DNA from: Actinoplanes sichuanensis | GTDB taxonomy: Bacteria; Actinomycetota; Actinomycetes; Mycobacteriales; Micromonosporaceae | NCBI RefSeq assembly: GCF_033097365.1 | Contig: NZ_AP028461.1 | Coordinates: 8,866,001-8,930,000, forward strand | DNA length: 64,000 nt | Reading direction: 5' to 3' | Shown: positions 1 through 64,000 of the stretch, piece by piece | How the letters are laid out: the number at the start of each line of letters is the position of its first letter | How positions within the stretch are numbered: the first letter of the stretch is position 1 | Position numbers and translations under genes: made by a program | Notes under the pieces: model-generated | Seen by the model: the letters and a program-made list of their open reading frames with translations, nothing else | Told to the model about the DNA's origin: nothing | Databases searched by the model: none

Positions 1-426
1 GCCGGCCAGCTTGGCCAGCAGCACCTCACGGGACTCGAGGTCAGCAAGCTTGTTGACCTCGTCCGCCGTGATGGCCTTGCCCTCGAAGACACCGCCCTTG
101 ATGACCAGAACGGGGTGGGCCTTGGCGAAGGCACGAAGGCCCTTGGCCGCCTCGACCACGTCACCGTTCACGAAGGCGAGCGCGGTAGGACCGGTGAACA
201 GCGCGTCGAGACCCTCGATACCCGCGTCGTTCGCAGCACGCTTCGCCAGCGTGTTCTTGGCGACGGCGTACTTGTTCTCGCCGCCCAGCGACCGCCGCAG
301 CTCAGTGAGCTGCTTCACGGTGAGGCCGCGGTATTCGGTCAACACGGTGGCCGCCGAGTCACGGAAGTGATCCGTGAGCTCTGCAACGGCCGAAGCCTTG
401 TCGGCCCGGACCGGCTTGTCCGCCAT
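1..426 (-). CDS. rplJ: 50S ribosomal protein L10, C-terminus beyond window
   Basis: L10 anchors the L7/L12 stalk on the large ribosomal subunit, where translation GTPases bind. The visible 142 codons begin [14 protein letters not shown] and include the typical L10 core ([31 protein letters not shown]). The gene runs off the left edge, so the L12-binding C-terminal helix is not seen. The ATG at 426 follows a strong GGAGGG Shine-Dalgarno sequence. An attenuator-bearing leader precedes it, as expected for autogenous control by L10-L12. The usual partner rplL would lie further left. Confidence 0.97.
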
Positions 427-473
427 GTCCCTCCTCTCTCAGTGCTTCAGCCACTGGTCGAGAGGGTCCGCAA

Positions 474-655
474 GAAAAAGCAAAACGCCCCGGCACAAGG
501 GCACGGGGCGGACTCGAACACACGCGCACGGGCGCGGCCGACGATCACGAACCGTTCTCCCCTGCACGGGTCGCCCGCTTTCAGCGGGACCTTCGGCCGC
601 GGCGTCCGTCGTGATGACGGTCGCTGCGGCGACCAGCGGTCTATGGGTGGAACTT
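474..655 (-). promoter_or_regulatory. L10 leader with intrinsic attenuator
   Basis: On the minus strand a 7-bp GC stem (CGCCCCG at 510-504 paired with CGGGGCG at 492-486) is followed by TTTTGCTTTTT, a textbook Rho-independent terminator placed about 50 bases before the rplJ start. The sequence upstream to about 655 (AGACCGCTGG, then a CCCGCTGAAAGCGGG hairpin) resembles the L10-binding leader of bacterial rplJL operons. The inferred role is that excess L10-L12 favours the terminator. The remaining 656-802 up to the ABC permease stop holds nothing I recognise apart from a probable rplJ promoter. Confidence 0.75.
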
Positions 656-802
656 CAAGACGAAAGAGTACGCGGACCCGCCGCCGAAAACCAAATCGAC
701 CCCGTCCCGCCCTTCCCGGAGGGTCGGCGCCGCCCGAAACGAGCAAGGAAGAGCCGACCGCGCGTCGTCGCGGAGAGGACGGGACGGGGTCAGGTGGGCC
801 GG

Positions 803-1501
803 TCAGGAACGGTCGCGGCGTAGGCGGGCGTAGCCGGTCAGGACTGCGGTGCACCACAGGGCCGCCCACAGGACCAGGATGGTCAGGTCCACCGCGGTCG
901 GGGCGACGCGGCCGCTCAGTGCCCGGGACGTCGCCATCACCGGCGGCGCCAGCCAGGGGGCGATCGAGCCGCTCAGGCCCAGCACGACCGTCAGGATCGA
1001 GCCGCTCACCAGGATCGCCACGCCCGGCAGGATCCGGCGGGTGACGGCCCGGCTGGCCAGGGCACCCAGCGCCACCGCGGCGACGACGGCCAGGACATGC
1101 GCCAGGACGCCGAGGAGTACGCCCACGGGCAGACTCGGCTCCAGCGAGCCCGGCTCGGGGCCCCGGATGGCGCGGAACGGCAGCGGCGCCAGCATCCCCA
1201 GCACGCACACCCCGACGCAGAGGACCGCGGCGGCGAGCAGGCCGGCGGTGGCCTCCCGGACCGGACCGACGGCCAGGCGGGCCAGTCGACGCTGAGCGTC
1301 CGGCTCGGTGTCCAGCACCAGCTTGGTGAGCCAGGCCAGGATCGGGAAGAGGCAGGCCGCGGAGTAGCTGTAGGCGGCCGAGGCCGACGAGGGGCCGCCG
1401 CTGTACAGGATGAACAGGACGGCCAGCACGGCGATCAGGGGTGCGGTGGCCCGGCCGCCGTGCACGAACCCGTTCAGCCGCATTCGGGTAAGCGCGATCA
1501 C
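803..1501 (-). CDS. ABC transporter membrane protein
   Basis: A 232-residue protein with about six hydrophobic segments from residue 20 onward and a basic C-terminus (GYARLRRDRS); no family-specific motif is recognisable. The GTG start at 1501 overlaps the TGA of the ATP-binding gene (GTGA), so the two are translationally coupled and probably form one exporter in the cytoplasmic membrane. A GTG one codon upstream is an alternative start. The substrate cannot be read from the sequence. The pair sits between rplA and rplJ, where most bacteria have no gene and mycobacteria carry unrelated insertions. Confidence 0.8.
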   Translation of the reverse strand: MIALTRMRLNGFVHGGRATAPLIAVLAVLFILYSGGPSSASAAYSYSAACLFPILAWLTKLVLDTEPDAQRRLARLAVGPVREATAGLLAAAVLCVGVCVLGMLAPLPFRAIRGPEPGSLEPSLPVGVLLGVLAHVLAVVAAVALGALASRAVTRRILPGVAILVSGSILTVVLGLSGSIAPWLAPPVMATSRALSGRVAPTAVDLTILVLWAALWCTAVLTGYARLRRDRS

Positions 1502-2280
1502 CACTGCTCCCCCGTCCGCTCCGACACCGTTGTGGGGTGCTCCGGCCGTACCGCTGCCGAATGGAACTCCCGGACCCGCAGGACACGGTGACCGGCCGCA
1601 CGAAGCCGGTCCACCGCGGTGGTCGCGTCCTGTCGCGGCACCGCGACCTCGATCACCACCTCGTCGGTCTCCGCCGGCGTCGCGTCGATCTGAAGGGCGC
1701 CGTCGGCGACCGTCCAGTGCAGCGCGCCGGGCAGGTTGGCGATCTCCCCGCGGTGATCGCTGACCAGCACCGTTCCGCCCACGGCGGTGACCTCGGCGAC
1801 GATCTGCGGGATCAACTCTCGGGACGGGGCGTCCAGGCCCTCCCAGGGTTCGTCCAGGACCAGCAGACCCGGCGGGGTGAGCAGCGCCTGGGCGAGGCCG
1901 ACCTTCTGCGCGGTGCCCTTGGACAGCTCGGCGAGCGGGGTGTCGGCGTGCGCGGTGAGCCCCAGACGGTCGATCCAGGGGTCGGCGGTGGTCGGTGGCA
2001 GGCCCCGGACCTCGGCCATCGCGCTCAGATAGCCGAACGTGGTGAACGGCTGGGCGGCCGGGAAACGCTCCGGGACCCAGCCGACGACAGCCGGCCGGTC
2101 GCGGACCGCGCCGCGGGTCGGGCGCAGCACACCGGCGGCCAGCTGGAGCAACGTGGACTTGCCGGCCCCGTTGCGGCCGAGGACCACGATCGTCCGGCCC
2201 GGTTCGATGGTGGCGTCGACCTCGTGCAGTGTCCACGGGGCGCGGCGGGCGTACCGGAACCAGACATCGTCGAAACGCAC
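1498..2280 (-). CDS. ABC transporter ATP-binding protein
   Basis: The nucleotide-binding subunit (260 aa) partners the membrane protein encoded immediately downstream. Walker A is GRNGAGKST near residue 36, the signature loop is LSKGTAQKVGLA, Walker B is GLLVLDEPWEGLD and the H-loop is LVSDHRGE. The signature is LSKGT rather than LSGGQ, a variant common in CcmA/drug-exporter type ATPases of small two-gene systems. The start is GTG at 2280. A C-terminal extension of about 60 residues after the H-loop has no identifiable domain. Confidence 0.9.
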   Translation of the reverse strand: MRFDDVWFRYARRAPWTLHEVDATIEPGRTIVVLGRNGAGKSTLLQLAAGVLRPTRGAVRDRPAVVGWVPERFPAAQPFTTFGYLSAMAEVRGLPPTTADPWIDRLGLTAHADTPLAELSKGTAQKVGLAQALLTPPGLLVLDEPWEGLDAPSRELIPQIVAEVTAVGGTVLVSDHRGEIANLPGALHWTVADGALQIDATPAETDEVVIEVAVPRQDATTAVDRLRAAGHRVLRVREFHSAAVRPEHPTTVSERTGEQW

Positions 2281-2376
2281 GGCCGACAGCCTGCCACAGA
2301 CCGTGCCCCGAACGCAGGCCGGAAATGCGTCGAGCCCCCGGAGAGGTCCCCCGGGGGCTCGACGTGAAGCGGTATG

Positions 2377-3093
2377 TCAGGCGTTGGTCTCGCCGTGCAG
2401 GTTCTTCTGCACGTTCGGGTCGACCTGGACGCCGGGGCCCATCGTGGTGGCGATGGTGACCTTCTTCAGGTACTTGCCCTTGGCCGCCGACGGCTTCGAC
2501 CGCAGGACCTCGTCGAGGACCGCGGCGTAGTTGTCGATCAGCTGCTCCGGCGAGAAGGACGCCTTGCCGATGATCAGGTGCAGGTTCGAGTGCTTGTCCA
2601 CCCGGAAGGTGATCTTGCCGCCCTTGATCTCGTTGACGGCCTTGGTCACGTCGACGGTGACGGTGCCGGTCTTCGGGTTCGGCATGAGGCCACGCGGGCC
2701 GAGGATCCGGGCGATCCGGCCGATCTTGGCCATCTGGTCCGGCGTCGCGATCGCGGCGTCGAAGTCCAGCCAGCCACCCTGGATCCGGGCCACGAGCTCG
2801 TCGGTCCCGACCTCGTCGGCGCCGGCCGCGACGGCCTCCTCGGCCTTCGCGCCCTGGGCGAACACGATGACGCGGGCGGTCTTACCGGTGCCGTGCGGCA
2901 GGTTGACGGTGCCGCGGACCATCTGGTCGGCCTTACGCGGGTCGACACCGAGGCGCATCGCGACCTCGACGGTGGCGTCGAACTTGCTCGGGCTGGTCTC
3001 CTTGGCGAGAGTGATCGCGTCCTTCGGCTCGTAGAGCTTGTTGGCGTCGATCTTCTCCTGGGCGGCGCGGTACGCCTTGCTGCGCTGTGCCAT
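2377..3093 (-). CDS. rplA: 50S ribosomal protein L1
   Basis: L1 forms the mobile L1 stalk at the ribosomal E site and represses its own operon by binding mRNA. The 238 residues match the family along their length, including [35 protein letters not shown] and the [14 protein letters not shown] signature. The ATG at 3093 has an AGGAG site nine bases upstream. It lies 77 bp after nusG with no room for rplK, which is unusual. Two hairpins occupy that gap. Confidence 0.98.
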
Positions 3094-3119
3094 GACTACT
3101 TACTCCTGTGGTTGATGGC

Positions 3120-3171
3120 GGGGCCCCACGACGGAGGCCCCTCCCACTGATATCGCCGGGGATCCGGCGAT
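3120..3171 (-). promoter_or_regulatory. paired hairpins between nusG and rplA
   Basis: Two perfect inverted repeats lie in the gap: ATCGCCGG/CCGGCGAT (3152-3159 and 3164-3171, loop of 4), which starts inside the nusG stop codon, and GGGGCC/GGCCCC (3120-3125 and 3136-3141). Neither is followed by a T-run, so they are more likely mRNA-processing or L1-binding structures than terminators. They occupy the place where rplK would normally be. Confidence 0.5.
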
Positions 3172-3875
3172 CAGATCTTGGTGACCTGGTTGAAGTTCAG
3201 CTCGACCGGGGTCTCCCGGCCGAAGATCGACACCAGGACCTTGAGCTTCTGCTGGTCGGCGTTGATCTCGCTGATCGAGGCCGGCAGCGAAGCGAACGCG
3301 CCGTCGGTGACGGTGACCGAGTCACCCACCTCGAAGTCGAGCACCTTGACCTCGGGCTTCGCCTTCTTCTCCTCGGCCTGGACAGCCGGTGCCAGCCACT
3401 TCAGCACCTCGTCGAGCGAGAGCGGCGCCGGCCGGTCGACCCGGTCGGTGGCGCCCACGAAGCCGGTCACGCCGGGGGTGTTGCGCACGCAGGAGTACGA
3501 CTCCGGCGTCAGGTCCATCCGGACCAGGATGTAGCCGGGGAAGACCTTGGCCTGCACCTGGTTACGCTTGCCGTTCTTGACCTCGACCTCTTCGCGAGTC
3601 GGCACCTCGACCTGGAAGATGAAGTCCTCCATGTCGAGGCTCGTGATCCGGGTCTCGAGGTTGGTCTTGACCTTGTTCTCGTAACCGGCGTAGGAGTGCA
3701 CCACGTACCAGTCGCCGGGCGCATACCGCAGCTTCTGCCGCAGCTCCTTGACCGGGTCGTAGTCCTCGTCGACCTCGGGCGCCTGGGCCACGGCCGACTC
3801 GTCGGCCGTCTCAACCGACTCGTCGATGTCCAGCGACGACTGCTCGTCAGTGGTCTCGTCGTCGTACTCAGGCAC
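3171..3875 (-). CDS. nusG: transcription termination/antitermination factor NusG
   Basis: NusG binds RNA polymerase and couples it to Rho or to ribosomes. The 234 residues comprise an acidic N-terminal extension of about 50 residues typical of actinobacteria, the NGN domain ([17 protein letters not shown] ... [11 protein letters not shown]) and a C-terminal KOW domain ([20 protein letters not shown] ... [17 protein letters not shown]). Translation starts at GTG 3875, preceded by GGAAG. It follows secE by 57 bp in the conserved secE-nusG order. Confidence 0.97.
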
Positions 3876-3932
3876 GCTCGCTCACTTCCAAATAAGTCTC
3901 TACGGTTCGGGGCCGGGCTCCGGTGTCGCGGA

Positions 3933-4295
3933 TCAGCCCAGCGCCCAGAGGATCGCCTTACCGAACCCGTAGTCCAGACCGGCCACCAGGGCGGTCATGA
4001 TCACCACGAAGACGATCACCACGCCGGTGTAGGTCAGAAGCTCCTTGCGAGTCGGCCAGATGACCTTGCGGAGCTCGCTCGTGACCTCGCGGAAGAAACC
4101 ACCGATCCGACCGAACGGGCCACGGCCGGACTTCTTGGCCTTGGGGCTGTCGTCCTTCGTGCGCTCGGCAACGGCAGTACCGCCGGCGCCACTGGTCACC
4201 AGCGCGTCGTCATCCGGCACGTCACCGTCGACGGCGTCGGCGAAAACCTCGTCGTCGCCGGGGACGTCGTCACCGGGGCGGTCCTTCTCGGCCAC
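3933..4295 (-). CDS. secE: preprotein translocase subunit SecE
   Basis: SecE clamps SecY in the Sec translocon. The 120 residues begin with an acidic, probably disordered extension of about 55, then carry the amphipathic helix and single membrane span of the family (FFREVTSELRKVIWPTRKELLTYTGVVIVFVV). The start is GTG at 4295. Its position directly before nusG and after tRNA-Trp is the conserved actinobacterial arrangement. Confidence 0.96.
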   Translation of the reverse strand: MAEKDRPGDDVPGDDEVFADAVDGDVPDDDALVTSGAGGTAVAERTKDDSPKAKKSGRGPFGRIGGFFREVTSELRKVIWPTRKELLTYTGVVIVFVVIMTALVAGLDYGFGKAILWALG

Positions 4296-4402
4296 TTCGC
4301 CCTACTTCCGTCGTCGGTGGTTCTGGATGGTCCTGTCAGAACCCGACCGGACGCGGAAGCAGTGCGGACCGCGCACCGGGCGGGCACGTCAGGAGGATTG
4401 CG

Positions 4403-4475
<73 letters not shown>

Positions 4476-4556
4476 TTGCGGAACCTGTCGTCTCACGACT
4501 TCAGAGCCCCACGGCGCACCAGTGTACGGGTACGCCCGCTGTTATCCCAACCCGGG

Positions 4557-4952
4557 CTACCGCTTCCTGATGAGCGCCTGTGCCATGGACAGTACCTTGT
4601 CCCCGTTGCACGTCGCAGTCAGGCTCAGCCGAGTGTGTCCCTCGTCGGTGACCTCCTTCACCGAAGCGGAGACGACGACCTCGGTCCCCTCGTCGGTGTC
4701 GGGCACCGGAACGGGTCGGCTGAAACGCACGCTGAACTCGACGACCGCGTCCGCGGCACCGGCCCAGGTGGTCACCGCACGGCCGACCAGAGCCATCGTG
4801 AACATGCCGTGCGCGATGACCCCGGGCAGTCCCACTCCGGTGGCGATGCGGTCACTCCAGTGGATGGTGTTGAAGTCGCCCGAGGCGCCCGCGTAGCGGA
4901 TCAGATCGGCCCGAGTGATCCGGAAGGTCTGCGGCTCCAGCTCTGCGCTCAT
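4557..4952 (-). CDS. hadB: MaoC-family (3R)-hydroxyacyl-ACP dehydratase subunit, HadB-like
   Basis: A 131-residue single hotdog-fold hydratase with the catalytic signature DFNTIHWSDRIATGVGLPGVIAHGMF, containing the Asp and His of R-specific hydratase 2 enzymes. It is predicted to work as a heterodimer with the HadA-like protein, dehydrating 3-hydroxyacyl chains in type II fatty acid elongation. Its ATG shares a base with the upstream TGA (TGATG), which means tight coupling. The position beside rpmG, tRNA-Trp and secE matches mycobacterial hadABC, but no hadC follows. Confidence 0.88.
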   Translation of the reverse strand: MSAELEPQTFRITRADLIRYAGASGDFNTIHWSDRIATGVGLPGVIAHGMFTMALVGRAVTTWAGAADAVVEFSVRFSRPVPVPDTDEGTEVVVSASVKEVTDEGHTRLSLTATCNGDKVLSMAQALIRKR

Positions 4953-5398
4953 CAGTCTTCTCCCCGCACCACGAGTTTCGACCAGACGGTCACGACCGGT
5001 TCGCCGGCCTCGGTTGTCACGTCGGTGCGGGTGGTGAGGAACTCGTGCCCACCCCGGCTGAGGATCTCCTCGACCGTGTTGACGCAGACCAGGGCGTCAC
5101 CGGCGACGACCGGACGGGTGTACAGGAAACGCTGGTCGCCGTGGACGACCCGGCTGTAGTCGACGCCGAGCGCGGGGTCGGCGACGACCTCACGGCTGGC
5201 CGGCATCGTGATCGCGACCGGGAAGGTGGGCGGGGCCACCACATCGGCGTAGCCGAGCGCACGGGCCGCCTCGGGATCGTGATACTCCGCGTCGGTGGCG
5301 CCGATCGCGCGGGCGAACTCGCGAATCTTCTCGCGGCCGACCAGGTAGGGCTCGGTGGGCGGCCAGCTGCGGCCCACGAAGGATTGGTCCAGAGGCAT
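4952..5398 (-). CDS. hadA: MaoC-like N-terminal (FAS1-type) dehydratase subunit, HadA-like
   Basis: About 148 residues with the hotdog N-terminal dehydratase pattern (EKIREFARAIGATDAEYHDPEAARALGYADVVAPPTFPV ... VVHGDQRFLYTRPVVAGD). It is the structural partner of the HadB-like subunit; the active-site Asp and His lie on HadB. I chose the ATG at 5398, nine bases after AGGTAG; an in-frame GTG at 5404 is the alternative. An AT-rich promoter region separates it from rpmG, so hadAB probably has its own transcript. Confidence 0.85.
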   Translation of the reverse strand: MPLDQSFVGRSWPPTEPYLVGREKIREFARAIGATDAEYHDPEAARALGYADVVAPPTFPVAITMPASREVVADPALGVDYSRVVHGDQRFLYTRPVVAGDALVCVNTVEEILSRGGHEFLTTRTDVTTEAGEPVVTVWSKLVVRGED

Positions 5399-5434
5399 GT
5401 CCACAAACTACCTGTCAGAGACCGCGAAGATATA

Positions 5435-5447
5435 GCACTACCAGTGC
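5435..5447. promoter_or_regulatory. inverted repeat in AT-rich hadAB promoter region
   Basis: GCACT-ACC-AGTGC lies in a short AT-rich island (5429-5457), flanked by GATAT on the left and ATATC on the right, so the dyad extends with gaps. It is about 37-50 bp upstream of the hadA start, a suitable place for a regulator. No particular regulator is recognisable. Confidence 0.35.
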
Positions 5448-5475
5448 AAAAATATCTCACAGGCTGCACAAACAG

Positions 5476-5511
5476 CACCGCGCCGCCCGGACGAATCCGG
5501 ACGGCGCGGTG
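5476..5511 (-). terminator. hairpin downstream of rpmG
   Basis: A 10-bp perfect stem (CACCGCGCCG 5476-5485 with CGGCGCGGTG 5502-5511) has a small inner dyad and lies 21 bp after the rpmG stop. On the minus strand only a weak TGTTTG follows. It probably ends the rpmG transcript and isolates hadAB. Confidence 0.6.
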
Positions 5512-5532
5512 TTGAGGATCTTGGCGGTACGC

Positions 5533-5700
5533 TCAGCGCGTCTCGCGGTGCAGGGTGTGCTTCCCGTCGCGGGGGCAGAACTTCTTCAGCTCCACGCGGT
5601 CCGGGTCGTTACGCCGGTTCTTCTTGGTGATGTAGTTCCGGTCCTTGCACTCCGTGCACGCCAGGGTGATCTTCGGACGGACGTCGGTCGCCTTGGCCAC
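5533..5700 (-). CDS. rpmG: 50S ribosomal protein L33
   Basis: A 55-residue large-subunit protein, the zinc-ribbon-type L33 of actinobacteria ([31 protein letters not shown]). The GTG at 5700 is preceded by GGAAGG about ten bases upstream; the longer reading frame upstream lacks family similarity. The first zinc knuckle CTEC is intact, but the second reads CPRDG, so the fourth Cys is replaced by Asp. tRNA-Met and tRNA-Thr lie just upstream. Confidence 0.95.
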
Positions 5701-5808
5701 GGCGGGGTGCCTTCCTGCTAACGGTTTACTTACTGACGACGAACCAGCGTAGACGCTCGGTCCGCCGCTTCGCAAAGTGGTGCCCCAGGTTGGGGTTCCA
5801 CAGGAAAG

Positions 5809-5881
5809 TAGCGGTGGCCGGACTTGAACCGGCGACACAGCGATTATGAGCCGCTTGCTCTGCCATCTGAGCTACACCGCC
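5809..5881 (-). tRNA. tRNA-Met (anticodon CAT)
   Basis: A 73-nt cloverleaf: GGCGGTG (5881-5875) pairs with CACCGCT (5816-5810), with a G-U closing pair and discriminator A at 5809. The anticodon loop CTCATAA gives CAT. The D-stem starts GCTC and the T-arm is GCCGGTTCAAGTCCGGC. The weak first pair can be an initiator feature, but this gene lacks the three G-C pairs of an initiator anticodon stem, so elongator Met is likely. Confidence 0.93.
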
Positions 5882-5931
5882 GAGCCAGGCTCACATGTCC
5901 AGCGCCAGGCAAGGCGGAACGAACCCGGTAG

Positions 5932-6004
5932 AGCCCCCTTACGGAATCGAACCGTAGACCTTCTCCTTACCATGGAGACGCTCTGCCGACTGAGCTAAGG
6001 GGGC
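5932..6004 (-). tRNA. tRNA-Thr (anticodon GGT)
   Basis: A 73-nt cloverleaf: the acceptor GCCCCCT (6004-5998) pairs perfectly with AGGGGGC (5939-5933), with discriminator T at 5932. The anticodon stem is TCTCC/GGAGA and the loop ATGGTAA gives GGT. It is the first gene of the Thr-Met-rpmG tRNA/ribosomal group. Confidence 0.95.
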
Positions 6005-6117
6005 TTGCCGCGTGCGATCAACCGCTTGATTGCGATCTCTCGCTTGCTGCAGGAGTAAGACTACACGGCCCTGGAGCGGGGGTGAAATCAGTACCCCCCT
6101 TCCCCTGAAATACCTGG

Positions 6118-8667
6118 TCAGATCACCGCTCGTAGCCTTCTGACCTCACCGGTCGGAGTGGACTCCGGCTCGGTCTGAGCGTTCAGCCAGGCCTCCAGCC
6201 GCTCGAACGGAAGCGGCCGGCTGAACAGGTAACCCTGGCCGATCTCGCAGCCCATCTCCTCCAGCAGCTCCAGGGTGAGCTCGCTCTCCACGCCCTCGGC
6301 CACCACGGTGAGACCGAACTCGCGGGAGAGCCCGATCACCGCCCGGACGATCGCCAGGTCACCGGAGTCGGTCGCCATCCCCTGCACGAAGCTGTCGTCG
6401 ATCTTCACCTCGTGCACCGGCCACTGCCGCAGATAGGCCAGCGAGGAGGCGCCGGTGCCGAAGTCGTCGACACTCAGTCGGACACCCAGGTCACGTAGCC
6501 GGTAGAGGGACGGCAGGACCCGCTCGATGTCGCTGAGCATGCCCGGCTCGGAGATCTCGAAAGTGACCAGCCCCGGATCCACCCGATGCTCCTCCAGCAG
6601 CTCCCGGACCAGCTCGGGGAAGCGGGAGTCCAGCAGGATCCGGGCCGACAGGTTCACCGCTATCGCGAACGGCCGCTCCGCGTCGGCCCACGCCCGGCAT
6701 CTGCGTAAACCGGCCACCAGCACCGACTCGGTGAGCCGGGCCAGCTGACCGGTGTGCTCGGCCACCGCCACGAAGTCCTCCGGGGCGACCTCACCGTGCG
6801 CCGGATGCACCCAGCGGGCCAGACACTCGACACCCACCACGTGCCGGTCGGCGAGTGTCACCTTCGGCTGGAAGTAGACCTCCAGCTGGTCGTTGTCGAG
6901 AGCCCGGCGCAGGTCGGCGGCGATCCCCAGTCGACGGACGGCACGGGACTCCAGCGCCGGGTGGAAGGGCTGCACACCGTACGGCAGGACCTTGGCGGCG
7001 TTGGCGGCCAACTCGGCCCGCTGCAGCAGCGACTCCGGATCACTGCCGTGGTCGGGGTAAACCGAGACGCCCACCGCGGTGTTCACATCCAGGGTCAGCG
7101 AGCCGACGGCCATCGGGCCGCGCAGCCGCTCGCGCATCCGGGTGGCGATCTCGATCGTCGCGTCGATGCTCGGCGCCCGCAGCGTGACCACGAACTCGTC
7201 ACCGCCGATCCGGCCGACCAGCGCGCCCGGGTCGGCTATGCCGCGGATCCGGTCGGCCGTCTCGACCAGCAGCTTGTCGCCCGCCGCGTGACCCATCGAC
7301 TCGTTCACGTTCCGCTGGCCGTCGACGTCGAACAGCATGATCGCGACGACCTCGTCCTCGGCCCGAACCGTGATCGCCTCGGCGAGCGCGTCGATCACCC
7401 GACGGCGGTTCGGCAGGCCGGTCAGCCGATCGTGGTACGCGTCGTAGCGCAGCCGGTCGACCAGCCGCGAGTTCTCCACCGCGACCGCGGCGTGCGCGGC
7501 GATCGTCTCCAGCACCTGCACGTCGGTCTCGCGGAAGGTACGGGTGTCGCCGATCCGGTTCACCGCCTCGAGAGTCCCGATGATCGCCTGCCCGGATCGC
7601 AGCGGGATCACGATGACGTCCTTGACCTTCGCCGCCTGCAGTCGAGGCCGTAGATCCGCGGCGCCGGGGAAACGGGCGCCGACACCGAGCGCGGTCTTCG
7701 CCTGGACGGCGCGCTGGCGGATCTCGTCCGGCGTGGGCGCGATGTCCAGCAACCCCGCGTGCTCGACCCGGGCGGTGAGCATGACCTCGGGATGCCGACC
7801 CTGTGGAGCCAACCAGAGCGTCGCGTACTCGGACTGCATGAGCGACCGGACCCGGCCGAGCAACACGTCCGGAAGGCCGCTCTGGGCGCTCTGATCACGC
7901 ACGGCCTGAGTGAGCTCGTAGACGTCGGCAAGGGTGGTGTGGCGCCGGAAGAACTCGGCATACGACCTGAGGATCATCACCAGGGCGGCGACCAGGATGG
8001 CCAGCAGCACCGCGGACCACGGATTGGCCTTCAACGCCACCAGGAACACCAGGCCGACCACGACGTTGATGCCGGTCACGGTCATCGCGGACAACCCGGC
8101 GCGGAGGGCGTCACGGCCGGTGCGGAGGCCTTGGACCAGACAGAACACGCCGACGAGGCTGAAGAGTTCGACCAGCGCGGACAGGATGACCGCCCCGGCC
8201 AGGATCGCCCACGCGGAGGGGTCCGCCCGGGCGTGGTCGATGTCCGGCATGGCCAGAATCAGGAGCAACCCCGCCGACGTGCCGGCAGCCGACTTCGCCA
8301 CATTGAAGGAGAGCTTGGTGACCGGGACGCGGGATCGGAGCTGATGCGCCAGCATCGCACCGCTGACCACCAGGATCACCATCGGCGGCGGCAGGAAGAA
8401 GAACGCGAGGACCAGAGGTACGTCGGTCACCGAGACGACGAACGTGGTCCGCCAGATGACGATGTTGAAGACGTCACGGTAGGAAACGTGATACGCGATG
8501 AAGAAAGGTATGGCGAGGAGCCAGGACCGGGACCAGTCCCAGTCTGGGTCAGCGAACGAATCGATCCAGAAGCTGCTGAAGCAGACGACGGCGAATACGG
8601 CCAGCGGGTAAGTGATGAGCCAAGCCCGCTGTGCACCACCTCGCGGAGCCGGGGGACGCTTGACCAT
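6118..8667 (-). CDS. membrane-bound GAF-GGDEF-EAL cyclic-di-GMP enzyme
   Basis: An 849-residue signalling protein. The N-terminal ~250 residues form about eight membrane spans; a GAF domain follows (~255-400), then GGDEF (~410-570) and EAL (~590-835). The GGDEF signature is intact (GRIGGDEF, ~487), so diguanylate cyclase activity is possible. The EAL domain keeps ECLARW (~614) and DDFGTG (~735), so phosphodiesterase activity is possible too. Which activity dominates cannot be told. The ATG at 8667 follows GGGAGAGG by seven bases. A 46-residue membrane peptide gene lies 56 bp upstream and is probably cotranscribed. Confidence 0.93.
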   Translation of the reverse strand: MVKRPPAPRGGAQRAWLITYPLAVFAVVCFSSFWIDSFADPDWDWSRSWLLAIPFFIAYHVSYRDVFNIVIWRTTFVVSVTDVPLVLAFFFLPPPMVILVVSGAMLAHQLRSRVPVTKLSFNVAKSAAGTSAGLLLILAMPDIDHARADPSAWAILAGAVILSALVELFSLVGVFCLVQGLRTGRDALRAGLSAMTVTGINVVVGLVFLVALKANPWSAVLLAILVAALVMILRSYAEFFRRHTTLADVYELTQAVRDQSAQSGLPDVLLGRVRSLMQSEYATLWLAPQGRHPEVMLTARVEHAGLLDIAPTPDEIRQRAVQAKTALGVGARFPGAADLRPRLQAAKVKDVIVIPLRSGQAIIGTLEAVNRIGDTRTFRETDVQVLETIAAHAAVAVENSRLVDRLRYDAYHDRLTGLPNRRRVIDALAEAITVRAEDEVVAIMLFDVDGQRNVNESMGHAAGDKLLVETADRIRGIADPGALVGRIGGDEFVVTLRAPSIDATIEIATRMRERLRGPMAVGSLTLDVNTAVGVSVYPDHGSDPESLLQRAELAANAAKVLPYGVQPFHPALESRAVRRLGIAADLRRALDNDQLEVYFQPKVTLADRHVVGVECLARWVHPAHGEVAPEDFVAVAEHTGQLARLTESVLVAGLRRCRAWADAERPFAIAVNLSARILLDSRFPELVRELLEEHRVDPGLVTFEISEPGMLSDIERVLPSLYRLRDLGVRLSVDDFGTGASSLAYLRQWPVHEVKIDDSFVQGMATDSGDLAIVRAVIGLSREFGLTVVAEGVESELTLELLEEMGCEIGQGYLFSRPLPFERLEAWLNAQTEPESTPTGEVRRLRAVI

Positions 8668-8723
8668 TGAGAACCTCTCCCGCCGGCTCAGTCCGCCCGG
8701 GTCTGTAGACGTCGGCTAAGACC

Positions 8724-8864
8724 TCAGTCCCACTCGAACTGAGTGGAGTTGAGCACCACGGCGCTGGTGTCGTAGGAGACAGCCGCCCCAACGCCCGTGC
8801 CACCGATGACAACTGCGAGCACGAAGACCAAGCCGGCGAGGCGGCTCAGTTTTCTTGCAAACAT
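8724..8864 (-). CDS. 46-residue membrane or secreted peptide upstream of the GGDEF-EAL gene
   Basis: This small frame encodes a basic start (MFARKLSRL), a hydrophobic stretch over residues 11-31 (LVFVLAVVIGGTGVGAA) and a short polar tail ending STQFEWD. The ATG has an AGGAG site seven bases upstream, and the frame reads cleanly to TGA. It could be a secreted peptide or a one-span protein with an extracytoplasmic tail. The 56-bp gap to the cyclic-di-GMP enzyme and shared strand suggest one operon and perhaps a sensory link. I do not recognise a family. Confidence 0.7.
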   Translation of the reverse strand: MFARKLSRLAGLVFVLAVVIGGTGVGAAVSYDTSAVVLNSTQFEWD

Positions 8865-9094
8865 GGCTCGCTCCTCTTGTAGGGATGTATGCGTATCAGG
8901 TGGGGGTCACATGATGGTGCCACACCGGTTGTGCGACAGGGAGCGTTCATCGGCGGGTCGCGTCGACGCTCCGGCAAATCCTGGCCGAACGGTTGAGCAA
9001 GGGCTCCGGCCTCCTACTGAAGAATTGGCGGCTTTACAGGCGATTTAGGCGGTAAAGACGGACAAATTCTTTCGGAACCGTCAAGGTGCATTGA

Positions 9095-9112
9095 CGTCAG
9101 GGCATCCTGACG
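9095..9112. promoter_or_regulatory. inverted repeat before the HTH gene
   Basis: CGTCAGG-GCAT-CCTGACG is a perfect 7-bp dyad ending two bases before the GGAAGG ribosome-binding site of the 9127 gene. It could be an operator or an mRNA hairpin near the start. The rest of the divergent gap (8865-9094) shows no further structure I can support. Confidence 0.4.
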
Positions 9113-9126
9113 GAAGGCTGTTCGAA

Positions 9127-9453
9127 ATGAGTACTCCGGACGAGTTGGAGCAGCAACACACCCTTACGACGGCGACGACCAGATTCGACGCCTTGCGTAT
9201 GCGTGACGCCCTCGCCGCGATGGATCCCGACGTGGAGCCCGCCCTCTCCGCCGATGAGATCCTGGAGATGCTCGCGCTCAGCGAAGTGATCATCCGGAAG
9301 GCCGGCTACGGGCGGCAGGCCATGATGCGTGCGGCCCGCGCGGCCGGCGCCTCCTGGACCCGGATCGGGGCCGCCCTCGGCACCACCAAGCAGGCCGCCT
9401 GGGAGTCGCACCAGCGTTGGGCCGCCGACGCGGGTGGCCGAGCCGCCGACTGA
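9127..9453 (+). CDS. small helix-turn-helix protein
   Basis: A 108-residue protein whose C-terminal third reads as a helix-turn-helix (GASWTRIGAALGTTKQAAWESHQRW), a pattern widespread in unannotated actinobacterial proteins. The N-terminal half is acidic and helical with no known domain. I chose the ATG at 9127, eight bases after GGAAGG; an in-frame ATG at 9091 lacks such a site and would include the inverted repeat. It is divergent from the 46-residue peptide/GGDEF-EAL pair and could regulate that promoter region, but this is inference. Confidence 0.75.
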   Translation: MSTPDELEQQHTLTTATTRFDALRMRDALAAMDPDVEPALSADEILEMLALSEVIIRKAGYGRQAMMRAARAAGASWTRIGAALGTTKQAAWESHQRWAADAGGRAAD

Positions 9454-9454
9454 G

Positions 9455-10261
9455 TCAGTCGCCGGTGGCGGCCGGGCGGTCGGTGTGGCTGTACTGCGAC
9501 CAGGAACCCGGGAACAGGCGGCCGGCGCCCAGGCCGGCGTGCTCCAGGGCGATCAGGTTGTGGCAGGCGGTCACGCCTGAGCCGCAATACGAGATCACGT
9601 CGGCGGCGGCCTCCACGCCCGCGGCGGCGAACCGCTCGCGCAGCGTGGCCGGGGACAGAAAACGCCCATCGGGGCCGACATTGTCACGGCAGGGCACGTT
9701 TCGCGCGCCGGGGATGTGGCCGGGCCGCGGGTCGACCGGCTCCGTCTCACCGCGGAACCTAGGCGCGTCCCGGGCGTCCAGCACCGGGCCCGCCCAGGAC
9801 ACCGTCTCCTCCAGCGAGGCCAGGCGGTCGGCGGGCCACGGGCGGGCGGTGAACTTCGACGCGGGGCGGACCGGAATCTCCGTGGTCAGCTCACCCGACC
9901 AGGCGGTCAAGCCACCGTCCAGCAGCGCTGCGTCATGCCCCGTCGCCCGGAGCAACCAAACCAACCTCGACGCCACCACTCCGCCCGCGTCGTCGTACGC
10001 GATGATCTGATCTTGATCTTGAATTCCGGCCGCCGCCATCGCCGCCGCGAACACCTCCGGATCCGGCAGCGGATGCCGGCCCTCGGCCGGCGACGCCGGG
10101 CCCGCGAGTGCCCTGTCCAGGTCGACGAAGACCGCGCCCGGCAGATGTCCGCGCTGGTAGGCCTCCCGGCCGGACCTTCCGTCCAGATACCACCTGACGT
10201 CGGCGAGCACCACCTGGCGATCCGCGATCCACGAAGCGTCCACCACCGGGTCGATCACCAC
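9455..10261 (-). CDS. two-domain sulfurtransferase (thiosulfate/3-mercaptopyruvate type)
   Basis: A 268-residue tandem rhodanese. The N-terminal domain (VVLADVRWYLDGRSGREAYQRGHLPGAVFVDLD) is structural. The C-terminal domain has the catalytic loop CGSGVTA, with Cys near residue 226, and GHIPGARNVP. CGSGVTA is typical of 3-mercaptopyruvate sulfurtransferases, whereas thiosulfate enzymes favour CRxGxT, so the mercaptopyruvate type is more likely. The start is GTG at 10261. It lies seven bases from the upstream LysE gene and may be cotranscribed with it. Confidence 0.9.
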   Translation of the reverse strand: MVIDPVVDASWIADRQVVLADVRWYLDGRSGREAYQRGHLPGAVFVDLDRALAGPASPAEGRHPLPDPEVFAAAMAAAGIQDQDQIIAYDDAGGVVASRLVWLLRATGHDAALLDGGLTAWSGELTTEIPVRPASKFTARPWPADRLASLEETVSWAGPVLDARDAPRFRGETEPVDPRPGHIPGARNVPCRDNVGPDGRFLSPATLRERFAAAGVEAAADVISYCGSGVTACHNLIALEHAGLGAGRLFPGSWSQYSHTDRPAATGD

Positions 10262-10267
10262 AGCCCC

Positions 10268-10894
10268 CTACCGGCTGGACAGCCCCAGCCGCACGCCGAA
10301 ACCGACAAGGACCACCCCGGTCCCGGCATCGACGGTACGCCGAACCGCCCGCCGGGCCAGGAAACGCCGGGCCGCCTGCGCGCCCAGAATGATCATCGTG
10401 AACCAGAGCAGGCCCTCGACGTCATGCACCAGGGCCAGCAGCAGGCCGGTCGTCAGCGGATCGGCCTGCGGCGGCACGAACTGCGGCAGCACCGCCAGAT
10501 AGAAGGCGCCCACCTTGGGGTTCAGCAGATTCGTCAGCAGACCGCGGCCGAACGTGCTCCAGAAGGTGGCGGTCGCCACCTGCACCTCGACCTCCGGGCC
10601 GTTCTTCGACGCGCCCCAGATCATCCGCGCACCCAGGTAGATCATGTAGGCGGCACCGGCCAGCCGCAGCAACGTGTAGCCCACCTCGGACGCCGCCAGC
10701 AGCGCCGACGCACCCACCGCGGCCGCCGCGCCCCAGGCCAGCGCACCCGCGTTGATGCCGAGCGCGGTCGCGAACGCCGGGCCCCGGCCCATCGTGATCG
10801 CGGCCCGCAGCACCAGCGCGGTGTCCAGTCCCGGCGTGATCGTCAGCAGCGCCCCGAGCACGGCGAACGAAAGAACGGCATCGGTCAGGTCCAT
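10268..10894 (-). CDS. LysE/RhtB-family amino-acid exporter
   Basis: A 208-residue inner-membrane protein with six predicted helices and the family opening (TITPGLDTALVLRAAITMGRGPAFATALGINAGAL) and middle (GRGLLTNLLNPKVGAFYLAVLPQFV). Members export lysine, homoserine, threonine or related compounds, and the substrate is not readable here. The length is typical. It sits directly upstream of the sulfurtransferase, so a sulfur amino-acid link is possible but unproven. Confidence 0.9.
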   Translation of the reverse strand: MDLTDAVLSFAVLGALLTITPGLDTALVLRAAITMGRGPAFATALGINAGALAWGAAAAVGASALLAASEVGYTLLRLAGAAYMIYLGARMIWGASKNGPEVEVQVATATFWSTFGRGLLTNLLNPKVGAFYLAVLPQFVPPQADPLTTGLLLALVHDVEGLLWFTMIILGAQAARRFLARRAVRRTVDAGTGVVLVGFGVRLGLSSR

Positions 10895-10938
10895 GTCTCA
10901 TTCCTAGGCGGCCCGGATTCGGGCGTCTGTGGCCGAGA

Positions 10939-11223
10939 TCACTCCTCGTGGTCGCGGCTGCGACTGCCGGGCCGGAAGTAGACCACCGCCACCGCGACCA
11001 TCGCCACCGCCACCAGCGTCGCGATCATCGCCGCCAGTTCGGTGAGCTGGGTCGCGCCCAGGACGAAGACCAGCACGGCCGTACCGAACAGCAGGTGATA
11101 ACCACCGGCCTGCCGGGGCGTGCGGAAGGAGCGGGCGATCATGCCGGGAGCGGTGCCGGTCACCAGCATCCGGGCCCCGAACACCGCCAGCACCAACCCG
11201 ATCAGGGCCGCCGCCGTGCTCAT
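10939..11223 (-). CDS. small three-helix membrane protein
   Basis: A 94-residue protein with hydrophobic segments at about residues 5-25, 45-62 and 64-83 and a charged tail (RPGSRSRDHEE). No family is recognised. It starts at ATG 11223, 44 bp upstream of the LysE exporter gene on the same strand, so the two may be cotranscribed. Confidence 0.7.
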   Translation of the reverse strand: MSTAAALIGLVLAVFGARMLVTGTAPGMIARSFRTPRQAGGYHLLFGTAVLVFVLGATQLTELAAMIATLVAVAMVAVAVVYFRPGSRSRDHEE

Positions 11224-11302
11224 GGCCCCAGTCTGCGCGTCTTTTCGCCGATCGGCGCGTCTTTCGAGGTACGGCCGCCCGGTCTGGCCGGCCGATCCCC
11301 CG

Positions 11303-11794
11303 TCAGCGGTAGTTGTTGAACTGCAGGGCGACGCCGAAGTCCTCCTGCTTGAGCAGGGCGATCACGGCCTGCAGATCGTCACGCTTCTTACCGGTGACCC
11401 GGAGCTGGTCGCCCTGGATCTGCGCCTGCACACCCTTCGGCCCCTCGTCACGGATCTTCTTGCTGATCGCCTTGGCCTTGTCGGCCTCGATGCCCTCGAC
11501 CACCTTCAGGTCGATCTTCCAGGTCTTGCCGGACTGCCGGGGCTCCCCCGCGTCCAGCGACTTCAACGAGATGTTGCGCTTCACCAGCTTCTCCTTGAAG
11601 ACGTCGAGCGCGGCCGTGGCCCGCTCCTCGGTCTCCGAGGTGATCGTGAACGCCTCCCCCGACTTGGCGACACTCGTCCCGGTACCCCGAAAGTCGAACC
11701 GGGTCCCGAGCTCCTTCTCCGCCTGGTTGAAAGCGTTGTCGACCTCCTGCCGGTCGACCTTGCTCACGATGTCGAACGACGGGTTGGCTGCCAT
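11303..11794 (-). CDS. YajQ-family nucleotide-binding protein
   Basis: A 163-residue YajQ/DUF520 protein, cytoplasmic, with the characteristic opening [24 protein letters not shown], the middle [21 protein letters not shown] and the ending [14 protein letters not shown]. Family members bind cyclic di-GMP in some bacteria or nucleic acids in others. Given the GGDEF-EAL gene nearby, a cyclic-di-GMP role is attractive but not shown. The length is complete. The tRNA-Tyr used by the integrated element starts about 150 bp away on the other strand. Confidence 0.93.
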
Positions 11795-11942
11795 GATCAG
11801 ACTCCTGCGACTGGATGCTTGTCGATGCTCTACAGCGGGCTCCCGAGGGCCCGCGACATGCCGACCGTACCCGGTTGTTGATGCGGTTCGCGCTACGGCT
11901 ATTCTTATGTCCGCCGCCGCGGGAGACCGGGGTGGTTGCCCA

Positions 11943-12023
11943 GGCGGGTTGCCCGAGCGGCCAATGGGAGCGGACTGTAAATCCGTCGCGAAAGCTACAG
12001 AGGTTCGAATCCTCTACCCGCCA
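11943..12023 (+). tRNA. tRNA-Tyr (anticodon GTA), AICE attachment gene
   Basis: An 81-nt type II tRNA with a long variable arm: GGCGGGT (11943-11949) pairs with ACCCGCC (12016-12022), with discriminator A at 12023. The loop CTGTAAA gives anticodon GTA. The 3' half from 11970 is duplicated at 29250, so integration replaced the chromosomal 3' end with an identical one from the element and the tRNA stays functional. Confidence 0.96.
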
Positions 12024-12028
12024 CAGGC
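11970..12028 (+). repeat. attL, 59-bp core repeat
   Basis: Identical over 59 bases to 29250-29308. It starts at the anticodon stem of tRNA-Tyr and runs five bases past the discriminator base. The first mismatches are at 11969/29249 and 12029/29309. Confidence 0.95.
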
Positions 12029-12035
12029 AGGCAAA

Positions 12036-12075
12036 AGAAGCCCTTCACCAGCGAAAACGCCGGTGAAGGGCTTCT
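12036..12075. terminator. bidirectional intrinsic terminator (tRNA-Tyr / integrase)
   Basis: A 14-bp perfect stem (AGAAGCCCTTCACC 12036-12049, GGTGAAGGGCTTCT 12062-12075) is followed by TTCGTT on the plus strand and by TTTTGC on the minus strand. It can end the tRNA-Tyr transcript on one side and the integrase transcript on the other. It lies inside the element, so the element supplies its own terminator for the rebuilt tRNA gene. Confidence 0.8.
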
Positions 12076-12123
12076 TTCGTTGGTCCCACTGGGTCTCACC
12101 CGGAACCGCTCGATCTCACTGGT

Positions 12124-12143
12124 CGTGTCGTATACGTGTCGGC
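12124..12143 (+). promoter_or_regulatory. candidate integrase arm-type sites, left
   Basis: CGTGTCG at 12124 and CGTGTCGGC at 12135 are spaced 11 bp apart. The same spacing and nearly the same sequence occur at the other end of the element (29184-29203). In the excised circle these would flank the attP core, the usual arrangement of arm sites for a tyrosine integrase. Confidence 0.4.
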
Positions 12144-12145
12144 GA

Positions 12146-13561
12146 TCAGGCGGCGTTCTGAGCGGCCGGTTGTGTCAGGCCGAGTGCCGCTTCGACCCGC
12201 CGACGGGACGCCTCGTCCTGCCCGTAGATGCACTTCGCATACACCCGCATGAGGACGTGGACGCTGTGTCCGGCCCACTCTGCGACCTGGGTCGCGGGGA
12301 CGCCCGCGTTCAGCCAGAGCGACACAGCGGCGTGCCGCAGGTCGTAGGGACGCTTCGCGAGCGGCGACCGGAGTTGAACGGGCGTAAGGGTGGCCTCGCG
12401 TGCATCGCGCCACGCCTTGCCGTAGGAGTTGCTGGGGATGGGCTGGCCGAGCGTCGGCACGTAGCGCCCGCCGGGGCCGCGCCGGGTGACGAACAGCCTG
12501 CCGTCCGGTGCGGGCTTGTACTTGCCGATGTGGTGGTCGAGCAGGGCGCAAAGAGGCGGCGGCGCGGGAACCGGACGCGTCGCGCTCTTGGCCCGGTGTT
12601 TGAGCCCGCGACGCTCGATGGTGCCGGCCTCGTCGCCCCACCCGTGCCCAACGGCGACCGTCGAACCGGTGAGGTTCAAGACGCCCCACCCACCCTCTAC
12701 CTTGGGTCGCTCGTACTCGTCCTCCCTGAGGTTCAGCACCTCCTCGGGCCGCAGCGCCGCGTAGTACATGCAGCCGAAGAACGCCACCAGTTCGGGCGTA
12801 CGGTCGCGAACGGCGGCGAGCAGCGCGCGAGCTTGCGTCGGGTTGACCACCGCCTTGCGATCGACCTCGTCGTCATGCTTCGGGGCGATCCAACTCACGA
12901 GCGACAGCGGGTGTACCTCCAGTAACCGCAGTTCGACCGCGTACTTGAGAGCGCCAGAGAAGATCGCGCGCTTCCGGGCGATGGTGCTCGGGGATGCCGG
13001 TCCGCCGTCCTTCGTGCGAAGCGCGATCGTGTCGAGGCACTTCCTGATCAGGGCGGCATCGGTCAGAGCGGACAGGTCGACGGTATTGGACTCCAGCCAC
13101 CGAACGGCAGTCGCCAACTCGGCGGGCGGGTCTCCGGCGTCGCGACGCGCCTTGTTGAACGACCAGCCGTAAAGGGCGGCGCGGATGGCCTTGTCGCTCG
13201 GCGCCCCCCTGGTGGTCGAGAGCAGCACGGGCGTGACGGTGGCCAGCGACTCGGCGATGCCCTTGCGATGCTTGGCTGAGGCGCGGGGCCATTTCACATC
13301 GACGTAGGCGGTCGCGTGGTCGTACCACGATCGGGCGTTGAGAGCGCGGGCCATCGGCTCGGGCAGACCGCGCGTCTCGTCGAACGCGACGCCCTCTCGC
13401 TGAGCGACGACCAGCTTCGATCGGAAGCTGTCGGCGAGTGCCCGAGTCGCGAACGTGTCCCGGAACGGCTTGCCGGCGACGACCCATCGGACGGTATATG
13501 AGGTGCCCTTCGCGAGCTTGTTGACCAGCACGCTGTGAACGCGGACATCGAAAGTGCTCAT
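12146..13561 (-). CDS. int: tyrosine-type site-specific integrase
   Basis: A 471-residue recombinase that integrates and excises the element at tRNA-Tyr. The C-terminal catalytic domain has the Arg in AALRPEEVL (~268), the YDLRHAAVSLW box with His/Arg (~408), the second His in WAGHSVHVLMR and the nucleophilic Tyr in RVYAKC (~439). The N-terminal SAM-like core-binding domain covers roughly 85-220. It ends 117 bp from attL and points at it. Its ATG overlaps the Xis stop (ATGA), which couples integrase to excisionase synthesis. Confidence 0.95.
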   Translation of the reverse strand: MSTFDVRVHSVLVNKLAKGTSYTVRWVVAGKPFRDTFATRALADSFRSKLVVAQREGVAFDETRGLPEPMARALNARSWYDHATAYVDVKWPRASAKHRKGIAESLATVTPVLLSTTRGAPSDKAIRAALYGWSFNKARRDAGDPPAELATAVRWLESNTVDLSALTDAALIRKCLDTIALRTKDGGPASPSTIARKRAIFSGALKYAVELRLLEVHPLSLVSWIAPKHDDEVDRKAVVNPTQARALLAAVRDRTPELVAFFGCMYYAALRPEEVLNLREDEYERPKVEGGWGVLNLTGSTVAVGHGWGDEAGTIERRGLKHRAKSATRPVPAPPPLCALLDHHIGKYKPAPDGRLFVTRRGPGGRYVPTLGQPIPSNSYGKAWRDAREATLTPVQLRSPLAKRPYDLRHAAVSLWLNAGVPATQVAEWAGHSVHVLMRVYAKCIYGQDEASRRRVEAALGLTQPAAQNAA

Positions 13562-13746
13562 GCGGCCTGCTGCTCCTCACGGCTCGACAGCCACGCGTCG
13601 AAGTCGGTACGGCGGATGCGGAGCTGCCCATTCGGCAGCTTGTAGGTACGGGGTGCCTGGCCGAGTGCCTTCCAACGGAAGAAGGTCGACTTCGGAACGT
13701 CCAGCTCGGCGAGGAAGTCAGTCAAGGTCAGAAAGGTGCGTGCCAT
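13558..13746 (-). CDS. xis: excisionase-like MerR/HTH-17 protein
   Basis: A 62-residue winged-helix DNA-binding protein with the AICE/phage excisionase pattern: a helix-turn-helix (TLTDFLAELDVPKSTFFRWKALG), then a wing and recognition segment (LPNGQLRIRRTDFDAWL). It is predicted to bend attachment-site DNA and direct the integrase toward excision. The ATG at 13746 starts the family-like region; the longer upstream frame is not similar to anything. It overlaps the integrase start by four bases. Confidence 0.88.
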   Translation of the reverse strand: MARTFLTLTDFLAELDVPKSTFFRWKALGQAPRTYKLPNGQLRIRRTDFDAWLSSREEQQAA

Positions 13747-14004
13747 GGGGTCCGGCCTCCCTGGGAGAGGGCATGTTGGGGCAACCCATGGCGGCGCTGA
13801 CCGCCGAACGGGAGCGGCGGACCTCCTTCCATGGGTGTGTTGCTGGTTAGCGAGAGAGGGCCGTACATCGGCCCGTTGAGAGCGCCGTAGAGCCAACATC
13901 CGGGGTGTCTAAGGGGTAGGACATGGCTCGGATCGGCTGTGCGGCTTTCAGGCGGTCGGGATTTCGGTGAGGGCTGGCGGGTGATGTCCCGTTGTGGGCG
14001 TGAA
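13747..14004. other. non-coding stretch between xis and the repeat cluster
   Basis: No convincing gene is present. It should contain the promoter for xis-int. The inverted fragments GGGCCG/CGGCCC (near 13859-13882) and CCATGG/CCATGGG motifs are visible, but nothing I can assign. The repeat cluster starts at 14005. Confidence 0.4.
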
Positions 14005-14213
14005 GCCGTCCCAAGCCGTCCCAGCCGTCCCAGTGCAGGTCAGCCCTGGGACGGCTTGCGGGGCTGGGACGGCTTAAGCCGTCCCACGGACATCAACTAG
14101 CGGCGGGGGCATCTCGGTGTCGATGGCGAGTTGGGACGGCTCAAGCCGTCCCACGAGGACAAGCCGTCCCGGGCCTGAGCTGGGCTGGGACGGCTGGGAC
14201 GGCTCGGGACGGC
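14005..14213. repeat. 12-copy octamer cluster, candidate replication origin
   Basis: GCCGTCCC occurs at 14005, 14015, 14024, 14078, 14145 and 14163. Its reverse complement occurs at 14048, 14066, 14133, 14187, 14196 and 14206. Most copies extend to GCCGTCCCA. Two pairs form dyads: a perfect 20-bp palindrome at 14066-14085 across the DUF3631 stop codon, and an 8-bp stem with a TCAA loop at 14133-14152. The cluster runs from non-coding DNA into the last 47 codons of the DUF3631 gene. Its density and its position by replication genes suggest an iteron-like origin or Rep-binding region. Confidence 0.6.
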
Positions 14214-15339
14214 TTGCCTCTGTCTCCGGGCCAGGCGGCGGGCAGTAGCGCTGCCACGCGTCGTGGAAGTCCTCGCGCTTGTAGCCCTTGGCCTGGTCAG
14301 ACGTGAGGTTGTAGGCCCTGGCCTGTTCCGGGGTGAAGCGGATGTTGCCGGAGGTGATCTCGTACTCCTTGAGCAGCATCCCGAGCTTCATCGGCGTAAG
14401 GCCGGCGCCGTTGTTGTACTCGGCCCATGGCGCTTCCGGGTCGGCCTTGAGCCGGTCGAGCAGCACGACCGACGGGATCTCGTCCGCGTGACCGAACGCC
14501 CGCCGACAGTCCATCAGCAGGCGGATGCGCTCGGACGCCACGGTGTTGTTGTCCCGCTCGGCGGTCAGGGTCAGCGCCGCCTCGCGGCCCCGGTCGGGCC
14601 ACTCCCCACCGGCCAGGTCGGCGACGGCGATCAGCGGTTCCCACGTGTCCGCCGCCCGGTCCTCCAGCGGCATCTCCGGCTCGGCCTTCTCCAGCGCGGC
14701 CAGGTTGCCGCGTAGCCACTCGTTGAGGTCGTTGGCGACCTGCCGAAGCGCTACCCCGTCGCGGCGGTGCCGGTACGGCGAGACGGTCTCCCCCGGCGCG
14801 CGGCGGCGCATCCGGATCACCACGGCCCGGTCCTCGATGGTGTCGGGCATCTGGCCGATCCCGGCGAGCGCGGCCATGGCGAACGTGGCGATCTTCTCGA
14901 CTTTGCGGTTGGCGTTGTCCCACCGGATCGTGGGCCGGTTGCGCTGGTGACCGGCGTTGAGCAGGCCGCGCAACTCCTCGTTGGCCTCGGCCGCCTTGCC
15001 ACCGAAGATCGTGTCGGCTTCGTCAACCAGCAGGGTCGGCGGGTCGTCTGAGCCGATCGACCGGTACACCGCCGCCGTGGACGCGTTGACCGTGATCAGC
15101 GGGTTGCACGACGTGCCTTCCACGATGTCGAGCAGCCGCGACTTCCCGCAGCGCTTCTCCGGGGCGCGGATCACCAGCCGGGGCGCGTGCGCCCACGCCT
15201 GCTGTGCGTGCGTCGCGGCGATCCACAACACGGTGGCGTCGATCGCTTCCGGCGACGGGAGCACGACGTACTTGGTGAGTGCGGCGTGTAGGCGGTCGAG
15301 GATCGCCGGTCCCTCGATCACCCGGTGGGGTTTCGTCAT
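14074..15339 (-). CDS. DUF3631 P-loop ATPase (AICE replication helicase-like)
   Basis: 421 residues of the DUF3631 family, often fused or adjacent to phage and plasmid primases and thought to act as a helicase-like ATPase. Walker A is APEKRCGKSRLL (~60), Walker B is TLLVDEADTIF (~105) and a conserved Arg-rich segment is EDRAVVIRMRRR. The C-terminal tail is Pro/Ser-rich (PSQPSQPSS) and is encoded by the octamer repeats, so it may be shaped by DNA function. The ATG at 15339 overlaps the stop of the TGT-like gene (ATGA). With the Prim-Pol gene it makes up the likely replication module. Confidence 0.85.
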   Translation of the reverse strand: MTKPHRVIEGPAILDRLHAALTKYVVLPSPEAIDATVLWIAATHAQQAWAHAPRLVIRAPEKRCGKSRLLDIVEGTSCNPLITVNASTAAVYRSIGSDDPPTLLVDEADTIFGGKAAEANEELRGLLNAGHQRNRPTIRWDNANRKVEKIATFAMAALAGIGQMPDTIEDRAVVIRMRRRAPGETVSPYRHRRDGVALRQVANDLNEWLRGNLAALEKAEPEMPLEDRAADTWEPLIAVADLAGGEWPDRGREAALTLTAERDNNTVASERIRLLMDCRRAFGHADEIPSVVLLDRLKADPEAPWAEYNNGAGLTPMKLGMLLKEYEITSGNIRFTPEQARAYNLTSDQAKGYKREDFHDAWQRYCPPPGPETEASRPEPSQPSQPSSGPGRLVLVGRLEPSQLAIDTEMPPPLVDVRGTA

Positions 15340-16187
15340 GCTGCGGCCTCCAGGTCGAATAGGGCAGGTTCCGCCCGTCGCGCAGCTGCGGCGGACAAGA
15401 CGTTGGTGCGCCAGTGCAGCGCGTAGGGCAGGCAGTTCGCGCAGTTCTTGTGCCGAGCGGCGGCGACGCATTCGGGTAGTGCAGGACGGCGCATCTTGCG
15501 GGCCACGTCCGACCACGCGAGGGAGTCGGCGGAGGTCAGCAGATGGCCGTAGGCGGTCAGCCCGAGGGTCTTGAAGCCGAACCCGTGCAGGCGCCGCACG
15601 CCGCGCATGTGCAGGGCTCGCAGGATGCGGCCGGCCTCTTTGGTGCCCTGGCGGCGGCACACCGAGCCGACCCCGACCAGCGGTAGCGTGGTCAGGTCGA
15701 TCCGCAACAGCTGCCAGTAGAGATCGACGCACCGGACGTAGTCGTCCGGGGCCTGTCCTTGGACTACCGGGATGGTGTCGAGGTCAGGGGCCAGGTCGAG
15801 CATGTCGCCGTAGTTGAGCACGGTCTTGCGCTGGTGTTCGGCCACGGAAAGGCCGGTGCCGGCGAAGCGGATCGGGCCGGCTTGTCCGCCGTTGATGACG
15901 ATGTCTTCGCACATCCAGTCTTGGGGTGCGTTCCATCGCAGGTGGCCGATCTCGTCGCGGTAGCGGCGGAGCCGGGCGATGTAGTCGCGGGTGCTGATCG
16001 TCCAGCGGCCGAACTTCTGGAGTTCGGTGAAGCCGCCGGAGTCGCACGCCCACGGCGCAGCTGCGCGAGGCAGCGTCTTGTAGACCCGTAGCCGGGTGTC
16101 GGAGACGAACAGCGGTACCCCGGCCTTGCCGAGCCATCCGGGTTGGTGGCTGCCGAGGAACAGCAGTGGTGATCGGACGGCGATCAT
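15336..16187 (-). CDS. TGT/DpdA-like guanine transglycosylase-fold protein
   Basis: 283 residues. Several landmarks of tRNA-guanine transglycosylases are visible in order: DSGGF at 49-53 (the DSGGFQ base-binding motif), PVVQGQAPDDY (TGT VQGG segment), LPLVGVGSVCRR, LHGFGFKTLG, an Asp in SADSLAW, and a terminal Cys/His cluster (CAAARHKNCANCLPYALHW) like the zinc site. The protein resembles DpdA enzymes that insert 7-deazaguanine derivatives into phage or island DNA more than housekeeping Tgt. Start and stop overlap both neighbours by four bases. DNA rather than tRNA as substrate is inferred. Confidence 0.75.
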   Translation of the reverse strand: MIAVRSPLLFLGSHQPGWLGKAGVPLFVSDTRLRVYKTLPRAAAPWACDSGGFTELQKFGRWTISTRDYIARLRRYRDEIGHLRWNAPQDWMCEDIVINGGQAGPIRFAGTGLSVAEHQRKTVLNYGDMLDLAPDLDTIPVVQGQAPDDYVRCVDLYWQLLRIDLTTLPLVGVGSVCRRQGTKEAGRILRALHMRGVRRLHGFGFKTLGLTAYGHLLTSADSLAWSDVARKMRRPALPECVAAARHKNCANCLPYALHWRTNVLSAAAARRAEPALFDLEAAA

Positions 16188-16951
16188 GCCGCTGCCCTCG
16201 TGCCGAAGGATTTTCCGTGGAGTGCGTGGAGTTCGCGGGGGTCCGCCGTAAATCCTGCGGTTTTGAGGAAGGCTCTACCCAGCCACGCGGCGTAGGCGGG
16301 CGGGATGGCCTCGGTCAGTTCCTCTCGTACGTCGGTCCAGTCGATGCCCATCGCCGCCTGCATCTCGGCCACGGACGCCTTGCCGCCGCCGTCGCCGTAC
16401 GCGGCGACGTACGGGCCGTCGTGGTAGACGCCGTGCCGCCATCCGCGCACCCGGCCCCGGTGCCGCACGTGCGCCGGTCGGGCGGTCGTCCAGCCGCCCA
16501 ACTCGAAGTTGCGGTGGCGGATCACGCCGAGCCCGAACATCTCCCCGCAGAGCGTGATGTCTTTGCGGACCGGTGCGGTGCCGTTGGGTTGCTCGATGAC
16601 GTACGGCACGCCGGAGCGGTCGAGCAGTCGACGCAGATCAGGGATGAGTTGGACGTGATCGCGGCCCCAGCCCATCGCCCGGTTGGTACCGGCGGTGAGC
16701 GTGCAGCCGTCCTGGCAGGGCGGCGAGGTGTGGATCAGCGCATACCGGCGTACCTCACCGGTACGGATCAGGCGGTGCAGGTGGGTCAACGCGTCGTCAC
16801 GGACGAACCGGTACGGGTAGCGCGGCCGGTCGGCGATGTCCACGCCGGTCACGTCGAACCCGGCCGCGTGGTACCCGGAGCTTGCCCCGCCGGAGCAGCA
16901 GAACAGATCGAGCAGCAGCGGCCGGCCCTGTCGGCGGACGTGGCGGATCAT
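16184..16951 (-). CDS. C5-cytosine DNA methyltransferase
   Basis: A compact 255-residue enzyme with motif I DLFCCSGGASSGYHAAGF, motif IV TSPPCQDG with the catalytic PCQ Cys, motif VI YVIEQPNG, motif VIII RHRNFEL and a motif X-like tail (AIPPAYAAWLGRAFL). The target-recognition region is very short, typical of solitary phage and AICE methyltransferases. No restriction endonuclease is adjacent, so self-protection or anti-restriction is more likely than a restriction system. It is coupled by ATGA overlaps to the TGT-like and Prim-Pol genes. Confidence 0.9.
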   Translation of the reverse strand: MIRHVRRQGRPLLLDLFCCSGGASSGYHAAGFDVTGVDIADRPRYPYRFVRDDALTHLHRLIRTGEVRRYALIHTSPPCQDGCTLTAGTNRAMGWGRDHVQLIPDLRRLLDRSGVPYVIEQPNGTAPVRKDITLCGEMFGLGVIRHRNFELGGWTTARPAHVRHRGRVRGWRHGVYHDGPYVAAYGDGGGKASVAEMQAAMGIDWTDVREELTEAIPPAYAAWLGRAFLKTAGFTADPRELHALHGKSFGTRAAA

Positions 16952-18006
16952 GCTGCCACCGCCAGCAGTGCGACGCCTTCGGCCCGGAATCCGCCCGTGA
17001 TGGCGGCGCGGGTGTCACGGTCTGACTGCCCGGCCGTGCGTCCGGCTTGGTAGAGCGCGGCGTGTGCGGCGTCGGCGGTGAGTGCGCCGGCGGCGACCAT
17101 GCGGGCCACGCCACGGGCGGCGCCGTAGATCGTGTTGCGGCGGGTGCCCTCGGGGGCGTGGGCGATGGCGGCCAGGTTGGCGGCGAGCAGGGCGGCCGGG
17201 TCTGAGATGCCCTCCCCCCGATGGAGTGGAGTGACGGTGCCGGCGGGTGTCGCGCTGGGCGCCTCGATCGGCCGGGCCAGCCCGACCAGCGCGCGGGGCA
17301 TCTCGATCACGGGCCGGTCGCCGACGCGTCGGTACGGCTCACCGGTGTCGGGGTGGATCGAGGGCGGGGCGACGATGTAGCCGCCGCACGCCTTGATGTC
17401 GACGCCGGGGTGGTCGCGCAGCTTGCTAGAGAGATCGCCGCCGGGGTGGCGGTAGTACAGGTGCCACCCGCCCGACCCGGTCCGTACGGCGCGGGTCGGC
17501 GGCATCAGGTCGCGGTCGATCGTGCCGCCGTTGCGCGGGTCGATGTCGATCACGCACAGGTCGCAGATCCGGCCGGTCCGGATCGCGAGCAGGCCGCCCG
17601 GCACGCGCTGGTACATGGCGTTGATCCGCGCCGGGTCGCGGGTAGCGGCGTAGAAGCCGTGACAGGTCAGGTGATCGCACGCTTGCGGGTCGTGCGCCCG
17701 GTCGGGGTCGATCTCGGCTTTCGGGCAGAGAGCGCAGTTGGCGACCGGCCGCTTGGAGCGGCCGAGCAGGAAGACGGGGTAGCCCTCGGCGGCCAGCGCG
17801 AGCGCGGCGGGCAGCGTCGGGACGTGGTCGGGCATGGTCTGCTCCCAACGGTTGATCACGGACGGCGCGTCCGCGCGGCCGACCAGCGCGGCCGGGGTGT
17901 GCGCGGGACAACGCGGACCGGGCAGGTAGGGGCGCACGTGGTCGGTGGCAAGGCAGTAGCGGCGCTCGCCACCGATCCAGTGGCCGCACGGGACAGCGCG
18001 GCTCAT
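16948..18006 (-). CDS. bifunctional primase-polymerase (Prim-Pol)
   Basis: 352 residues. An N-terminal Cys-rich region (CGHWIGGERRYC ... CPAHTP) may bind zinc. The Prim-Pol domain begins near residue 60 (LPAALALAAEGYPVFLL) with the catalytic CVIDIDPRNGG acid pair, SGGWHLYYRHP and GVDIKACGGYIVAPPS. A helical C-terminal domain follows. It is predicted to initiate replication of the excised element. It is coupled by overlap to the 99-residue gene upstream and to the methyltransferase downstream. Confidence 0.9.
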   Translation of the reverse strand: MSRAVPCGHWIGGERRYCLATDHVRPYLPGPRCPAHTPAALVGRADAPSVINRWEQTMPDHVPTLPAALALAAEGYPVFLLGRSKRPVANCALCPKAEIDPDRAHDPQACDHLTCHGFYAATRDPARINAMYQRVPGGLLAIRTGRICDLCVIDIDPRNGGTIDRDLMPPTRAVRTGSGGWHLYYRHPGGDLSSKLRDHPGVDIKACGGYIVAPPSIHPDTGEPYRRVGDRPVIEMPRALVGLARPIEAPSATPAGTVTPLHRGEGISDPAALLAANLAAIAHAPEGTRRNTIYGAARGVARMVAAGALTADAAHAALYQAGRTAGQSDRDTRAAITGGFRAEGVALLAVAA

Positions 18007-18305
18007 CAGGCGATCTCCAGATCGAAGACGTCACCCGCCGGCGCCGGTCGACGGCGCGGTTCCGGCCGTGCGGATTCGGCGACCGCGATCCGGATGTAGA
18101 CGCTGTGACGACCGGCGTCGCCCGCGCCGTGCAGCCGCCGGCGCTCGGAACGCCAGACCAGCCGCCCGGCGCTGTCGAGGGCGGTCAGCGCGGCGTCCAA
18201 CTCGTCGTGCGTGCCGTTGAGCCAGATCTCCAGTCCGCTCAGCGGCGCGTCGTTGCGGAAGTTCGGTCGGTCCGGGCGACCGCTCGGACCGCGCGGGACG
18301 GGCAT
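18006..18305 (-). CDS. 99-residue AICE protein of unknown function
   Basis: The first gene of the replication operon, starting at ATG 18305. The middle (LSGLEIWLNGTHDELDAALTALDSAGRLVWRSERRRLHGAGDAGRHSVYIRI) has an alpha/beta character, and the ends are basic or Pro-rich. Its TGA shares a base with the Prim-Pol start (TGATG), which argues for a role in replication. No family is recognised. Confidence 0.75.
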   Translation of the reverse strand: MPVPRGPSGRPDRPNFRNDAPLSGLEIWLNGTHDELDAALTALDSAGRLVWRSERRRLHGAGDAGRHSVYIRIAVAESARPEPRRRPAPAGDVFDLEIA

Positions 18306-18493
18306 GATCCATCTCCTCGTATGGTTACGTAGCGTGACGCGTGCGCGTGTTGTGTCGCGCGGTCGCGTGCCGGCGCGCGAGAGGGCGCCCAATGCGCGCG
18401 AGCGCGTGCGTGCAGGCGCGCGGGCGCGCGTAGGAGAGCTAGAACGCCTCCCGTGCGACGGTCCGCGACACCCCACGCGACACGACGCGACAG
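18306..18493. promoter_or_regulatory. alternating-GC gap between transfer and replication genes
   Basis: 188 non-coding bases are dominated by alternating GC/GT runs, with GCGCGCGAG repeated at 18373 and 18394, 21 bp apart. It must hold the promoter for the replication operon. Its position beside the TraB-type gene and its repeats make it a candidate for the cis-acting transfer locus (clt) that TraB proteins recognise. It shows no clear TraB-recognition octamer of the pSVH1 type. Confidence 0.45.
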
Positions 18494-19852
18494 TCACGCC
18501 GCGTTACTCTCCGGGGTGGTGGTGGGGTGGTAGCGGTAGCCCTTGCCGACCGGTACGCGGCGGGCTTGTCCGCCGTCGACCAGCGTCCGCAGAACGCGGT
18601 GGACGCTGCCCCGGTGAGCGGCGCCGCGCCGTTTCTTCACCCCGGCGGTGATCTCGGTAGCGGTCAGGCCGTTAGGTCCGGCATCGGCCAGCACAGCCGT
18701 GATGGCGTCGATCACCGGCGCGTCGTCGGCCTCGATCTGCGTGCTATCGGCTGCCAGGTCGGTCAGCGGCACCGCCGGAAGGTCAGCCAGGTCGGCGCCG
18801 ACCGCCGCACGCGCCGCGTCGAGGGCTTCGCCGGCCGCCGCGCGGCCACGGCGCGGCTTGGCCGCGTTGTCTCCACCCCGGTCGGCCGGTCGGGGCGCTG
18901 GCCGCGTGGCGGGCGTCTGGAACGGGTCGGCCGGCCGCTCGGCGTACGCCTCTCCGGCCGCGTCGAGGGCCACCGCCTCCAGGGACGGCCGGGCGGTCGC
19001 GAATGCCCGGGCGAGCCGGTTGACGATCGGTGGCTGGAACAGCGCGTACGAGCGGACCGGGAGCGGGTCGACGTCCGGACCGTCCTGCACATACAGCAGA
19101 CCCGGCACGTTGAACAGCGTCGTGTCGACGGTGTCGAGGTCGACGTTCTGCAGGACGAAGCCGACGTCGGCGCGGCGGTTCATCCGCAGACACAGGTTCG
19201 GGTGCAGCTGCGAGCGGAAGTCGCCGTCGTCGCCGAGCGCGGCGACGGTCGGCCGCTGGGTGGTGACGAGCACCGAGACGCCGGCCGACCGGCCGGTCTG
19301 GGCAACCTGCCGGGCCAGTTCGGTTGCCTGCGCTGCCAGCTCGACCCGGTTCGAGTCGCCGGTCTTGATCCCGAACAGCGCCGCGGCTTCGTCGATGATG
19401 ATGACGAGTAGCGGCAGGTCGGGCGTCGGTACCACCTTGTCGTCGCCCTTGCCGAGTGCCGCAGCTGCGGCCAGGATGCGGGAGCGGGCGTCGATGATGG
19501 CGACCGCCGCTTCGAGCATGGCCACGGCCTCTTCGAGGCGGGTGGCCAGCCAATCGAAGCAGGGCAGCCACGCGGCCTGTCCCTGGCCGGCTTTGGCGAC
19601 CTCGATGGCCCAGATCACCGTGTCTCCGCATGCGGCGAGGCCGCAGGTGATGACGTTGAGGGTGTTGGTCTTGCCCGAGCCGGACGCGCCGCCCATCAGC
19701 GGGTGACGCGCGCCGTGCTCGCGGGTCCACAGGTCGAGCATCATCGGCGACCGGTCGGCGCGCTCGCCGAACGGGATGCCGTCGGTGATGCGGCGCTTGC
19801 CCGGCGTCCACAGGGTCAGCCGGTCGAGCGGACGGGTCGTGGTGGTTTTCAT
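18494..19852 (-). CDS. FtsK/SpoIIIE-type DNA translocase, TraB-like
   Basis: 452 residues. Walker A is GGASGSGKT (54-62), Walker B is LLVIIIDEAA (~150), and ARQVAQTGRSAGVSVLVTTQRP is the FtsK-family sensor region. The C-terminal 60 residues form a winged helix (NGLTATEITAGVKKRRGAAHRGSVHRVLRTL), placed like the DNA-recognition domain of FtsK gamma and TraB. It is predicted to pump double-stranded DNA during mycelial conjugation. It lacks membrane segments; these are probably supplied by the upstream gene, whose TGA shares a base with this ATG. Confidence 0.9.
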   Translation of the reverse strand: MKTTTTRPLDRLTLWTPGKRRITDGIPFGERADRSPMMLDLWTREHGARHPLMGGASGSGKTNTLNVITCGLAACGDTVIWAIEVAKAGQGQAAWLPCFDWLATRLEEAVAMLEAAVAIIDARSRILAAAAALGKGDDKVVPTPDLPLLVIIIDEAAALFGIKTGDSNRVELAAQATELARQVAQTGRSAGVSVLVTTQRPTVAALGDDGDFRSQLHPNLCLRMNRRADVGFVLQNVDLDTVDTTLFNVPGLLYVQDGPDVDPLPVRSYALFQPPIVNRLARAFATARPSLEAVALDAAGEAYAERPADPFQTPATRPAPRPADRGGDNAAKPRRGRAAAGEALDAARAAVGADLADLPAVPLTDLAADSTQIEADDAPVIDAITAVLADAGPNGLTATEITAGVKKRRGAAHRGSVHRVLRTLVDGGQARRVPVGKGYRYHPTTTPESNAA

Positions 19853-20622
19853 CAGGCAGCCTCCGGGCCGTTCTCGTCGCGGGTCGTCTCGGGTTGGGGC
19901 AGGTTGGCGATGGCTGGGTGGGCGATGGTGCGGCCGGACTCCCACGGGTCGCGGTCGACGATGTGCAGGCTCACGCGGCGCGCGTTGGTCTTGTCCGGCA
20001 CGACCGTCACCGAGCCGCGCCGGTACTGGTAGCCGGACTCGATGCGGTCGCGGTTGACGTCCTTGGCGGTGTTGTTGCCGGGCAGCACGACCGACAGCAC
20101 CCGGCCGACGGCGGTGGTCTTGACGCCGGTGAGCTTCGCGCCGGCGATCCCGGCCAGCTCAGCGACCGAGTCCCAGCGCTTGCGCATGCGGTCCAGCGCG
20201 GCGGCCGACCGCAGTGTCGGGCCGCACCACCAGCCGAGACCGACCAGCGGCCAGCCGAGCGCCCACAGCCCGTACAGGTAGCCGGTGCCGGGGTGCACGG
20301 CCAGGGCGAACAGCCAGGCCAGCGCCACCAGGGCGACGGCACTGGTGTAGATCCGGTCGTAGAGGCGGTGCATGCCGATCAGCAGCCACGCCACCAGGCA
20401 TGCCAGCGCGACGGCGTACACGCCGATGAACCAGCCGCCGGCCAGGTGAGCCCACATCAGGGCCAGGCCCCACCCGACGATCGGCAGAGGGAGGGCGACG
20501 TAGAGCGGGGTGAGCTGCCACCGCCACCGGTACGCCGCCGCGCCGAGCGCGTGCAGCACCGGGTGCCGGTGCGTGGTCGGACCGAGCCCGACGTACAGGT
20601 CTTGCGACTTGCGGCGCTTCAC
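19852..20622 (-). CDS. membrane partner of the TraB-like translocase
   Basis: 256 residues with four to five hydrophobic segments between residues 38 and 132 and a soluble C-terminal half (DVNRDRIESGYQYRRGSVTVVPDKTNARRVSLHIV) that resembles the linker preceding the motor in full-length FtsK/TraB. Single-base coupling (TGATG) to the motor gene suggests the two form one split translocase. A minus-strand hairpin lies 45-80 bp upstream. The family is not named with certainty. Confidence 0.75.
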   Translation of the reverse strand: MKRRKSQDLYVGLGPTTHRHPVLHALGAAAYRWRWQLTPLYVALPLPIVGWGLALMWAHLAGGWFIGVYAVALACLVAWLLIGMHRLYDRIYTSAVALVALAWLFALAVHPGTGYLYGLWALGWPLVGLGWWCGPTLRSAAALDRMRKRWDSVAELAGIAGAKLTGVKTTAVGRVLSVVLPGNNTAKDVNRDRIESGYQYRRGSVTVVPDKTNARRVSLHIVDRDPWESGRTIAHPAIANLPQPETTRDENGPEAA

Positions 20623-20666
20623 AGCGGGTGTCCTTTCCAGACAGACGAGCGGTGCGGGAAGACGAG

Positions 20667-20702
20667 CCGGGGCCGGTCACCAGCGGCGGTGACCGGCCCC
20701 GG
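20667..20702 (-). terminator. strong intercistronic hairpin
   Basis: Perfect 15-bp arms (CCGGGGCCGGTCACC 20667-20681 and GGTGACCGGCCCCGG 20688-20702) have a six-base loop, between the 253-residue gene and the membrane/TraB pair. There is no T-run, so it may stabilise or partially terminate mRNA and set lower expression of the transfer genes. Confidence 0.55.
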
Positions 20703-20724
20703 ACGGGGGTTGAGCAGCGGTGTG

Positions 20725-21483
20725 TCAGGCGGCTTGCTGGTTCCAGAAGTCGTCACGGCGGATCTGCCGGACGTTGGTCTCGGCCGCCTCGAACTGAGCG
20801 GCGTACAGGCGCCGGAAGACGAGCCGGGAGCGGGAGAACGTGCCGGACGCCTCGGCGAACTGGGCGATGGCGTCGGCGGTCGGCCCGGTCACCCGGGGGT
20901 CGACGCGCATCACGTCGAGGCGCTCGACCCACTGACCAACGTTCTCGGCCAAAGTGAGCATGGCGGTCGCCATCCCGGCCAGCTCGGCGTCGAGGTCCCA
21001 CGCGGTACGCGGGTCCATCTCGCCGATCGTGCGCGCGGCGCGGGAGAGCGCGATCGTTTCCTGGGTTGCCACAGTGGCGGTCCTTCCGGTCGAAGCGGTA
21101 GGGCGCGGCGCCGGTCGGGCCGGCGCCGGGTCGGTGGCCGGGCGCGGCCGGGGTGACGGCTTGCGCCGGGTGGCAGGCTGCCGGGGGTCCGTACGGTTCG
21201 CGTCGCGCTCGGCGGCGCGGTTGTGCCGCTCGATGTGCCGCTCGGCGTCGGCGACCGGCACCGACCGGCCGCAGTAGCCGCAGTCGATCGCGTTCGCCTC
21301 GGTCGCCTTGAAGCCCCGGCCGGTCCACCGCGCGGCGGCGGCGACCCGGTCCCGGCGTCGCCAGGCCCACCGGCCGCCCCGGGCCGCGACCCGGGCCGTC
21401 GGGTGCCGCTCCAGCCACCGCTGTAGCGCCCGGCGCCTGCGGCGCCGCACGTTCGCGGTCGCCTGATCGAGGACCGACGCCAT
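20725..21483 (-). CDS. AICE protein with N-terminal C2H2-like finger
   Basis: 252-253 residues. The N-terminus is strongly basic (ANVRRRRRRALQRWLERH). A zinc-finger-like CGYCGRSVPVADAERHIERH sits near 70, then a Pro/Arg-rich linker and an acidic helical C-terminal domain (~145-250). The layout suggests DNA or RNA contact plus an oligomerising domain. I took the ATG at 21483, which shares a base with the upstream TGA; GTG at 21486 is possible. Function unknown; the gene lies in the transfer operon. Confidence 0.75.
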   Translation of the reverse strand: MASVLDQATANVRRRRRRALQRWLERHPTARVAARGGRWAWRRRDRVAAAARWTGRGFKATEANAIDCGYCGRSVPVADAERHIERHNRAAERDANRTDPRQPATRRKPSPRPRPATDPAPARPAPRPTASTGRTATVATQETIALSRAARTIGEMDPRTAWDLDAELAGMATAMLTLAENVGQWVERLDVMRVDPRVTGPTADAIAQFAEASGTFSRSRLVFRRLYAAQFEAAETNVRQIRRDDFWNQQAA

Positions 21484-21761
21484 CACGCCACCGCCGGAAG
21501 CCGGTCGGGCGTGCCCGGGTCTGCGACGGGTGTGAGCAGCGCCGATCCGGACGGGGTCAAGGTGTAGAGGAAGTCGAACAGTGCGGACTGGAGACGCACG
21601 TAGTCGGCGCCGGACCGGATCGGCGGGTAGCCGTGCTCGGTGAGCACCTTTCCGACATCGATCGTCAGGCCCACCGTGAACCGGGCGTCGTCGCCCGGCG
21701 CGGGCATCGGGTAGACGGCAGGCTCGGCCGCCGTTCCGGTGGACAGATCGTGGGAGGCCAT
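21483..21761 (-). CDS. 92-residue AICE protein of unknown function
   Basis: A short soluble protein (FTVGLTIDVGKVLTEHGYPPIRSGADYVRLQSALFDFLYT) without recognisable domains. It starts at ATG 21761, 17 bp after the DUF3307-like gene, and is coupled to the next gene by TGATG. The pattern GADYVRLQSALFDFLY recurs in small actinobacterial element proteins as far as I recall, but I cannot name a family. Confidence 0.7.
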   Translation of the reverse strand: MASHDLSTGTAAEPAVYPMPAPGDDARFTVGLTIDVGKVLTEHGYPPIRSGADYVRLQSALFDFLYTLTPSGSALLTPVADPGTPDRLPAVA

Positions 21762-21778
21762 CAGCGGACCCCTTCCGG

Positions 21779-22219
21779 TCAGGCGATGATCAGCGCGGCC
21801 ACGAACAGCCACGCGTAGTGGAAGGACTGATCGAGGGCGTAGGCGCCGCCCAACGTCGGGTTGTCGTCGCGGCCGGGCCGGGGAGCGCCGAGCGCGTAGA
21901 ACCGGTCGGCACCGCACAGCGCGGCGAGCCGCTTGAGCGGCGTGCGCCGGTCGGCGACGTAGTGCGTGATCGCCGAGACGGCGAGCCCGGCGGCGACCCG
22001 CCACGGGCTCAGCGCGAGCCCGAGCGAGACCGCCATACCGGCCACCGCCACCAGCGCCGTCGCGGTGTACGTGATCACGTGAGCGGCGCACGCGATGCGG
22101 CCGGTCCACCCGGGGGCGCCCTTGCAGTCGGCCTGATGCTGGGTCTGGACCCAGTGATCGGCGACCTGGTGGGCAACCCACAGGGCGATGAACACGGCGG
22201 CGAACGTCGCGGCGCTCAC
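21779..22219 (-). CDS. DUF3307-like membrane protein
   Basis: 146 residues starting at GTG 22219, which overlaps the upstream TGA (GTGA). The pattern AHQVADHWVQTQHQADCKG ... CAAHVITYTATALVAV ... ITHYVADRRTPLKRL matches small DUF3307 membrane proteins with conserved His/Asp residues in the helices. Three to four membrane spans are likely. Its role in the element is unknown; spread (Spd-type) or envelope functions are plausible. Confidence 0.65.
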   Translation of the reverse strand: MSAATFAAVFIALWVAHQVADHWVQTQHQADCKGAPGWTGRIACAAHVITYTATALVAVAGMAVSLGLALSPWRVAAGLAVSAITHYVADRRTPLKRLAALCGADRFYALGAPRPGRDDNPTLGGAYALDQSFHYAWLFVAALIIA

Positions 22220-22416
22220 CGCGACCACTCCCGGTGGGCGCGGCGCTGAGCGGCGTCGAGGACCGGCAGCCACCGATCCCGGGGCATCCCGATCTCGTGC
22301 GCCCGAGCGATGATCGCCGTGGTCAGCGTCATCCGGCGCACGATGAACAGGTCACCAGCGTGCCGGGCGGCGACCCGGCGGGCGTACTCGATCGCGGTCT
22401 CACCGGTGCGAGGCAT
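22216..22416 (-). CDS. 66-residue AICE protein of unknown function
   Basis: A small helical protein (ETAIEYARRVAARHAGDLFIVRRMTLTTAIIARAHEIGMPRDRWLPVLDAAQRRAHREWSR). It is coupled to the following membrane gene by GTGA and starts six bases after the preceding stop, so it belongs to the operon. No domain recognised. Confidence 0.65.
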   Translation of the reverse strand: MPRTGETAIEYARRVAARHAGDLFIVRRMTLTTAIIARAHEIGMPRDRWLPVLDAAQRRAHREWSR

Positions 22417-22422
22417 CGGCGA

Positions 22423-22548
22423 TCACCGACCCTGCTTGGCGCGGCGCTCGTCGGCGAGGCGCTGAGCCTCGCGCATCTGCTCCTCGCGCTGGCGGCGGTT
22501 GCGTTCCTGAACCTCGGCGTGCTGGGCGTTGATCCACTTGTCCGACAT
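22423..22548 (-). CDS. 41-residue charged helical peptide
   Basis: This frame encodes a short, highly charged probable coiled helix (MSDKWINAQHAEVQERNRRQ, then a REEQMREAQRLADERRAKQGR tail). Its ATG shares a base with the TGA of the upstream 55-residue gene (TGATG) and its stop is six bases before the next ATG, so the operon context supports it. Function unknown. Confidence 0.6.
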   Translation of the reverse strand: MSDKWINAQHAEVQERNRRQREEQMREAQRLADERRAKQGR

Positions 22549-22715
22549 CAGCGGCCACCGCCCTTACCGATCGAGCGGCGGTCGCGGCCGGCGGCCGAGC
22601 CGGTACGGGCGCGGGCCGCGTCCTCGGCGCGAGCCCGGTCCTGATCGGCCTTGATCTCGGCGGCGGTGCGGCCCACGTACGGCCGGTTCCCGGCACCCAT
22701 GACGTTGCTTGCCAT
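22548..22715 (-). CDS. 55-residue AICE protein of unknown function
   Basis: It starts at ATG 22715 behind an excellent AGGAGGT site nine bases upstream. The sequence has a short conserved-looking start (MASNVMGAGNRPYVGRTAAEIKADQDRARAED) and a basic Gly-rich tail. It heads a run of tightly overlapping small genes, and the strong ribosome-binding site suggests high expression. Confidence 0.65.
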   Translation of the reverse strand: MASNVMGAGNRPYVGRTAAEIKADQDRARAEDAARARTGSAAGRDRRSIGKGGGR

Positions 22716-22754
22716 ACTGGTGACCTCCTGAAGGTCTGGTGACTGGATGGGAGG

Positions 22755-22799
22755 CCGACGGCACGGCACGTGCTTGCAGGCCTGGGGCCGTGCCGTCGG
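22755..22799 (-). terminator. intercistronic hairpin
   Basis: Perfect 13-bp arms (CCGACGGCACGGC 22755-22767 and GCCGTGCCGTCGG 22787-22799) begin six bases after the stop of the 282-residue membrane gene. There is no T-run. Probably a partial terminator or mRNA-stabilising element inside the transfer operon. Confidence 0.5.
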
Positions 22800-22805
22800 G
22801 CGAAA

Positions 22806-23654
22806 TCAGCGGGACTTATGCATCAGGTGCGCCAGCGCGGCGCCCATGCCGAGCACGGCGACCGGGATGCACGCCACGGCGGCGGTGATCGGCCACGGAG
22901 CCGACGTCCAGCCCCACGCGGCCATCAGGTGATAGGCGATCTGCCCGAGCGCTCCGAGCGTCAGCGACGTCAGCGCGCACCACTTCGCGAACCGCAGCGC
23001 CGAGCCGGTGACCATGCCGGACAGCCACACGTACAGCGCATACGCGGCGAGGGTTTCCATGCCGATCGGCAGCGTGATCGCCGTGTTGATCTGGAAGTCG
23101 GAGATCCCGGGAAGCAGCGTGACCATGCCGAAGCCGGTCAGCCGTCCCATCTCCACCCAGCCGCCCCAGATCGCGACGAACGCGGGCAGACACAGGATCA
23201 GCACCGGCCACACGACCGGCCGGCGCCGCTTCGGCTCGGGCTCGGCGACCGGCTCGACCAGGGTCGGCTCGGGCGCCGGCGGCTCGACCGGCTCGGCGGG
23301 CGGCCGGGTGATGCCAACCCACGCCATCTCGTCGGCCGGGTGGATCGACGGCAGCACCGGCGGCGCCGGGGTCACCGCGGGCTCGGCGACCGGCTCGGCG
23401 GCGATGGGCTCAAGCTCGACCTCCGGGGTGTCGTCCGCCGGGGGCGGCTCGACCGGCTCGGGCTCGACCGGGGCGGCCGGGGACTGGGTGAGGGCCGCGA
23501 GCAGGGCGTTTGCCTTCGGTCCACCGACCTTGAACGCCTTCATGAGTTGGTTGCGGCTCGGCAGCGTGCCGAGCCGGTTGGCCAGGTCGCGAGCGTGCGG
23601 GATCAGTTCGTCGACAGTGCGCGGGTAGGCGCTCGGGGCGGTCGTGGCGGTCAT
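22806..23654 (-). CDS. Spd/DUF2637-like membrane protein with N-terminal HTH region
   Basis: 282 residues. The N-terminus (ELIPHARDLANRLGTLPSRNQLMKAFKVGGPKANALLAAL) looks like a winged helix. A Pro/Glu-rich linker follows (~70-160), then four membrane spans (~165-275) beginning WPVLILCLPAFVAIWGGWVEMGRLTGFG. This HTH-linker-membrane layout is common to DUF2637-like proteins of actinomycete plasmids and AICEs, linked to plasmid spread. ATG 23654 follows AGAGGAA. Confidence 0.7.
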   Translation of the reverse strand: MTATTAPSAYPRTVDELIPHARDLANRLGTLPSRNQLMKAFKVGGPKANALLAALTQSPAAPVEPEPVEPPPADDTPEVELEPIAAEPVAEPAVTPAPPVLPSIHPADEMAWVGITRPPAEPVEPPAPEPTLVEPVAEPEPKRRRPVVWPVLILCLPAFVAIWGGWVEMGRLTGFGMVTLLPGISDFQINTAITLPIGMETLAAYALYVWLSGMVTGSALRFAKWCALTSLTLGALGQIAYHLMAAWGWTSAPWPITAAVACIPVAVLGMGAALAHLMHKSR

Positions 23655-23688
23655 CGGCTGTTCCTCTCGGAGCAGGGATAAGGGCAGG

Positions 23689-24042
23689 TCACGCACACTC
23701 AAGGCATTCGCCGAGCGAGCGCGGGATGCAGTAGGGCCGGACGGTGCGGCAGGTCGAGCAGGTGCGGCGGGCCGTCATCGCCTTGTCGAGCGCCGCGCGG
23801 ACGGCCGGCGTCGCGGTGCGCTTCGGCCGGGCCAGGTCGAGCCGGTACAGGTAAGCGGCACGGACGCCACCGACGCCGCGCCACATGATCTGAGCGGCGA
23901 TCGGCTGACCACCGGGGCAGAGACCGCGTTCGCGCAGTTGACGGCGGGTGGCGTAACCGGCCGGAGCACCCCACCACCAAAAGGTGGGGATGCCGTACCG
24001 GTCGCCGGTCGGGTCGTAGAACGCGGCCCGGATACGGCCCAT
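23689..24042 (-). CDS. RRQL-motif zinc-ribbon AICE protein
   Basis: 117 residues carrying TRRQLRERGLCPGGQPIAAQIMWR, a motif I recognise as recurrent in actinobacterial integrative elements, and a C-terminal four-Cys ribbon (CSTCRTVRPYC ... CLECA). The ribbon suggests nucleic-acid or protein binding. Its ATG shares a base with the upstream TGA. Function unknown. Confidence 0.7.
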   Translation of the reverse strand: MGRIRAAFYDPTGDRYGIPTFWWWGAPAGYATRRQLRERGLCPGGQPIAAQIMWRGVGGVRAAYLYRLDLARPKRTATPAVRAALDKAMTARRTCSTCRTVRPYCIPRSLGECLECA

Positions 24043-24293
24043 CAGGCCGCGCGGCGCGGGCTCGGCGAGCGGGTCAGCCGGGCCACGTGGGCGAACGTCT
24101 CGCGGATCACCGCGCGCTCAGCGCGGCGCACTCGGCGCACGTCCAGTTCACTGACCCGACCGCGCTCGGCCGCGCTCAACAGCGTGATCTCGGCGTCCAG
24201 CCAGACCAACTGGGCGTTGATCAGCGGCGCCTCGAACTCGATCGCGGCCAGGTCGGCGGCGGTCGGCTCGGCGTAGAAGTCGTGATCGCTCAC
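24042..24293 (-). CDS. DUF6284-like small protein
   Basis: 83 residues (EPTAADLAAIEFEAPLINAQLVWLDAEITLL ... DVRRVRRAERAVIRET) matching my recollection of DUF6284, a small helical family found near the start of AICE transfer operons. I chose GTG 24293, because GGAGGA lies seven to eight bases upstream; the ATG at 24308 overlaps that ribosome-binding site. It is the first gene of the leftward operon that runs to TraB. Confidence 0.65.
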   Translation of the reverse strand: MSDHDFYAEPTAADLAAIEFEAPLINAQLVWLDAEITLLSAAERGRVSELDVRRVRRAERAVIRETFAHVARLTRSPSPRRAA

Positions 24294-24580
24294 GGGATGT
24301 TCCTCCATAGGAAGGGTCAGCGCGACACCGACACGAGCGGCCGACGCGGCGCTGACCAGCGAAGATGACGAAGAAGGTGCATGGGTGACCAGCGCCCATG
24401 CGCGGCGACCTTTTCGGGATTCCGTCCCTGGGGAGGTGCGACCCAGCGGCTCTATGGAGTTCTCAGAGAACGTGTGCGCGGCGGGACGATCACGAACGGT
24501 GTAGCCGAGGCCACCTCCGCCGTGTCGGAGCCCGACCGGCGATCCCGCCTTGCTCGGCTAACCGAGCTAGCGGGTACAAA
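24294..24580. other. non-coding leader of the transfer operon
   Basis: About 290 bases between the first operon gene and the operator/promoter at 24584-24612. A GCGCATGGGCG/CGCCCATGCGC dyad (near 24380-24402) is visible on inspection, but no gene and no clear terminator. It is probably a long 5' leader of the leftward operon. Confidence 0.4.
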
Positions 24581-24583
24581 CAA

Positions 24584-24612
24584 AGACTGGACCGGTGGAC
24601 CGGTCCAGTCAA
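24584..24612 (-). promoter_or_regulatory. transfer-operon promoter with overlapping GntR operator 1
   Basis: A perfect 12-bp dyad with a two-base centre, GACTGGACCGGT-GG-ACCGGTCCAGTC (24585-24610). On the minus strand TTGACT (24612-24607) and CAGTCT (24589-24584) are 17 bases apart and could be -35 and -10 boxes for the leftward transfer operon, with the dyad filling the space between them. A bound regulator would block RNA polymerase. On the minus strand it is also followed by TTTGTTTG, so a terminator role is not excluded. Confidence 0.6.
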
Positions 24613-24680
24613 GTGTCTTGCGGCTTAAGAGAGTGATGCGGCCAAGCGTTTTCCCTGCTAGATGCGCCTACAGGAGCAAT

Positions 24681-24712
24681 AAAAAAGCTGGACCAGTGGA
24701 CTGGTCCAGCTT
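24681..24712 (-). terminator. gntR terminator built from an operator-like palindrome
   Basis: Perfect 13-bp arms around GG (24685-24712; minus strand AAGCTGGACCAGT and ACTGGTCCAGCTT) are followed on the minus strand by TTTTTTATTG. It lies 18 bases after the gntR stop and is a convincing intrinsic terminator. Its core GGACCAGTGGACTGGTCC differs from operator 1 only at matched positions, so it may also bind the regulator. Confidence 0.7.
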
Positions 24713-24729
24713 GATCGGCGAGTCTTGCG

Positions 24730-25446
24730 TTACATCGAGTAGGTGTCCACCTGCTCGAACAGCGACCCCGGCGTGACGCCTTCTTCGCAGACCAGCGGTC
24801 GCCCATCCTTGTCGAACGCCGTGTGTCGGACCACGGCTACGGCGACAGGTTCCGGCAGCGCGAGGTGGGTTGCTTCCTCCGCCGTTGCAAGTCGCACCGT
24901 GGTTACGTCCACGCCTTCAACGGGGAATCGGCCGGTCTGCCGACTCACGTACCGAGTGGTGCCTTCCGCGATCGGAGCGGTTTGAGCCAATCGGGGCGAC
25001 GGCTCGGCCACGTCGGGCGGGAACCAGGCTTGCACGTAGCTGTGAGGGGTGCCATCAGGCATCTGCAGCACACGCACGCGGCGCAGGGCCTCTACCCCGG
25101 CCGCAAGACCGAGCGCTGAGGCTATGTGCGCCGGCGGAGCACTCCAGTCGGGCACACCAATGCGCAGGAACGGCATGCCGCCTGTTACACGCGTCGATCC
25201 GGCTCTGCGACCGCCCGAAGGGCGTGCGACAGGTGTCTCGGTGACGATGAAACCCGTCCCCTGCTTAGCCTCCACCACGCCGTCGGCTCGGAGGACATCC
25301 ATCGCCTTGACGACGGTGGCTCGCGCGACGGACCACTGTTCGGCCAGGTCACGCCCAGAGGGGATGGTCTCACCGGGCGCGAACTCCCCGGCTGCAATCC
25401 GAGACCGCAAAGACTCTGCGATCTCCTCGTACTTCAACAGCGCCAT
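24730..25446 (-). CDS. GntR/HutC-family regulator (KorSA-like)
   Basis: 238 residues: an N-terminal GntR winged helix (KYEEIAESLRSRIAAGEFAPGETIPSGRDLAEQWSVARATVVKAMDVLR, ~5-70) and a C-terminal UTRA ligand domain (~95-238). AICEs such as pSAM2 encode a GntR repressor (KorSA) that keeps replication and transfer off, and this gene sits where that repressor would be, between the transfer operon and cargo. ATG 25446 follows AAGAGGG. Operator-like palindromes on both sides of the gene suggest autoregulation. Confidence 0.88.
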   Translation of the reverse strand: MALLKYEEIAESLRSRIAAGEFAPGETIPSGRDLAEQWSVARATVVKAMDVLRADGVVEAKQGTGFIVTETPVARPSGGRRAGSTRVTGGMPFLRIGVPDWSAPPAHIASALGLAAGVEALRRVRVLQMPDGTPHSYVQAWFPPDVAEPSPRLAQTAPIAEGTTRYVSRQTGRFPVEGVDVTTVRLATAEEATHLALPEPVAVAVVRHTAFDKDGRPLVCEEGVTPGSLFEQVDTYSM

Positions 25447-25489
25447 GGACCCTCTTTCCGGTAGCTGTGCCCCGATCGATAGTGATGTT

Positions 25490-25507
25490 GGACTGGTCCA
25501 CCGGTAC
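25490..25507. promoter_or_regulatory. GntR operator 3 in divergent promoter
   Basis: GGACTGGTCCACCGGTAC is the operator core with two departures from symmetry. It lies 44 bp upstream of the gntR start and 19 bp before the methyltransferase start. A TAGCCT -10-like box at 25514-25519 puts a predicted transcription start at or next to the methyltransferase ATG (25526), with the operator over its -35 region. Confidence 0.55.
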
Positions 25508-25525
25508 ACAGGATAGCCTGTTGCG

Positions 25526-26329
25526 ATGGCGAACCCAGAGCTAGCGCCGGAGATCGAGCGGTTCTACACGCGGATCATCGATGAAAGCCTCCGACTGAGC
25601 ATGTCCGCAGACGGCCGACTTGAGCTGCTTCGAACGCAGGAGATTCTCCGGCGATTCCTGCCGTCGACGCCAGCCAAAGTGCTGGATGTCGGGGGAGGGA
25701 CGGGCGTGCATGCCCGATGGCTGGTTGCCGACGGATACCACGTCGATTTGATCGATCCAGTTGCCCGACATGTCGAACAAGCCGCAACGGTCTGTTCTGC
25801 GTCGCTGGGCGACGCTCGCTCGCTGGAGGCGGCTGACGCGAGCTACGACGTTGTGCAACTCCTGGGTCCGCTTTACCACCTCCCTGATCAAGCCGATCGG
25901 ATTCAAGCACTCCGCGAGGCCCGGCGGGTGGTGCGTCCCGGTGGCCTTGTCGCAGCTGCGGCGATTAACCGGTACGCCTCACTGTTCGAGCATGCCGCTC
26001 TTGCGCACTTACATTCCGCGCGATTGCAGGCGTCTATCTCCGCGATCCTCAGCACGTCTGTCCATGACGGGGTCCGGGGCTTCACGCTTGCCTACTTTCA
26101 TCGCGCCACTGAGCTTGCTGATGAAATGCGCGACGCCGGCCTTGTGGACGTGACCGTGATCGGGATCGAGGGACCTGCATGGTCGCTTCTCAAGGCGGTA
26201 GAACAGTCGGGCACCGAGCCCAGTGAGGGACTTTTTGAGTCCGCCCTGACGGCGGCTCGGATGGCCGAGCCCTACCCCGAACTGCTTGCGGCTAGCTCTC
26301 ATCTACTGGCCATCGGCCGGCCGGGTTGA
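25526..26329 (+). CDS. class I SAM-dependent methyltransferase
   Basis: 267 residues with motif I VLDVGGGTGVHARWLVADGYHVDLID (~50-75), motif II-like DASYDVVQLLGPLYHLPD and motif III REARRVVRPGGLVAAA. The LLGPLYHL and GGL features resemble small-molecule or UbiE/Coq5-like methyltransferases, and the substrate is unknown. No ribosome-binding site precedes the ATG, while a TAGCCT box sits six bases upstream, so the transcript is probably leaderless. It is divergent from gntR and shares its operator. Confidence 0.85.
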   Translation: MANPELAPEIERFYTRIIDESLRLSMSADGRLELLRTQEILRRFLPSTPAKVLDVGGGTGVHARWLVADGYHVDLIDPVARHVEQAATVCSASLGDARSLEAADASYDVVQLLGPLYHLPDQADRIQALREARRVVRPGGLVAAAAINRYASLFEHAALAHLHSARLQASISAILSTSVHDGVRGFTLAYFHRATELADEMRDAGLVDVTVIGIEGPAWSLLKAVEQSGTEPSEGLFESALTAARMAEPYPELLAASSHLLAIGRPG

Positions 26330-26417
26330 GAGCCGGGACATCCCCGGCGCGCGGGAGGAGACGGGGACACATCCGCGACACCTGGCGGTGTAAGGCAGCG
26401 TCAGGCAACGTGAGTCA

Positions 26418-27341
26418 GTGGAATGGAATGCCTGGTCACAGCACGTTTTCGAGCCCTACATTGATGATTACGACTTAGGGGACCAAGTGGGAATCATAGA
26501 CCAGTACTGGGCAGGCGCGCTCCATCGGTTACATGCCGAAGTTGAGGTTTTCAACCGACTGATAGCACATCAAGGCGAGCGCGGGAGGGAAAATGAACTT
26601 GCCTTAGCAAGAATCCTTGAGCGGCTGCTTCCAGGCCGGCTGGGGGTAGGGACCGGCCTACTATTCGACTCAGCCGGTAAGTATTCGAAGCAGATGGACC
26701 TGCTGCTTTATGATCGAATAGACTCCCCCACCATCCTCGCGCAGACGAATCAGCTACTCCATCCCATTGAGGAGATACAGCTAGCAATAGAGGTCAAGAG
26801 CCGACTTACCGTCGACGGCATCAACGACGCCGGAAAGAAACGATCGTCCATAAACGACTTAGCCCCGATCGGCGGAACTCACCGTCCAGCATTCGTTCTC
26901 TTCGCATACGATGCTGCGTCATCCCCCCAGGCGGTGGCGCGTAACCTCCAAGACTTAGATATCTCGGTCAGGCCGGATCTTACCTGCGTTCTCGACCCAG
27001 GATTTATCGCCGGACCTCGCAACCTCCTAGACCCCACTGCCGACTCCGAGGACTTCACCTACGGCGTCACCCTATTGCACGAATTGGACAAGGACGGCAA
27101 TCGAGCAAGCGGCAGGTATATTCGCGGCGATCCCACCGGAAATCTGCTAAAGCAACATCACGAAGGAGCCCTGTACCCGGTTGTCGACTTCGCCGGAGGA
27201 GTTGCCCTGGCAGATCCTTCACGCGCACTACTTCTATTCTGTGAGATTTTGATCAGAATGACTATCGCAGGAACCACTAGCAAGCCGCCAACACTAAGCC
27301 ACTATTTGAAGCCACCATTTCGTGACATCGAACAAGTCTAA
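26418..27341 (+). CDS. DUF6602-like protein with nuclease-type motif
   Basis: 307 residues. The stretch GRENELALARILERLLPGRLGVGTGLLFDSAGKYSKQMDLLLYD, then about 35 residues later EEIQLAIEVKSRL, matches DUF6602 and has the D...ExK arrangement of PD-(D/E)XK nucleases (Asp in QMDLLLYD, Glu and Lys in IEVKS). The gene is visibly richer in A and T and in rare codons than its surroundings, so it was probably acquired recently. It is intact. A defence or DNA-processing role is inferred from the fold pattern and its cargo position. Confidence 0.7.
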   Translation: MEWNAWSQHVFEPYIDDYDLGDQVGIIDQYWAGALHRLHAEVEVFNRLIAHQGERGRENELALARILERLLPGRLGVGTGLLFDSAGKYSKQMDLLLYDRIDSPTILAQTNQLLHPIEEIQLAIEVKSRLTVDGINDAGKKRSSINDLAPIGGTHRPAFVLFAYDAASSPQAVARNLQDLDISVRPDLTCVLDPGFIAGPRNLLDPTADSEDFTYGVTLLHELDKDGNRASGRYIRGDPTGNLLKQHHEGALYPVVDFAGGVALADPSRALLLFCEILIRMTIAGTTSKPPTLSHYLKPPFRDIEQV

Positions 27342-27355
27342 AGGGCGAGTCCGCC

Positions 27356-27904
27356 CTAGCGCACTCGCGTTGTAGGCGGAATTGGCGGCGGCATAGTCAT
27401 GGGCCGAAGAACATTGGAGATGAAGTCGGCTGGACTGATGGTCGGAATCGTAAGTTTTTTGCAGACTTCGCCGAGGGGTGCGCGCCCTGGGCGCGGGCGG
27501 TGGTCGTTCGTGATTACTGAGCATTCGACGCCAGCATCTTGAAGCTCAAGCACGTAGCCCACGACAGCAACGATGCACGTTCCGTCGCGGCCCTCGACGA
27601 CGAAATCCAAACCGTCAGCATAGCCGTTCGCTTGAGCCCACCCCTGAGCCTTCCGCTTGTATCCGTAAGCGACAGAACAGCTCATGCTGCCCTGAACCGC
27701 CTCAAGCCAGATAAGCAACTGAGTGTCCGTCTCAGGATCAGCGCGGCGCTCTACATCGACAGCCACCTCCGGCGGGAAACGGAACTCCTTCGCGCGAACT
27801 AATTGCGTCATGGCTTTACAGAAGGCCACCTGACGCCGCTGCGGAAATCCGTCGATCAGGGCGAACATGGCGCGGTCGTCGGGCAGATAGACTCGGCCCG
27901 CCAT
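27356..27904 (-). CDS. PIN-like toxin candidate paired with ImmA/IrrE gene
   Basis: 182 residues. The C-terminal part (YVLELQDAGVECSVITNDHRPRPGRAPLGEVCKKLTIPTISPADFI) reads like the end of a PIN ribonuclease domain (ITND followed by a helix and a strand). The N-terminal DxN motif of classical PIN domains is not obvious, so the assignment is tentative. It starts at ATG 27904, whose T is shared with the TAA of the upstream HTH-ImmA gene (TAATG). HTH-ImmA/IrrE plus PIN-like pairs are a predicted toxin-antitoxin type. Confidence 0.5.
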   Translation of the reverse strand: MAGRVYLPDDRAMFALIDGFPQRRQVAFCKAMTQLVRAKEFRFPPEVAVDVERRADPETDTQLLIWLEAVQGSMSCSVAYGYKRKAQGWAQANGYADGLDFVVEGRDGTCIVAVVGYVLELQDAGVECSVITNDHRPRPGRAPLGEVCKKLTIPTISPADFISNVLRPMTMPPPIPPTTRVR

Positions 27905-29037
27905 TACTCGGCACCCTCATTGAGTAGCCCCCGCAATTCCTTCAACTCGGCTCTCGACAGGTTGAGGAGGTCAACCAGATCAGCGTTCTCTAGTTCACCT
28001 TCTTCCTCAGCCGCCATAAGGCGCCCGACAAAACCGGCACCATACCGCTGCAACTTTCGCCTGGCTCGCGTCTGAGGCGGGCCCCCGACGCCGCCGCCTC
28101 TGGACTGATTGGAAATTAGCTTATTGATTTTGCCATAGAGACCTGGCACTCCCATGCCAAGCGACTCAAAACGTCGAGCCATTGCGCGGTAACTAACGTT
28201 GAGCTGATTCGCCGCCCAACGGACCTCTTCGAGAGAATCAACTTCCTGTACGTGAAACTTCCGAAGCATATAGTCCGCGAGAACTGGGCGCGGCATGAGA
28301 AAAGCCGCAGCTACGTTGTCGCACCACGTGTCCGTTCCACTTGCCGGCGAGGCGTCACAAATTGACTCGATGCCAAGCATGAGGTGACCACACTCATGAA
28401 TGTAGGAAAATGATCGCGCCCTAATGTCATCTCGCGTATTGATAGCGATCACCGGAGCAATCGAATCCGGCAGCGAGAATCCACGAAATCCGCCGTCACT
28501 TAAGGTCAAGTTGAGCGCGATGATTCCTCGCTGCTCGATCCGGGCCCTAAGGAGTTTGGCTACCTCGTGGTCCTTCGCCTTTATCTGCTCCCGAGTCGAC
28601 CAGCCTAACCACGCCCGAGCTTCCTCAGCGACGGCCTCAGGCGGGTCGCCAATCGATGCACGCGGAATTTCTAGGACCCTGCGGTCCTCCCCCAGCCACC
28701 GCATGACACGTTGGAGATTCTGAGCAAGCTTGATCGCTTTAAGGTCTTCGGGAGTAGGGGTGTGCGGCCCAGTCCGGCTCGCATGACTTCGAAATCGCGT
28801 CGCGCTGGAGGACGACGGCGGCGGACTCGCGAGGAAGAAGACCGACTCAGGCCGGTCGAGCAGCTTTCGAAGCTGGTCGAACTTCGTCTTGCTCGGATGC
28901 GCCGTGCCCGCGATCCAGTCAGCAATCTGGCTTTGGCTCACGCCGAGTTGGCTCGCCACCTCAGCGTTGCTGAGCCCCGCCTCGCCTATGGCCCAGGCCA
29001 GCACCGAGCCAGTGATCGGAACTAGCACGGTCGGCAT
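27904..29037 (-). CDS. XRE HTH - ImmA/IrrE metallopeptidase
   Basis: 377 residues. An N-terminal Cro/CI helix-turn-helix (LSNAEVASQLGVSQSQIADWIAGTAHPSKTKFDQLRKLL, ~20-60) precedes a zinc-peptidase domain with HECGH in SYIHECGHLMLG (~225) and the downstream CDNVAAAFLMP helix. Such proteins act as antitoxins or as proteases that cleave repressors and antitoxins to switch mobile elements. I chose ATG 29037 because the HTH follows it; the longer upstream frame is not similar to anything. It lies at the attR end of the element with lower GC than the core. Confidence 0.85.
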   Translation of the reverse strand: MPTVLVPITGSVLAWAIGEAGLSNAEVASQLGVSQSQIADWIAGTAHPSKTKFDQLRKLLDRPESVFFLASPPPSSSSATRFRSHASRTGPHTPTPEDLKAIKLAQNLQRVMRWLGEDRRVLEIPRASIGDPPEAVAEEARAWLGWSTREQIKAKDHEVAKLLRARIEQRGIIALNLTLSDGGFRGFSLPDSIAPVIAINTRDDIRARSFSYIHECGHLMLGIESICDASPASGTDTWCDNVAAAFLMPRPVLADYMLRKFHVQEVDSLEEVRWAANQLNVSYRAMARRFESLGMGVPGLYGKINKLISNQSRGGGVGGPPQTRARRKLQRYGAGFVGRLMAAEEEGELENADLVDLLNLSRAELKELRGLLNEGAE

Positions 29038-29249
29038 GGACTCATTGAACCATCGTCGACTACCGAGCGTCGAGACGCTGTAAGCCCTGAGTACATCTAA
29101 CCTGCCCGTGGCGTGTACTGCTAAAACAGACACACCCCATGTTGTTGCTTCCGGACGCCTTACCGGATTCTTCTCGCCCGACTCCTGTCGAACACGTGTC
29201 GGCAACCAGCCAGTCAAGGGTATTTGACCAGGTAGAGAGCGTGGAGAAG
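29038..29249. other. non-coding right end of the AICE
   Basis: No gene is apparent. It should hold the ImmA/IrrE promoter (minus strand). GTCAA-GGGTAT-TTGAC is visible at 29213-29228, and the candidate arm-type sites lie at 29184-29203. The attR core starts at 29250. Confidence 0.5.
29184..29203 (+). promoter_or_regulatory. candidate integrase arm-type sites, right
   Basis: CCTGTCG at 29184 and CGTGTCGGC at 29195 have the same 11-bp spacing and orientation as the left pair at 12124 and 12135. ACGTGTCGGC is shared exactly (12134-12143 and 29194-29203). In the circular form they would flank the attP core. Confidence 0.4.
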
Positions 29250-29308
29250 GCGGACTGTAAATCCGTCGCGAAAGCTACAGAGGTTCGAATCCTCTACCCG
29301 CCACAGGC
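29250..29308 (+). repeat. attR, 59-bp core repeat (tRNA-Tyr 3' fragment)
   Basis: An exact copy of 11970-12028: the 3' part of tRNA-Tyr from the anticodon stem through the discriminator, without the 5' half. It marks the original chromosomal 3' end of the tRNA gene displaced by integration and is not a working tRNA gene. Confidence 0.95.
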
Positions 29309-29314
29309 GTTGAT

Positions 29315-29354
29315 AACGGCCCCGGTGGCAGCGGAAACGCTGCCCGGGGCCGTT
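29315..29354 (+). terminator. original chromosomal tRNA-Tyr terminator
   Basis: AACGGCCCCGG (29315-29325) pairs with CCGGGGCCGTT (29344-29354), and an inner GGCAGCG/CGCTGCC stem extends the hairpin. CTCGTTTG follows. It lies seven bases past attR, where the tRNA-Tyr terminator would have been before the element inserted. Confidence 0.65.
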
Positions 29355-29449
29355 CTCGTTTGTGACCTGGGAGTTCGGCAAAATCCGGTGGTCTCCGGAC
29401 CAGCCGGCAGGCCGGAGGAGAAGGTGCTCAGATCGGTCGTCGCGCGTGG

Positions 29450-30148
29450 GTGGGGCTTGTGAGCCGGTCGGGCCTGCTCGGTCTGGTGGGTGCGGGGCCG
29501 CTGCTCCTGGACTTCGACGGGCCGGTCTGCTCGGTCTTCGCCGGGTATCCGGCGCCTCGCGTCGCGGGTGAGCTCGTCTCGCTGCTCAACGGCAAGGGTG
29601 TGGTCGTGCCCCCGGACATGCACGACCCTCTCGCTGTCCTCCGATGGGTCGGTGAGAAGTGCTCCCAAGACCTGCTCATCGAGGTCGAGGACGCGCTGTG
29701 TGCCGCCGAACTGCACGCTGTCGGTGTTGCCGCGCCGACTCCGTACGGGCATCGGGTGATCCTCGGCGCGTCTGACCGTGGATTACCCGTCGCCGTGGTG
29801 AGTAACAACTCGGCCGTGGCGATCACGGCGTATCTCAAAGCTCATAGTCTTTTCAGCTCTGTCGCGGTGATCGTCGGCCGGGCGTATGGGCAACCCGAAT
29901 TGATGAAGCCTGCTCCCGGACCCGTTCTTGACGCCGTGCGTGCCCTCCGGGCCGATCCGCGGTCCTGCGTGCTCGTCGGGGATTCCGCCTCCGACATCCG
30001 AGCCGCTCACGCCGCCGGGGTCGCCTCGATCGGCTATGCCGGTAAGGCCGGAAAGATCGACGCCCTCGCCGCCGCCGACGTCGTGGTGACATCGATGGGC
30101 GAAATCGCCGCCGCCCTGTCCCCGGAGTCCGGCATCCCTGCCGAATGA
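29450..30148 (+). CDS. HAD-family hydrolase (phosphoglycolate phosphatase-like)
   Basis: 232 residues with HAD motif I LLLDFDGPV, motif II VVSNN, motif III Lys in MKPAPG and motif IV VLVGDSASDIRAAHAAG. The cap is a small helical insert after motif I, as in Gph-type phosphatases. The substrate is unknown. GTG at 29450 and GTG at 29459 are both possible starts, and neither has a clear ribosome-binding site. After the TGA the same frame stays open for 38 codons, to a TAG at 30263-30265. Confidence 0.85.
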   Translation: MGLVSRSGLLGLVGAGPLLLDFDGPVCSVFAGYPAPRVAGELVSLLNGKGVVVPPDMHDPLAVLRWVGEKCSQDLLIEVEDALCAAELHAVGVAAPTPYGHRVILGASDRGLPVAVVSNNSAVAITAYLKAHSLFSSVAVIVGRAYGQPELMKPAPGPVLDAVRALRADPRSCVLVGDSASDIRAAHAAGVASIGYAGKAGKIDALAAADVVVTSMGEIAAALSPESGIPAE

Positions 30149-30266
30149 GCGGGCATCGTGTGCGAGGAGCCCGGCCGGCTGGAGCATCTGGCGGAGGAAT
30201 TCGGTACCGCGCTGCTCGCGGCGAACCGCGAAACAGATCGATGGGTTGCCGGCCTCCCGGAATAGC

Positions 30267-30302
30267 GCCGGCGGCACAGGTGTGAAGGCCTGTGCCGCCG
30301 GC
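30267..30302. terminator. 14-bp hairpin between convergent genes
   Basis: A perfect GCCGGCGGCACAGG/CCTGTGCCGCCGGC stem (30267-30280, 30289-30302) with an eight-base loop, placed between the HAD gene and the MOSC gene, which converge. There is no T-run; probably a bidirectional terminator. The 222-bp gap holds nothing else apart from the open frame after the HAD stop. Confidence 0.65.
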
Positions 30303-30371
30303 TCTGCTACCCATCGGTCCGGACAGGACCTCCGAGGGAGACGATCATTGTGCGACTTTCGCCCCGGAGCA

Positions 30372-31058
30372 TCAGGACGGGGTGTCGGCCAGGCGCTTCT
30401 CGATGTCGGTGCGTAGCTGGGGCGGTAAGGCCTCGGCCACCAGCAGGCGGGACAGATGCTGGGGGTTGTGCATGTAGATGTCGAAGGCCTCGGCGATCGT
30501 CAAATCGTGTGCCGGGCGCGACACGACCTCGATGCGGGCGCCGGGGGTGATCGTGCCCTCCCGGACGATTCGCAGGTAGGCGCCGGTGCGGTTGGCGGCT
30601 GCGAAACGCTTGATCCAGCGCGGCTCGGCCATCCGGTGCTGGAATGTGGAGCACGGGATGCGGCCGAAGGTGGTTTCCAGGAGCACCTCGTCACCGACCT
30701 GCCAGCGTTCGCCGATCAGCGCGTTGTAGAGGTCCAGGCCCTCGGTGGTCAGGTTCTCGCCGAACAGGCCGGGGGCCAGCTCTCGGCCGAGCTCGGCGGA
30801 CCACCAGGCGTAGTCCTCCAGTGAGTACGCGTACACCGCCTGGTCGTCGCCGCCGTGATGCTTGGTGTCGCCGATGAAGTCGCCGACCACGCCGCTGTGC
30901 AGGCCGGTGGTCTTCGGGCCGGGGCGGCGGACCGTCAGCGGGTGGTCGACCGGGCGCTTGCCGATGCCCGTGGTCATGCCGGAGTCCTTGGCCGGGTTCG
31001 GCTCGGCGCCGCCGACGTTCAGCGAGACCAGCCGGCCCACACCGGGAGAGAGGGTCAT
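30372..31058 (-). CDS. MOSC-domain protein (YiiM-like)
   Basis: 228 residues of the MOSC family, molybdenum-cofactor sulfurase C-terminal fold, with KRPVDHPLTVRRPGPKTTGLHSGVVGDFIGDTKHHGGDDQAVYAYS, FGENLTT and the conserved Cys in GRIPCSTFQ. YiiM relatives use Moco to reduce N-hydroxylated compounds. Its ATG overlaps the TGA of the GNAT gene (ATGA), so it ends a three-gene operon of LLM oxidoreductase, acetyltransferase and MOSC protein. Confidence 0.9.
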   Translation of the reverse strand: MTLSPGVGRLVSLNVGGAEPNPAKDSGMTTGIGKRPVDHPLTVRRPGPKTTGLHSGVVGDFIGDTKHHGGDDQAVYAYSLEDYAWWSAELGRELAPGLFGENLTTEGLDLYNALIGERWQVGDEVLLETTFGRIPCSTFQHRMAEPRWIKRFAAANRTGAYLRIVREGTITPGARIEVVSRPAHDLTIAEAFDIYMHNPQHLSRLLVAEALPPQLRTDIEKRLADTPS

Positions 31059-31900
31059 CGGGAGAACTCCACCACCGCTCGGTCTTCGATCGGCCGGTAG
31101 CCCAGCCGGGGGTACAGGGCGTTGCTTGTCGGGTTCGCCAGGTCGGTGAAGAGGACCACGTCCGTCGCTCCGGCGTCCAACGCATTTCGGGTCGCGGCGG
31201 TCGTCGCGGCGCCGGCGAAACCCTGCCGGCGATGCTCGGGTGGGGTCCAGACGTACTGGACGCGGACCATGCCGGCCTCCGGCCTGGTGTAGACGGCCAT
31301 CGACACGGGTGCGCCGTCCGTCTCCCAGAGGGCTACGCCGCCGTGGCTCATCCGGTCGTCGACCGAGGCCTCCACATCGTTCGGCTTCTCGCCGATGTAC
31401 TCGTGGAAGCTCCGGAACCAGTCGATCAACAACGCTCGGTCGGCCGGCGTGGCCAGGCGGGCCGCGCCCGGTGGGAGCGGGTCGGGCGGAGTGAGCTCGG
31501 CCAGCTCGAACAGGCGCGTCTGCAGGCCGGTGTGAACTGTGCCACCGTGCTGTGCGGTCCAGGCCGCAGTGAACGCCGGGATGTCACGGACCAGCATGTT
31601 GACGGCGGCGGGTCGGTGCGACGAAAGGGCTGCGACGGCCTCCGGAACGGCCTCGGGTGGCACTTCGGTCAACGTGAGCGGATAGGGCGGGGTCTGCAGC
31701 AGGGCACCGGACACCTCATCGGTACGGTCGTCGGTCCACCAGCCCAGAATCGGATCGCTTTCCCCGTACACATGTGGGCCCTTGGAAAGCAGGGAGGCGG
31801 TGACCGTGAGCAGAACCGTGTGCCGGACCGGCGACGAACGCAGGAAAGGACCGGCGTACTCGGCGAAAGCCGAGACGTCGGAGGTGATGTGCCAGGTCAT
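31055..31900 (-). CDS. GNAT-family N-acetyltransferase
   Basis: 281 residues. The C-terminal half is a GNAT domain with the acetyl-CoA loop VWTPPEHRRQGFAGAATTAATRNA and the closing FTDLANPTSNALYPRLGYRPI. The N-terminal half is a degenerate GNAT-like region, as in tandem acetyltransferases. I chose ATG 31900, which overlaps the LLM gene's TGA; an ATG at 31909 is also possible. Substrate unknown. Confidence 0.88.
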   Translation of the reverse strand: MTWHITSDVSAFAEYAGPFLRSSPVRHTVLLTVTASLLSKGPHVYGESDPILGWWTDDRTDEVSGALLQTPPYPLTLTEVPPEAVPEAVAALSSHRPAAVNMLVRDIPAFTAAWTAQHGGTVHTGLQTRLFELAELTPPDPLPPGAARLATPADRALLIDWFRSFHEYIGEKPNDVEASVDDRMSHGGVALWETDGAPVSMAVYTRPEAGMVRVQYVWTPPEHRRQGFAGAATTAATRNALDAGATDVVLFTDLANPTSNALYPRLGYRPIEDRAVVEFSR

Positions 31901-32907
31901 CGGGTCCATGCTTTCGCGATGCGGGCCAGGCTGTCGATGCGGGTGGCCGGGTCGAAGACCGCGCCCGCCAGGATCAGCTCGTCCGCGCCGGTGCGGTCGG
32001 CGAGATCCGTCAGGGCGGCCACCACCTCGTCGGCGGTACCGGCGAACTGGGTGCCGGGCAGCGACTCCAGCACCGCGCGGTCCATGTCGGACAGCTGCCG
32101 CTGGGCGGCCGTCTCCGGGGAGACCATCGGGCCGAGGCGGCCGGTACGCAGACTGAGCGCCATCACCCGGCTCGGACCGGCCAGGTAGTGGGCCTCCTCG
32201 GTCGTCTCGGCGGCCAACACCGAGGCACTGACCATCACCCACGGCAACGGGAACCGTGGTGACGGCTGGTAACCGTCCCGGTACAGCCGCAGCGCGCCAT
32301 CCACATCGGAGGTCGCCGAGAAGTGGTACGCGAAACAGAACGGCAGCCCCAGCGCGGCCGCGATCTGCGCACCGTAGGTGGACGAGCCGAGGATCCAGAC
32401 CTCGGGAAACGACTCGGCGGCCGGAGTGGCGGACAGCCGGTCGGTGGGCACCCGCTCGTCGCCGAGCAGGCCCAGCAGCGTCTTCAGATGGTCGGGGAAC
32501 TGCTCGACCGTCAGATAGGGCGAAACGCCGCGCAACGCGGCCGCGGTCGCCTGGTCGGTGCCCGGCGCCCGGCCGATGCCCAGGTCGACACGACCCGGGT
32601 AGAGCGCCTCCAGCAGGGCGAACTGCTCGGCCACCACGAAGGGCATGTGGTTGGGCAGCATCACGCCGCCGGAACCGACCCGGATGTCACGGGTGTGCGC
32701 CGCGACCGCGCCGATCAGCACCGGCGGTGACGTCGACGCGACCGCCGGCATGTTGTGGTGCTCGGCCACCCAGAACCGGGAGAAGCCCAACTGGTCGGCG
32801 GCCGCCGCGATCTCCAGGGTGCCGCGCAGCGCATCGGCGCTGGTGTGGCCCTCGCGAACGGTGGCCAGGTCGAGCACGGACAACGGAACGCGTTTCGGTG
32901 CGGTCAT
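31897..32907 (-). CDS. LLM-class flavin-dependent oxidoreductase
   Basis: 336 residues of the luciferase-like monooxygenase fold (VPLSVLDLATVREG ... GFSRFWVAEHHNMPAVASTSPPVLIGAVAAHTRDIRVGSGGVMLPNH ... RVDLGIGRAPGTD ... EVWILGSSTYGAQIAAALGLPFCFAYHF). It is closest in pattern to MsnO8/YhbW-type FMN monooxygenases. The substrate is unknown. It starts the LLM-GNAT-MOSC operon, which looks like a small redox or detoxification unit. Confidence 0.9.
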   Translation of the reverse strand: MTAPKRVPLSVLDLATVREGHTSADALRGTLEIAAAADQLGFSRFWVAEHHNMPAVASTSPPVLIGAVAAHTRDIRVGSGGVMLPNHMPFVVAEQFALLEALYPGRVDLGIGRAPGTDQATAAALRGVSPYLTVEQFPDHLKTLLGLLGDERVPTDRLSATPAAESFPEVWILGSSTYGAQIAAALGLPFCFAYHFSATSDVDGALRLYRDGYQPSPRFPLPWVMVSASVLAAETTEEAHYLAGPSRVMALSLRTGRLGPMVSPETAAQRQLSDMDRAVLESLPGTQFAGTADEVVAALTDLADRTGADELILAGAVFDPATRIDSLARIAKAWTR

Positions 32908-32914
32908 GCGGGGC

Positions 32915-33325
32915 TCAATCTTTCCGGTTCGGAGAGCGGATCGCCTGCACGCCCACGGTCACCGCGCCGAGCGCGACACCGGGCACCAGCAGCCAGATCG
33001 GCCACGGGTAGATGCCGCCGCCGTTAGAGACGGTGACCAGGGCATAAACCACGACGTTCACCGCCGCCAGGGCGCCGAAGATCGTCCAGAGAACGATCAG
33101 GGCGGTCGGCAGACGACGGGTCCGACCGGCGCGCGATCCGGGACGAGGGAGGTCCTTCACGAGGACGAGCAACTCGGCGTGGGTGCGTGCGGCGTACGCC
33201 AGACCGATGCGCTCGTCATACTCATGCAACGACAGACGGCCCTCGTCGAGCGCGAACTTCAGCCGGTCGGCGATCTGCTGGCGGTCGGTGTCCGCCGCGC
33301 GCAGGTTTTCGACCTCTTTGGACAT
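32915..33325 (-). CDS. DUF1707 membrane protein
   Basis: 136 residues. The N-terminal DUF1707 segment (NLRAADTDRQQIADRLKFALDEGRLSLHEYDERIGLAYAARTHAELLVLVKDLP) is characteristic of actinobacterial SHOCT-like proteins. Two membrane spans follow (~75-95 and ~105-125) and a basic tail. Function unknown. It ends eight bases upstream of the LLM gene on the same strand and may be cotranscribed. Confidence 0.9.
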   Translation of the reverse strand: MSKEVENLRAADTDRQQIADRLKFALDEGRLSLHEYDERIGLAYAARTHAELLVLVKDLPRPGSRAGRTRRLPTALIVLWTIFGALAAVNVVVYALVTVSNGGGIYPWPIWLLVPGVALGAVTVGVQAIRSPNRKD

Positions 33326-33373
33326 CGCCGCCCCCTCGTCACGCTCTTCCCGTCAGGCTATCGCGACGGCCCC

Positions 33374-34630
33374 TCAGACGAGCTCCGTGGCCAGCCGCTC
33401 CCCGGCATGCCGGTCGGCCCGGGCCATCGAGCCCTCCGGGATCGCGGCGACCCCGGTGGCCAGCAGCAGAACCGCCGACGCGAACACGAACGACCAGGGC
33501 AGACCGCCCGGCTGGTCGACGATCACACCGGCCAGGGCACCGCCGGCCGCGCTGCCGCTGACCGAGACGGTGACCATCCAGGTGTACGCCTCGTTCAGCA
33601 TGCCGGCCGGGGAGATCCGGCCGACCAGACTGTTCTCCACGGTCAGTGCGGGCGCGATGGTGGCGCCACCCAGCACGAGAGCGGCACCCAGCCAGATCGG
33701 GCTCGGCATGAACGCGAGCACCAGGAAACTCGCCGACACCGCACCCAGCAGCCACGCGAACTGCCGGGACAGGGCCATCGCCGGGCGGCGCGTGCCGAAC
33801 CAGATGCCGCCGATCGTGCTGCCGATCCCCCAGACACCCAGCAGCACGCCGCCGAGGGCTTCGCCGCCACCGTGCTGGGCCGCGTAGGCCGGAACGATCA
33901 CACCGGCCGCGCCGAACGCCGTGCCGAGGGCGGTGACACACAGCAGCAACGCCGGGAACCCCCTCGTCCGCAGCGGGCCCAGGCCCTTCGCCGCGGTCTC
34001 CGGATCATGGGTGCCGCGATGCCGCATCACCGGCAGCCGGGCCACCCACGCCGTGCCGACCAGCGTCACCACACCGGCGCAGATCAGTGCGGCGGCCGGG
34101 TCGGCGGTGGCCACCAGGAACGCCGCGACAAGCATCGGGCCGAGCACGAACACCAGCTCGAACAGGGAGGTCTCGGCGGCGATCGCGGCCGACCGCAGCT
34201 CGAGCCGGCCGGTGCCGGGGGCGGTCATGTCCGTCCACGCGCGACGGATCGCGGCTGTCGACGGCGGGTAGGTGGCACCGGCCGCCGCCGACGCCATGAA
34301 GATCCACTCCAGGTTGTCCGCGCCACCTCGGCTCGCCAGCAGCAGGCCGGCCAGGGCCAACGGGTGCAGAATCGCGGTCGCCAGCAGGATCGGGCCGGCG
34401 CCGATCCGGTCGGCCAACCGGCCCGCGACCGGGCTCAGCGCCGCACCGGCCAGGGCATAGACGCCGCCGGCCAGACCGGCCGCCGCGTACCGCCCGGTGG
34501 TCTGCTCCACCAGCAGGAGCAGCGCCAGCGGGGTCATGCCGATGCCCAGCCGGGCCAGGATGCCGATGCCCAGCAGAACCTTCGCTCCCGGCAGTTGCCA
34601 CACGCCAAGGTACTGACGCAATGCGGTCAC
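33374..34630 (-). CDS. major facilitator superfamily transporter
   Basis: 418 residues with 12 predicted membrane helices and the MFS loop 2-3 motif region ([19 protein letters not shown]). It is of drug:proton antiporter or efflux type by general pattern, with unknown substrate. The start is GTG at 34630. The neighbouring htpX and DUF1707 genes point the same way but are separated by short gaps. Confidence 0.88.
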
Positions 34631-34725
34631 AGAGAGCCTCCGGCTGCCAAGATCGGTAACGAGCGAAACGCTCTTCGAGGCTAACCTCGGCGTGCCGGAG
34701 GCTCATCCGGTTTATGGGCAGCGTC

Positions 34726-35592
34726 TCACCGGTGCCGGGTCAGGGCCGCCTGCTCGTGCAGGCGGCGGACCCGCTCCTGCATCGGCGGGTGCGTGCTGAA
34801 CAGGGCGGCCAGCCCGCCACCGGCGAACGGGTTGGCGATCATCAGGTGGGCGGCGCTCGCCAGGCGGCCGTCGGCCGGCAGGGGTACGCGGGCCGTACCG
34901 TAATGGATCTTCTCCAGGGCACTGGCCAGGGCGAGCGGGTCGCCGGTAAGCGTGGCGCCGGAGGCGTCCGCCTGGAACTCGCGGTTACGGGAGATCGCCA
35001 GCTGGATGATCGACGCGGCCAGCGGGCCGAGAATCATCATCAACAGCAGGCCCGCCGGGTTCGGGCTGTCCTCGTCGTCACCGCCGAACGGCAGGAAGAA
35101 CGCCAGGTTCGCGAGCATCGTGACGATGCCGGCCAGGCCCGCGGCGACGCTGGAGATGAGGATGTCGCGGTTGTAGACGTGCGACAGCTCGTGACCGATC
35201 ACCGCCCGCATCTCGCGCGGCTCCAGCAGGTTCAGGATGCCGGTGGTCACCGCCACCGCGGCGTGCTGCGGATCACGGCCGGTCGCGAACGCGTTCGGCT
35301 GCATCGTCGGCGAGACGTAGAGCCTCGGCATCGGCTGACCCGCAGTGTCGGCGAGCTCACGGACGATCGCATAGAGCCCCGGCAGCTCCGCCTCGGTCAC
35401 CGGGCGGGCGCCCATCGCCCGCAACGCGATCCGGTCGGAATAGAAGTAGCTGACAGCGTTGGCCACCAGCGAGACGAACACGGCGAGCACCAGGCCGGTG
35501 CTGCCGCCGAGCCAGAACCCCACGGCCAGGATGAGGCCGGTGAGCAGACCCAGGAGGGCGGCCGTCTTGAGGCCGTTGTGATGGCTGGACAA
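34726..35592 (-). CDS. htpX: M48-family membrane zinc protease HtpX, TTG start
   Basis: 288 residues, the usual HtpX length. Two N-terminal membrane spans, the catalytic HELSH in AVIGHELSHVYNRDI (~138-142), the third ligand Glu in NREFQADASGA, and two more hydrophobic segments between them. HtpX degrades misfolded membrane proteins. The only start with a good ribosome-binding site is TTG at 35592, six bases after GAAGGAG; longer frames cover unrelated sequence. A 10-bp hairpin in the leader ends just before that site. Confidence 0.9.
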   Translation of the reverse strand: MSSHHNGLKTAALLGLLTGLILAVGFWLGGSTGLVLAVFVSLVANAVSYFYSDRIALRAMGARPVTEAELPGLYAIVRELADTAGQPMPRLYVSPTMQPNAFATGRDPQHAAVAVTTGILNLLEPREMRAVIGHELSHVYNRDILISSVAAGLAGIVTMLANLAFFLPFGGDDEDSPNPAGLLLMMILGPLAASIIQLAISRNREFQADASGATLTGDPLALASALEKIHYGTARVPLPADGRLASAAHLMIANPFAGGGLAALFSTHPPMQERVRRLHEQAALTRHR

Positions 35593-35605
35593 CTTCGACT
35601 CCTTC

Positions 35606-35632
35606 GGAATGCGGGCTCGTGACCCGCATTCC
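35606..35632 (-). promoter_or_regulatory. leader hairpin abutting the htpX ribosome-binding site
   Basis: GGAATGCGGG (35606-35615) and CCCGCATTCC (35623-35632) form a perfect 10-bp stem with a seven-base loop. On the mRNA it ends directly before GAAGGAG. It could be a translational or heat-sensitive control, or a remnant terminator; there is no T-run. Confidence 0.45.
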
Positions 35633-35692
35633 AAGGAACATCGGTTTCCTACGTGTTCATCCGTGTGCGCGCTGTGACTTCGCTGAAGGCCG

Positions 35693-37399
35693 TCAGAAGA
35701 CCTCTTCGCAGTTGAGGTAGATGTCCGGAGCCGGCTCGGTGGAGCCGAGCAGGCAGCGGTCGCGGTCCGGTCCGCCGTCCATGTAGACCGACGGGCCCGA
35801 CCCGGCGTGCCCCCACAGGATGTCGTCGCCGGGGCCGCCGTAGAGGAAGGCGGCGCCACCCACACCGTCGAGGCGGTCGTCACCGCCCAGGCCGTAGATC
35901 TTGTCGCCGCCGCCGTAGCCCTTGATCTCGTTGTCCGCGTCGGTCCCGGTGATCTGGTCCGCGAACGGCGTGCCCCAGACGTCCTCGATGTCCGCGCCGA
36001 GCGTGTCGCCCTCGCCGGCCGCACCGTCGTCGCCCTGCGCACCGTCCAGGTCGATGGTGATCGGGCGGTCGTAGGTGGTGAACTCGACACGGTCCCGGCC
36101 GTCGCCACCGATGATCACGTCGGCGGCGATGGCGATCGGCTCGACCGTGGATTCGACGTTGTCGCCGAGCAGGATGTCGTCGCCGGCCTTGCCGTCGATC
36201 TGGTCACGACCCGGTCCACCGGAGATGTGGTCGGTCGCGGGTGAGCCCATGAGGACGTCGTCACCGGCTCCGCCCTCCAACATGGAACCCTGCGCCGAGG
36301 CGTAGAGGTGGTCGGCGCCCTTGCCGCCGGTGAAGCCGACGAAGCCGGCGGTGATCGTGTCGCGCTCACCGGACTGACCGTCGTCCCCGGTCACCCCGTC
36401 CGCGTCGGCGGTGACCGGCAGGGTGCGCTCGCGGTAGGTCACCCAGTCACCGCCGCTGCCGATCAGGGTGTCGGAGTCGGACCAGCCACGCCGGTAGTCC
36501 CACTCACGGAACTCGTCCCCGCCGGGGCCGCCGTCGACCCGGTCGTTGCCGAGGCCGCCGCTCACCTCGTCCGCGCCCGGACCGCCGTAGATCTTGTCGG
36601 CACCGTCACCGCCGTACACCATGTCGTCGCCGTTGCCGGCGTCCAGGGTGTCGTCACCGGTGAATCCGGCCATGCTGTCGTTGCCGTTGCCACCGTAGAG
36701 GTGATCGACGGTGTCGACGCCACCGCTGGCCCAGTCGTGGCCCATGACGGTGTCGTGGCCGTCGCGTCCGTAGACGGTGTCGCCGCCCGGCCCGCCGAAC
36801 ATGTAGTCGTCGCCGGCGCCGCCGTCGATGCCGTCGTTGCCGGAACCGCCGTTGATCGAGTCGTTGCCGTCCTGTCCCCAGATCAGGTCGTTACCGGTAC
36901 TGCTGTCGGTGTCGCCCATGATGTCGCCGATGGTGTCGTTGCCCTTGCCACCCGCGATGCGGTCGTTGCCGGCCTGGCCCCACAGGATGTCGGCGCCGGT
37001 ACCGCCCCAGATGCGGTCGTCGCCGGTGCCGGCCCACACGGCCATCCGGACATCGGTGCGGTTGACCACGGCGTCGTGGCCGTTGCCGAGGGAGACCCGG
37101 ATCCAGGCGGGGTTCTTGGTGGTGGTGCAGCGGACCTTGGTCTTGTCACCCTTGACGGCTTTACAGCCCTTGCCGGCGCGGATGGCGACCCGGTCGTCGA
37201 AGGTGACGGTACGTCCGCTGCGGGTGATGTTGACGCTGTTCGCCTGGTTGGCGGCGGCGACGAAGGTCACCTGGTCGGCGTTCGCCGTGGCGGCGCCGGT
37301 GCTCGCGGCCTGGGCGGGTGAGGCCAGGAGAATGGCCGAGGCGGTGGTGAGTACGGCCAGGCCGCTACGGAGCAGCCACTGTGTACGAATCATGGACAC
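35693..37399 (-). CDS. secreted RTX-type calcium-binding protein
   Basis: 568 residues. A signal peptide (TQWLLRSGLAVLTTASAILLASPAQAA, ~5-32) precedes a unique domain of about 80 residues with a Cys pair (KGCKAVKGDKTKVRC), then about 25 hemolysin-type nonapeptide repeats (GGxGxDxxx, for example GNDRIAGGKGNDTIGD, GGPGGDTVYGRDGHDTVMG). No enzymatic domain is visible, so it may act as a calcium-folded surface or matrix protein. The C-terminus has another Cys pair (RCLLGSTEPAPDIYLNCEE). Confidence 0.9.
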   Translation of the reverse strand: MSMIRTQWLLRSGLAVLTTASAILLASPAQAASTGAATANADQVTFVAAANQANSVNITRSGRTVTFDDRVAIRAGKGCKAVKGDKTKVRCTTTKNPAWIRVSLGNGHDAVVNRTDVRMAVWAGTGDDRIWGGTGADILWGQAGNDRIAGGKGNDTIGDIMGDTDSSTGNDLIWGQDGNDSINGGSGNDGIDGGAGDDYMFGGPGGDTVYGRDGHDTVMGHDWASGGVDTVDHLYGGNGNDSMAGFTGDDTLDAGNGDDMVYGGDGADKIYGGPGADEVSGGLGNDRVDGGPGGDEFREWDYRRGWSDSDTLIGSGGDWVTYRERTLPVTADADGVTGDDGQSGERDTITAGFVGFTGGKGADHLYASAQGSMLEGGAGDDVLMGSPATDHISGGPGRDQIDGKAGDDILLGDNVESTVEPIAIAADVIIGGDGRDRVEFTTYDRPITIDLDGAQGDDGAAGEGDTLGADIEDVWGTPFADQITGTDADNEIKGYGGGDKIYGLGGDDRLDGVGGAAFLYGGPGDDILWGHAGSGPSVYMDGGPDRDRCLLGSTEPAPDIYLNCEEVF

Positions 37400-37444
37400 G
37401 CGTGGATTGTAGGACGAAACCGTTCCGTCGTCGCCCCCGTAAAA

Positions 37445-38932
37445 TCAGGTGAGGGCGTTCAGTAGCAGCTGGGGGGCGAAGCCCAGGAAGACCGCCAGCG
37501 CGGTGGCAGCGGTCAATGCGGCGGCCACCGGGACGTCCACCCGGTGGCGGGGATGGGTGGCGTCGTAGATCAGGCCCGGATCCGCCACGTGGATACCGGG
37601 GTGGTCGGGGACCGTGTAGAGCAACGCGGCCACCCGCACGTAGTAGGCAAGGGCCACCACCGCGTTGATGACCACCACCGCGGCCAGCCAGATCCAGCCC
37701 TCCGCCACCAGGGCTTCGACCACCGAGACCTTTGCGAACAAGCCCGCCAAGCCCGGGGGTAGGCCGGCGAGACCGGCCATCGCCAGTACGAACACCGCGC
37801 CCAGCCATGGGTGACGACGGGCGGCACCGCGGAAGTCCGCCAACGTACCGCCGTCGGCCTCGGCCTGCTCGGCGGTGGGGATCAGGGTCGTCGGCGGGCG
37901 TAGCGCCACCACCACACCGAAGGCGATCAGCTCCAGGACCACGAAGAAGACGGCGTAGGCCAGGGCGGCCGGAACACCCGGGGCGCCCATCGCCAACGCC
38001 GCCAGGATGTAGCCGGCCTGGGCCACCGACGACCAGGCGAGCAGGCGGACCATCCGGGTCTGCCGCAGTGCCACCAGATTGCCGACCGTCATCGTCAGGA
38101 CGGCCAGGGCCGACATCACCGCGCCGGTGTCCAGGTGGGCCACCACGGCGGCCAGGGCCAGGACGCCGCCCAGCTTCGAGGCGGTGGAGAGGTAGGCGGC
38201 GATCGGCACCGGGGCGCCGTCGTAGGTGGCCGGGGCCCAGGCGTGCAGCGGAACCGCGGCGACCTTGAAGGCCAGGCCGATCACCAGGAGCGCGGCGCCG
38301 ACCCCGGCCAACGCGGCGAACGGGGTGGCGGCCGGGCCGAGCAGGGCCAGGTGGACGGTGCCGGTGGCGGCGTAGTTCAGGGCGATTCCGAGGAGAGCGA
38401 TCGCCGTCGAGACGACGCTGACCACGAAGAACGTCAGCGAGGCCGCGGCCGGCCGAAGATCCGGGCGCTCGATCGGGGCATAGCGGCGGAGGCCGACCAG
38501 CACGTACAGCGGGATGGTCAGGGTCTCCAGGCCGACGATCAGGGTCAGCAGGTCACCCGCGTAGGCGACGGTCACGCCACCGGTCATCGAACACGCGAGC
38601 AGGAAACAATACTCGCCGGCGGGAGCGGCGCCGATCCGGAGCGTGGGCACCGACAGGGCCAGGACTCCGGCGGTCAGGACACCGAAGAGGGCCGCGGTCA
38701 CGGCGGCCGGCCAGGTCGGCACCCAGGAACAGCCGCCGGTGGCGCAGAACGTCGGATCCCACCGGCCCACCGAGAGCGCGCCGGCTGCGGTGGCGAGCGC
38801 GCCGAGGACCGTCACGCCGATGATCACCGGTCGACGGCCGGTGAACAGGTCGGCCAGCAGGGCCAGGACCGCGGTCCCAGCGGCCAGGTAGAGCGGCAGC
38901 AACGCGATGTGGTCGACGGCCTGGCTTCTCAT
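37445..38932 (-). CDS. nuoN: NADH-quinone oxidoreductase subunit N
   Basis: 495 residues, an antiporter-like membrane subunit of complex I with about 14 helices and the conserved proton-channel Lys/His region (LASKLGG-like YLSTASKLGGVLALAAVV, FSLAGLPP-like AMAGLAGLPPGLAGLFAKV). ATG 38932 overlaps the nuoM stop (ATGA). It is the last gene of the nuo operon. Confidence 0.93.
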   Translation of the reverse strand: MRSQAVDHIALLPLYLAAGTAVLALLADLFTGRRPVIIGVTVLGALATAAGALSVGRWDPTFCATGGCSWVPTWPAAVTAALFGVLTAGVLALSVPTLRIGAAPAGEYCFLLACSMTGGVTVAYAGDLLTLIVGLETLTIPLYVLVGLRRYAPIERPDLRPAAASLTFFVVSVVSTAIALLGIALNYAATGTVHLALLGPAATPFAALAGVGAALLVIGLAFKVAAVPLHAWAPATYDGAPVPIAAYLSTASKLGGVLALAAVVAHLDTGAVMSALAVLTMTVGNLVALRQTRMVRLLAWSSVAQAGYILAALAMGAPGVPAALAYAVFFVVLELIAFGVVVALRPPTTLIPTAEQAEADGGTLADFRGAARRHPWLGAVFVLAMAGLAGLPPGLAGLFAKVSVVEALVAEGWIWLAAVVVINAVVALAYYVRVAALLYTVPDHPGIHVADPGLIYDATHPRHRVDVPVAAALTAATALAVFLGFAPQLLLNALT

Positions 38933-40446
38933 GGGCGGATTCCCAGCAGGGTGGTCAGCGGAAGTTCGGTGCCGGACAAGACCAGGGCGGGGGCGACGCC
39001 GACGGCCAGGGTCAGGAGGATCAGCGGAGACCAGGCCAGCCACTCGGTGCCGCTGATGGCGGGGGCCACCAACCGTACCTCCGGGGTGGCCGGACCGTGC
39101 GTCACGCGGCGCAGCAGACGCAGGAAGTAGGCGGCCGTCAGGGCGCCGCCGATCGCGGCGATCGCGGCCAGGGTCAGCCAGAGCGGGCCGCCCCGGTCGA
39201 CGGCGGCGATCACCGCGAACGCCTCGCCCCAGAAACCGGCCAGGCCGGGCAGCCCCAGCGAGGCGATCGCGGCGAACCCGAACAGGCCGGCCAGGCGCGG
39301 GGCGGTCTCCCGCAGGCCGCTCAACTGGTTGAGGGAACCGGTACCGGCCCGTTCCTTGATCGTTCCGGCCAGGAAGAACAGCAGGCCGGTGATCAGGCCG
39401 TGCGCGACGTTGCCGAGCAGGGCGGCCTGGATGCCGGCGATCGACAGGGTGGCGATGCCGAGCAGCACGAAACCCATGTGGCCCACGCTGGAGTAGGCGA
39501 TCAGGCGTTTCAGCTCGGTCTGGCGCAGGCAGATCAGGGCACCTGCGATGATCGCGATGACGGCCAGGATGCCGAGCACCGGGGACGCCCAGGCGGCGCC
39601 GTCGGGGGCGACACCCAGGCCGACCCGGATCAGGCCGTAGGTGCCCATCTTCAACAGCACCCCGGCCAGGATCACCGAGCCGACCGTCGGGGCCTCGGTG
39701 TGCGCGTCGGGCAGCCAGGTGTGCAGCGGCCAGAGCGGGGCCTTCACCGCGAACGCAATCGCCAGCAGCGCGAACGCCGCGCACTGGGTGGTCCGGTCGA
39801 GGTGCGGGAAGCCGGTGAGCTCGATCAGGTCGCCGGTGCCCGCCTCGGTGACCACGAGCAGGACACCGAGCAGCAGCAGGACCGAGCCGGCCAGGGTATA
39901 GAGGACGAATTTGCGGGCCGCGGCACGGCGGTTCGGGCCGCCCCAGCCGGCGATCACCGCGTACATCGGCAGGAGCACGACCTCGAAGAACAGGAAGAAC
40001 AGGATCAGGTCGAGGGCCAGGAAGGTGCCGAGCACACCCACTTCGAGGATCAGCAGCAGCGCGGCCAGGCCCTTCTTCGGCGTGTACGCGCAGCAGAGCA
40101 CCGTGAGCAGCCCGGTGAGCACGATCAGCGGGTAGGACACCCCGTCGACGCCGAGGTGGAACTCGAGCCCCAGGGCCGGCACCCACGGTAGGTCCAGGTC
40201 GATCCACGGCACCAGCGGCGTGTGGTCCGTGGGCGTGTAGGCGAACCAGCCGCCGTCGGCCGGACGGGCCAGAACCGGCAGCACCGAGAGCACGAACGTG
40301 ACCGCGGCGAAGGTGATGGCGGCGGGCCTGGTCCGGGTGGCCGGGAGCAGCGCCACCACGATCGCGCCCAGAGCGGGCACCACGAGCAGCGCGATCAGCA
40401 GGACCTGCGGCCAGGACCAGGCGGGCTCTATGTAGTCGCGGTACAT
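38929..40446 (-). CDS. nuoM: NADH-quinone oxidoreductase subunit M
   Basis: 505 residues with the NuoM signature GVDGVSYPLIVLTGLLTVLCC, KAPLWPLHTWLPDAHTEAPTVGSVILAGVLLKMGTYGLIR and SLGLPGLAGFWGE. A proton-pumping antiporter-like subunit. I chose ATG 40446 because it shares a base with the nuoL stop (TGATG); four extra upstream codons are possible. Confidence 0.95.
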   Translation of the reverse strand: MYRDYIEPAWSWPQVLLIALLVVPALGAIVVALLPATRTRPAAITFAAVTFVLSVLPVLARPADGGWFAYTPTDHTPLVPWIDLDLPWVPALGLEFHLGVDGVSYPLIVLTGLLTVLCCAYTPKKGLAALLLILEVGVLGTFLALDLILFFLFFEVVLLPMYAVIAGWGGPNRRAAARKFVLYTLAGSVLLLLGVLLVVTEAGTGDLIELTGFPHLDRTTQCAAFALLAIAFAVKAPLWPLHTWLPDAHTEAPTVGSVILAGVLLKMGTYGLIRVGLGVAPDGAAWASPVLGILAVIAIIAGALICLRQTELKRLIAYSSVGHMGFVLLGIATLSIAGIQAALLGNVAHGLITGLLFFLAGTIKERAGTGSLNQLSGLRETAPRLAGLFGFAAIASLGLPGLAGFWGEAFAVIAAVDRGGPLWLTLAAIAAIGGALTAAYFLRLLRRVTHGPATPEVRLVAPAISGTEWLAWSPLILLTLAVGVAPALVLSGTELPLTTLLGIRP

Positions 40447-42359
40447 CAGGCTCCCCACCAGGCGATGGCGCCGAGCAGCAGGGCCGCGGCGCAGACGGCG
40501 ACCGCGGCGGCCGGCAGCGGCAGCCGGTGCGCCTCCTTGAGCGCGTCACCGGCCCGGGTCGCGCCGGTTCCGGTGCCTGTGACGGCGGCGTCGACGATCC
40601 GGGTGTCGCCCATGGTGGCCCACCGGGCCAGCGCCTCGGCCGGGCGGACCACGAGCCGGTGCTGGACGTCGTCGAGGCGGAAACCCGCGGCCAGGAACGG
40701 CCGGGCCCGGCCGAACACGAGAGCCGGATCGGTGCCGGGAACCGCCCACCACAGCCACCAGGCCGTGCCGGCACCGGTGGTGAGCAGCAGCATCGGCAGG
40801 GCGACGGCCACTCCCAGGTGCGGGTCTTCGAGTTCGAGGGCGGTCCGGAACCCCGGGGCGAACGCGGCCAGACCGAGCAGGGCGGCCGGGACGGCGAGCA
40901 GGATCAGCGGCCAACGCATCGGGGCCGGCGGGTCGTGCGGACGGTCCGGGACCTGGTAGCGACCGTCGTCGAAACCGACCTCCCAGGCCGGGCCGGACGG
41001 GCCGTACGCCCGGGACGGGCCGAAGAACGCGCGCAGGAACAACCTGGTCGCATACCAGGCGGTGACCCCGACCGACAGCAGCGCGGCCAGCCAGACCAGC
41101 CAGGCGGCCCAGGCCGGAGCGGTCTCGCCGCCCTCGGTGGCGTGGGCGGCCGCGGTCAACACGTTCTCCTTCGACCAGAAACCGGAGAGCGGCGGCAGCC
41201 CGGCCAGCGCGCCCAGCCCGATCGCGAACGACCAGAACGTCACCGGCATGTGCGGGCGCAGGCCGCCCATCCGGGACATCAGGTTGGTACCGACCGCGTG
41301 GATCACCGCGCCCGCCGCGAGGAACAGCAGCGCCTTGAACGCGGCGTGGGTGAGGAGGTGGAACAGTGCGGCGGCCGGTGAACCGACGGCCAGGGCGCCG
41401 GTCATGTAGCCGATCTGCGAGACGGTCGACCAGGCCAGGACCCGTTTCAGGTCATCCTGGACGGTCGCCGACAGGGCGCCGATCAGGATCGTGATCGCGG
41501 CCATCACGGCGAGGGTGGCGAGCGCAGCAGGGGACTGCGTGTAGAGCGGGTACAGGCGGAACACCACGTAGACGCCGGCCGCGACCATCGTGGCCGCGTG
41601 GATCAGCGCCGAGATCGGAGTGGGGCCGGCCATCGCGTCGGGCAGCCAGGTGTGCAGCGGGAACTGGGCGCTCTTGCCGGCCACCCCGGCCAGGATCAAC
41701 AGCAGCGCGGCGGTCAGCGTGCCGGCCGAGTAGTCGTGGGCGAGCACGTCCGGCAGGTAGGTGCTCTTCGCGTCGGCGACCAGGACGGCGATGCCGAGCA
41801 GGAAACCGATGTCGCCGACCCGGGTGACCAGGAACGCCTTCACCGCGGCGGCGGGCGCCTCCGGCAGCCGCCGATCATGGCCGATCAACAGGTACGAGCA
41901 GGCGCCCATCACCTCCCAGCCGATCAGCATCAGGATCAGGTCGCTACCGGTGACGACCAGCAGCATCGCGCCGGTGAAGAGGCTGACCTGGGCCGCGTAC
42001 GGCGCGTAGCGGGGGTCGTCGTGCAGGTAGGTGATCGAGTAGATCTGCACGAACAGCGCGACCACCGTGACGGCCAGCGCCACGTAGGCGGCCGCGGCGT
42101 CGACGAACGTGCTGAACCGGACCTCCAGGTCACCGATCGTCGCCAGCGTCAGGCCGGCATCCCAACCGTCGGACGGCTGGGCCGGTTCCAGGACCAGGCG
42201 AAACGCGAGAAGCAGCGCCACCGCGGCGCCGGATACCCCGAAGGCTGCGGCGAGACGCCGACGGTTCCGGTCACCGTCGCCCGGCGGCAGGGTCAGACCG
42301 AGCAGACCGACCAGCAGGGGTACGAGCGGAAGCAGCGGCCCGGCGACGTCGATGCTCAC
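40446..42359 (-). CDS. nuoL: NADH-quinone oxidoreductase subunit L
   Basis: 637 residues, the largest antiporter-like subunit with its long lateral helix. Visible motifs are FVDAAAAYVALAVTVVALFVQIYSITYLHDDPRY, GWEVMGACSYLLIGHD, SAQFPLHTWLPDAMAGPTPISALIHAATMVAAGVYV and GLPPLSGFWSKE. The GTG at 42359 overlaps the nuoK stop (GTGA). Confidence 0.95.
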   Translation of the reverse strand: MSIDVAGPLLPLVPLLVGLLGLTLPPGDGDRNRRRLAAAFGVSGAAVALLLAFRLVLEPAQPSDGWDAGLTLATIGDLEVRFSTFVDAAAAYVALAVTVVALFVQIYSITYLHDDPRYAPYAAQVSLFTGAMLLVVTGSDLILMLIGWEVMGACSYLLIGHDRRLPEAPAAAVKAFLVTRVGDIGFLLGIAVLVADAKSTYLPDVLAHDYSAGTLTAALLLILAGVAGKSAQFPLHTWLPDAMAGPTPISALIHAATMVAAGVYVVFRLYPLYTQSPAALATLAVMAAITILIGALSATVQDDLKRVLAWSTVSQIGYMTGALAVGSPAAALFHLLTHAAFKALLFLAAGAVIHAVGTNLMSRMGGLRPHMPVTFWSFAIGLGALAGLPPLSGFWSKENVLTAAAHATEGGETAPAWAAWLVWLAALLSVGVTAWYATRLFLRAFFGPSRAYGPSGPAWEVGFDDGRYQVPDRPHDPPAPMRWPLILLAVPAALLGLAAFAPGFRTALELEDPHLGVAVALPMLLLTTGAGTAWWLWWAVPGTDPALVFGRARPFLAAGFRLDDVQHRLVVRPAEALARWATMGDTRIVDAAVTGTGTGATRAGDALKEAHRLPLPAAAVAVCAAALLLGAIAWWGA

Positions 42360-42727
42360 CCGGCCACCCGTTCCTCGTCCGCTTCCAGCCGTACGTCGTC
42401 GACCACGACCGCCTTACGCATCCGGTAGAACTGCAGGATGATCGCCAGGCCCACGCCCACCTCGGCGGCGGCCAGCACGATCACGAACAGGGCCAGCACC
42501 CCGCCGGTGCCCGGAGCGGCCGAACCTGGGCGGGCCCACGACTCGATCGCCACACCGGTCAATGCCGAGCGCAGCGACACGTCGGCGGTGATCAGGATCA
42601 GGTTGACCGCGTTCAGCATCAACTCGACGGCCATCAGGACCAGGATCGCGTTGCGCCGTCGCAGGACGCCGTAGACGCCCAGGCCGAACAGCAGGGCGCC
42701 GACGACGTACGGAATGACGACGTGCAT
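42356..42727 (-). CDS. nuoK: NADH-quinone oxidoreductase subunit K
   Basis: 123 residues, three membrane helices, with the conserved buried Glu residues in ILVLMAVELMLNAVNL and VIVLAAAEVGVGLAIILQFYR. The C-terminal tail (RMRKAVVVDDVRLEADEERVAG) is longer than usual. ATG 42727 shares a base with the nuoJ stop. Confidence 0.95.
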   Translation of the reverse strand: MHVVIPYVVGALLFGLGVYGVLRRRNAILVLMAVELMLNAVNLILITADVSLRSALTGVAIESWARPGSAAPGTGGVLALFVIVLAAAEVGVGLAIILQFYRMRKAVVVDDVRLEADEERVAG

Positions 42728-43263
42728 CAGGCCTCCCGCTCGTGCTGCCCGGCGGCGATGTGGGTGCGTGCGCCGATGTCCGGGCGGGACAGCACGATCG
42801 CGCCGACCAGGGCGGACAGCAGCAGGATCGAGAGCACCTCGAACGGCAGCACCCAGGCGCCGAAGATCTGCTCGCCGACCCGCTCGGCGGTGCCCGGCTC
42901 GGGGGCCGGGTAGTGGACCCAGCGGAAGGCGTCGGCGAACAGGGCGGCCAGGCCCAGTCCGGCGCCTCCCCCGATCAGGACCGCCGGGAGCGCCGGCCGG
43001 TCCAGGTCGGTGGACGGGCCGATCGGAGCCCGGGTCAGCATCACGGCGAACAGCAGGAGCACCACCACGGCGCCCACATAGACCAGGATCTGGACCCAGG
43101 CGACCAGCTCGGCGCCCAGGACCAGGTAGAGGCCGGCCATCGCGCCCAGGCTGACCACCAGGTAGAGGCCGGAGCGGACCAGGTGGGCGCTGGTCACCAC
43201 CAGGAAGCCCGCGCCTACGGCGACCGCGCCGAGCGCCAGCAGAAGCACGTCGGCGACGGTCAC
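42727..43263 (-). CDS. nuoJ: NADH-quinone oxidoreductase subunit J
   Basis: 178 residues, five membrane helices, with the typical [43 protein letters not shown] including the pi-bulge helix. The GTG at 43263 overlaps the nuoI stop (GTGA). Confidence 0.94.
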
Positions 43264-43973
43264 TGATCCGCCTCCGGTCGGGGATCCGGCTTTGGTGCCT
43301 CCGCCTTCGCTTCTGGGGCGGGTGCTTCCGCCGAGGGTCGTGGTTCGGCCGGGCGGGCCGGCGCGGGCGGGGCGGCGGCGGGTGCGGTTGTCCGGGGTGT
43401 GGCGCGTACCGCTGCCGGTCTTGCGGTCTTCGCGGCGGTGGCCGCGCCCGGACCGGCTGCCTTGCGCGCCGCGGTGGCCTCCTCCTTGGAAGGTTCACCG
43501 AGGACGTCGTGCGCGGGCGGCGGAGGCACCGTGCGCATCCACTCGCCCAGCCGGTTCTTGTCGTGCAGCAGGTCGAGGACGTCGGTCTCGGCGTATTCGA
43601 ACTCGGGCGTCCAGTGCAGCGCGTCGAACGGGCAGACCTCGATGCAGATCCCGCAGTACATGCACAGGGAGAAGTCGATGTCGAACCGGTCCAGCACATT
43701 GCGCTGGCGGGCGCGCGCGGCGCCCGGGACGACGACCTCCTCCTTGTGCGAGTCGATGTAGATGCACCAGTCGGGGCACTCTCGCGCGCAGAGCATGCAG
43801 ACCGTGCAGTTCTCCTCGGACAGCGCGATCACGCCGCGGGAGCGTGGCGGCAGGTCAGGCTGCACGTCCGGGTACTGCTGGGTGGTGGATCGCCGTGTCA
43901 GGGTCTTCAGAGTTACGGCGAGCCCGTCGAGCAGGCCCTTGCCGGGCACGATGCGCTCACCGTTGTCACTCAC
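43260..43973 (-). CDS. nuoI: NADH-quinone oxidoreductase subunit I (2x[4Fe-4S])
   Basis: 237 residues. Two ferredoxin-type clusters, [12 protein letters not shown] and [12 protein letters not shown], pass electrons in the connecting arm. After about residue 150 there is a low-complexity Ala/Pro/Lys tail of some 85 residues that typical NuoI lacks. The start is GTG at 43973. Confidence 0.95.
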
Positions 43974-44025
43974 AAGGGACCATCCTGCCCGCTCGGCTCT
44001 TCCGGCGCGACCTTGCCCCGGCGTT

Positions 44026-44970
44026 TCAGAGAAGGGACTTCACGGCCACCGTGAGGACCAGTTGGGCCAGGGCGACCGGGACCAGGATCAGCCAGCAGAG
44101 GCGTTGTAGCTGGTCCTCACGCATGCGGGGGTACGTGACCCGCAGCCAGATGATCACGAAGGACAGGACGCCGATCTTCAGGAACGTCCACAGCCAGCCG
44201 AGTTGGTCCTCCATCGGCCCGTGCCAGCCGCCCAGGAACAGAACCGTGGTCAAGGCCGCGATCACGACGATGCCGACGTACTCGGCGAGCAGGAAGAACG
44301 CGAACCGCAAGCCGGTGTACTCGGTCATGTAGCCGAAGACCAGCTCCGAGTCGGCGATCGGCATGTCGAAGGGTGGGCGGCGGATCTCGGCCAGACCGGA
44401 GATGAAGAAGACCAGGGCGGCCGGGGCCTGCCAGATCAGCCACCAGGGCTGCCACGCCTCGACGATGCCGGGCAGGCTCAGCGTGCCGGCCGCCATCGCG
44501 ACGCTCGCCGCGGCCAGGACCAGCGGAAGCTCGTAGCCCAGCAGCTGAGCGGCGCCCCGGACACCGCCGAGCAGGCTGTACTTGTTGGCCGACGCCCACG
44601 CCGACATCAGCACCGCGACCACGCCGATGCCGAGCACCGCGAGCACCAGGAACAGGCCGATGTCCAGGCTCTGCGCCACCAGGCCGGGGCCGATCGGGAT
44701 GGTCATCACGACCACCAGGTACGGGAACAGGGCCACCAGCGGGGCCAGCCGGAACACCGTCCGGTCGGCGTCACGCGGGGTGATGTCCTCCTTCTGGACG
44801 AACTTCACCCCGTCCGCGATCAGCTGGGCCCAGCCGTGGAAGGCGCCCGCATACATCGGGCCGACCCGGCCCTGCATGTGCGCCATCACCTTGTGCTCGG
44901 CCTGACCGACGACCAGCGGCAGCACGAGGAAACCGGCCAGCACGGCGAGAACCCGGATGAGGAGTTCCAT
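44026..44970 (-). CDS. nuoH: NADH-quinone oxidoreductase subunit H
   Basis: 314 residues. It forms the quinone-binding base of complex I, with [62 protein letters not shown] and [41 protein letters not shown] 44970 shares a base with the nuoC stop. Confidence 0.95.
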
Positions 44971-45581
44971 CACTGCCTCTCCTCCTTGAGCGGGCCCCAC
45001 TCGTTCGGCGCGGGGACACCTGGCGGGCGCATCGGGGCTCGTTTGGCCGGACCCCCCTCGGATTCGCCCGGCTCTTTGGCACCCGGCCACGGTTTCGCCA
45101 CCCGGGCCGCCAGCACGAACTCCTTGCGCAGCGGGTGGCCCTCGAACTCCGGCGGCAGCAGCAGCGGGCGCAGGTCGGGATGGCGGGCGAAGGTGATGCC
45201 GAACATCTCGAACGTCTCCCGCTCGTGCCAGGCCGCACCCGGGTAGAGGTCCACCAGCGACTCCACCTCCGGATCCGCGCGCGACACCCGGGTGCGCAAC
45301 AGCACCCCGTGCCGACGGCGGGTGGACCAGAGGTGCGCCACCACCGAGAAGCCGCCGTCCAGCTCGTCCACCGCGGAGAGCCAGTCGAAGAAGTCGCAGC
45401 CCAGAGCACCGGCGTCACGGGCCGCCTCGGCCGCGAACCACCAGCGGGCGACAGGCACGTCGACCACCGCGCGGGCGTGGCCGGGGCCACCGCCGGAGAC
45501 CTCGGACGTGACCGTGCCCTTATCCGGATCGTCGGTCGCCAGCAGGTGGACCAGGCGTTCACCGACCTCTTCGGGCGTCAT
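44970..45581 (-). CDS. nuoC: NADH-quinone oxidoreductase subunit C
   Basis: About 203 residues. The 30-kDa subunit motif is HERETFEMFGITFARHPDLRPLLLPPEFEGHPLRKEFVL. The C-terminal tail is Pro/Gly-rich. I chose ATG 45581, eight bases after AGGA; ATG 45590, three codons upstream, is possible. It is not fused to NuoD, and no nuoD follows: the next gene is nuoH. It is the first gene of the eight-gene nuo operon and is divergent from a sigma factor gene. Confidence 0.93.
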   Translation of the reverse strand: MTPEEVGERLVHLLATDDPDKGTVTSEVSGGGPGHARAVVDVPVARWWFAAEAARDAGALGCDFFDWLSAVDELDGGFSVVAHLWSTRRRHGVLLRTRVSRADPEVESLVDLYPGAAWHERETFEMFGITFARHPDLRPLLLPPEFEGHPLRKEFVLAARVAKPWPGAKEPGESEGGPAKRAPMRPPGVPAPNEWGPLKEERQ

Positions 45582-45645
45582 GCGAGTCATCCTATGATCC
45601 GGGGCCGGGGTGCAACGTTTCGCCGGGCGGCCGCGTGTAGTCCCC

Positions 45646-46185
45646 GTGACCCCCAGATCCGCACTGGAGACACCCATCCGGGCCGATGCCGATCCGCCCA
45701 GCTTCGACGATGTGTACGCCGCCGCGTACGCCGACCTCGCCGTGCAGTTGTACGCGTACTTCGGCGACCGGCAGGAGGCGCAGGACGTCGCCCAGGAGGC
45801 GTTCTGTCGCGCCCTGGCCAGGTGGAACACCATAGCGAGGTACGACGATCCGGTCGCCTGGATCCGCCGGGTCGCCTGGAATCTGGCCGTCAGCCGGTGG
45901 CGTCGCGCCCGAACCGCCCTCAACTTCCTGCGCAGGCAGCGCCCGGACGAACCGCGGACCGAAGGACCCGGGCCGGAACGGGTCGCCCTGGTCGCCGCGC
46001 TCGGAACGCTGCCGCCGGCTCAGCGCCGAGCCATCGTGCTGCATTACCTGGCCGATCTGCCGGTCGCCGAGATCGCCCTGCGGGAACGCGTCACCGAGGT
46101 GACGGTCCGCTCCCACCTGCACCGGGGGCGGGCCGCGCTCGCCGCCCGGCTCAAGTCTTCCGAGTCGCACGGGGGTGCGTCGTGA
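45646..46185 (+). CDS. ECF sigma factor
   Basis: About 179 residues. Region 2 (DDVYAAAYADLAVQLYAYFGDRQEAQDVAQEAFCRALARW ... DPVAWIRRVAWNLAVSRWRR) and region 4 (LGTLPPAQRRAIVLHYLADLPVAEIALRERVTEVTVRSHLHRGRAAL) are complete. I chose GTG 45646; GTG 45610 would extend into the divergent nuoC promoter. The TGA overlaps the GTG of the next gene (GTGA), the usual sigma/anti-sigma coupling. Confidence 0.9.
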   Translation: MTPRSALETPIRADADPPSFDDVYAAAYADLAVQLYAYFGDRQEAQDVAQEAFCRALARWNTIARYDDPVAWIRRVAWNLAVSRWRRARTALNFLRRQRPDEPRTEGPGPERVALVAALGTLPPAQRRAIVLHYLADLPVAEIALRERVTEVTVRSHLHRGRAALAARLKSSESHGGAS

Positions 46186-47246
46186 CCACCGATCAGCTGA
46201 AGGACCTCTTCGACGAACTGCGTGAAGAGACGGTGCCGACGATACGGCCACCCGGCGCCGCGGCGGCCCGACGTACCTTGCGCAGGCGCCGTGCCACCAC
46301 CGCGGCCGTGTCCGCCGCGGCGGCGGTCGTGGCGATCGCCGGCGGCATCACCGTCGTGGCCGGACACCGCGAACCGGCGCCCCGGCTGACCCCCGCTCCC
46401 CCGGCCGCGTCCGCGTCCACCGGGCCGGAACGCACCGCGCCGCAACTCACCGGGCCGGAACGCACCGCGTTGAACGCGATCGCCGACGGCCGCCCGATGG
46501 TGACGGTCACCTCGCCCGTGGTCGCCGGATACCAGTGGGCGAAGAAGATCTACCCTCCGGTGGTCGAGTTCACCGCGGCGTGCGCCGGCACCGGCGAGAT
46601 CACCCTCACGGTCACCGGCGGCTCACCTCTCGACCACAATCGGTTCAAGACGCATGACATGCCGATCAAGGTGCTCTGTACATCGTCGCCCGAACCGGTG
46701 CGCGCGGAACTGATGACCCCCATCGGCGTCGGCCTGACCGTCCGGCTGACGGATGCGAAGGGCGCCGGGCGATCCGGTTTCGCGTTCTCCCTACTTGGCA
46801 CCGGCGACGAGGAGTTCGCCCCCGACGACAAACGGCTCGACATCGAATCCCTGGTCGGCGGCCCGAGCGGCGAACTCGACGACGGCCGCGTGGTGCGAGC
46901 CGGTGGCGGGGTGCCCAGTTTCGAACCCGGTCACGGACTCGGCCCGAGCGGCTGGACGGAAGTCGACGGAAACGGGCCGTACGACCTGGTCATGGCCTGC
47001 CGCGGCGCGGGCACCTACACGCTGGAGCTCCGACTCGGCGCCCAGCCCGACATGACTGACGTCCAGAACGTTCAGCCCACCGGACCGCCGGTGGTGGCAC
47101 AGACCATCCCGTGTACGGCCGCGCCGCAGCGGTACTCGTGGCCCGTTTCCGGTGCAATCGGGACAGGCGTGACGATCTGGGAGGACTACGAGAACACGAC
47201 AGACACGACGGGCACCGTCGCCTGGTCGCTGGTCAGCCGCGAATAG
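46182..47246 (+). CDS. single-span membrane protein, likely anti-sigma or sensor partner
   Basis: 354 residues. A cytoplasmic N-terminus of about 40 residues (TTDQLKDLFDELREETVPTIRPPGAAAARRTLRRRRA) is followed by one membrane span (~42-62) and a large extracytoplasmic beta-rich region with two Cys pairs (AACAGTGEITLTV ... KVLCTSS; MACRGAGTYTLEL ... TIPCTAA). The coupling to the sigma gene suggests it controls that sigma factor. No HxxxCxxC zinc motif is present, so it is not a ZAS anti-sigma factor. Confidence 0.75.
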   Translation: MTTDQLKDLFDELREETVPTIRPPGAAAARRTLRRRRATTAAVSAAAAVVAIAGGITVVAGHREPAPRLTPAPPAASASTGPERTAPQLTGPERTALNAIADGRPMVTVTSPVVAGYQWAKKIYPPVVEFTAACAGTGEITLTVTGGSPLDHNRFKTHDMPIKVLCTSSPEPVRAELMTPIGVGLTVRLTDAKGAGRSGFAFSLLGTGDEEFAPDDKRLDIESLVGGPSGELDDGRVVRAGGGVPSFEPGHGLGPSGWTEVDGNGPYDLVMACRGAGTYTLELRLGAQPDMTDVQNVQPTGPPVVAQTIPCTAAPQRYSWPVSGAIGTGVTIWEDYENTTDTTGTVAWSLVSRE

Positions 47247-47249
47247 CCG

Positions 47250-48539
47250 TCACAGGCCGGGGAGGCGGCCGTTGCGGAAGACGTCGACGAAGTCCTGGTG
47301 GTCCTCGCGGGCCTGGTCACCGTACTTGTGCGCGAACTCGACCAGGTGCTGGAGGAAACCGGGCTCGTCCTTGTCGACGGCCGCGACGATCGCCTCCTCG
47401 GTGGAGAAGTCCACCAGGTCGTGGCTGGACTCGTCATCGGCCACCGAATGCATCCGGGCCACCGCTCGGCCCAGGTCGGCGATCACCCCGGAGAGCTCCT
47501 CCGGTTCGTTCACGTCAGACCAATCAAGGTCTGCGGCGTACGGGGAGACCTCCGCCACCAACTGCCCCACGCCGTTCAGTTCGGTGAACCCGAGCCACGG
47601 GTCGGCGTGTGCCTGCAGGGCCCGCTGCGACTCGGCCGTACGGTGGCCCTGGTGTTTGAAGTAGCCCCTGACCCGATCGTCGTCGATCCAGCGGGCCACG
47701 GCCGGGACCTGCGCCTGCTTCATGTAGATGACGACGTCGTTCTCCAGCGCCTCGGTGTGCCCCTCCAGCAGCAGGTTGTAGGAGGGCAGGCCGGCCGATC
47801 CGATGCCGACGCCCTTGCGCAGCTTGATGTCCTTGATGTGCAGCGACACCGGCCGGGACGCCTGCGGCAGGGTGGCCAGATAACGGTCGAACGCCTCCCG
47901 GACCGCCGCGTGGGTGGTCGCGTCCACGTCGTAGACGCCGTCACCGATCGAGAACCGGCGCTCGTACTCGTCGATCGTGGTCTGCTCGTTGAGCAGGTCG
48001 ACCCGGGTGTTCAACCGAGCCTCCTGGAGCACCCGGCGCAGCACACCTGTCGCGTTCTCCAACGTGATCGAGCCGATCGCGTCGTCACCGCCACGTGCGA
48101 TCGCTCGCAACTCGGTCAGATAGGACTGGGCGAACTCGGTCACCAGCGCGGTGATGTTGTCGTCGGAGAGCGCCTTCGAATACCCGATCAGCGCGATACT
48201 CGCCGAAAATCTCTTCAGATCCCAGCTGTACGGCCCGACGTACGCCTCATCGAAGTCGTTGACGTTGAAGACCAGGCGGCCGGACGAGTTCATGTACGTC
48301 CCGAAGTTCTCCGCGTGCAGGTCACCGTGGATCCACACTCGGCTCGTGCGCTCGTCGAGGAAGCTGTCGTCGCGGAAATCGCCGCTCAGATCGGCGTAGA
48401 AGAGCGAAGCGCTGCCCCGGTAGAAGGCGAACGGCGAGGCCGCCATCTTCCGGAACTTACGGCGGAAGGCGGCCGGGTCGAGCGCCATCAGCTCGCCGAA
48501 CTCGCGGGTCAGTACGTCGATGATGAAGTCGGCCCTCAT
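47250..48539 (-). CDS. DUF2252 kinase-like protein
   Basis: 429 residues of DUF2252. It resembles aminoglycoside-phosphotransferase-fold kinases, with the catalytic-loop-like [13 protein letters not shown] (~90) followed by [20 protein letters not shown], which provides the metal-binding Asp. The substrate is unknown. ATG 48539 is chosen; GTG 48548 is the alternative. It is divergent from hemC with about 50 bp between starts and converges on the sigma/anti-sigma pair with three bases between stops. Confidence 0.9.
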
Positions 48540-48588
48540 AGGGGTCACGGTACTCAGCCCTGAGGGGCCGGCGGTTACCCTTTCCGCT

Positions 48589-49533
48589 ATGTCCGCTTCA
48601 CGCTTGCTGCGTATCGGCACCCGCTCCTCCCCCATGGCCCTCGCCCAGGTCGAGCGTGTCCGGCGGATGCTCGCCGACCGACGGCCCGACGTGGCGGTCG
48701 AGGTCGTCCCGCTCAGCACCAGCGGCGACCGGTGGCAAGGAGCGTTGTCCGAGCTGGGTGGCAAGGGCGCGTTCACCAAAGAGGTCGATCAGGCGCTCCT
48801 CGACGGGCGGGCCGACCTCGCCGTGCACTGCGTGAAGGACGTTCCGGGCGACCGGCCCGCCCCGGCCGGCACCGTGTTCGCCGCCTATCTGGCCCGCGAC
48901 GACGTGCGGGACTGTCTCGTCGCCCCGGTCGGGGGCGACGGCTCGCGCGGCTCGGTCGGGCGCCGGATCGACGAACTGCCCGCCGGCACCCGGGTCGGCA
49001 CCTCGGCGGTCCGGCGGATCGCCCAGCTCGCCCTGCACTGGCCGGACCTCACCGCCGTGCCGATCCGCGGTAATGCCAACTCGCGGCTCGCACGCCTCGA
49101 CGCCGGGGATTACGACGTACTGCTCCTCGCCGTCGCCGGCCTGCACCGGATCGGCCTGCCGGAACGCATCGGACACATCATCGACGTGGACACGTTCGTG
49201 CCCGCCGTCGGCAGCGGGACGCTGGTGCTGCAGTGCCGGCAGGACGACGAGGCGGCACTGGAGATCGCCGGGGTGCTCGCCGACCACCGGACCGGGCGGG
49301 AGACCGAGGCCGAGCGCACCATGCTGCACATCCTCCAGGGGAGTTGCAGCTCGCCGATCGGCGGTTACGCCCGTACCGAACCGGACGGGCGACTGAGCCT
49401 GCGGGCCCGGGTGATCAGCCTGGACGGCAAGACGGTGCTGGACGCCCACGAGTGGGCCACCGATCCGGTCGTGCTGGGCACGTCGGTCGCCGCGTCCCTG
49501 CTCCGGCAGGGTGCCCGGGAGATCCTCGGCTAG
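48589..49533 (+). CDS. hemC: hydroxymethylbilane synthase-like protein, divergent HemC
   Basis: 314 residues. HMBS polymerises four porphobilinogens to hydroxymethylbilane. Visible are [76 protein letters not shown] and the dipyrromethane-cofactor Cys in [12 protein letters not shown]. Differences from typical HemC ([21 protein letters not shown] where PAxGQGAL is usual) and the absence of hemA, hemD or hemB nearby suggest a paralogue rather than the housekeeping copy. ATG 48589 is the best start. Confidence 0.85.
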
Positions 49534-49540
49534 CCACGCC

Positions 49541-49608
49541 GGTTCACCTCGCCGGCGGCTTCACCAGCGGGGCGGGTTCACCTCGCCGGCGGTTTCACCA
49601 GCGGGGCG
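49541..49608. repeat. 34-bp tandem duplication at the 3' end of nuoB
   Basis: Two adjacent 34-base copies (49541-49574 and 49575-49608) differ at one base (C/T at equivalent positions 49559 and 49593). The nuoB stop codon lies in the second copy, so the first repeats the sequence that encodes the last residues (APLVKPPAR) downstream of the stop. Confidence 0.9.
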
Positions 49609-50105
49609 GTCAGAGCCAGCGGGTCGGGGCGGTGCACGCCGCCCGGGCCGGACTGCTCGGCCGCGATCTTCTCCTGCAGCCGCAGGATGCCGTGCAGCAG
49701 CGCCTCCGGCCGGGGTGGGCATCCGGGCACGTAGACGTCCACCGGAATGATCTGGTCGACGCCCTTGGTGACCGAGTACGAATCCCAGTAGGGCCCACCA
49801 CAGTTCGAGCAGGAACCGAACGAGATCACATACTTCGGCTCGGGCATCTGGTCGTAGAGCCGCTTGATGGCCGGCGCCATCTTGTCGGTGACCGTGCCGG
49901 ACACCACCATGAGGTCAGCCTGCCGGGGCCCGTGCGCGAACGGGATGACCCCGAGCCGCATGAAGTCATGCCGGGCCATGCTGGACGCGATGAACTCGAT
50001 GGCACAGCACGCGAGCCCGAAATTGAACACCCAGAGGGAGTAGCGGCGCCCCCAGTTCAGCACGAACCGGATGGGTTCCCCGAGCACTCCTGGCAGACCG
50101 GCCAT
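49578..50105 (-). CDS. nuoB: NADH-quinone oxidoreductase subunit B (N2 cluster)
   Basis: 175 residues. All four N2 [4Fe-4S] Cys are present: the tandem pair in GLACCAIEF, one in [10 protein letters not shown] and one in PGCPPRPE. It is separated from nuoC by about 4 kb (sigma pair, DUF2252, hemC). In normal operons nuoB directly precedes nuoC. A tandem 34-bp repeat covers its stop codon. The Fic gene ends five bases upstream on the same strand, so nuoB may lie in the Fic transcript. Confidence 0.95.
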
Positions 50106-50109
50106 CCGG

Positions 50110-51255
50110 TCAACCTAACGCATCCGGGTACGGCTGGCTCAGCGTCATGGGCGTGCGAGCCACCTCAAGCACCCGAGCCGGAAAGTTCGGCCCCTCGACG
50201 TAGTACCGGGCCCGCGTGCGGCCGACCGATTCCAGCAGCCCGGCGGCGGCAAGAGCCTTCAGGTCGCGCTGCGCCTGCTGAAGCGTCAAGCTCTCGGATT
50301 GTTCATAGTGAGCCCGCCGAAGCCGTCGGCTCACCGCGACATCGTGCAAGGCGGAGACCATCCGCTCCTCCAGTCCCTCACCTTCGGCGAACGGCAGAAG
50401 CAGCTCCCACACTGAGGCCGAGCGGCTCGCGCGATTCTGAACCGCCTGTGCCTGCTGGTGATAAGCGGTCAGATTGAACCGAATCCAGCTTGAGACGTCC
50501 TGGTCCGGTCGATAGCGGGAACCCTTACGCTGGAGTTCTTGGTAGTAGGCCCAGGTGTTCCGAGACCGGCCCAACCACGCCTCGATTGAGGAGAACTCGG
50601 GGGCCAGGACTCCCTCCCGAGCGATCATCAGGGTCTGCAACGATCGCGACATCCGGCCGTTGCCGTCCGGCCAGGGATGGATCGATACCAGGTGGAGGTG
50701 AGCCATGGCCGCCCGAACCAATGGATGACCGGTGTGATCGCCATTGAGCCAGTCCACCAACTCGGCCATCAAACCGGGGACTTCGGCGGCTTCCGGCGCT
50801 GTATAGGCTGCGACTTCTGCATTTTCCGAGTCGGTGACGTAGACCGGGCCACGTCGCCACTGGCCGGCGACCTTGTTACGGGTGTATCGGTGGCCCTGCA
50901 ACATCCAGTGCAAAGCGTTCAGCAAGCCCTTGCTGTATTCGAAGTCGGCGACGTCATGCAGCGTCTGGATGTAGGTCACCATCCGCTGGTAGGCGAGCGT
51001 CTCCTCCCGGTTCTCATCGGAGACGTCGACGTCTTTCTCGCCCTCCATGAGGTCCTGAACGTCGATCGTGGACACGCGGAAGCCCTCGATGGTGTTCGAC
51101 GCGGCAACCGCATCAGCGGTCAGGAACTTCCGCATGCCCATCACCCACTTGGCGGGGTTGGCCTGCACTTGATGCCGCAGGTTCTGCCGCATCTCCTCCA
51201 GGCTGCCGAGCACCTCTTCGTCGACTGAGGTCAGGGCGGGTGTGGGGTGAAGCAT
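50110..51255 (-). CDS. Fic-domain AMP-transferase with C-terminal winged helix
   Basis: 381 residues. The Fic core motif is [17 protein letters not shown], with catalytic His and the ATP-binding DGNGR. An inhibitory SxxxEG motif, SNTIEG near residue 53, lies N-terminal, as in class II self-inhibited Fic proteins. The C-terminal 90 residues look like a winged helix ([38 protein letters not shown]). ATG 51255 follows AAGG by eight bases. A perfect dyad directly upstream may be its own operator. Confidence 0.9.
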
Positions 51256-51270
51256 GAAGTCAACCTTACA

Positions 51271-51285
51271 ACGCAATCATTGCGT
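51271..51285. promoter_or_regulatory. palindrome upstream of fic
   Basis: ACGCAAT-C-ATTGCGT is a perfect 7-bp dyad 16-30 bases upstream of the fic ATG. It touches the stop codon of the preceding PLP-enzyme gene. It is a likely operator, possibly for the winged helix of the Fic protein itself. Confidence 0.5.
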
Positions 51286-52709
51286 CATCGCGTCACGTCA
51301 GCGGGTCGTTGGAGAAGGCTGAGGAAGCCGGTCAGAAGCGCCTCGCGGAGAGGCGGCGGAGCCGCGTTCAGGATCGTGTTCACCGTGGCCATCTGGGTGA
51401 AGTCGCCGGATCCCAGACCCAGGCCCTCGGCCAGGGAGGCGATCAGCTCCGGCGTGATCATCTCGGGAGTCAGGGGTGGCAGCGGCGGCAACTCGATCGG
51501 GCCACGAGCTTGAGCTGCGGCAACGGCGGCGGCCAGGTCGGGGGCGAAAGTGGGGGCGGTGGGATGCACGGCCGCGGTCACCGTCAGGTGGATCGTCGGC
51601 GGGTGGCCGGCATGGGACATCTGGGGCTGGGTGTGCCAGCCTCGGGCGGCCAGTTCGTCGGCCAGCACGAAGAGGTCGACACCGTCGGAGGCCAGGCAGA
51701 CGACGCTGGTCTCGGCGGGGGCGTATAGACGGATCCCCTCGGTGGCCTCGACCGCGGCGGCCAGGATCTGGACCGACTCGCGGGTTTTTCGGGCCAGGTC
51801 CAGGTAACCGGTGTCGCCGATGCTCCGGAGCGTGGCGTAGGCGGCGGCGATCGGGCCGCCCGAGCGGGTGGACGAGATCACCGGGTTGACCATGGTGTAG
51901 CCGGGCCAGTCGGCGTGCGCGAAATACTGCGGGCGACGCAACTCCTCGGTCGCGTGCAGGAGGATCGAGACACCCTTCGGCGCGTAGGCGTATTTGTGCA
52001 GGTCGACCGAGAGGCTGGTGACGCCGGGCACGGAGAGGTCGAAGCCGGGCAGGTCGGTGCCGAGGTGGCGAAGGTACGGCAGGATCCAGCCACCGAAGCA
52101 GGCATCCACGTGGAACCGCACCCCTCGCTCGGCGGCGATCGCGGCGATCTCCGGGATCGGGTCGACGACGCCGTGCGCATAGCTCGGGGCCGACGCCGCG
52201 ATGAGCACCGTCTCCGGGGTGACCGCCGCGGCCATCGCCGACGGGTCGGCCCGCAGGTCGCGCACCGGCACGACATCCAACTCGACGCGCAGGTAGTGGG
52301 CGGCCTTGGCGAACGCCGCGTGCGCACTGGCCGGAACGAGCAGCCGGGGTGAACGGATCGACGGGTGGGCGTCGCGGGCCGCCTTGACCGCCAGAATCAG
52401 GGACTCGGTGCCGCCGCTGGTGACGCTGCCGACCGCCGCCGGACCGCCGCCGAGGATCCTCGCGGCCGCGCCGACCAACGCATTCTCCATCGCCAGCAGG
52501 GACGGGAAGGCGGTCGGGTCGAGGCCGTTGACGTGCGCGGACGTGGCGTGGGCGGCGCGGGCCAGATCGTCCAGGCCGTCGAGGGCCGGATCGTAGACAT
52601 ACGCGAACAGGCGGCCACCGTGCGTCGGCAGGTCACCGGCCCGCAGCTCGCGCAGCTCGGCGAGGATCTGCTCGCCCGCGACGCCCTTCTCCGGCAGCGC
52701 ATCAGTCAT
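51285..52709 (-). CDS. PLP-dependent group II decarboxylase / sphingosine-phosphate lyase-like
   Basis: 474 residues. The PLP Lys lies in SVDLHKYAYAPKG, preceded by the Asp/His of HVDACFGGWILPYL and a phosphate-binding SVTSGGTESLILAVKAARD. The pattern is closest to sphingosine-1-phosphate lyase and tyrosine/glutamate decarboxylases of actinobacteria; the substrate is not certain. ATG 52709 is chosen. It lies 10 bp after the MFS gene on the same strand, so it could be in one transcript with that transporter. Confidence 0.85.
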   Translation of the reverse strand: MTDALPEKGVAGEQILAELRELRAGDLPTHGGRLFAYVYDPALDGLDDLARAAHATSAHVNGLDPTAFPSLLAMENALVGAAARILGGGPAAVGSVTSGGTESLILAVKAARDAHPSIRSPRLLVPASAHAAFAKAAHYLRVELDVVPVRDLRADPSAMAAAVTPETVLIAASAPSYAHGVVDPIPEIAAIAAERGVRFHVDACFGGWILPYLRHLGTDLPGFDLSVPGVTSLSVDLHKYAYAPKGVSILLHATEELRRPQYFAHADWPGYTMVNPVISSTRSGGPIAAAYATLRSIGDTGYLDLARKTRESVQILAAAVEATEGIRLYAPAETSVVCLASDGVDLFVLADELAARGWHTQPQMSHAGHPPTIHLTVTAAVHPTAPTFAPDLAAAVAAAQARGPIELPPLPPLTPEMITPELIASLAEGLGLGSGDFTQMATVNTILNAAPPPLREALLTGFLSLLQRPADVTR

Positions 52710-52719
52710 GCCGGAGACG

Positions 52720-54114
52720 CTATCCCCTCTCGGGCGCCGAACCGTCGGTTGTCCACAGCGCCGACTTGTCCACAGGGTCACCGCCGGCGTCGGGACGATC
52801 GTCGTAGCGTCGCAGCAGCACCACGGCGACACCGACCAGGACGGCCGGCAGGACCGTGAAACCGAGCAGTACCCCGAGCCGTGCGCTGTCGCTCTGAGCT
52901 GCCGATTCGCCGGTGGCCGAGGAGGCGTAACCGAAGATTTGGAGGATCAATGCGTAGATACCGGGCCCGAGAGCCAGACCCAAGGTCTCCCCCGCGGTCC
53001 ACAGGCCGGTGAAGACGCCCGCCTGGCGACGGCCGGTGCGCTCGGTGTCGTGGGCGATGCAGTCCGGCAGCATCGCCATGGCGAAGACCTGCTGGCCGGC
53101 ATATCCGGCGCCGACCACGGCGACGATCAGGTAGACGGCGACCGCGGGTAGCGACGGGGCGGCCACGAGCGTGAGCGCGGCCAGGGCGAAGAGCAGCGAG
53201 GCGGCGGCCAGGGAGCGGAGTTTGCCGTGCCGGCGGCCGACCGCGGTCCACAGCGGCATCACCAGCAGGGCCGGGCCGACGAACGCGGCGAACAGGAAGG
53301 TCGCGCCGGACTCCTGGACGAGGACATGGTCGGCGAAGTATTTGACTCCGGCGAGCATGGTGCCGATGCCCGCGGCCTGGACGATCCAGCAGATCAGCAG
53401 GGCACGGAAGGGTGCGTTGCCGTTGGCCACGCGGAGTTGGGCCCGGAGGCTCGGCTCGGATTCGCCGGCTTGGCGGGACTGGGCTTTGCGCGTACCGAAG
53501 AAGGTGGCGAGCGTGCCCACGACGATGAGTGCGCCGACGAAGGCGCCGGACCATCGGTGTCCCTCCCGGCCGCCGCCGGTGAGTTCGACGACGAGCGGCG
53601 CGAGAGCGCCGGAGACCAGGATGGCGAGGGCCAGGACGGCGACCCGCCAGGTCATCAGGCGGGTGCGCTCGGCATAGCCGTCGGTGAGTTCGGCCGGCAT
53701 CGCGACGTAGGGGACCTGGAAGAACGCGAAAGCGGTGGCGGCGGTCAGGAAGGCCACCGCGACGTACGCGCCGGAGGCGGCACCGCTCGGGAAGGGGGCC
53801 ACGAAGATCGCGGCGAAGAGGAGTCCGAGAAGTAGCCCGGCAACCAACAGGAACGGCCGGCGCGAACCCCGGCGGTCGGAGATCCGGCCGGCGACCGGGT
53901 TGACGATGACGTCCCATGCCTTCGGTAGGAGAACCAGTAATCCGGCCACACCGGCGGCGACACCCAGGGTGTCGGTCAGATAAGGCAGAAGAAGCAAACC
54001 GGGCACCGTACCGAAGGCGCCAGTGACCAGTGACCCAAGCGCATATCCAGCCAAAACACCGCGCGGCAGGACACTCGTCGGGGTTACCACGGGAGAGGGA
54101 CCACCGGTCGTCAT
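52720..54114 (-). CDS. MFS transporter (GPH/MFS_2 type)
   Basis: 464 residues, 12 membrane helices, with the GPH-family features PKAWDVIVNPVAGRISDRRGSRRPFLLVAG and FFQVPYVAMPAELTDGYAERTRLMTWR. Members move glycosides, hexuronides or lipids by cation symport. The substrate is unknown here. I chose ATG 54114; the gene is divergent from the gamma-glutamyltransferase with 49 bp between starts. Confidence 0.88.
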   Translation of the reverse strand: MTTGGPSPVVTPTSVLPRGVLAGYALGSLVTGAFGTVPGLLLLPYLTDTLGVAAGVAGLLVLLPKAWDVIVNPVAGRISDRRGSRRPFLLVAGLLLGLLFAAIFVAPFPSGAASGAYVAVAFLTAATAFAFFQVPYVAMPAELTDGYAERTRLMTWRVAVLALAILVSGALAPLVVELTGGGREGHRWSGAFVGALIVVGTLATFFGTRKAQSRQAGESEPSLRAQLRVANGNAPFRALLICWIVQAAGIGTMLAGVKYFADHVLVQESGATFLFAAFVGPALLVMPLWTAVGRRHGKLRSLAAASLLFALAALTLVAAPSLPAVAVYLIVAVVGAGYAGQQVFAMAMLPDCIAHDTERTGRRQAGVFTGLWTAGETLGLALGPGIYALILQIFGYASSATGESAAQSDSARLGVLLGFTVLPAVLVGVAVVLLRRYDDRPDAGGDPVDKSALWTTDGSAPERG

Positions 54115-54163
54115 CGACGCGCATCGTAACCAAGATCGGCCCGCTCCGCCTACGCTCGGCCGC

Positions 54164-55555
54164 ATGAAAAGCGTTGCGGCAGGCGTCGCCGCCAGTCATC
54201 CGGCGACCGCCCGCGCCGGACTGCGGATCCTCGAGTCGGGCGGCACCGCGGCCGACGCGGCGGTGGCCGCCGTGCTGGCCTGTTGTGTCGCCGAGACGGT
54301 CTACACGGGGCTCGGCGGCGGCGGGTTCGCCACCTTCTTCGACGCGGGCTCCGGGGAGGTCACCTGCCTCGACTTCTTCGTCGCGGTGCCGGGTCTGGAC
54401 CGGGACCGGGATGCGTCGGCGATGGTGGCGGTGGACGTGTTCTTCGGTGGGCTGCCGCAGATCTATTCGATCGGCGGGGCCAGCGTCGCGGTGCCGGGGG
54501 TGCCCGCCGGGCTCGGTGAGGTGCACCGGCGTTGGGGGCGGCTGCCCTGGCCGGAGGTGGTGGCACCGGCGGCCGGGCTGGCCCGGACCGGGGTGCTGCT
54601 GCCTGATGCGCACGCCCGGACGTTGGAGTCGTGCGCGCCGGCGTTGGCCTACGGCGAGGGGGCTGCTCTCTACCAACCCGGGGGGCGCCTGCTGCAGGGC
54701 GATGAGCTGCTCTTTCACCCGGGGCTGGCGACCGCGATGGACGCCCTGGCCGCCGACGGGCCGGAGGTCTTCTACACCGGGGAGTACGGGAAACTGCTCA
54801 TCGACACGGTACGGGAAGCTGGCGGCAACATCGGACCGGCGGACCTCGCCTCGTACCGGGTCGAGTCGGTACCCGTGGAACACGCGTCGCTGGCCGGCTA
54901 CCAGGTACACGCCCGGCGCGATCTGAATCGGACAGTCGACACGATTGGTGCGCTTCCCGCCGATCTCTCCCGGCCGAGTCGCGCGCCGGGGGTGGCGACG
55001 GCTCTGGTGAACCGGGGCCGGCAGCGGCTCGGCGACACCACGAACGTCTCGGTGGTGGACGGTGCCGGCAACGCCTGCGTGATCACCACGACGCTCGGGT
55101 TGGGCGCCGGGGTGTGGCTGCCGGGCCTGGGGATCAACCTGAACTCGATGCTCGGCGAGGGCGAGCTGCTCACCGAGGACCTGGTGCCCGGGCAGCGGAT
55201 GTCGTCCTACATGTGCCCGCTCGTGGTGACCGGCCCGGATGGGGATCTCGCCGTGGCGGCGGGCTCGGCCGGAGCGTCCCGGATCCGGACCGCCCTGGTC
55301 GACACGCTGCTCGGGGTGCTGGTCGACGGGCTCGGCGTGCCGGAGGCGATCGCCCGGCCGCGCTTCCACGCGGTGGAGGACACCGTGCACGTGGAGGCCG
55401 GATACCCGGACGCCGAGCTGGCTGAACTGACCGGCGAGGGCTGGCAGATCGTCGAGTGGCCGGAGATCAACCACTACTTCGGCGGAGTCACCGCCGTGGG
55501 CCGGACCGGCGCGGCCGGCGACCCACGGCGCGGCGGCGTGGGGCTGCTGCTGTAG
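54164..55555 (+). CDS. gamma-glutamyltransferase family protein
   Basis: 463 residues, shorter than typical GGT (about 550-600). The N-terminal part has ASHPATARAGLRILESGGTAADAAVAAVLACCVAE, and the autoprocessing nucleophile Thr is in GDTTNVSVVDGAGNA (~293). GGHGV-like GGGGFATFF and a C-terminal SAGASRI follow. There is no signal peptide, so it is cytoplasmic or needs another export route. It hydrolyses or transfers gamma-glutamyl groups if active. Confidence 0.88.
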   Translation: MKSVAAGVAASHPATARAGLRILESGGTAADAAVAAVLACCVAETVYTGLGGGGFATFFDAGSGEVTCLDFFVAVPGLDRDRDASAMVAVDVFFGGLPQIYSIGGASVAVPGVPAGLGEVHRRWGRLPWPEVVAPAAGLARTGVLLPDAHARTLESCAPALAYGEGAALYQPGGRLLQGDELLFHPGLATAMDALAADGPEVFYTGEYGKLLIDTVREAGGNIGPADLASYRVESVPVEHASLAGYQVHARRDLNRTVDTIGALPADLSRPSRAPGVATALVNRGRQRLGDTTNVSVVDGAGNACVITTTLGLGAGVWLPGLGINLNSMLGEGELLTEDLVPGQRMSSYMCPLVVTGPDGDLAVAAGSAGASRIRTALVDTLLGVLVDGLGVPEAIARPRFHAVEDTVHVEAGYPDAELAELTGEGWQIVEWPEINHYFGGVTAVGRTGAAGDPRRGGVGLLL

Positions 55556-55562
55556 GCCCCGG

Positions 55563-56486
55563 TCACATCGTGCGGGCGGCGGTGGCCGAGGCGGCCGCCG
55601 CGGTCTCGCGCAGGGGCACGTCGAGGCTGGTGGCGGTGAGGCCGAAGGTGCGCTCGGTCAGTGTCGAGTCGAGGACGAACGGCGCGTAGAACTGGTAATC
55701 CATTTCGGCCATCTCACGTGCCATCGGGATCACCGCGCCGGCCGTGCGCATCACGAAGCGCGGCATGCTGCGCACCTTCAGCGGCGGCTGGCCGGTCAAG
55801 GCGCAGTACCGGGTGGCGAGCTCGCGGATGGAGACGGCCGGCGGGGACGGGACGTGCCAGGCCCTACCCCACGCGCGCTCGTCGCGGGCCAGCTCGACCA
55901 GCGTGCGGGCCATGTCGCCGGTGTAGGAGAAGGTGTGCGGGGCGTCCACGTCGGCCGGGCCCCAGGCGGTGCGACCCTTGGCCATGGCCGGCAGCAGCAC
56001 GCTGGAGAAGACGCCCACCGCTCCGGCGCCCAGGTAGTCGGAGGCGCGGGCCTCGATCGTGCGCACGCCGCTGTCCAGAGCGTCCTGCCACATCTTGATC
56101 CGGATCCGACCCTTGCGGCCGGTCGCGGCGAGCGGGGTGTCCTCGGTCATCAGGCCGCCGGGCTGGGGGCCGTAGCCGTACAGATTGCCGGTGATCGCAT
56201 AGACCGCGCCGGCCGACTTGGCCGCGGCGATCATCGCGTCGTTCATCGGGAACCACTTCTCAGCCCACTCGGTGTACTTCGGGTTCGCGCAGTTGTAGAC
56301 GACCTCCGCGCCCTGGGCCAGCTCGGTGAGACGACGGGCGTCGGCCGCATCGGCGGCGGCCCGCTCGATCAGCGGATGCTGCGGGCCGCTGCCGCTGCGC
56401 GTGACGATGCGGACCCGCTCGCCCCGCTCGGCGAGCAGGTTGGCGACGGTGGAGCCGATCGGGCCGGAACCGATGACGAGGTGCAT
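55563..56486 (-). CDS. NAD(P)-dependent epimerase/dehydratase (SDR-like)
   Basis: 307 residues. It has a Rossmann fold with HLVIGSGPIGSTVANLLAERGERVRIVTRSG (~2-35), an atypical extended-SDR active-site region and the NLYGYGPQPG segment. ATG 56486 lies six bases after AGGAG. It is divergent from a tetR gene, and the two palindromes in the shared promoter suggest repression by that TetR protein. Substrate unknown. Confidence 0.88.
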   Translation of the reverse strand: MHLVIGSGPIGSTVANLLAERGERVRIVTRSGSGPQHPLIERAAADAADARRLTELAQGAEVVYNCANPKYTEWAEKWFPMNDAMIAAAKSAGAVYAITGNLYGYGPQPGGLMTEDTPLAATGRKGRIRIKMWQDALDSGVRTIEARASDYLGAGAVGVFSSVLLPAMAKGRTAWGPADVDAPHTFSYTGDMARTLVELARDERAWGRAWHVPSPPAVSIRELATRYCALTGQPPLKVRSMPRFVMRTAGAVIPMAREMAEMDYQFYAPFVLDSTLTERTFGLTATSLDVPLRETAAAASATAARTM

Positions 56487-56508
56487 GATGTTCTCCTTGC
56501 TCACTTTG

Positions 56509-56577
56509 GAGAGCAGTGCTCTCTGTTGAGAACAACGATCGCACACGATCCCCCGAAAAGACAAGAGCAGTGCTCTC
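56509..56577. promoter_or_regulatory. twin TetR operators in divergent promoter
   Basis: AGAGCAGTGCTCT, a 13-bp palindrome, occurs exactly twice, at 56510-56522 and 56564-56576, between the divergent epimerase and tetR genes. Start-to-start spacing is 54 bp, about five helical turns. One lies 24 bp from the epimerase ATG and the other 20 bp from the tetR ATG. Confidence 0.8.
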
Positions 56578-56596
56578 GTTGTGGCACACTGGCCTC

Positions 56597-57280
56597 ATGA
56601 GCGCCGCAAACCTTCGAGCCCGGGTCCGGGCCGAGATGACCGAAGAGATCAAGTCGGTGGCGAAACGTCACCTGGCCACCGATGGGGCGAACCTGTCGCT
56701 TCGCGCTGTCGCCCGGGACCTCGGGATGGCCTCGTCCGCGGTCTACCGATACTTCGCCAGCCGGGACGAACTGCTCACGGCACTGATCATCGATGCGTAC
56801 GGCGCGGTCGGCGACGCAGCCGAGCAGGCCGCCGCCGACAAGGCGACACCATTGGAGAAGTGGCTGGCGATCGGGCACGCGGCACGGGAGTGGGCCTTGG
56901 CGAACCCGCACGAGTGGGCGCTGATCTACGGCAGCCCGGTGCCCGGGTACTCGGCGCCCCGGGACACCGTCGAGCCCGCGACCCGGGTCATGCTCCTGCT
57001 CGGCGCGACGCTGGCCGAGGCGCACCGCTCCCACGAGATCACCGTCCGGCCGCCGCTCACCGGCCGTTTCGCGGAGGAACTGGCGGGTGTCGCCAGCGCT
57101 TACCTCCCGGACCTCGGCGCCCGTGTCATCGCCGACACCATCGCGGCGTTCTTCCAGATCTGCGGTGCCATCAGTTTCGAGCTCTTCGGCCAGCTCAACA
57201 ACACGATCGAAGAGGACCGGAAGGGCTTCTTCGACTACCAGTTACGGGCCGCGGCGAACCTGGCCGGGCTCATCGAATGA
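56597..57280 (+). CDS. TetR-family transcriptional regulator
   Basis: 227 residues. The TetR HTH is DGANLSLRAVARDLGMASSAVYRYFASRDELLTALI (~35-70), and a TetR_C-like domain follows (ANPHEWALIYGSPVPGY). ATG 56597 is chosen because it opens the family-like region and lies after both operators. It is divergent from the epimerase gene, which it probably represses together with itself. Its 3' end overlaps the convergent alkyltransferase-like gene by 11 bases. Confidence 0.9.
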   Translation: MSAANLRARVRAEMTEEIKSVAKRHLATDGANLSLRAVARDLGMASSAVYRYFASRDELLTALIIDAYGAVGDAAEQAAADKATPLEKWLAIGHAAREWALANPHEWALIYGSPVPGYSAPRDTVEPATRVMLLLGATLAEAHRSHEITVRPPLTGRFAEELAGVASAYLPDLGARVIADTIAAFFQICGAISFELFGQLNNTIEEDRKGFFDYQLRAAANLAGLIE

Positions 57281-57581
57281 CGGGCGTCCAGCCGGCGTCC
57301 GCCATCAGCACCCGGTCGCCGCGCATCGGCACGCCCTCGGCCAGGAGCAGCGCCTTCGCTCGGGCCTCGTGACCCGGGGGGAGCCGGCCGCCACCGCTGC
57401 ACACCCGGTGCCACGGGATGCCCCCGCCGTGCAACGCCATGATCCGGCCGACCTGCCGGGGCGAGTTGCGGCCGGACCGGTCGGCCAGCGCGTCGGCGAT
57501 CGCGCCGTACGACATCACCCGCCCTGCCGGGATGCTCTCCACCAGCGCCAGGACCTCTTCGACGTACTCCTGCGGTGTCAC
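57270..57581 (-). CDS. alkyltransferase-like (ATL) DNA-binding protein
   Basis: 103 residues of the MGMT/Ogt C-terminal domain (VTPQEYVEEVLALVESIPAGRVMSYGAIADALADRSGRNSPRQVGRIMALHGGGIPWHRVCSGGGRLPPG). The active-site PCHR is PWHR: Trp replaces the acceptor Cys. That substitution defines ATL proteins, which bind O6-alkylguanine and hand it to nucleotide excision repair instead of repairing it. The start is GTG at 57581. Confidence 0.9.
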   Translation of the reverse strand: MTPQEYVEEVLALVESIPAGRVMSYGAIADALADRSGRNSPRQVGRIMALHGGGIPWHRVCSGGGRLPPGHEARAKALLLAEGVPMRGDRVLMADAGWTPVIR

Positions 57582-57634
57582 AACCCGCCACGATATGGGA
57601 TCGGAGGACTGTCGACGCGGCCCGGCCGAGCACA

Positions 57635-58756
57635 ATGGGCCAGGTGCGGGAAGTGGTGACCGGTGCGCGCCGGATCGTGGTCAAAGTGGGGTCGTCCTCG
57701 CTGACCACCGCGACGGGTGGCATCGACGAGCAACGGGTCGACGCCCTCGTCGACGTGCTGGGCTCGCTGGCGACTGGCGGGCGTGAGGTGGTTCTGGTGT
57801 CCAGCGGCGCGATCGCCGCCGGGCTCGCTCCACTCCAGCTGCGCCGGCGACCACGTGACCTGGCCACCCAGCAGGCGGCCGCCTCGGTCGGTCAGGGTCT
57901 GCTGATCGCGCGGTATACGGCCGGGTTCGCCCGTCACGGGCTCACGGTCGGACAGGTGCTGCTCACCGTGGACGACGTGACACGCCGGGCGCACTATCGG
58001 AACGCGTACCGGACGCTGCGCAAACTACTCGACCTGGGCGCCCTGCCGATCGTCAACGAGAACGACACGGTCGCCACCGAGGAGATCCGGTTCGGTGACA
58101 ACGACCGGCTCGCCGCGCTGGTCGCCGCGCTCGCCGACGCCGATCTGCTGGTTCTGCTCTCCGATGTGGACGCGCTCTACACCGGCAATCCGGCCGACCC
58201 GACGTCCCGGCGGATCCCGCTGGTTCGCGACGACACCGACCTCGAAGGGATCGCGATCGGCTCGGCCGGGCGGTCCGGGGTGGGCACCGGCGGCATGGTG
58301 ACGAAGGTGGAGGCGGCCCGGATAGCGACCGGTTTCGGCATCCCGGTGGTGCTGACCGCGGCCCCGCTGGCCGGGCCGGCGCTGTCCGGCGAGGAGGTCG
58401 GCACCCTCTTCGAGGCGGCCGACCATCGGCCGGCCGCGCGGCTCTTCTGGCTGGCCCACGCGACCGCGCCACGCGGTCGGCTGCACCTCGACGAGGGCGC
58501 GGTCGCGGCGATCGTGGCCCGACGCAAATCGCTGCTGCCGGCCGGCATCACCGCGGTCGACGGTTCGTTCGCCGCCGGCGATCCGGTGGATCTGATCGAT
58601 GCCGGATCCGGTACGCCGGTGGCACGCGGCCTGGTCAACTACGACGCGGTCGAACTGCCCGCGCTGCTCGGGCGGTCCACTCCCGAGTTGGCCGCGGCAC
58701 TGGGGCCGGGATATGAACGAGAGGTCGTCCACCGCGACGACCTGGTGCTGCTGTAG
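57635..58756 (+). CDS. proB: glutamate 5-kinase
   Basis: 373 residues. Proline biosynthesis, step one: ATP-dependent phosphorylation of glutamate. The amino-acid-kinase domain has IVVKVGSSSLTT, VLVSSGAIAAGLAPL, GALPIVNENDTVATEEIRFGDNDRLAALVA and a C-terminal PUA domain (~280-365). The start is ATG 57635; longer frames upstream are unlikely. It is followed 12 bp later by proA on the same strand. Confidence 0.95.
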   Translation: MGQVREVVTGARRIVVKVGSSSLTTATGGIDEQRVDALVDVLGSLATGGREVVLVSSGAIAAGLAPLQLRRRPRDLATQQAAASVGQGLLIARYTAGFARHGLTVGQVLLTVDDVTRRAHYRNAYRTLRKLLDLGALPIVNENDTVATEEIRFGDNDRLAALVAALADADLLVLLSDVDALYTGNPADPTSRRIPLVRDDTDLEGIAIGSAGRSGVGTGGMVTKVEAARIATGFGIPVVLTAAPLAGPALSGEEVGTLFEAADHRPAARLFWLAHATAPRGRLHLDEGAVAAIVARRKSLLPAGITAVDGSFAAGDPVDLIDAGSGTPVARGLVNYDAVELPALLGRSTPELAAALGPGYEREVVHRDDLVLL

Positions 58757-58768
58757 AGAGGCTTCCTG

Positions 58769-60010
58769 ATGAGTGTGCTGGAGCAGGCCGCGGCCGCCCG
58801 CATCGCGTCGTTCGATCTGGCCGCGGCCACCCGCGCCGAGAAGGACGCGGCCCTGCTGCTGATGGCCGACCGCCTGGTCGAGCGGACCGACGACATCGTG
58901 CACGCCAACGGCGTCGACGTCGCGACCGCCCGGGCGAACGGCACGTCCGAGTCGATGATCGACAGGCTCCTGCTGACTCCGGAGCGGGTCGCCGCGATGG
59001 CCGACGGCCTGCGCCAGCTCGCCGCCCTGCCCGACCCGATCGGTGACGTGGTGCGCGGGTCCACCCTGGCCAACGGCCTGGAGCTGCGGCAGATCCGGGT
59101 GCCGTTCGGGGTGGTCGGGATGATCTACGAGGGCCGGCCGAATGTGACCGCCGACGCCGCCGGCATCTGCCTCAAGTCGGGTAACGCGGCACTGCTGCGC
59201 GGTTCCGGCTCGGCCTTCTCGTCGAACGCGGCGATCGTCTCGGTGCTCCGCAAGGCGGTCGCCGACGCGGGCCTCCCGGCGAACACGATCCAGCTGCTGG
59301 ATGCGACCACCCGCGACTCGGTGAAGGAGCTGATGCGGGCCCGCGGCCTGGTCGACGTGCTGATCCCGCGCGGCGGCGCCGACCTGATCAAGACCGTGGT
59401 CGAGCAGTCGACGGTGCCGGTGATCGAGACCGGGGTGGGCAACTGCCACGTTTACGTCGACGCGGCCGCCGACCTGGAGAAGGCGCTGGCCATCACGATC
59501 AACTCGAAGGCGCAGCGGCCCTCGGTGTGCAACGCGGCCGAGTCGCTGCTGGTGCACGCCGAGATCGCCGACACGTTCCTGCCGCTGGTGCTGTCGTCAC
59601 TGGCCGACGCCGGGGTCACCGTGCACGGCGACGCGCGGGTGGCCGGTTACAGCGACGACGTGGTGCCGGCCACCGAGGAGGACTGGGGCACCGAGTTCCT
59701 GTCGCTGGACATCACGGTCGCGGTCGTCGACGGGCTGGATGACGCGCTCGACCACATCCGGCGGTACGGGACGGGCCACACCGAGGCGATCGTCAGCGAG
59801 TCGATGGGTGCCACCCGCCGGTTCGTGGCCGGGGTGGACGCGGCCGCCGTGATGGTGAACGCGTCGACCCGGTTCACCGACGGTGGCGAGTTCGGTTTCG
59901 GCGCGGAGATCGGCATCAGTACGCAGAAACTGCACGCCCGCGGCCCGATGGGTCTGCCCGAGCTGACCTCCACGAAGTACGTGGTCACCGGCAACGGGCA
60001 CACCCGCTGA
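58769..60010 (+). CDS. proA: glutamate-5-semialdehyde dehydrogenase
   Basis: 413 residues. It reduces glutamyl-5-phosphate, proline biosynthesis step two. The motifs are [37 protein letters not shown] and the catalytic Cys in [13 protein letters not shown] (~255). GAGAGG lies a few bases before the ATG. It forms the proBA operon. Confidence 0.96.
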
Positions 60011-60025
60011 GCCGTTCCGCCGTGT

Positions 60026-60784
60026 TCACCGCCCGGCGGTGAAAGTCGTGGTGCTGGTCGCCGTCTGCCCGGAGCTGTCGGTGACCCGTACCCGCAGGGT
60101 GTAGGGGTTCGGCCCCACCGGGAAGTTCGCCATGGCGAACGGGACCGACCAGCTCGCGAGGTTCCCGGAGACGGTGAACCAGCGCTCGGAGCCGGAGTTG
60201 AAGTTGTTGCCGTTCCAGAACTTCGTGCCGGCCTGGATGCTGTATTCGACCTTGGTCACGGTTTGTCCGGCCGCCGGGGTGCTGGTGCCGCAGAATCCGG
60301 CGGTGGCGCATCCGGTCCAGGTCGCGGCGGTGTAGGTGGCCCGGTCCGCCGGGAAGGTCGTGGTGACGGTGGCGGCGGTCGCGACGGTGGCCGCGGCCCG
60401 GCCGCTGAGAGTGCCGGACCAGTTGCCGTGGACGGCTCGGACCGCGTACTCCCAGGCCCCGTCCGGCACACCGGTCTCGGTGCAGGTCGTGGTGGTGCGG
60501 ACACCTGCGCACCCGGCACCGACGACGGCTGTGGTGCTGGTCCCGGCGTTGTATCGGACCACCTGATAACCGGTGGCGGCGGTGGCCGCCGACCAGTCGA
60601 CGGTGACCGCCGCTCCGGCGACCTGGGTGCCGACCCCGCTCACCACGGGCATCCGGCCGGCCTTGACCGGGACGGTGCCACTGCCGGCGACGGCCCAGCC
60701 GGCCTGGGCGACCCCCGGTGAGCACAACAGAACCCCGATGGCCAGTCCGGCACCGGTGACGGCTTGCGCGGAGCGGATGGTCAT
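60026..60784 (-). CDS. secreted fibronectin-like protein
   Basis: 252 residues. A signal peptide (VTGAGLAIGVLLCSPGVAQAG, ~9-29) is followed by an FN3-like domain (VTVDWSAATAATGYQVVRYNAGT) and a second beta domain with Cys pairs (CAGVRTTTTC, CATAGFC). The C-terminus resembles big-1/Ig-like extracellular repeats. Its ATG overlaps the stop of the upstream paralogue (ATGA), so it belongs to the surface-protein operon. Confidence 0.8.
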   Translation of the reverse strand: MTIRSAQAVTGAGLAIGVLLCSPGVAQAGWAVAGSGTVPVKAGRMPVVSGVGTQVAGAAVTVDWSAATAATGYQVVRYNAGTSTTAVVGAGCAGVRTTTTCTETGVPDGAWEYAVRAVHGNWSGTLSGRAAATVATAATVTTTFPADRATYTAATWTGCATAGFCGTSTPAAGQTVTKVEYSIQAGTKFWNGNNFNSGSERWFTVSGNLASWSVPFAMANFPVGPNPYTLRVRVTDSSGQTATSTTTFTAGR

Positions 60785-61245
60785 CGGCCGGCCTTCCGGG
60801 CGGTGGCGTTGAGCCGGAGCGTGAACGTCGCGCCCTGACAGGCGTCGGCCACGGTCTTGGCTGGCATCCAGACCGGCAGGTAGCCGAGTGATACCTGCTT
60901 GCCGGCAGCGATCCGGGCGGGCAGCGCGGGTCGGCCGGCGTAACGGCCGATCGTCAGGTTCGCGTAGGTGGCCTTGCAGCCGGGACGCGAGGTGGCGACG
61001 AGATTCGCGGAGACCGCGGTGATCGAGACCGGGAAACGGTACGGGTTCTTCACCACGACCGTGAGCTTTCCCTTGTTGCCGGGGTAGAGGCCGGTCACCG
61101 CGGTACCGGAGACCCCGAGACCGGTCGGGCCGCCCTGCGCCGCCAGCGTGACGTCGACCGCCAGCGCGTCGTCGGCCGGGTAGGCGATCACGGCGCCGGT
61201 GACCAGCAGGGCCACGGACAGCACCATCGACAGTGGTTTGCGCAC
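60781..61245 (-). CDS. secreted beta-sandwich protein, paralogue A
   Basis: 154 residues: a signal peptide (MRKPLSMVLSVALLVTGAVIA) and a beta-rich body with GLYPGNKGKLTVVVKNPYRFPVSITAVSAN, one Cys in PGCKATY and another in ACQGATFTLRLNA. The same framework is in the next gene, so they are paralogues and probably share a disulfide. Translationally coupled to the FN3-like gene. Confidence 0.8.
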   Translation of the reverse strand: MRKPLSMVLSVALLVTGAVIAYPADDALAVDVTLAAQGGPTGLGVSGTAVTGLYPGNKGKLTVVVKNPYRFPVSITAVSANLVATSRPGCKATYANLTIGRYAGRPALPARIAAGKQVSLGYLPVWMPAKTVADACQGATFTLRLNATARKAGR

Positions 61246-61272
61246 GGCCTCTCCTCTCCCGCGGTCACCGGT

Positions 61273-61301
61273 GAGCCGGTGGGGCGTACCCCCACCGGCT
61301 C
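61273..61301 (-). terminator. hairpin between the two paralogues
   Basis: GAGCCGGTGGGG (61273-61284) pairs with CCCCACCGGCTC (61290-61301) over 12 bp, directly after the 61314 gene on the minus strand. There is no T-run; probably a partial terminator that gives the first gene higher expression. Confidence 0.5.
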
Positions 61302-61313
61302 TTCGATCTTGAA

Positions 61314-61778
61314 TCAGGCGGCGCTGGCGCCGACGAGCGAAACGGCGACCGTGAAGGTGGCGCCCTGACAGCCGTTCTCGGCGTCGGCGATCATCGAGAC
61401 GGCGTTGGTCAGGGTGACCTGCACGTTCCCCTTGGCCGGCACCTCGATGTCCTTGCCGGTCTGGTTCGCGAAGACGACGTTGGTGCCGGCGCAGTCGCCG
61501 ATGCCGCCGCTGGCGGTGACGGTGCTGCCGATGATGTCGGCGACCTTCACCTTGTACGAGTTCGGGTTGTTGATCGTGATCTTGGCGTCGCCCGTCGCGC
61601 CCGGGTAGAGGTCGGCCGCCAGGGTCACGCTGCCGGTGGTCAGCGGCGCCGCGGTGACCGCCTGGGCCTTCGCCTCGCCGGTGCCCCGGGCGACCCAGGC
61701 GGCGTAGGCAGCGGTCGCGCCGGTGGTGACGGCGAGAGCGGTTCCGATGACGACGGCACGCTTGATGGACTTGCGCAT
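61314..61778 (-). CDS. secreted beta-sandwich protein, paralogue B
   Basis: 154 residues: a signal peptide (KRAVVIGTALAVTTGATAAYAAWVARGTG) and a body with DLYPGATGDAKITINNPNSYKVKVADIIGSTV, Cys in GDCAGTN and in GCQGATFTVAVSL. The YAAW.ARGTG segment after the cleavage region recalls TasA/camelysin-type fibre proteins of firmicutes, but the rest is not clearly similar. Probably an abundant cell-surface protein. Confidence 0.8.
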   Translation of the reverse strand: MRKSIKRAVVIGTALAVTTGATAAYAAWVARGTGEAKAQAVTAAPLTTGSVTLAADLYPGATGDAKITINNPNSYKVKVADIIGSTVTASGGIGDCAGTNVVFANQTGKDIEVPAKGNVQVTLTNAVSMIADAENGCQGATFTVAVSLVGASAA

Positions 61779-61972
61779 GATCGCGGCTCCTCGAAGAAGT
61801 CTTCGTAGGCGCCGGTTTCGCTACTGACTCCCCGCCGGACTGGAGCGACCATCGTTATCGCCCAGCGGATCCCTGTCTCGCCCTGGCCCGTCGGGCCTGC
61901 AACCAGTTTGCCACCAAATCCAGACTTTTCCGGATCGCCCGAATTGCCGGTGCGGAGTGATCCGAACGGCTA

Positions 61973-62776
61973 TCAGCGGAAGGCCCGCAGGGCGGTCAGC
62001 GTGGTGTTGACATCGAAGAGCGGACCCTCGTTGCTGTCCCAGCCGCCATCCGAACGCTGGGTCTCCGCCAGCCGCTTGCGGGCGCTCTGCAACAGCCAGT
62101 CGTCAGCGAGATTGACCCGGCGCAGCGCCGTCGCCATCGACGCCACGTCAGCCGGCGACATGTCCGGCAACCGGTCGCCGAGGACCTGCTGCACTCGCGC
62201 GGACTCGTAGTAGAACTGCTGCTGGTGCAGGAGAACGGCGGCGTGCCAGCCGGCGGCCAGGAAGGACGGCCACGTCCCGTCCGGCCGGATCTGGGTGACC
62301 ACCCAGCCCGCGGCGGACCGCAACACCTCGCTCCACGGCGACCGGGTCTGATAGGGATCGATCTCGACGGACGCGGCGGTCAGCCAGAAACCGGCCACCG
62401 AAGTCTGGTAGAGGGTCGCCTCGGGATCACCGGGCAGCGCCCAGGCCGGCGCCTCATCGGCCAGCGACTCGTGCTCCTGCCAGGTGCCGTCGCCGCGCTG
62501 CGCGGCGGCCAGCCACTGCAACGCCTGGACCCCGACCGGACTGTTCAGCGCGCCGATCCCGTCGAGCTCGGCCAGGCGGTAACAGGTCGCGTCGATCGAG
62601 GGGATGCCGCCCTCGGCCGAGGCGGACCAGCCACCGGCGGCCATCTGGCCCTCGGCGATCCGCTCGACGGCCTCCGACGGCGCCGGCTGCCCCGTCCTGA
62701 GGTGGGACAACCGCGCCCGCTCCACCGGATCACCATGGGCGACCACATAGCCGATCGCGGCGTCTATATCGATCAC
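61973..62776 (-). CDS. prenyltransferase/terpene-cyclase-fold protein
   Basis: 267 residues with repeated (alpha/alpha) helical pairs (GQMAAGGWSASAEGGIPSIDATCYRLAEL, RGDGTWQEHESL, IRPDGTWPSF, QRSDGGWDSNEGP) that include QW-like motifs of squalene cyclase/prenyltransferase folds. No DxDD or DDxD catalytic motif is visible, so it may be a binding protein of this fold. GTG start at 62776. Next to moeZ. Confidence 0.75.
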   Translation of the reverse strand: MIDIDAAIGYVVAHGDPVERARLSHLRTGQPAPSEAVERIAEGQMAAGGWSASAEGGIPSIDATCYRLAELDGIGALNSPVGVQALQWLAAAQRGDGTWQEHESLADEAPAWALPGDPEATLYQTSVAGFWLTAASVEIDPYQTRSPWSEVLRSAAGWVVTQIRPDGTWPSFLAAGWHAAVLLHQQQFYYESARVQQVLGDRLPDMSPADVASMATALRRVNLADDWLLQSARKRLAETQRSDGGWDSNEGPLFDVNTTLTALRAFR

Positions 62777-62864
62777 AGTGACGACGGTACGCGCCGGATC
62801 TGTGAATCGCAGGCCTGTTCCATCCGGGGAGTCACCCGATGGTGACCCCCCGGACAGAGATCCG

Positions 62865-64000
62865 TCAGTACGACGGCAGTGACGGGTCGATCAGGTTGAC
62901 CCACGCCACGATGCCGCCCTGGACGTGCACGGCGTCCTTGAACCCGGCCGACTTGAGCGCGGCGAGGGCCTCGGCCGAGCGCACGCCCGACTTGCAGTGC
63001 AGGACGATCTGCTTGTCCTGCGGGAACTTGGCGAGCGCCGCACCGGAGAGGATCTCGCCCTTCGGGATCAGGGTCGCGCCGGGGATCCGGTTGATCTCCC
63101 ACTCGGCCGGCTCACGGACGTCGACCAGGAAGATGTCCTTGCCGCTGTCCTGCCAGTCCTTGAGCTCACGGACCGAGATCGTGGAGCCGGTGATCGCCTC
63201 CTGCGCCTCCTCGGAGACCGCGCCGCAGAAGTCCTCGTAGTCCTCGAGCAGGTCGGTGACCGTCGGGTTCTCTCCGCAGAGCGCGCAGTTCGGGTCCTTC
63301 CGGACCTTGATCTTGCGGTACTCCATCTCCAGGGCGTCGTAGACCATCAGGCGCCCGACCAGGGGCTCACCGATGCCGGTGATCAGCTTGATCGCCTCGT
63401 TGACCTGGATCGACCCGATCGACGCGCAGAGCACACCGAGGACGCCGCCCTCGGCGCAGCTCGGGACCATGCCGGGCGGCGGCGGTTCCGGGTAGAGGCA
63501 GCGGTAGCAGGGACCGTGCTCCTCCCAGAAGACCGATGCCTGGCCGTCGAAACGGTAGATCGAGCCCCAGACGTACGGCTTGCCGAGCAGCACCGCGGCG
63601 TCGTTCACCATGTACCGCGTGGCGAAGTTGTCGGTGCCGTCGACGATCAGGTCGTACTGGCTGAAGATCTCCTTGACGTTGTCCCGGTCCAGCGCGGTGT
63701 TGTGAATGACCACGTTGACCAGCGGGTTCACCTCGGCGATGCTCCGGGCCGCGGACTCCGCCTTGGGCGTGCCGACATCGGAGACGCCGTGGATGATCTG
63801 GCGCTGGAGGTTGGACTCGTCGACCGTGTCGAAGTCGATGATGCCGAGCGTGCCCACACCGGCCGCGGCCAGGTAGAGCAACGTCGGCGAGCCGAGGCCG
63901 CCCGCGCCGACCGCGAGGACCTTGGCGTTCTTCAGCCGCTTCTGCCCGTCCATCCCGACATCGGGGATGATCAGGTGACGCGAATAGCGGCGGATCTCGT
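62865..64000 (-). CDS. moeZ: MoeZ-type adenylyltransferase/sulfurtransferase, N-terminus beyond window
   Basis: At least 377 residues. An E1/ThiF adenylation domain (VLAVGAGGLGSPTLLYLAAAGVGTLGIIDFDTVDESNLQRQIIHG; active Cys in PSCAEGGVLGVL) is joined to a rhodanese domain with Cys in VLHCKSGVRS. It activates and sulfurates ubiquitin-like sulfur carriers such as MoaD, ThiS and CysO for molybdopterin, thiamine or cysteine synthesis. Zinc Cys are in CYRCLYP and NCALCG. The frame runs off the right edge without a start codon in view. Confidence 0.94.
   Translation of the reverse strand, partial: EIRRYSRHLIIPDVGMDGQKRLKNAKVLAVGAGGLGSPTLLYLAAAGVGTLGIIDFDTVDESNLQRQIIHGVSDVGTPKAESAARSIAEVNPLVNVVIHNTALDRDNVKEIFSQYDLIVDGTDNFATRYMVNDAAVLLGKPYVWGSIYRFDGQASVFWEEHGPCYRCLYPEPPPPGMVPSCAEGGVLGVLCASIGSIQVNEAIKLITGIGEPLVGRLMVYDALEMEYRKIKVRKDPNCALCGENPTVTDLLEDYEDFCGAVSEEAQEAITGSTISVRELKDWQDSGKDIFLVDVREPAEWEINRIPGATLIPKGEILSGAALAKFPQDKQIVLHCKSGVRSAEALAALKSAGFKDAVHVQGGIVAWVNLIDPSLPSY

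Follow-up and report, generated by a model that had tools for sequence, protein, structure and literature searches.

A phage-type DpdA recurs in the replication module of AICEs and may use a host-made base to protect their DNA

Base hypermodification is an anti-restriction device in phages and a means of defence in dpd islands. An anti-restriction role was shown for the DpdA system of CAjan/9g-type phages, and DpdA of CAjan is described in the same source as essential for insertion of the modified base (PMC6884629). CAjan carries its own queC, queD and queE, and its dpdA lies near genes for a DNA polymerase and a processivity factor, in a cluster that also encodes a preQ0 transporter. Some mycobacteriophages have DpdA only: for one of them, Orion, no modified base was reported in a pathway-less host (PMC6884629), and the Mycobacterium phage host is reported to lack the preQ0 pathway. 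Dpd islands (dpdA to dpdK) encode a DpdA of a different subfamily (NF041059, 447 aa), which acts with DpdB. Finally, AICEs of the RepAM/Prim-Pol type share a tRNA-gene integrase, an FtsK-type Tra and a Prim-Pol gene near that of RepAM (PMC3218068), and AICE Tra is described as transporting double-stranded DNA (PMC9513070).

The window, a 64,000-nucleotide stretch of the Actinoplanes sichuanensis chromosome, contains a 17.3-kb element integrated in a tRNA-Tyr gene (Table 1). It combines a tRNA-gene integrase and direct repeats with an FtsK/SpoIIIE-type Tra, RepAM and Prim-Pol. On this gene content it is an AICE with a replication operon, as the first-pass annotation had proposed, and it is predicted to excise and to transfer itself.

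Table 1. Features of the element (positions in the window)
Feature	Position	Strand	Evidence
tRNA-Tyr, integration site	11943..12024	+	ARAGORN
Attachment repeat, tRNA side	11970..12028	.	59-nt direct repeat; same sequence at 29250-29308 (100% identity)
Tyrosine integrase	12146..13561	-	PF00589, E 2e-5, 24.9 bits, slightly below curated cut-off 27.1
HTH protein, probable excisionase	13558..13899	-	PF12728, E 1e-3, below curated cut-off; provisional start as in listed ORF
RepAM-type (DUF3631) replication protein	14074..15339	-	PF12307, E 5e-62; start from ATGA overlap
DpdA-like base-exchange enzyme	15336..16187	-	PF23859, E 5e-78, 262 bits (cut-off 27); PHROG 1279, E 3e-80; catalytic residues
Phage-type DNA methylase, probably C5 (PPCQ motif)	16184..16951	-	PHROG 363, E 4e-31; phage homologues
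Prim-Pol primase-polymerase	16948..18006	-	PF09250, E 2e-28
Small ORF between Tra and Prim-Pol	18006..18497	-	No Pfam match
FtsK/SpoIIIE-type Tra	18494..19945	-	PF01580, E 4e-9, 36.7 bits (cut-off 24); true start probably internal
Attachment repeat, far end of element	29250..29308	.	59-nt direct repeat

The DpdA-like gene had been placed between a methylase and DUF3631 with four-base overlaps, and three such ATGA overlaps were found, two from ORF ends (16948-16951 and 16184-16187) and one read in the sequence (15336-15339). The last puts the RepAM start at 15339, inside the longer ORF 14074-15732(-). Prim-Pol follows, as had been stated, only in plus-strand coordinates; in transcription it comes upstream, the order being Prim-Pol, methylase, DpdA, RepAM.

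The 283-residue product matches the Pfam family DpdA. The motifs DSGGF (49-53) and QG (143-144) noticed at first sight are present, as are QDW (89-91) and ADS (220-222); we take their roles to be those assigned in TGT. Across 147 aligned rows, duplicates kept in, D49 and D90 are invariant and D221 is found in 145, with 2 gaps. The zinc-like cluster also anticipated consists of H246, C249 and C252, with Glu in place of C249 in 17 of the 147 rows; the residue at C240 varies. The TGT-type catalytic residues are intact as read from the alignment. A structure prediction (pLDDT 80.8, pTM 0.81) shows alternating strands and helices; a PDB sequence search found nothing with the protein and one chance match (E 1.3) with the alignment. 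The family gave a weak match to CAjan DpdA in hhalign (E 0.0035, probability 9%), with the aspartate motifs in register; the experimentally proven CAjan enzyme has no PF23859 match. No NCBIfam match at E<=0.01, which includes the island-type NF041059, and no PADLOC match at E<=1 was obtained, so that the AICE protein, in contrast to the DpdA of Dpd islands, matches no model of that subfamily. Its nearest annotated phage relatives, at about 50% identity, are those of DpdA-only mycobacteriophages: 391 of the 400 phage records matching it are Mycobacterium phages, and the TiniBug protein scores 586 bits against PF23859. Orion is compared here as a DpdA-only phage, not through a PF23859 match.

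The methylase was expected to be a solitary C5 enzyme. PHROG 363 and the PPCQ motif make C5 the probable type, but no Pfam or NCBIfam family was matched at E<=0.01. C5 methylases appear among the AICE genes listed in PMC3218068. A homologue is found in just 3 of 74 distinct AICE loci (the window, L041 and L180), and we rejected methylase and DpdA as a functional unit; the suggestion that the element modifies its own DNA twice is weakened accordingly. Outside the AICE class, locus L122 has a methylase homologue about 6 kb from DpdA.

Two observations go beyond the first-pass annotation, the first being the recurrence of DpdA in many AICEs. An AICE context was found for 51 of 80 related genome loci, and all sets combined gave the 74 distinct AICE loci, 11 having been removed as duplicates judged by contig or genome (one later derived set is also without L047 and L214). 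In most AICE loci DpdA lies within the replication operon, adjoining Prim-Pol. We conclude that DpdA in the AICE replication module is real and recurrent. We did not meet this arrangement in the literature searched, and the text of the AICE survey PMC3218068 contains neither "queuine" nor "tRNA-ribosyltransferase"; DpdA inside the module is what this AICE adds to those described there. Among small neighbours of DpdA in AICEs (10 cluster representatives), Pfam matches were obtained for one HTH and one DUF2637 protein. DpdA relatives occur on plasmids and in phages as well, there outside any such AICE replication operon. The gene is under purifying selection by sequence comparison, also between hosts without QueC and Vut_1: dN/dS was 0.10-0.19 in 25 of 26 close pairs, which are non-independent (own NG86 script on GC-rich genes, with distant, apparently saturated pairs excluded).

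The second observation concerns the host. In the chromosome, folE2-queD-queE-queC adjoin dpdA-B-C and the restriction genes dpdD-E-F-H-J, and the host preQ0 genes are part of a Dpd modification-restriction island. QueC has a single above-cut-off match in the genome, about 0.8 Mb from the window. The absence of preQ0 genes around the element, noted earlier, holds for QueC in the window and for QueD and QueE in the 20-kb slice around the element where they were sought. Since FolE2, QueD, QueE and QueC are all encoded in the island, preQ0 can be borrowed from the host, as had been suggested. Elements carrying their own preQ0 genes were rejected more generally: QueC, QueE, QueD and FolE2 queries found none in two sets of 108 and 39 sequences. 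The AICE differs from CAjan, a phage outside PF23859 with its own queC, queD and queE, in being a conjugative element, and from the mycobacteriophages in this respect too and in having a host with preQ0 genes. With the Dpd island, present in the same genome, it shares the proposed precursor.

On balance we lean towards the following reading. The AICE carries a phage-type DpdA as a component of its replication module, near replication genes as in CAjan. In the excised, replicating element, the enzyme would take guanine out of the DNA and put in preQ0 (7-cyano-7-deazaguanine) or a close relative, made by FolE2, QueD, QueE and QueC of the chromosomal Dpd island. Where the host makes the precursor or takes it up, the element would then reach recipients as double-stranded DNA already carrying the foreign base and thereby escape restriction. 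Whereas the anti-restriction role is demonstrated for the CAjan/9g type (PMC6884629), that of the AICE enzyme is predicted from genes. The integrated element could already be marked by the host's own Dpd island, which counts against the proposal, as do the lack of a modified base in Orion, the weak similarity to CAjan DpdA, the confinement of the QueC overlap in the order to one family, and the many hosts in which neither QueC nor Vut_1 was found (both below). A more specific version is possible but doubtful: AICE DpdA would be a dedicated counter to Dpd islands, brought into the Prim-Pol module on several occasions, and would use host preQ0 to copy the host self mark onto double-stranded transfer DNA.

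Precursor supply across hosts bears on the strongest rival, which we hold to be rather unlikely: the PF23859 branch of AICEs and mycobacteriophages would have diverged to insert another base, found in preQ0-less hosts, and common descent or genomes rich in islands would account for the link to QueC and Dpd. Against it, QueC is enriched in DpdA-bearing genomes of the order sample (p=7e-5); with the own genome excluded, it occurs in 8 of 23 DpdA-bearing against 21 of 373 other genomes. All 8 belong to one family (f15), and the window's own family has QueC in none of its 3 other DpdA-bearing genomes. In the genus of genome G414, the QueC background is 6 of 35 including G414, a sample too small for use. 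Dpd islands are also enriched in genomes with this DpdA (two strata, p=0.0015, with a pooled background that may share some genomes with the DpdA-bearing set; Streptomyces alone, p=0.08), and this co-occurrence may come from a general island excess in mobile-element-rich genomes. In favour of another base, neither QueC nor Vut_1, a YhhQ-type transporter, was found in 29 of 49 host genomes reached through DpdA loci, purifying selection holds between such hosts too, and nearly all matching phages infect Mycobacterium.

These hosts come from 50 hand-picked loci, one per genome, with a Prim-Pol or Tra/Int context (49 counted, without L107); the MAGs L070 and L116, L085 and L141-L143 were excluded from the choice, and in six of the 49 (L074, L075, L084, L087, L105, L108) Tra and Int are present while Prim-Pol was not recognised. 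By organism name and the taxonomy it implies, 25 are Streptomyces, 14 belong to the same order as the window, and the other 10 come from elsewhere. Vut_1 is present in 13 of the 50 genomes and none was found in the own genome; QueC accompanies it in 11 of these, and the transporter thereby adds two genomes to the supply. Its absences are soft, because the model detects divergent members poorly (the CAjan transporter falls below its cut-off). In 17 loci outside the AICE class, DpdA has a Vut_1 gene upstream of it, which again argues against another base; as none of the 17 shows Prim-Pol or RepAM, Vut_1 was rejected as the AICEs' own supply.

That a captured phage gene was retained for some purpose besides evading restriction, for instance replication control or exclusion of phages or rival elements via the modified base, we judge unlikely. 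The position beside Prim-Pol in most AICE loci would fit, as would TiniBug DpdA, which lies near a tyrosine integrase and an immunity repressor, but the plasmids and phages lacking the AICE operon and the Dpd-island association speak against it. Action on tRNA, as by Tgt, is very improbable: the motifs are of TGT type and phage homologues are annotated as queuine tRNA-ribosyltransferases, but PF23859 is the sole Pfam match of the protein at E<=0.01 with none to Tgt (PF01702), the host genome has no Tgt match at E<=0.001, and the precursor genes here are supplied by a Dpd island.

AICEs move double-stranded DNA and therefore should meet restriction much as phages do. Most phage members of PF23859 noted here belong to mycobacteriophages, and the precursor pathway is reported to be missing from their host; AICE hosts with precursor genes offer a natural setting for study of the family. 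If the preQ0 reading is correct, the recurrent DpdA of the AICE replication module would extend phage-style hypermodification to conjugation, and the counter-Dpd version, if true, would mean a conjugative element shielded in this way.

The element in the window is an AICE. A perfect 59-bp repeat, found at 11970-12028 (the tRNA-Tyr gene) and again at 29250-29308, encloses 17.3 kb, and genes for an integrase and an HTH protein adjoin the tRNA-Tyr at the near end. The overlapping replication operon proposed in the first-pass annotation was confirmed, each of the three junctions Prim-Pol/methylase/DpdA/RepAM being a 4-base overlap. The genes are arranged as it described, except that Prim-Pol is transcribed first. 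A small ORF overlaps Prim-Pol upstream by 1 base, with the Tra ORF beyond. The lower-GC end of the element (24730-29217) encodes a GntR/UTRA regulator, a SAM methyltransferase, a DUF6602 protein and a protein combining HTH with peptidase M78; these genes apparently serve as cargo or in regulation.

Coordinates of the operon, of the Vut_1-DpdA pairs and of the Dpd island (L-numbers are loci with DpdA homologues or slices of the window's own genome)
Feature	Position	Strand	Remark
RepAM/DUF3631	14074-15339	-	operon member, 4-base overlap with DpdA
DpdA	15336-16187	-	PF23859, PHROG 1279
DNA methylase	16184-16951	-	operon member, between Prim-Pol and DpdA
Prim-Pol	16948-18006	-	first of the four operon genes in transcription
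FtsK-type Tra ORF	18494-19945	-	upstream of the small ORF and Prim-Pol
Vut_1 upstream of DpdA	L145 4411-6284; L045, L046, L047, L048 (=L132), L051, L053, L055, L056, L057, L086, L136, L144, L184, L203, L206, L209
Own-genome Dpd island	L005 1959-8950 and L007 2283-19719, ~9.67-9.70 Mb		two dpdB copies

The enzyme of this operon had been called DpdA-like, and P0003, its protein, indeed matches PF23859 DpdA with 262 bits against a cut-off of 27, as well as PHROG 1279. Ten aligned homologues conserve D49-S-G-G-F, Q89-D90-W, Q143-G144, G174-S, H201 and D221-S; D49 and D90 are invariant in 147 of 147 rows (duplicates counted), while D221 is absent from two gapped rows only. In the AlphaFold model, which is fair (pLDDT 80.8, pTM 0.81) and poor at residues 226-234 and the final 12, strands alternate with helices, D221 being predicted inside a strand and D49 at a strand end. 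This placement would be the one expected for a TGT-type barrel. By sequence, a PDB search places the family far from solved structures. The P0003 family aligned weakly both with the host island DpdA, at E 0.006 (hhalign, probability 6%), and with that of Escherichia phage CAjan, at E 0.0035 (probability 9%), in the latter case with the aspartate motifs in register; CAjan DpdA and the 7-11 homologue did not match PF23859. The name DpdA for PF23859 members is thus similarity-based. To our knowledge, no PF23859 member is a proven DNA modifier. The same genome carries a second PF23859 gene (L006 9160-10074, ~6.44 Mb, 350 bits), adjoined by WhiB-like and HD-domain genes and with no recognised AICE genes beside it.

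A six-sequence alignment scanned over a collection of 84,980 species genomes gave 155 relatives. For the 80 best of these, context was scored within 10 kb on the DpdA strand, using iterated HMMs built from the window's proteins. Among these best 80 of 155, 51 had an AICE context (Prim-Pol or RepAM with Tra or integrase), 9 had Tra and integrase alone, and 20 had neither, part of the rest being on short contigs. In taxonomic samples, AICE loci made up 6/27 in the order (second own-genome copy included) and 22/39 in Streptomyces. Best 80 and samples together yield 74 distinct AICE loci with DpdA, the window included; DpdA lies upstream of Prim-Pol in 57 of them, whereas in the other 17, of which the window is one, it lies downstream. 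In the DpdA tree, whose deeper nodes have weak support, AICE proteins form at least three groups interspersed with phage, Vut_1-linked and other proteins: a Streptomyces clade (44 of 45 members AICE, support 0.998), a group from Actinomadura, Nonomuraea and Streptosporangium, and one from Micromonosporaceae and Pseudonocardiaceae that includes the window, the groups being named after the titles of their records. dN/dS was 0.10-0.19 in 25 of 26 close pairs (dS <0.36), the exception being L040/L041 (0.40). G636, a Streptomyces genome that also has a Dpd island, contains three AICE loci (L193, L196, L197) with one DpdA each. Another Streptomyces AICE (L180, genome G567) shares the window's arrangement, with a methylase of the same type (P0002) immediately upstream of DpdA. 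DpdA in AICEs was not found reported in the literature covered, most subscription journals lying outside it.

The base had been proposed to be borrowed from the host pathway, and the host has genes to make it. A single QueC scores above cut-off in the own genome, which is one contig of 12.1 Mb. It lies ~0.8 Mb from the element, in a row with QueE, QueD, FolE2, DpdC, DpdB, DpdA (NF041059, 612 bits) and another DpdB copy, followed by DpdE, DpdF, DpdG (weak), DpdH, DpdJ and DpdD; DpdI and DpdK were not recognised there. The row resembles a functional Dpd modification-restriction island, and preQ0 can thus be made here, for DNA modification.

Co-occurrence was tested ignoring shared ancestry and genome size. 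In the order (397 genomes), a P0003-like gene was found in 24 genomes, QueC in 30 and the island DpdA in 11. Own genome excluded, QueC was found in 8/23 with the gene versus 21/373 without (p=7e-5), and the island in 3/23 versus 7/373 (p=0.016). All 8 of these QueC overlaps fall in one family (f15); in the window's family, QueC was in 0 of 3 other DpdA-bearing genomes. In Streptomyces (295 genomes), the gene is present in 30, the island in 17 and both in 4 (p=0.08; AICE-context genes only, 3/19 versus 14/276, p=0.09). Combining both strata gave an odds ratio of 4.1 (p=0.0015). Among 49 hosts reached via AICE-type loci, 18 have QueC and 13 of these the island (p=2e-7 against pooled backgrounds; Streptomyces-named hosts alone, 6/25 versus 17/295, p=0.005).

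On a Nocardia plasmid, a VUT-family protein gene, annotated as queuosine salvage, lies immediately upstream of the DpdA homologue. With 12 further distinct loci and 4 from Streptomyces, the Vut_1-DpdA pair occurs at 17 loci, on plasmids or elsewhere but never in an AICE. The two genes share one reading frame, possibly a fusion, in L048/L132, which are a single record. YhhQ is a VUT family member. Passages of PMC6884629 and PMC11888242 name it a preQ0 transporter. CAjan likewise has a putative preQ0 transporter, a weak Vut_1 match, near dpdA.

Neither QueC nor Vut_1 was found in 29 of the 49 AICE-type host genomes, and dN/dS is also low where both hosts have neither (L113/L115 0.10, L139/L140 0.17, L109/L112 0.15). 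The Vut_1 neighbourhood ties the PF23859 family to queuosine-type bases by a line of evidence separate from the QueC statistics. That AICE DpdA inserts another base is improbable. A role other than restriction escape is less probable still. Action on tRNA is very unlikely, and Tgt gave no match in the own genome at E<=0.001. The boldest reading, a specific counter to Dpd islands, is a narrower form of the marking and anti-restriction model and seems rather doubtful. We lean towards the general form: AICE DpdA would place a preQ0-type base in the element as it replicates, and this mark would let the transfer DNA, described as double-stranded in a passage of PMC9513070, withstand restriction.
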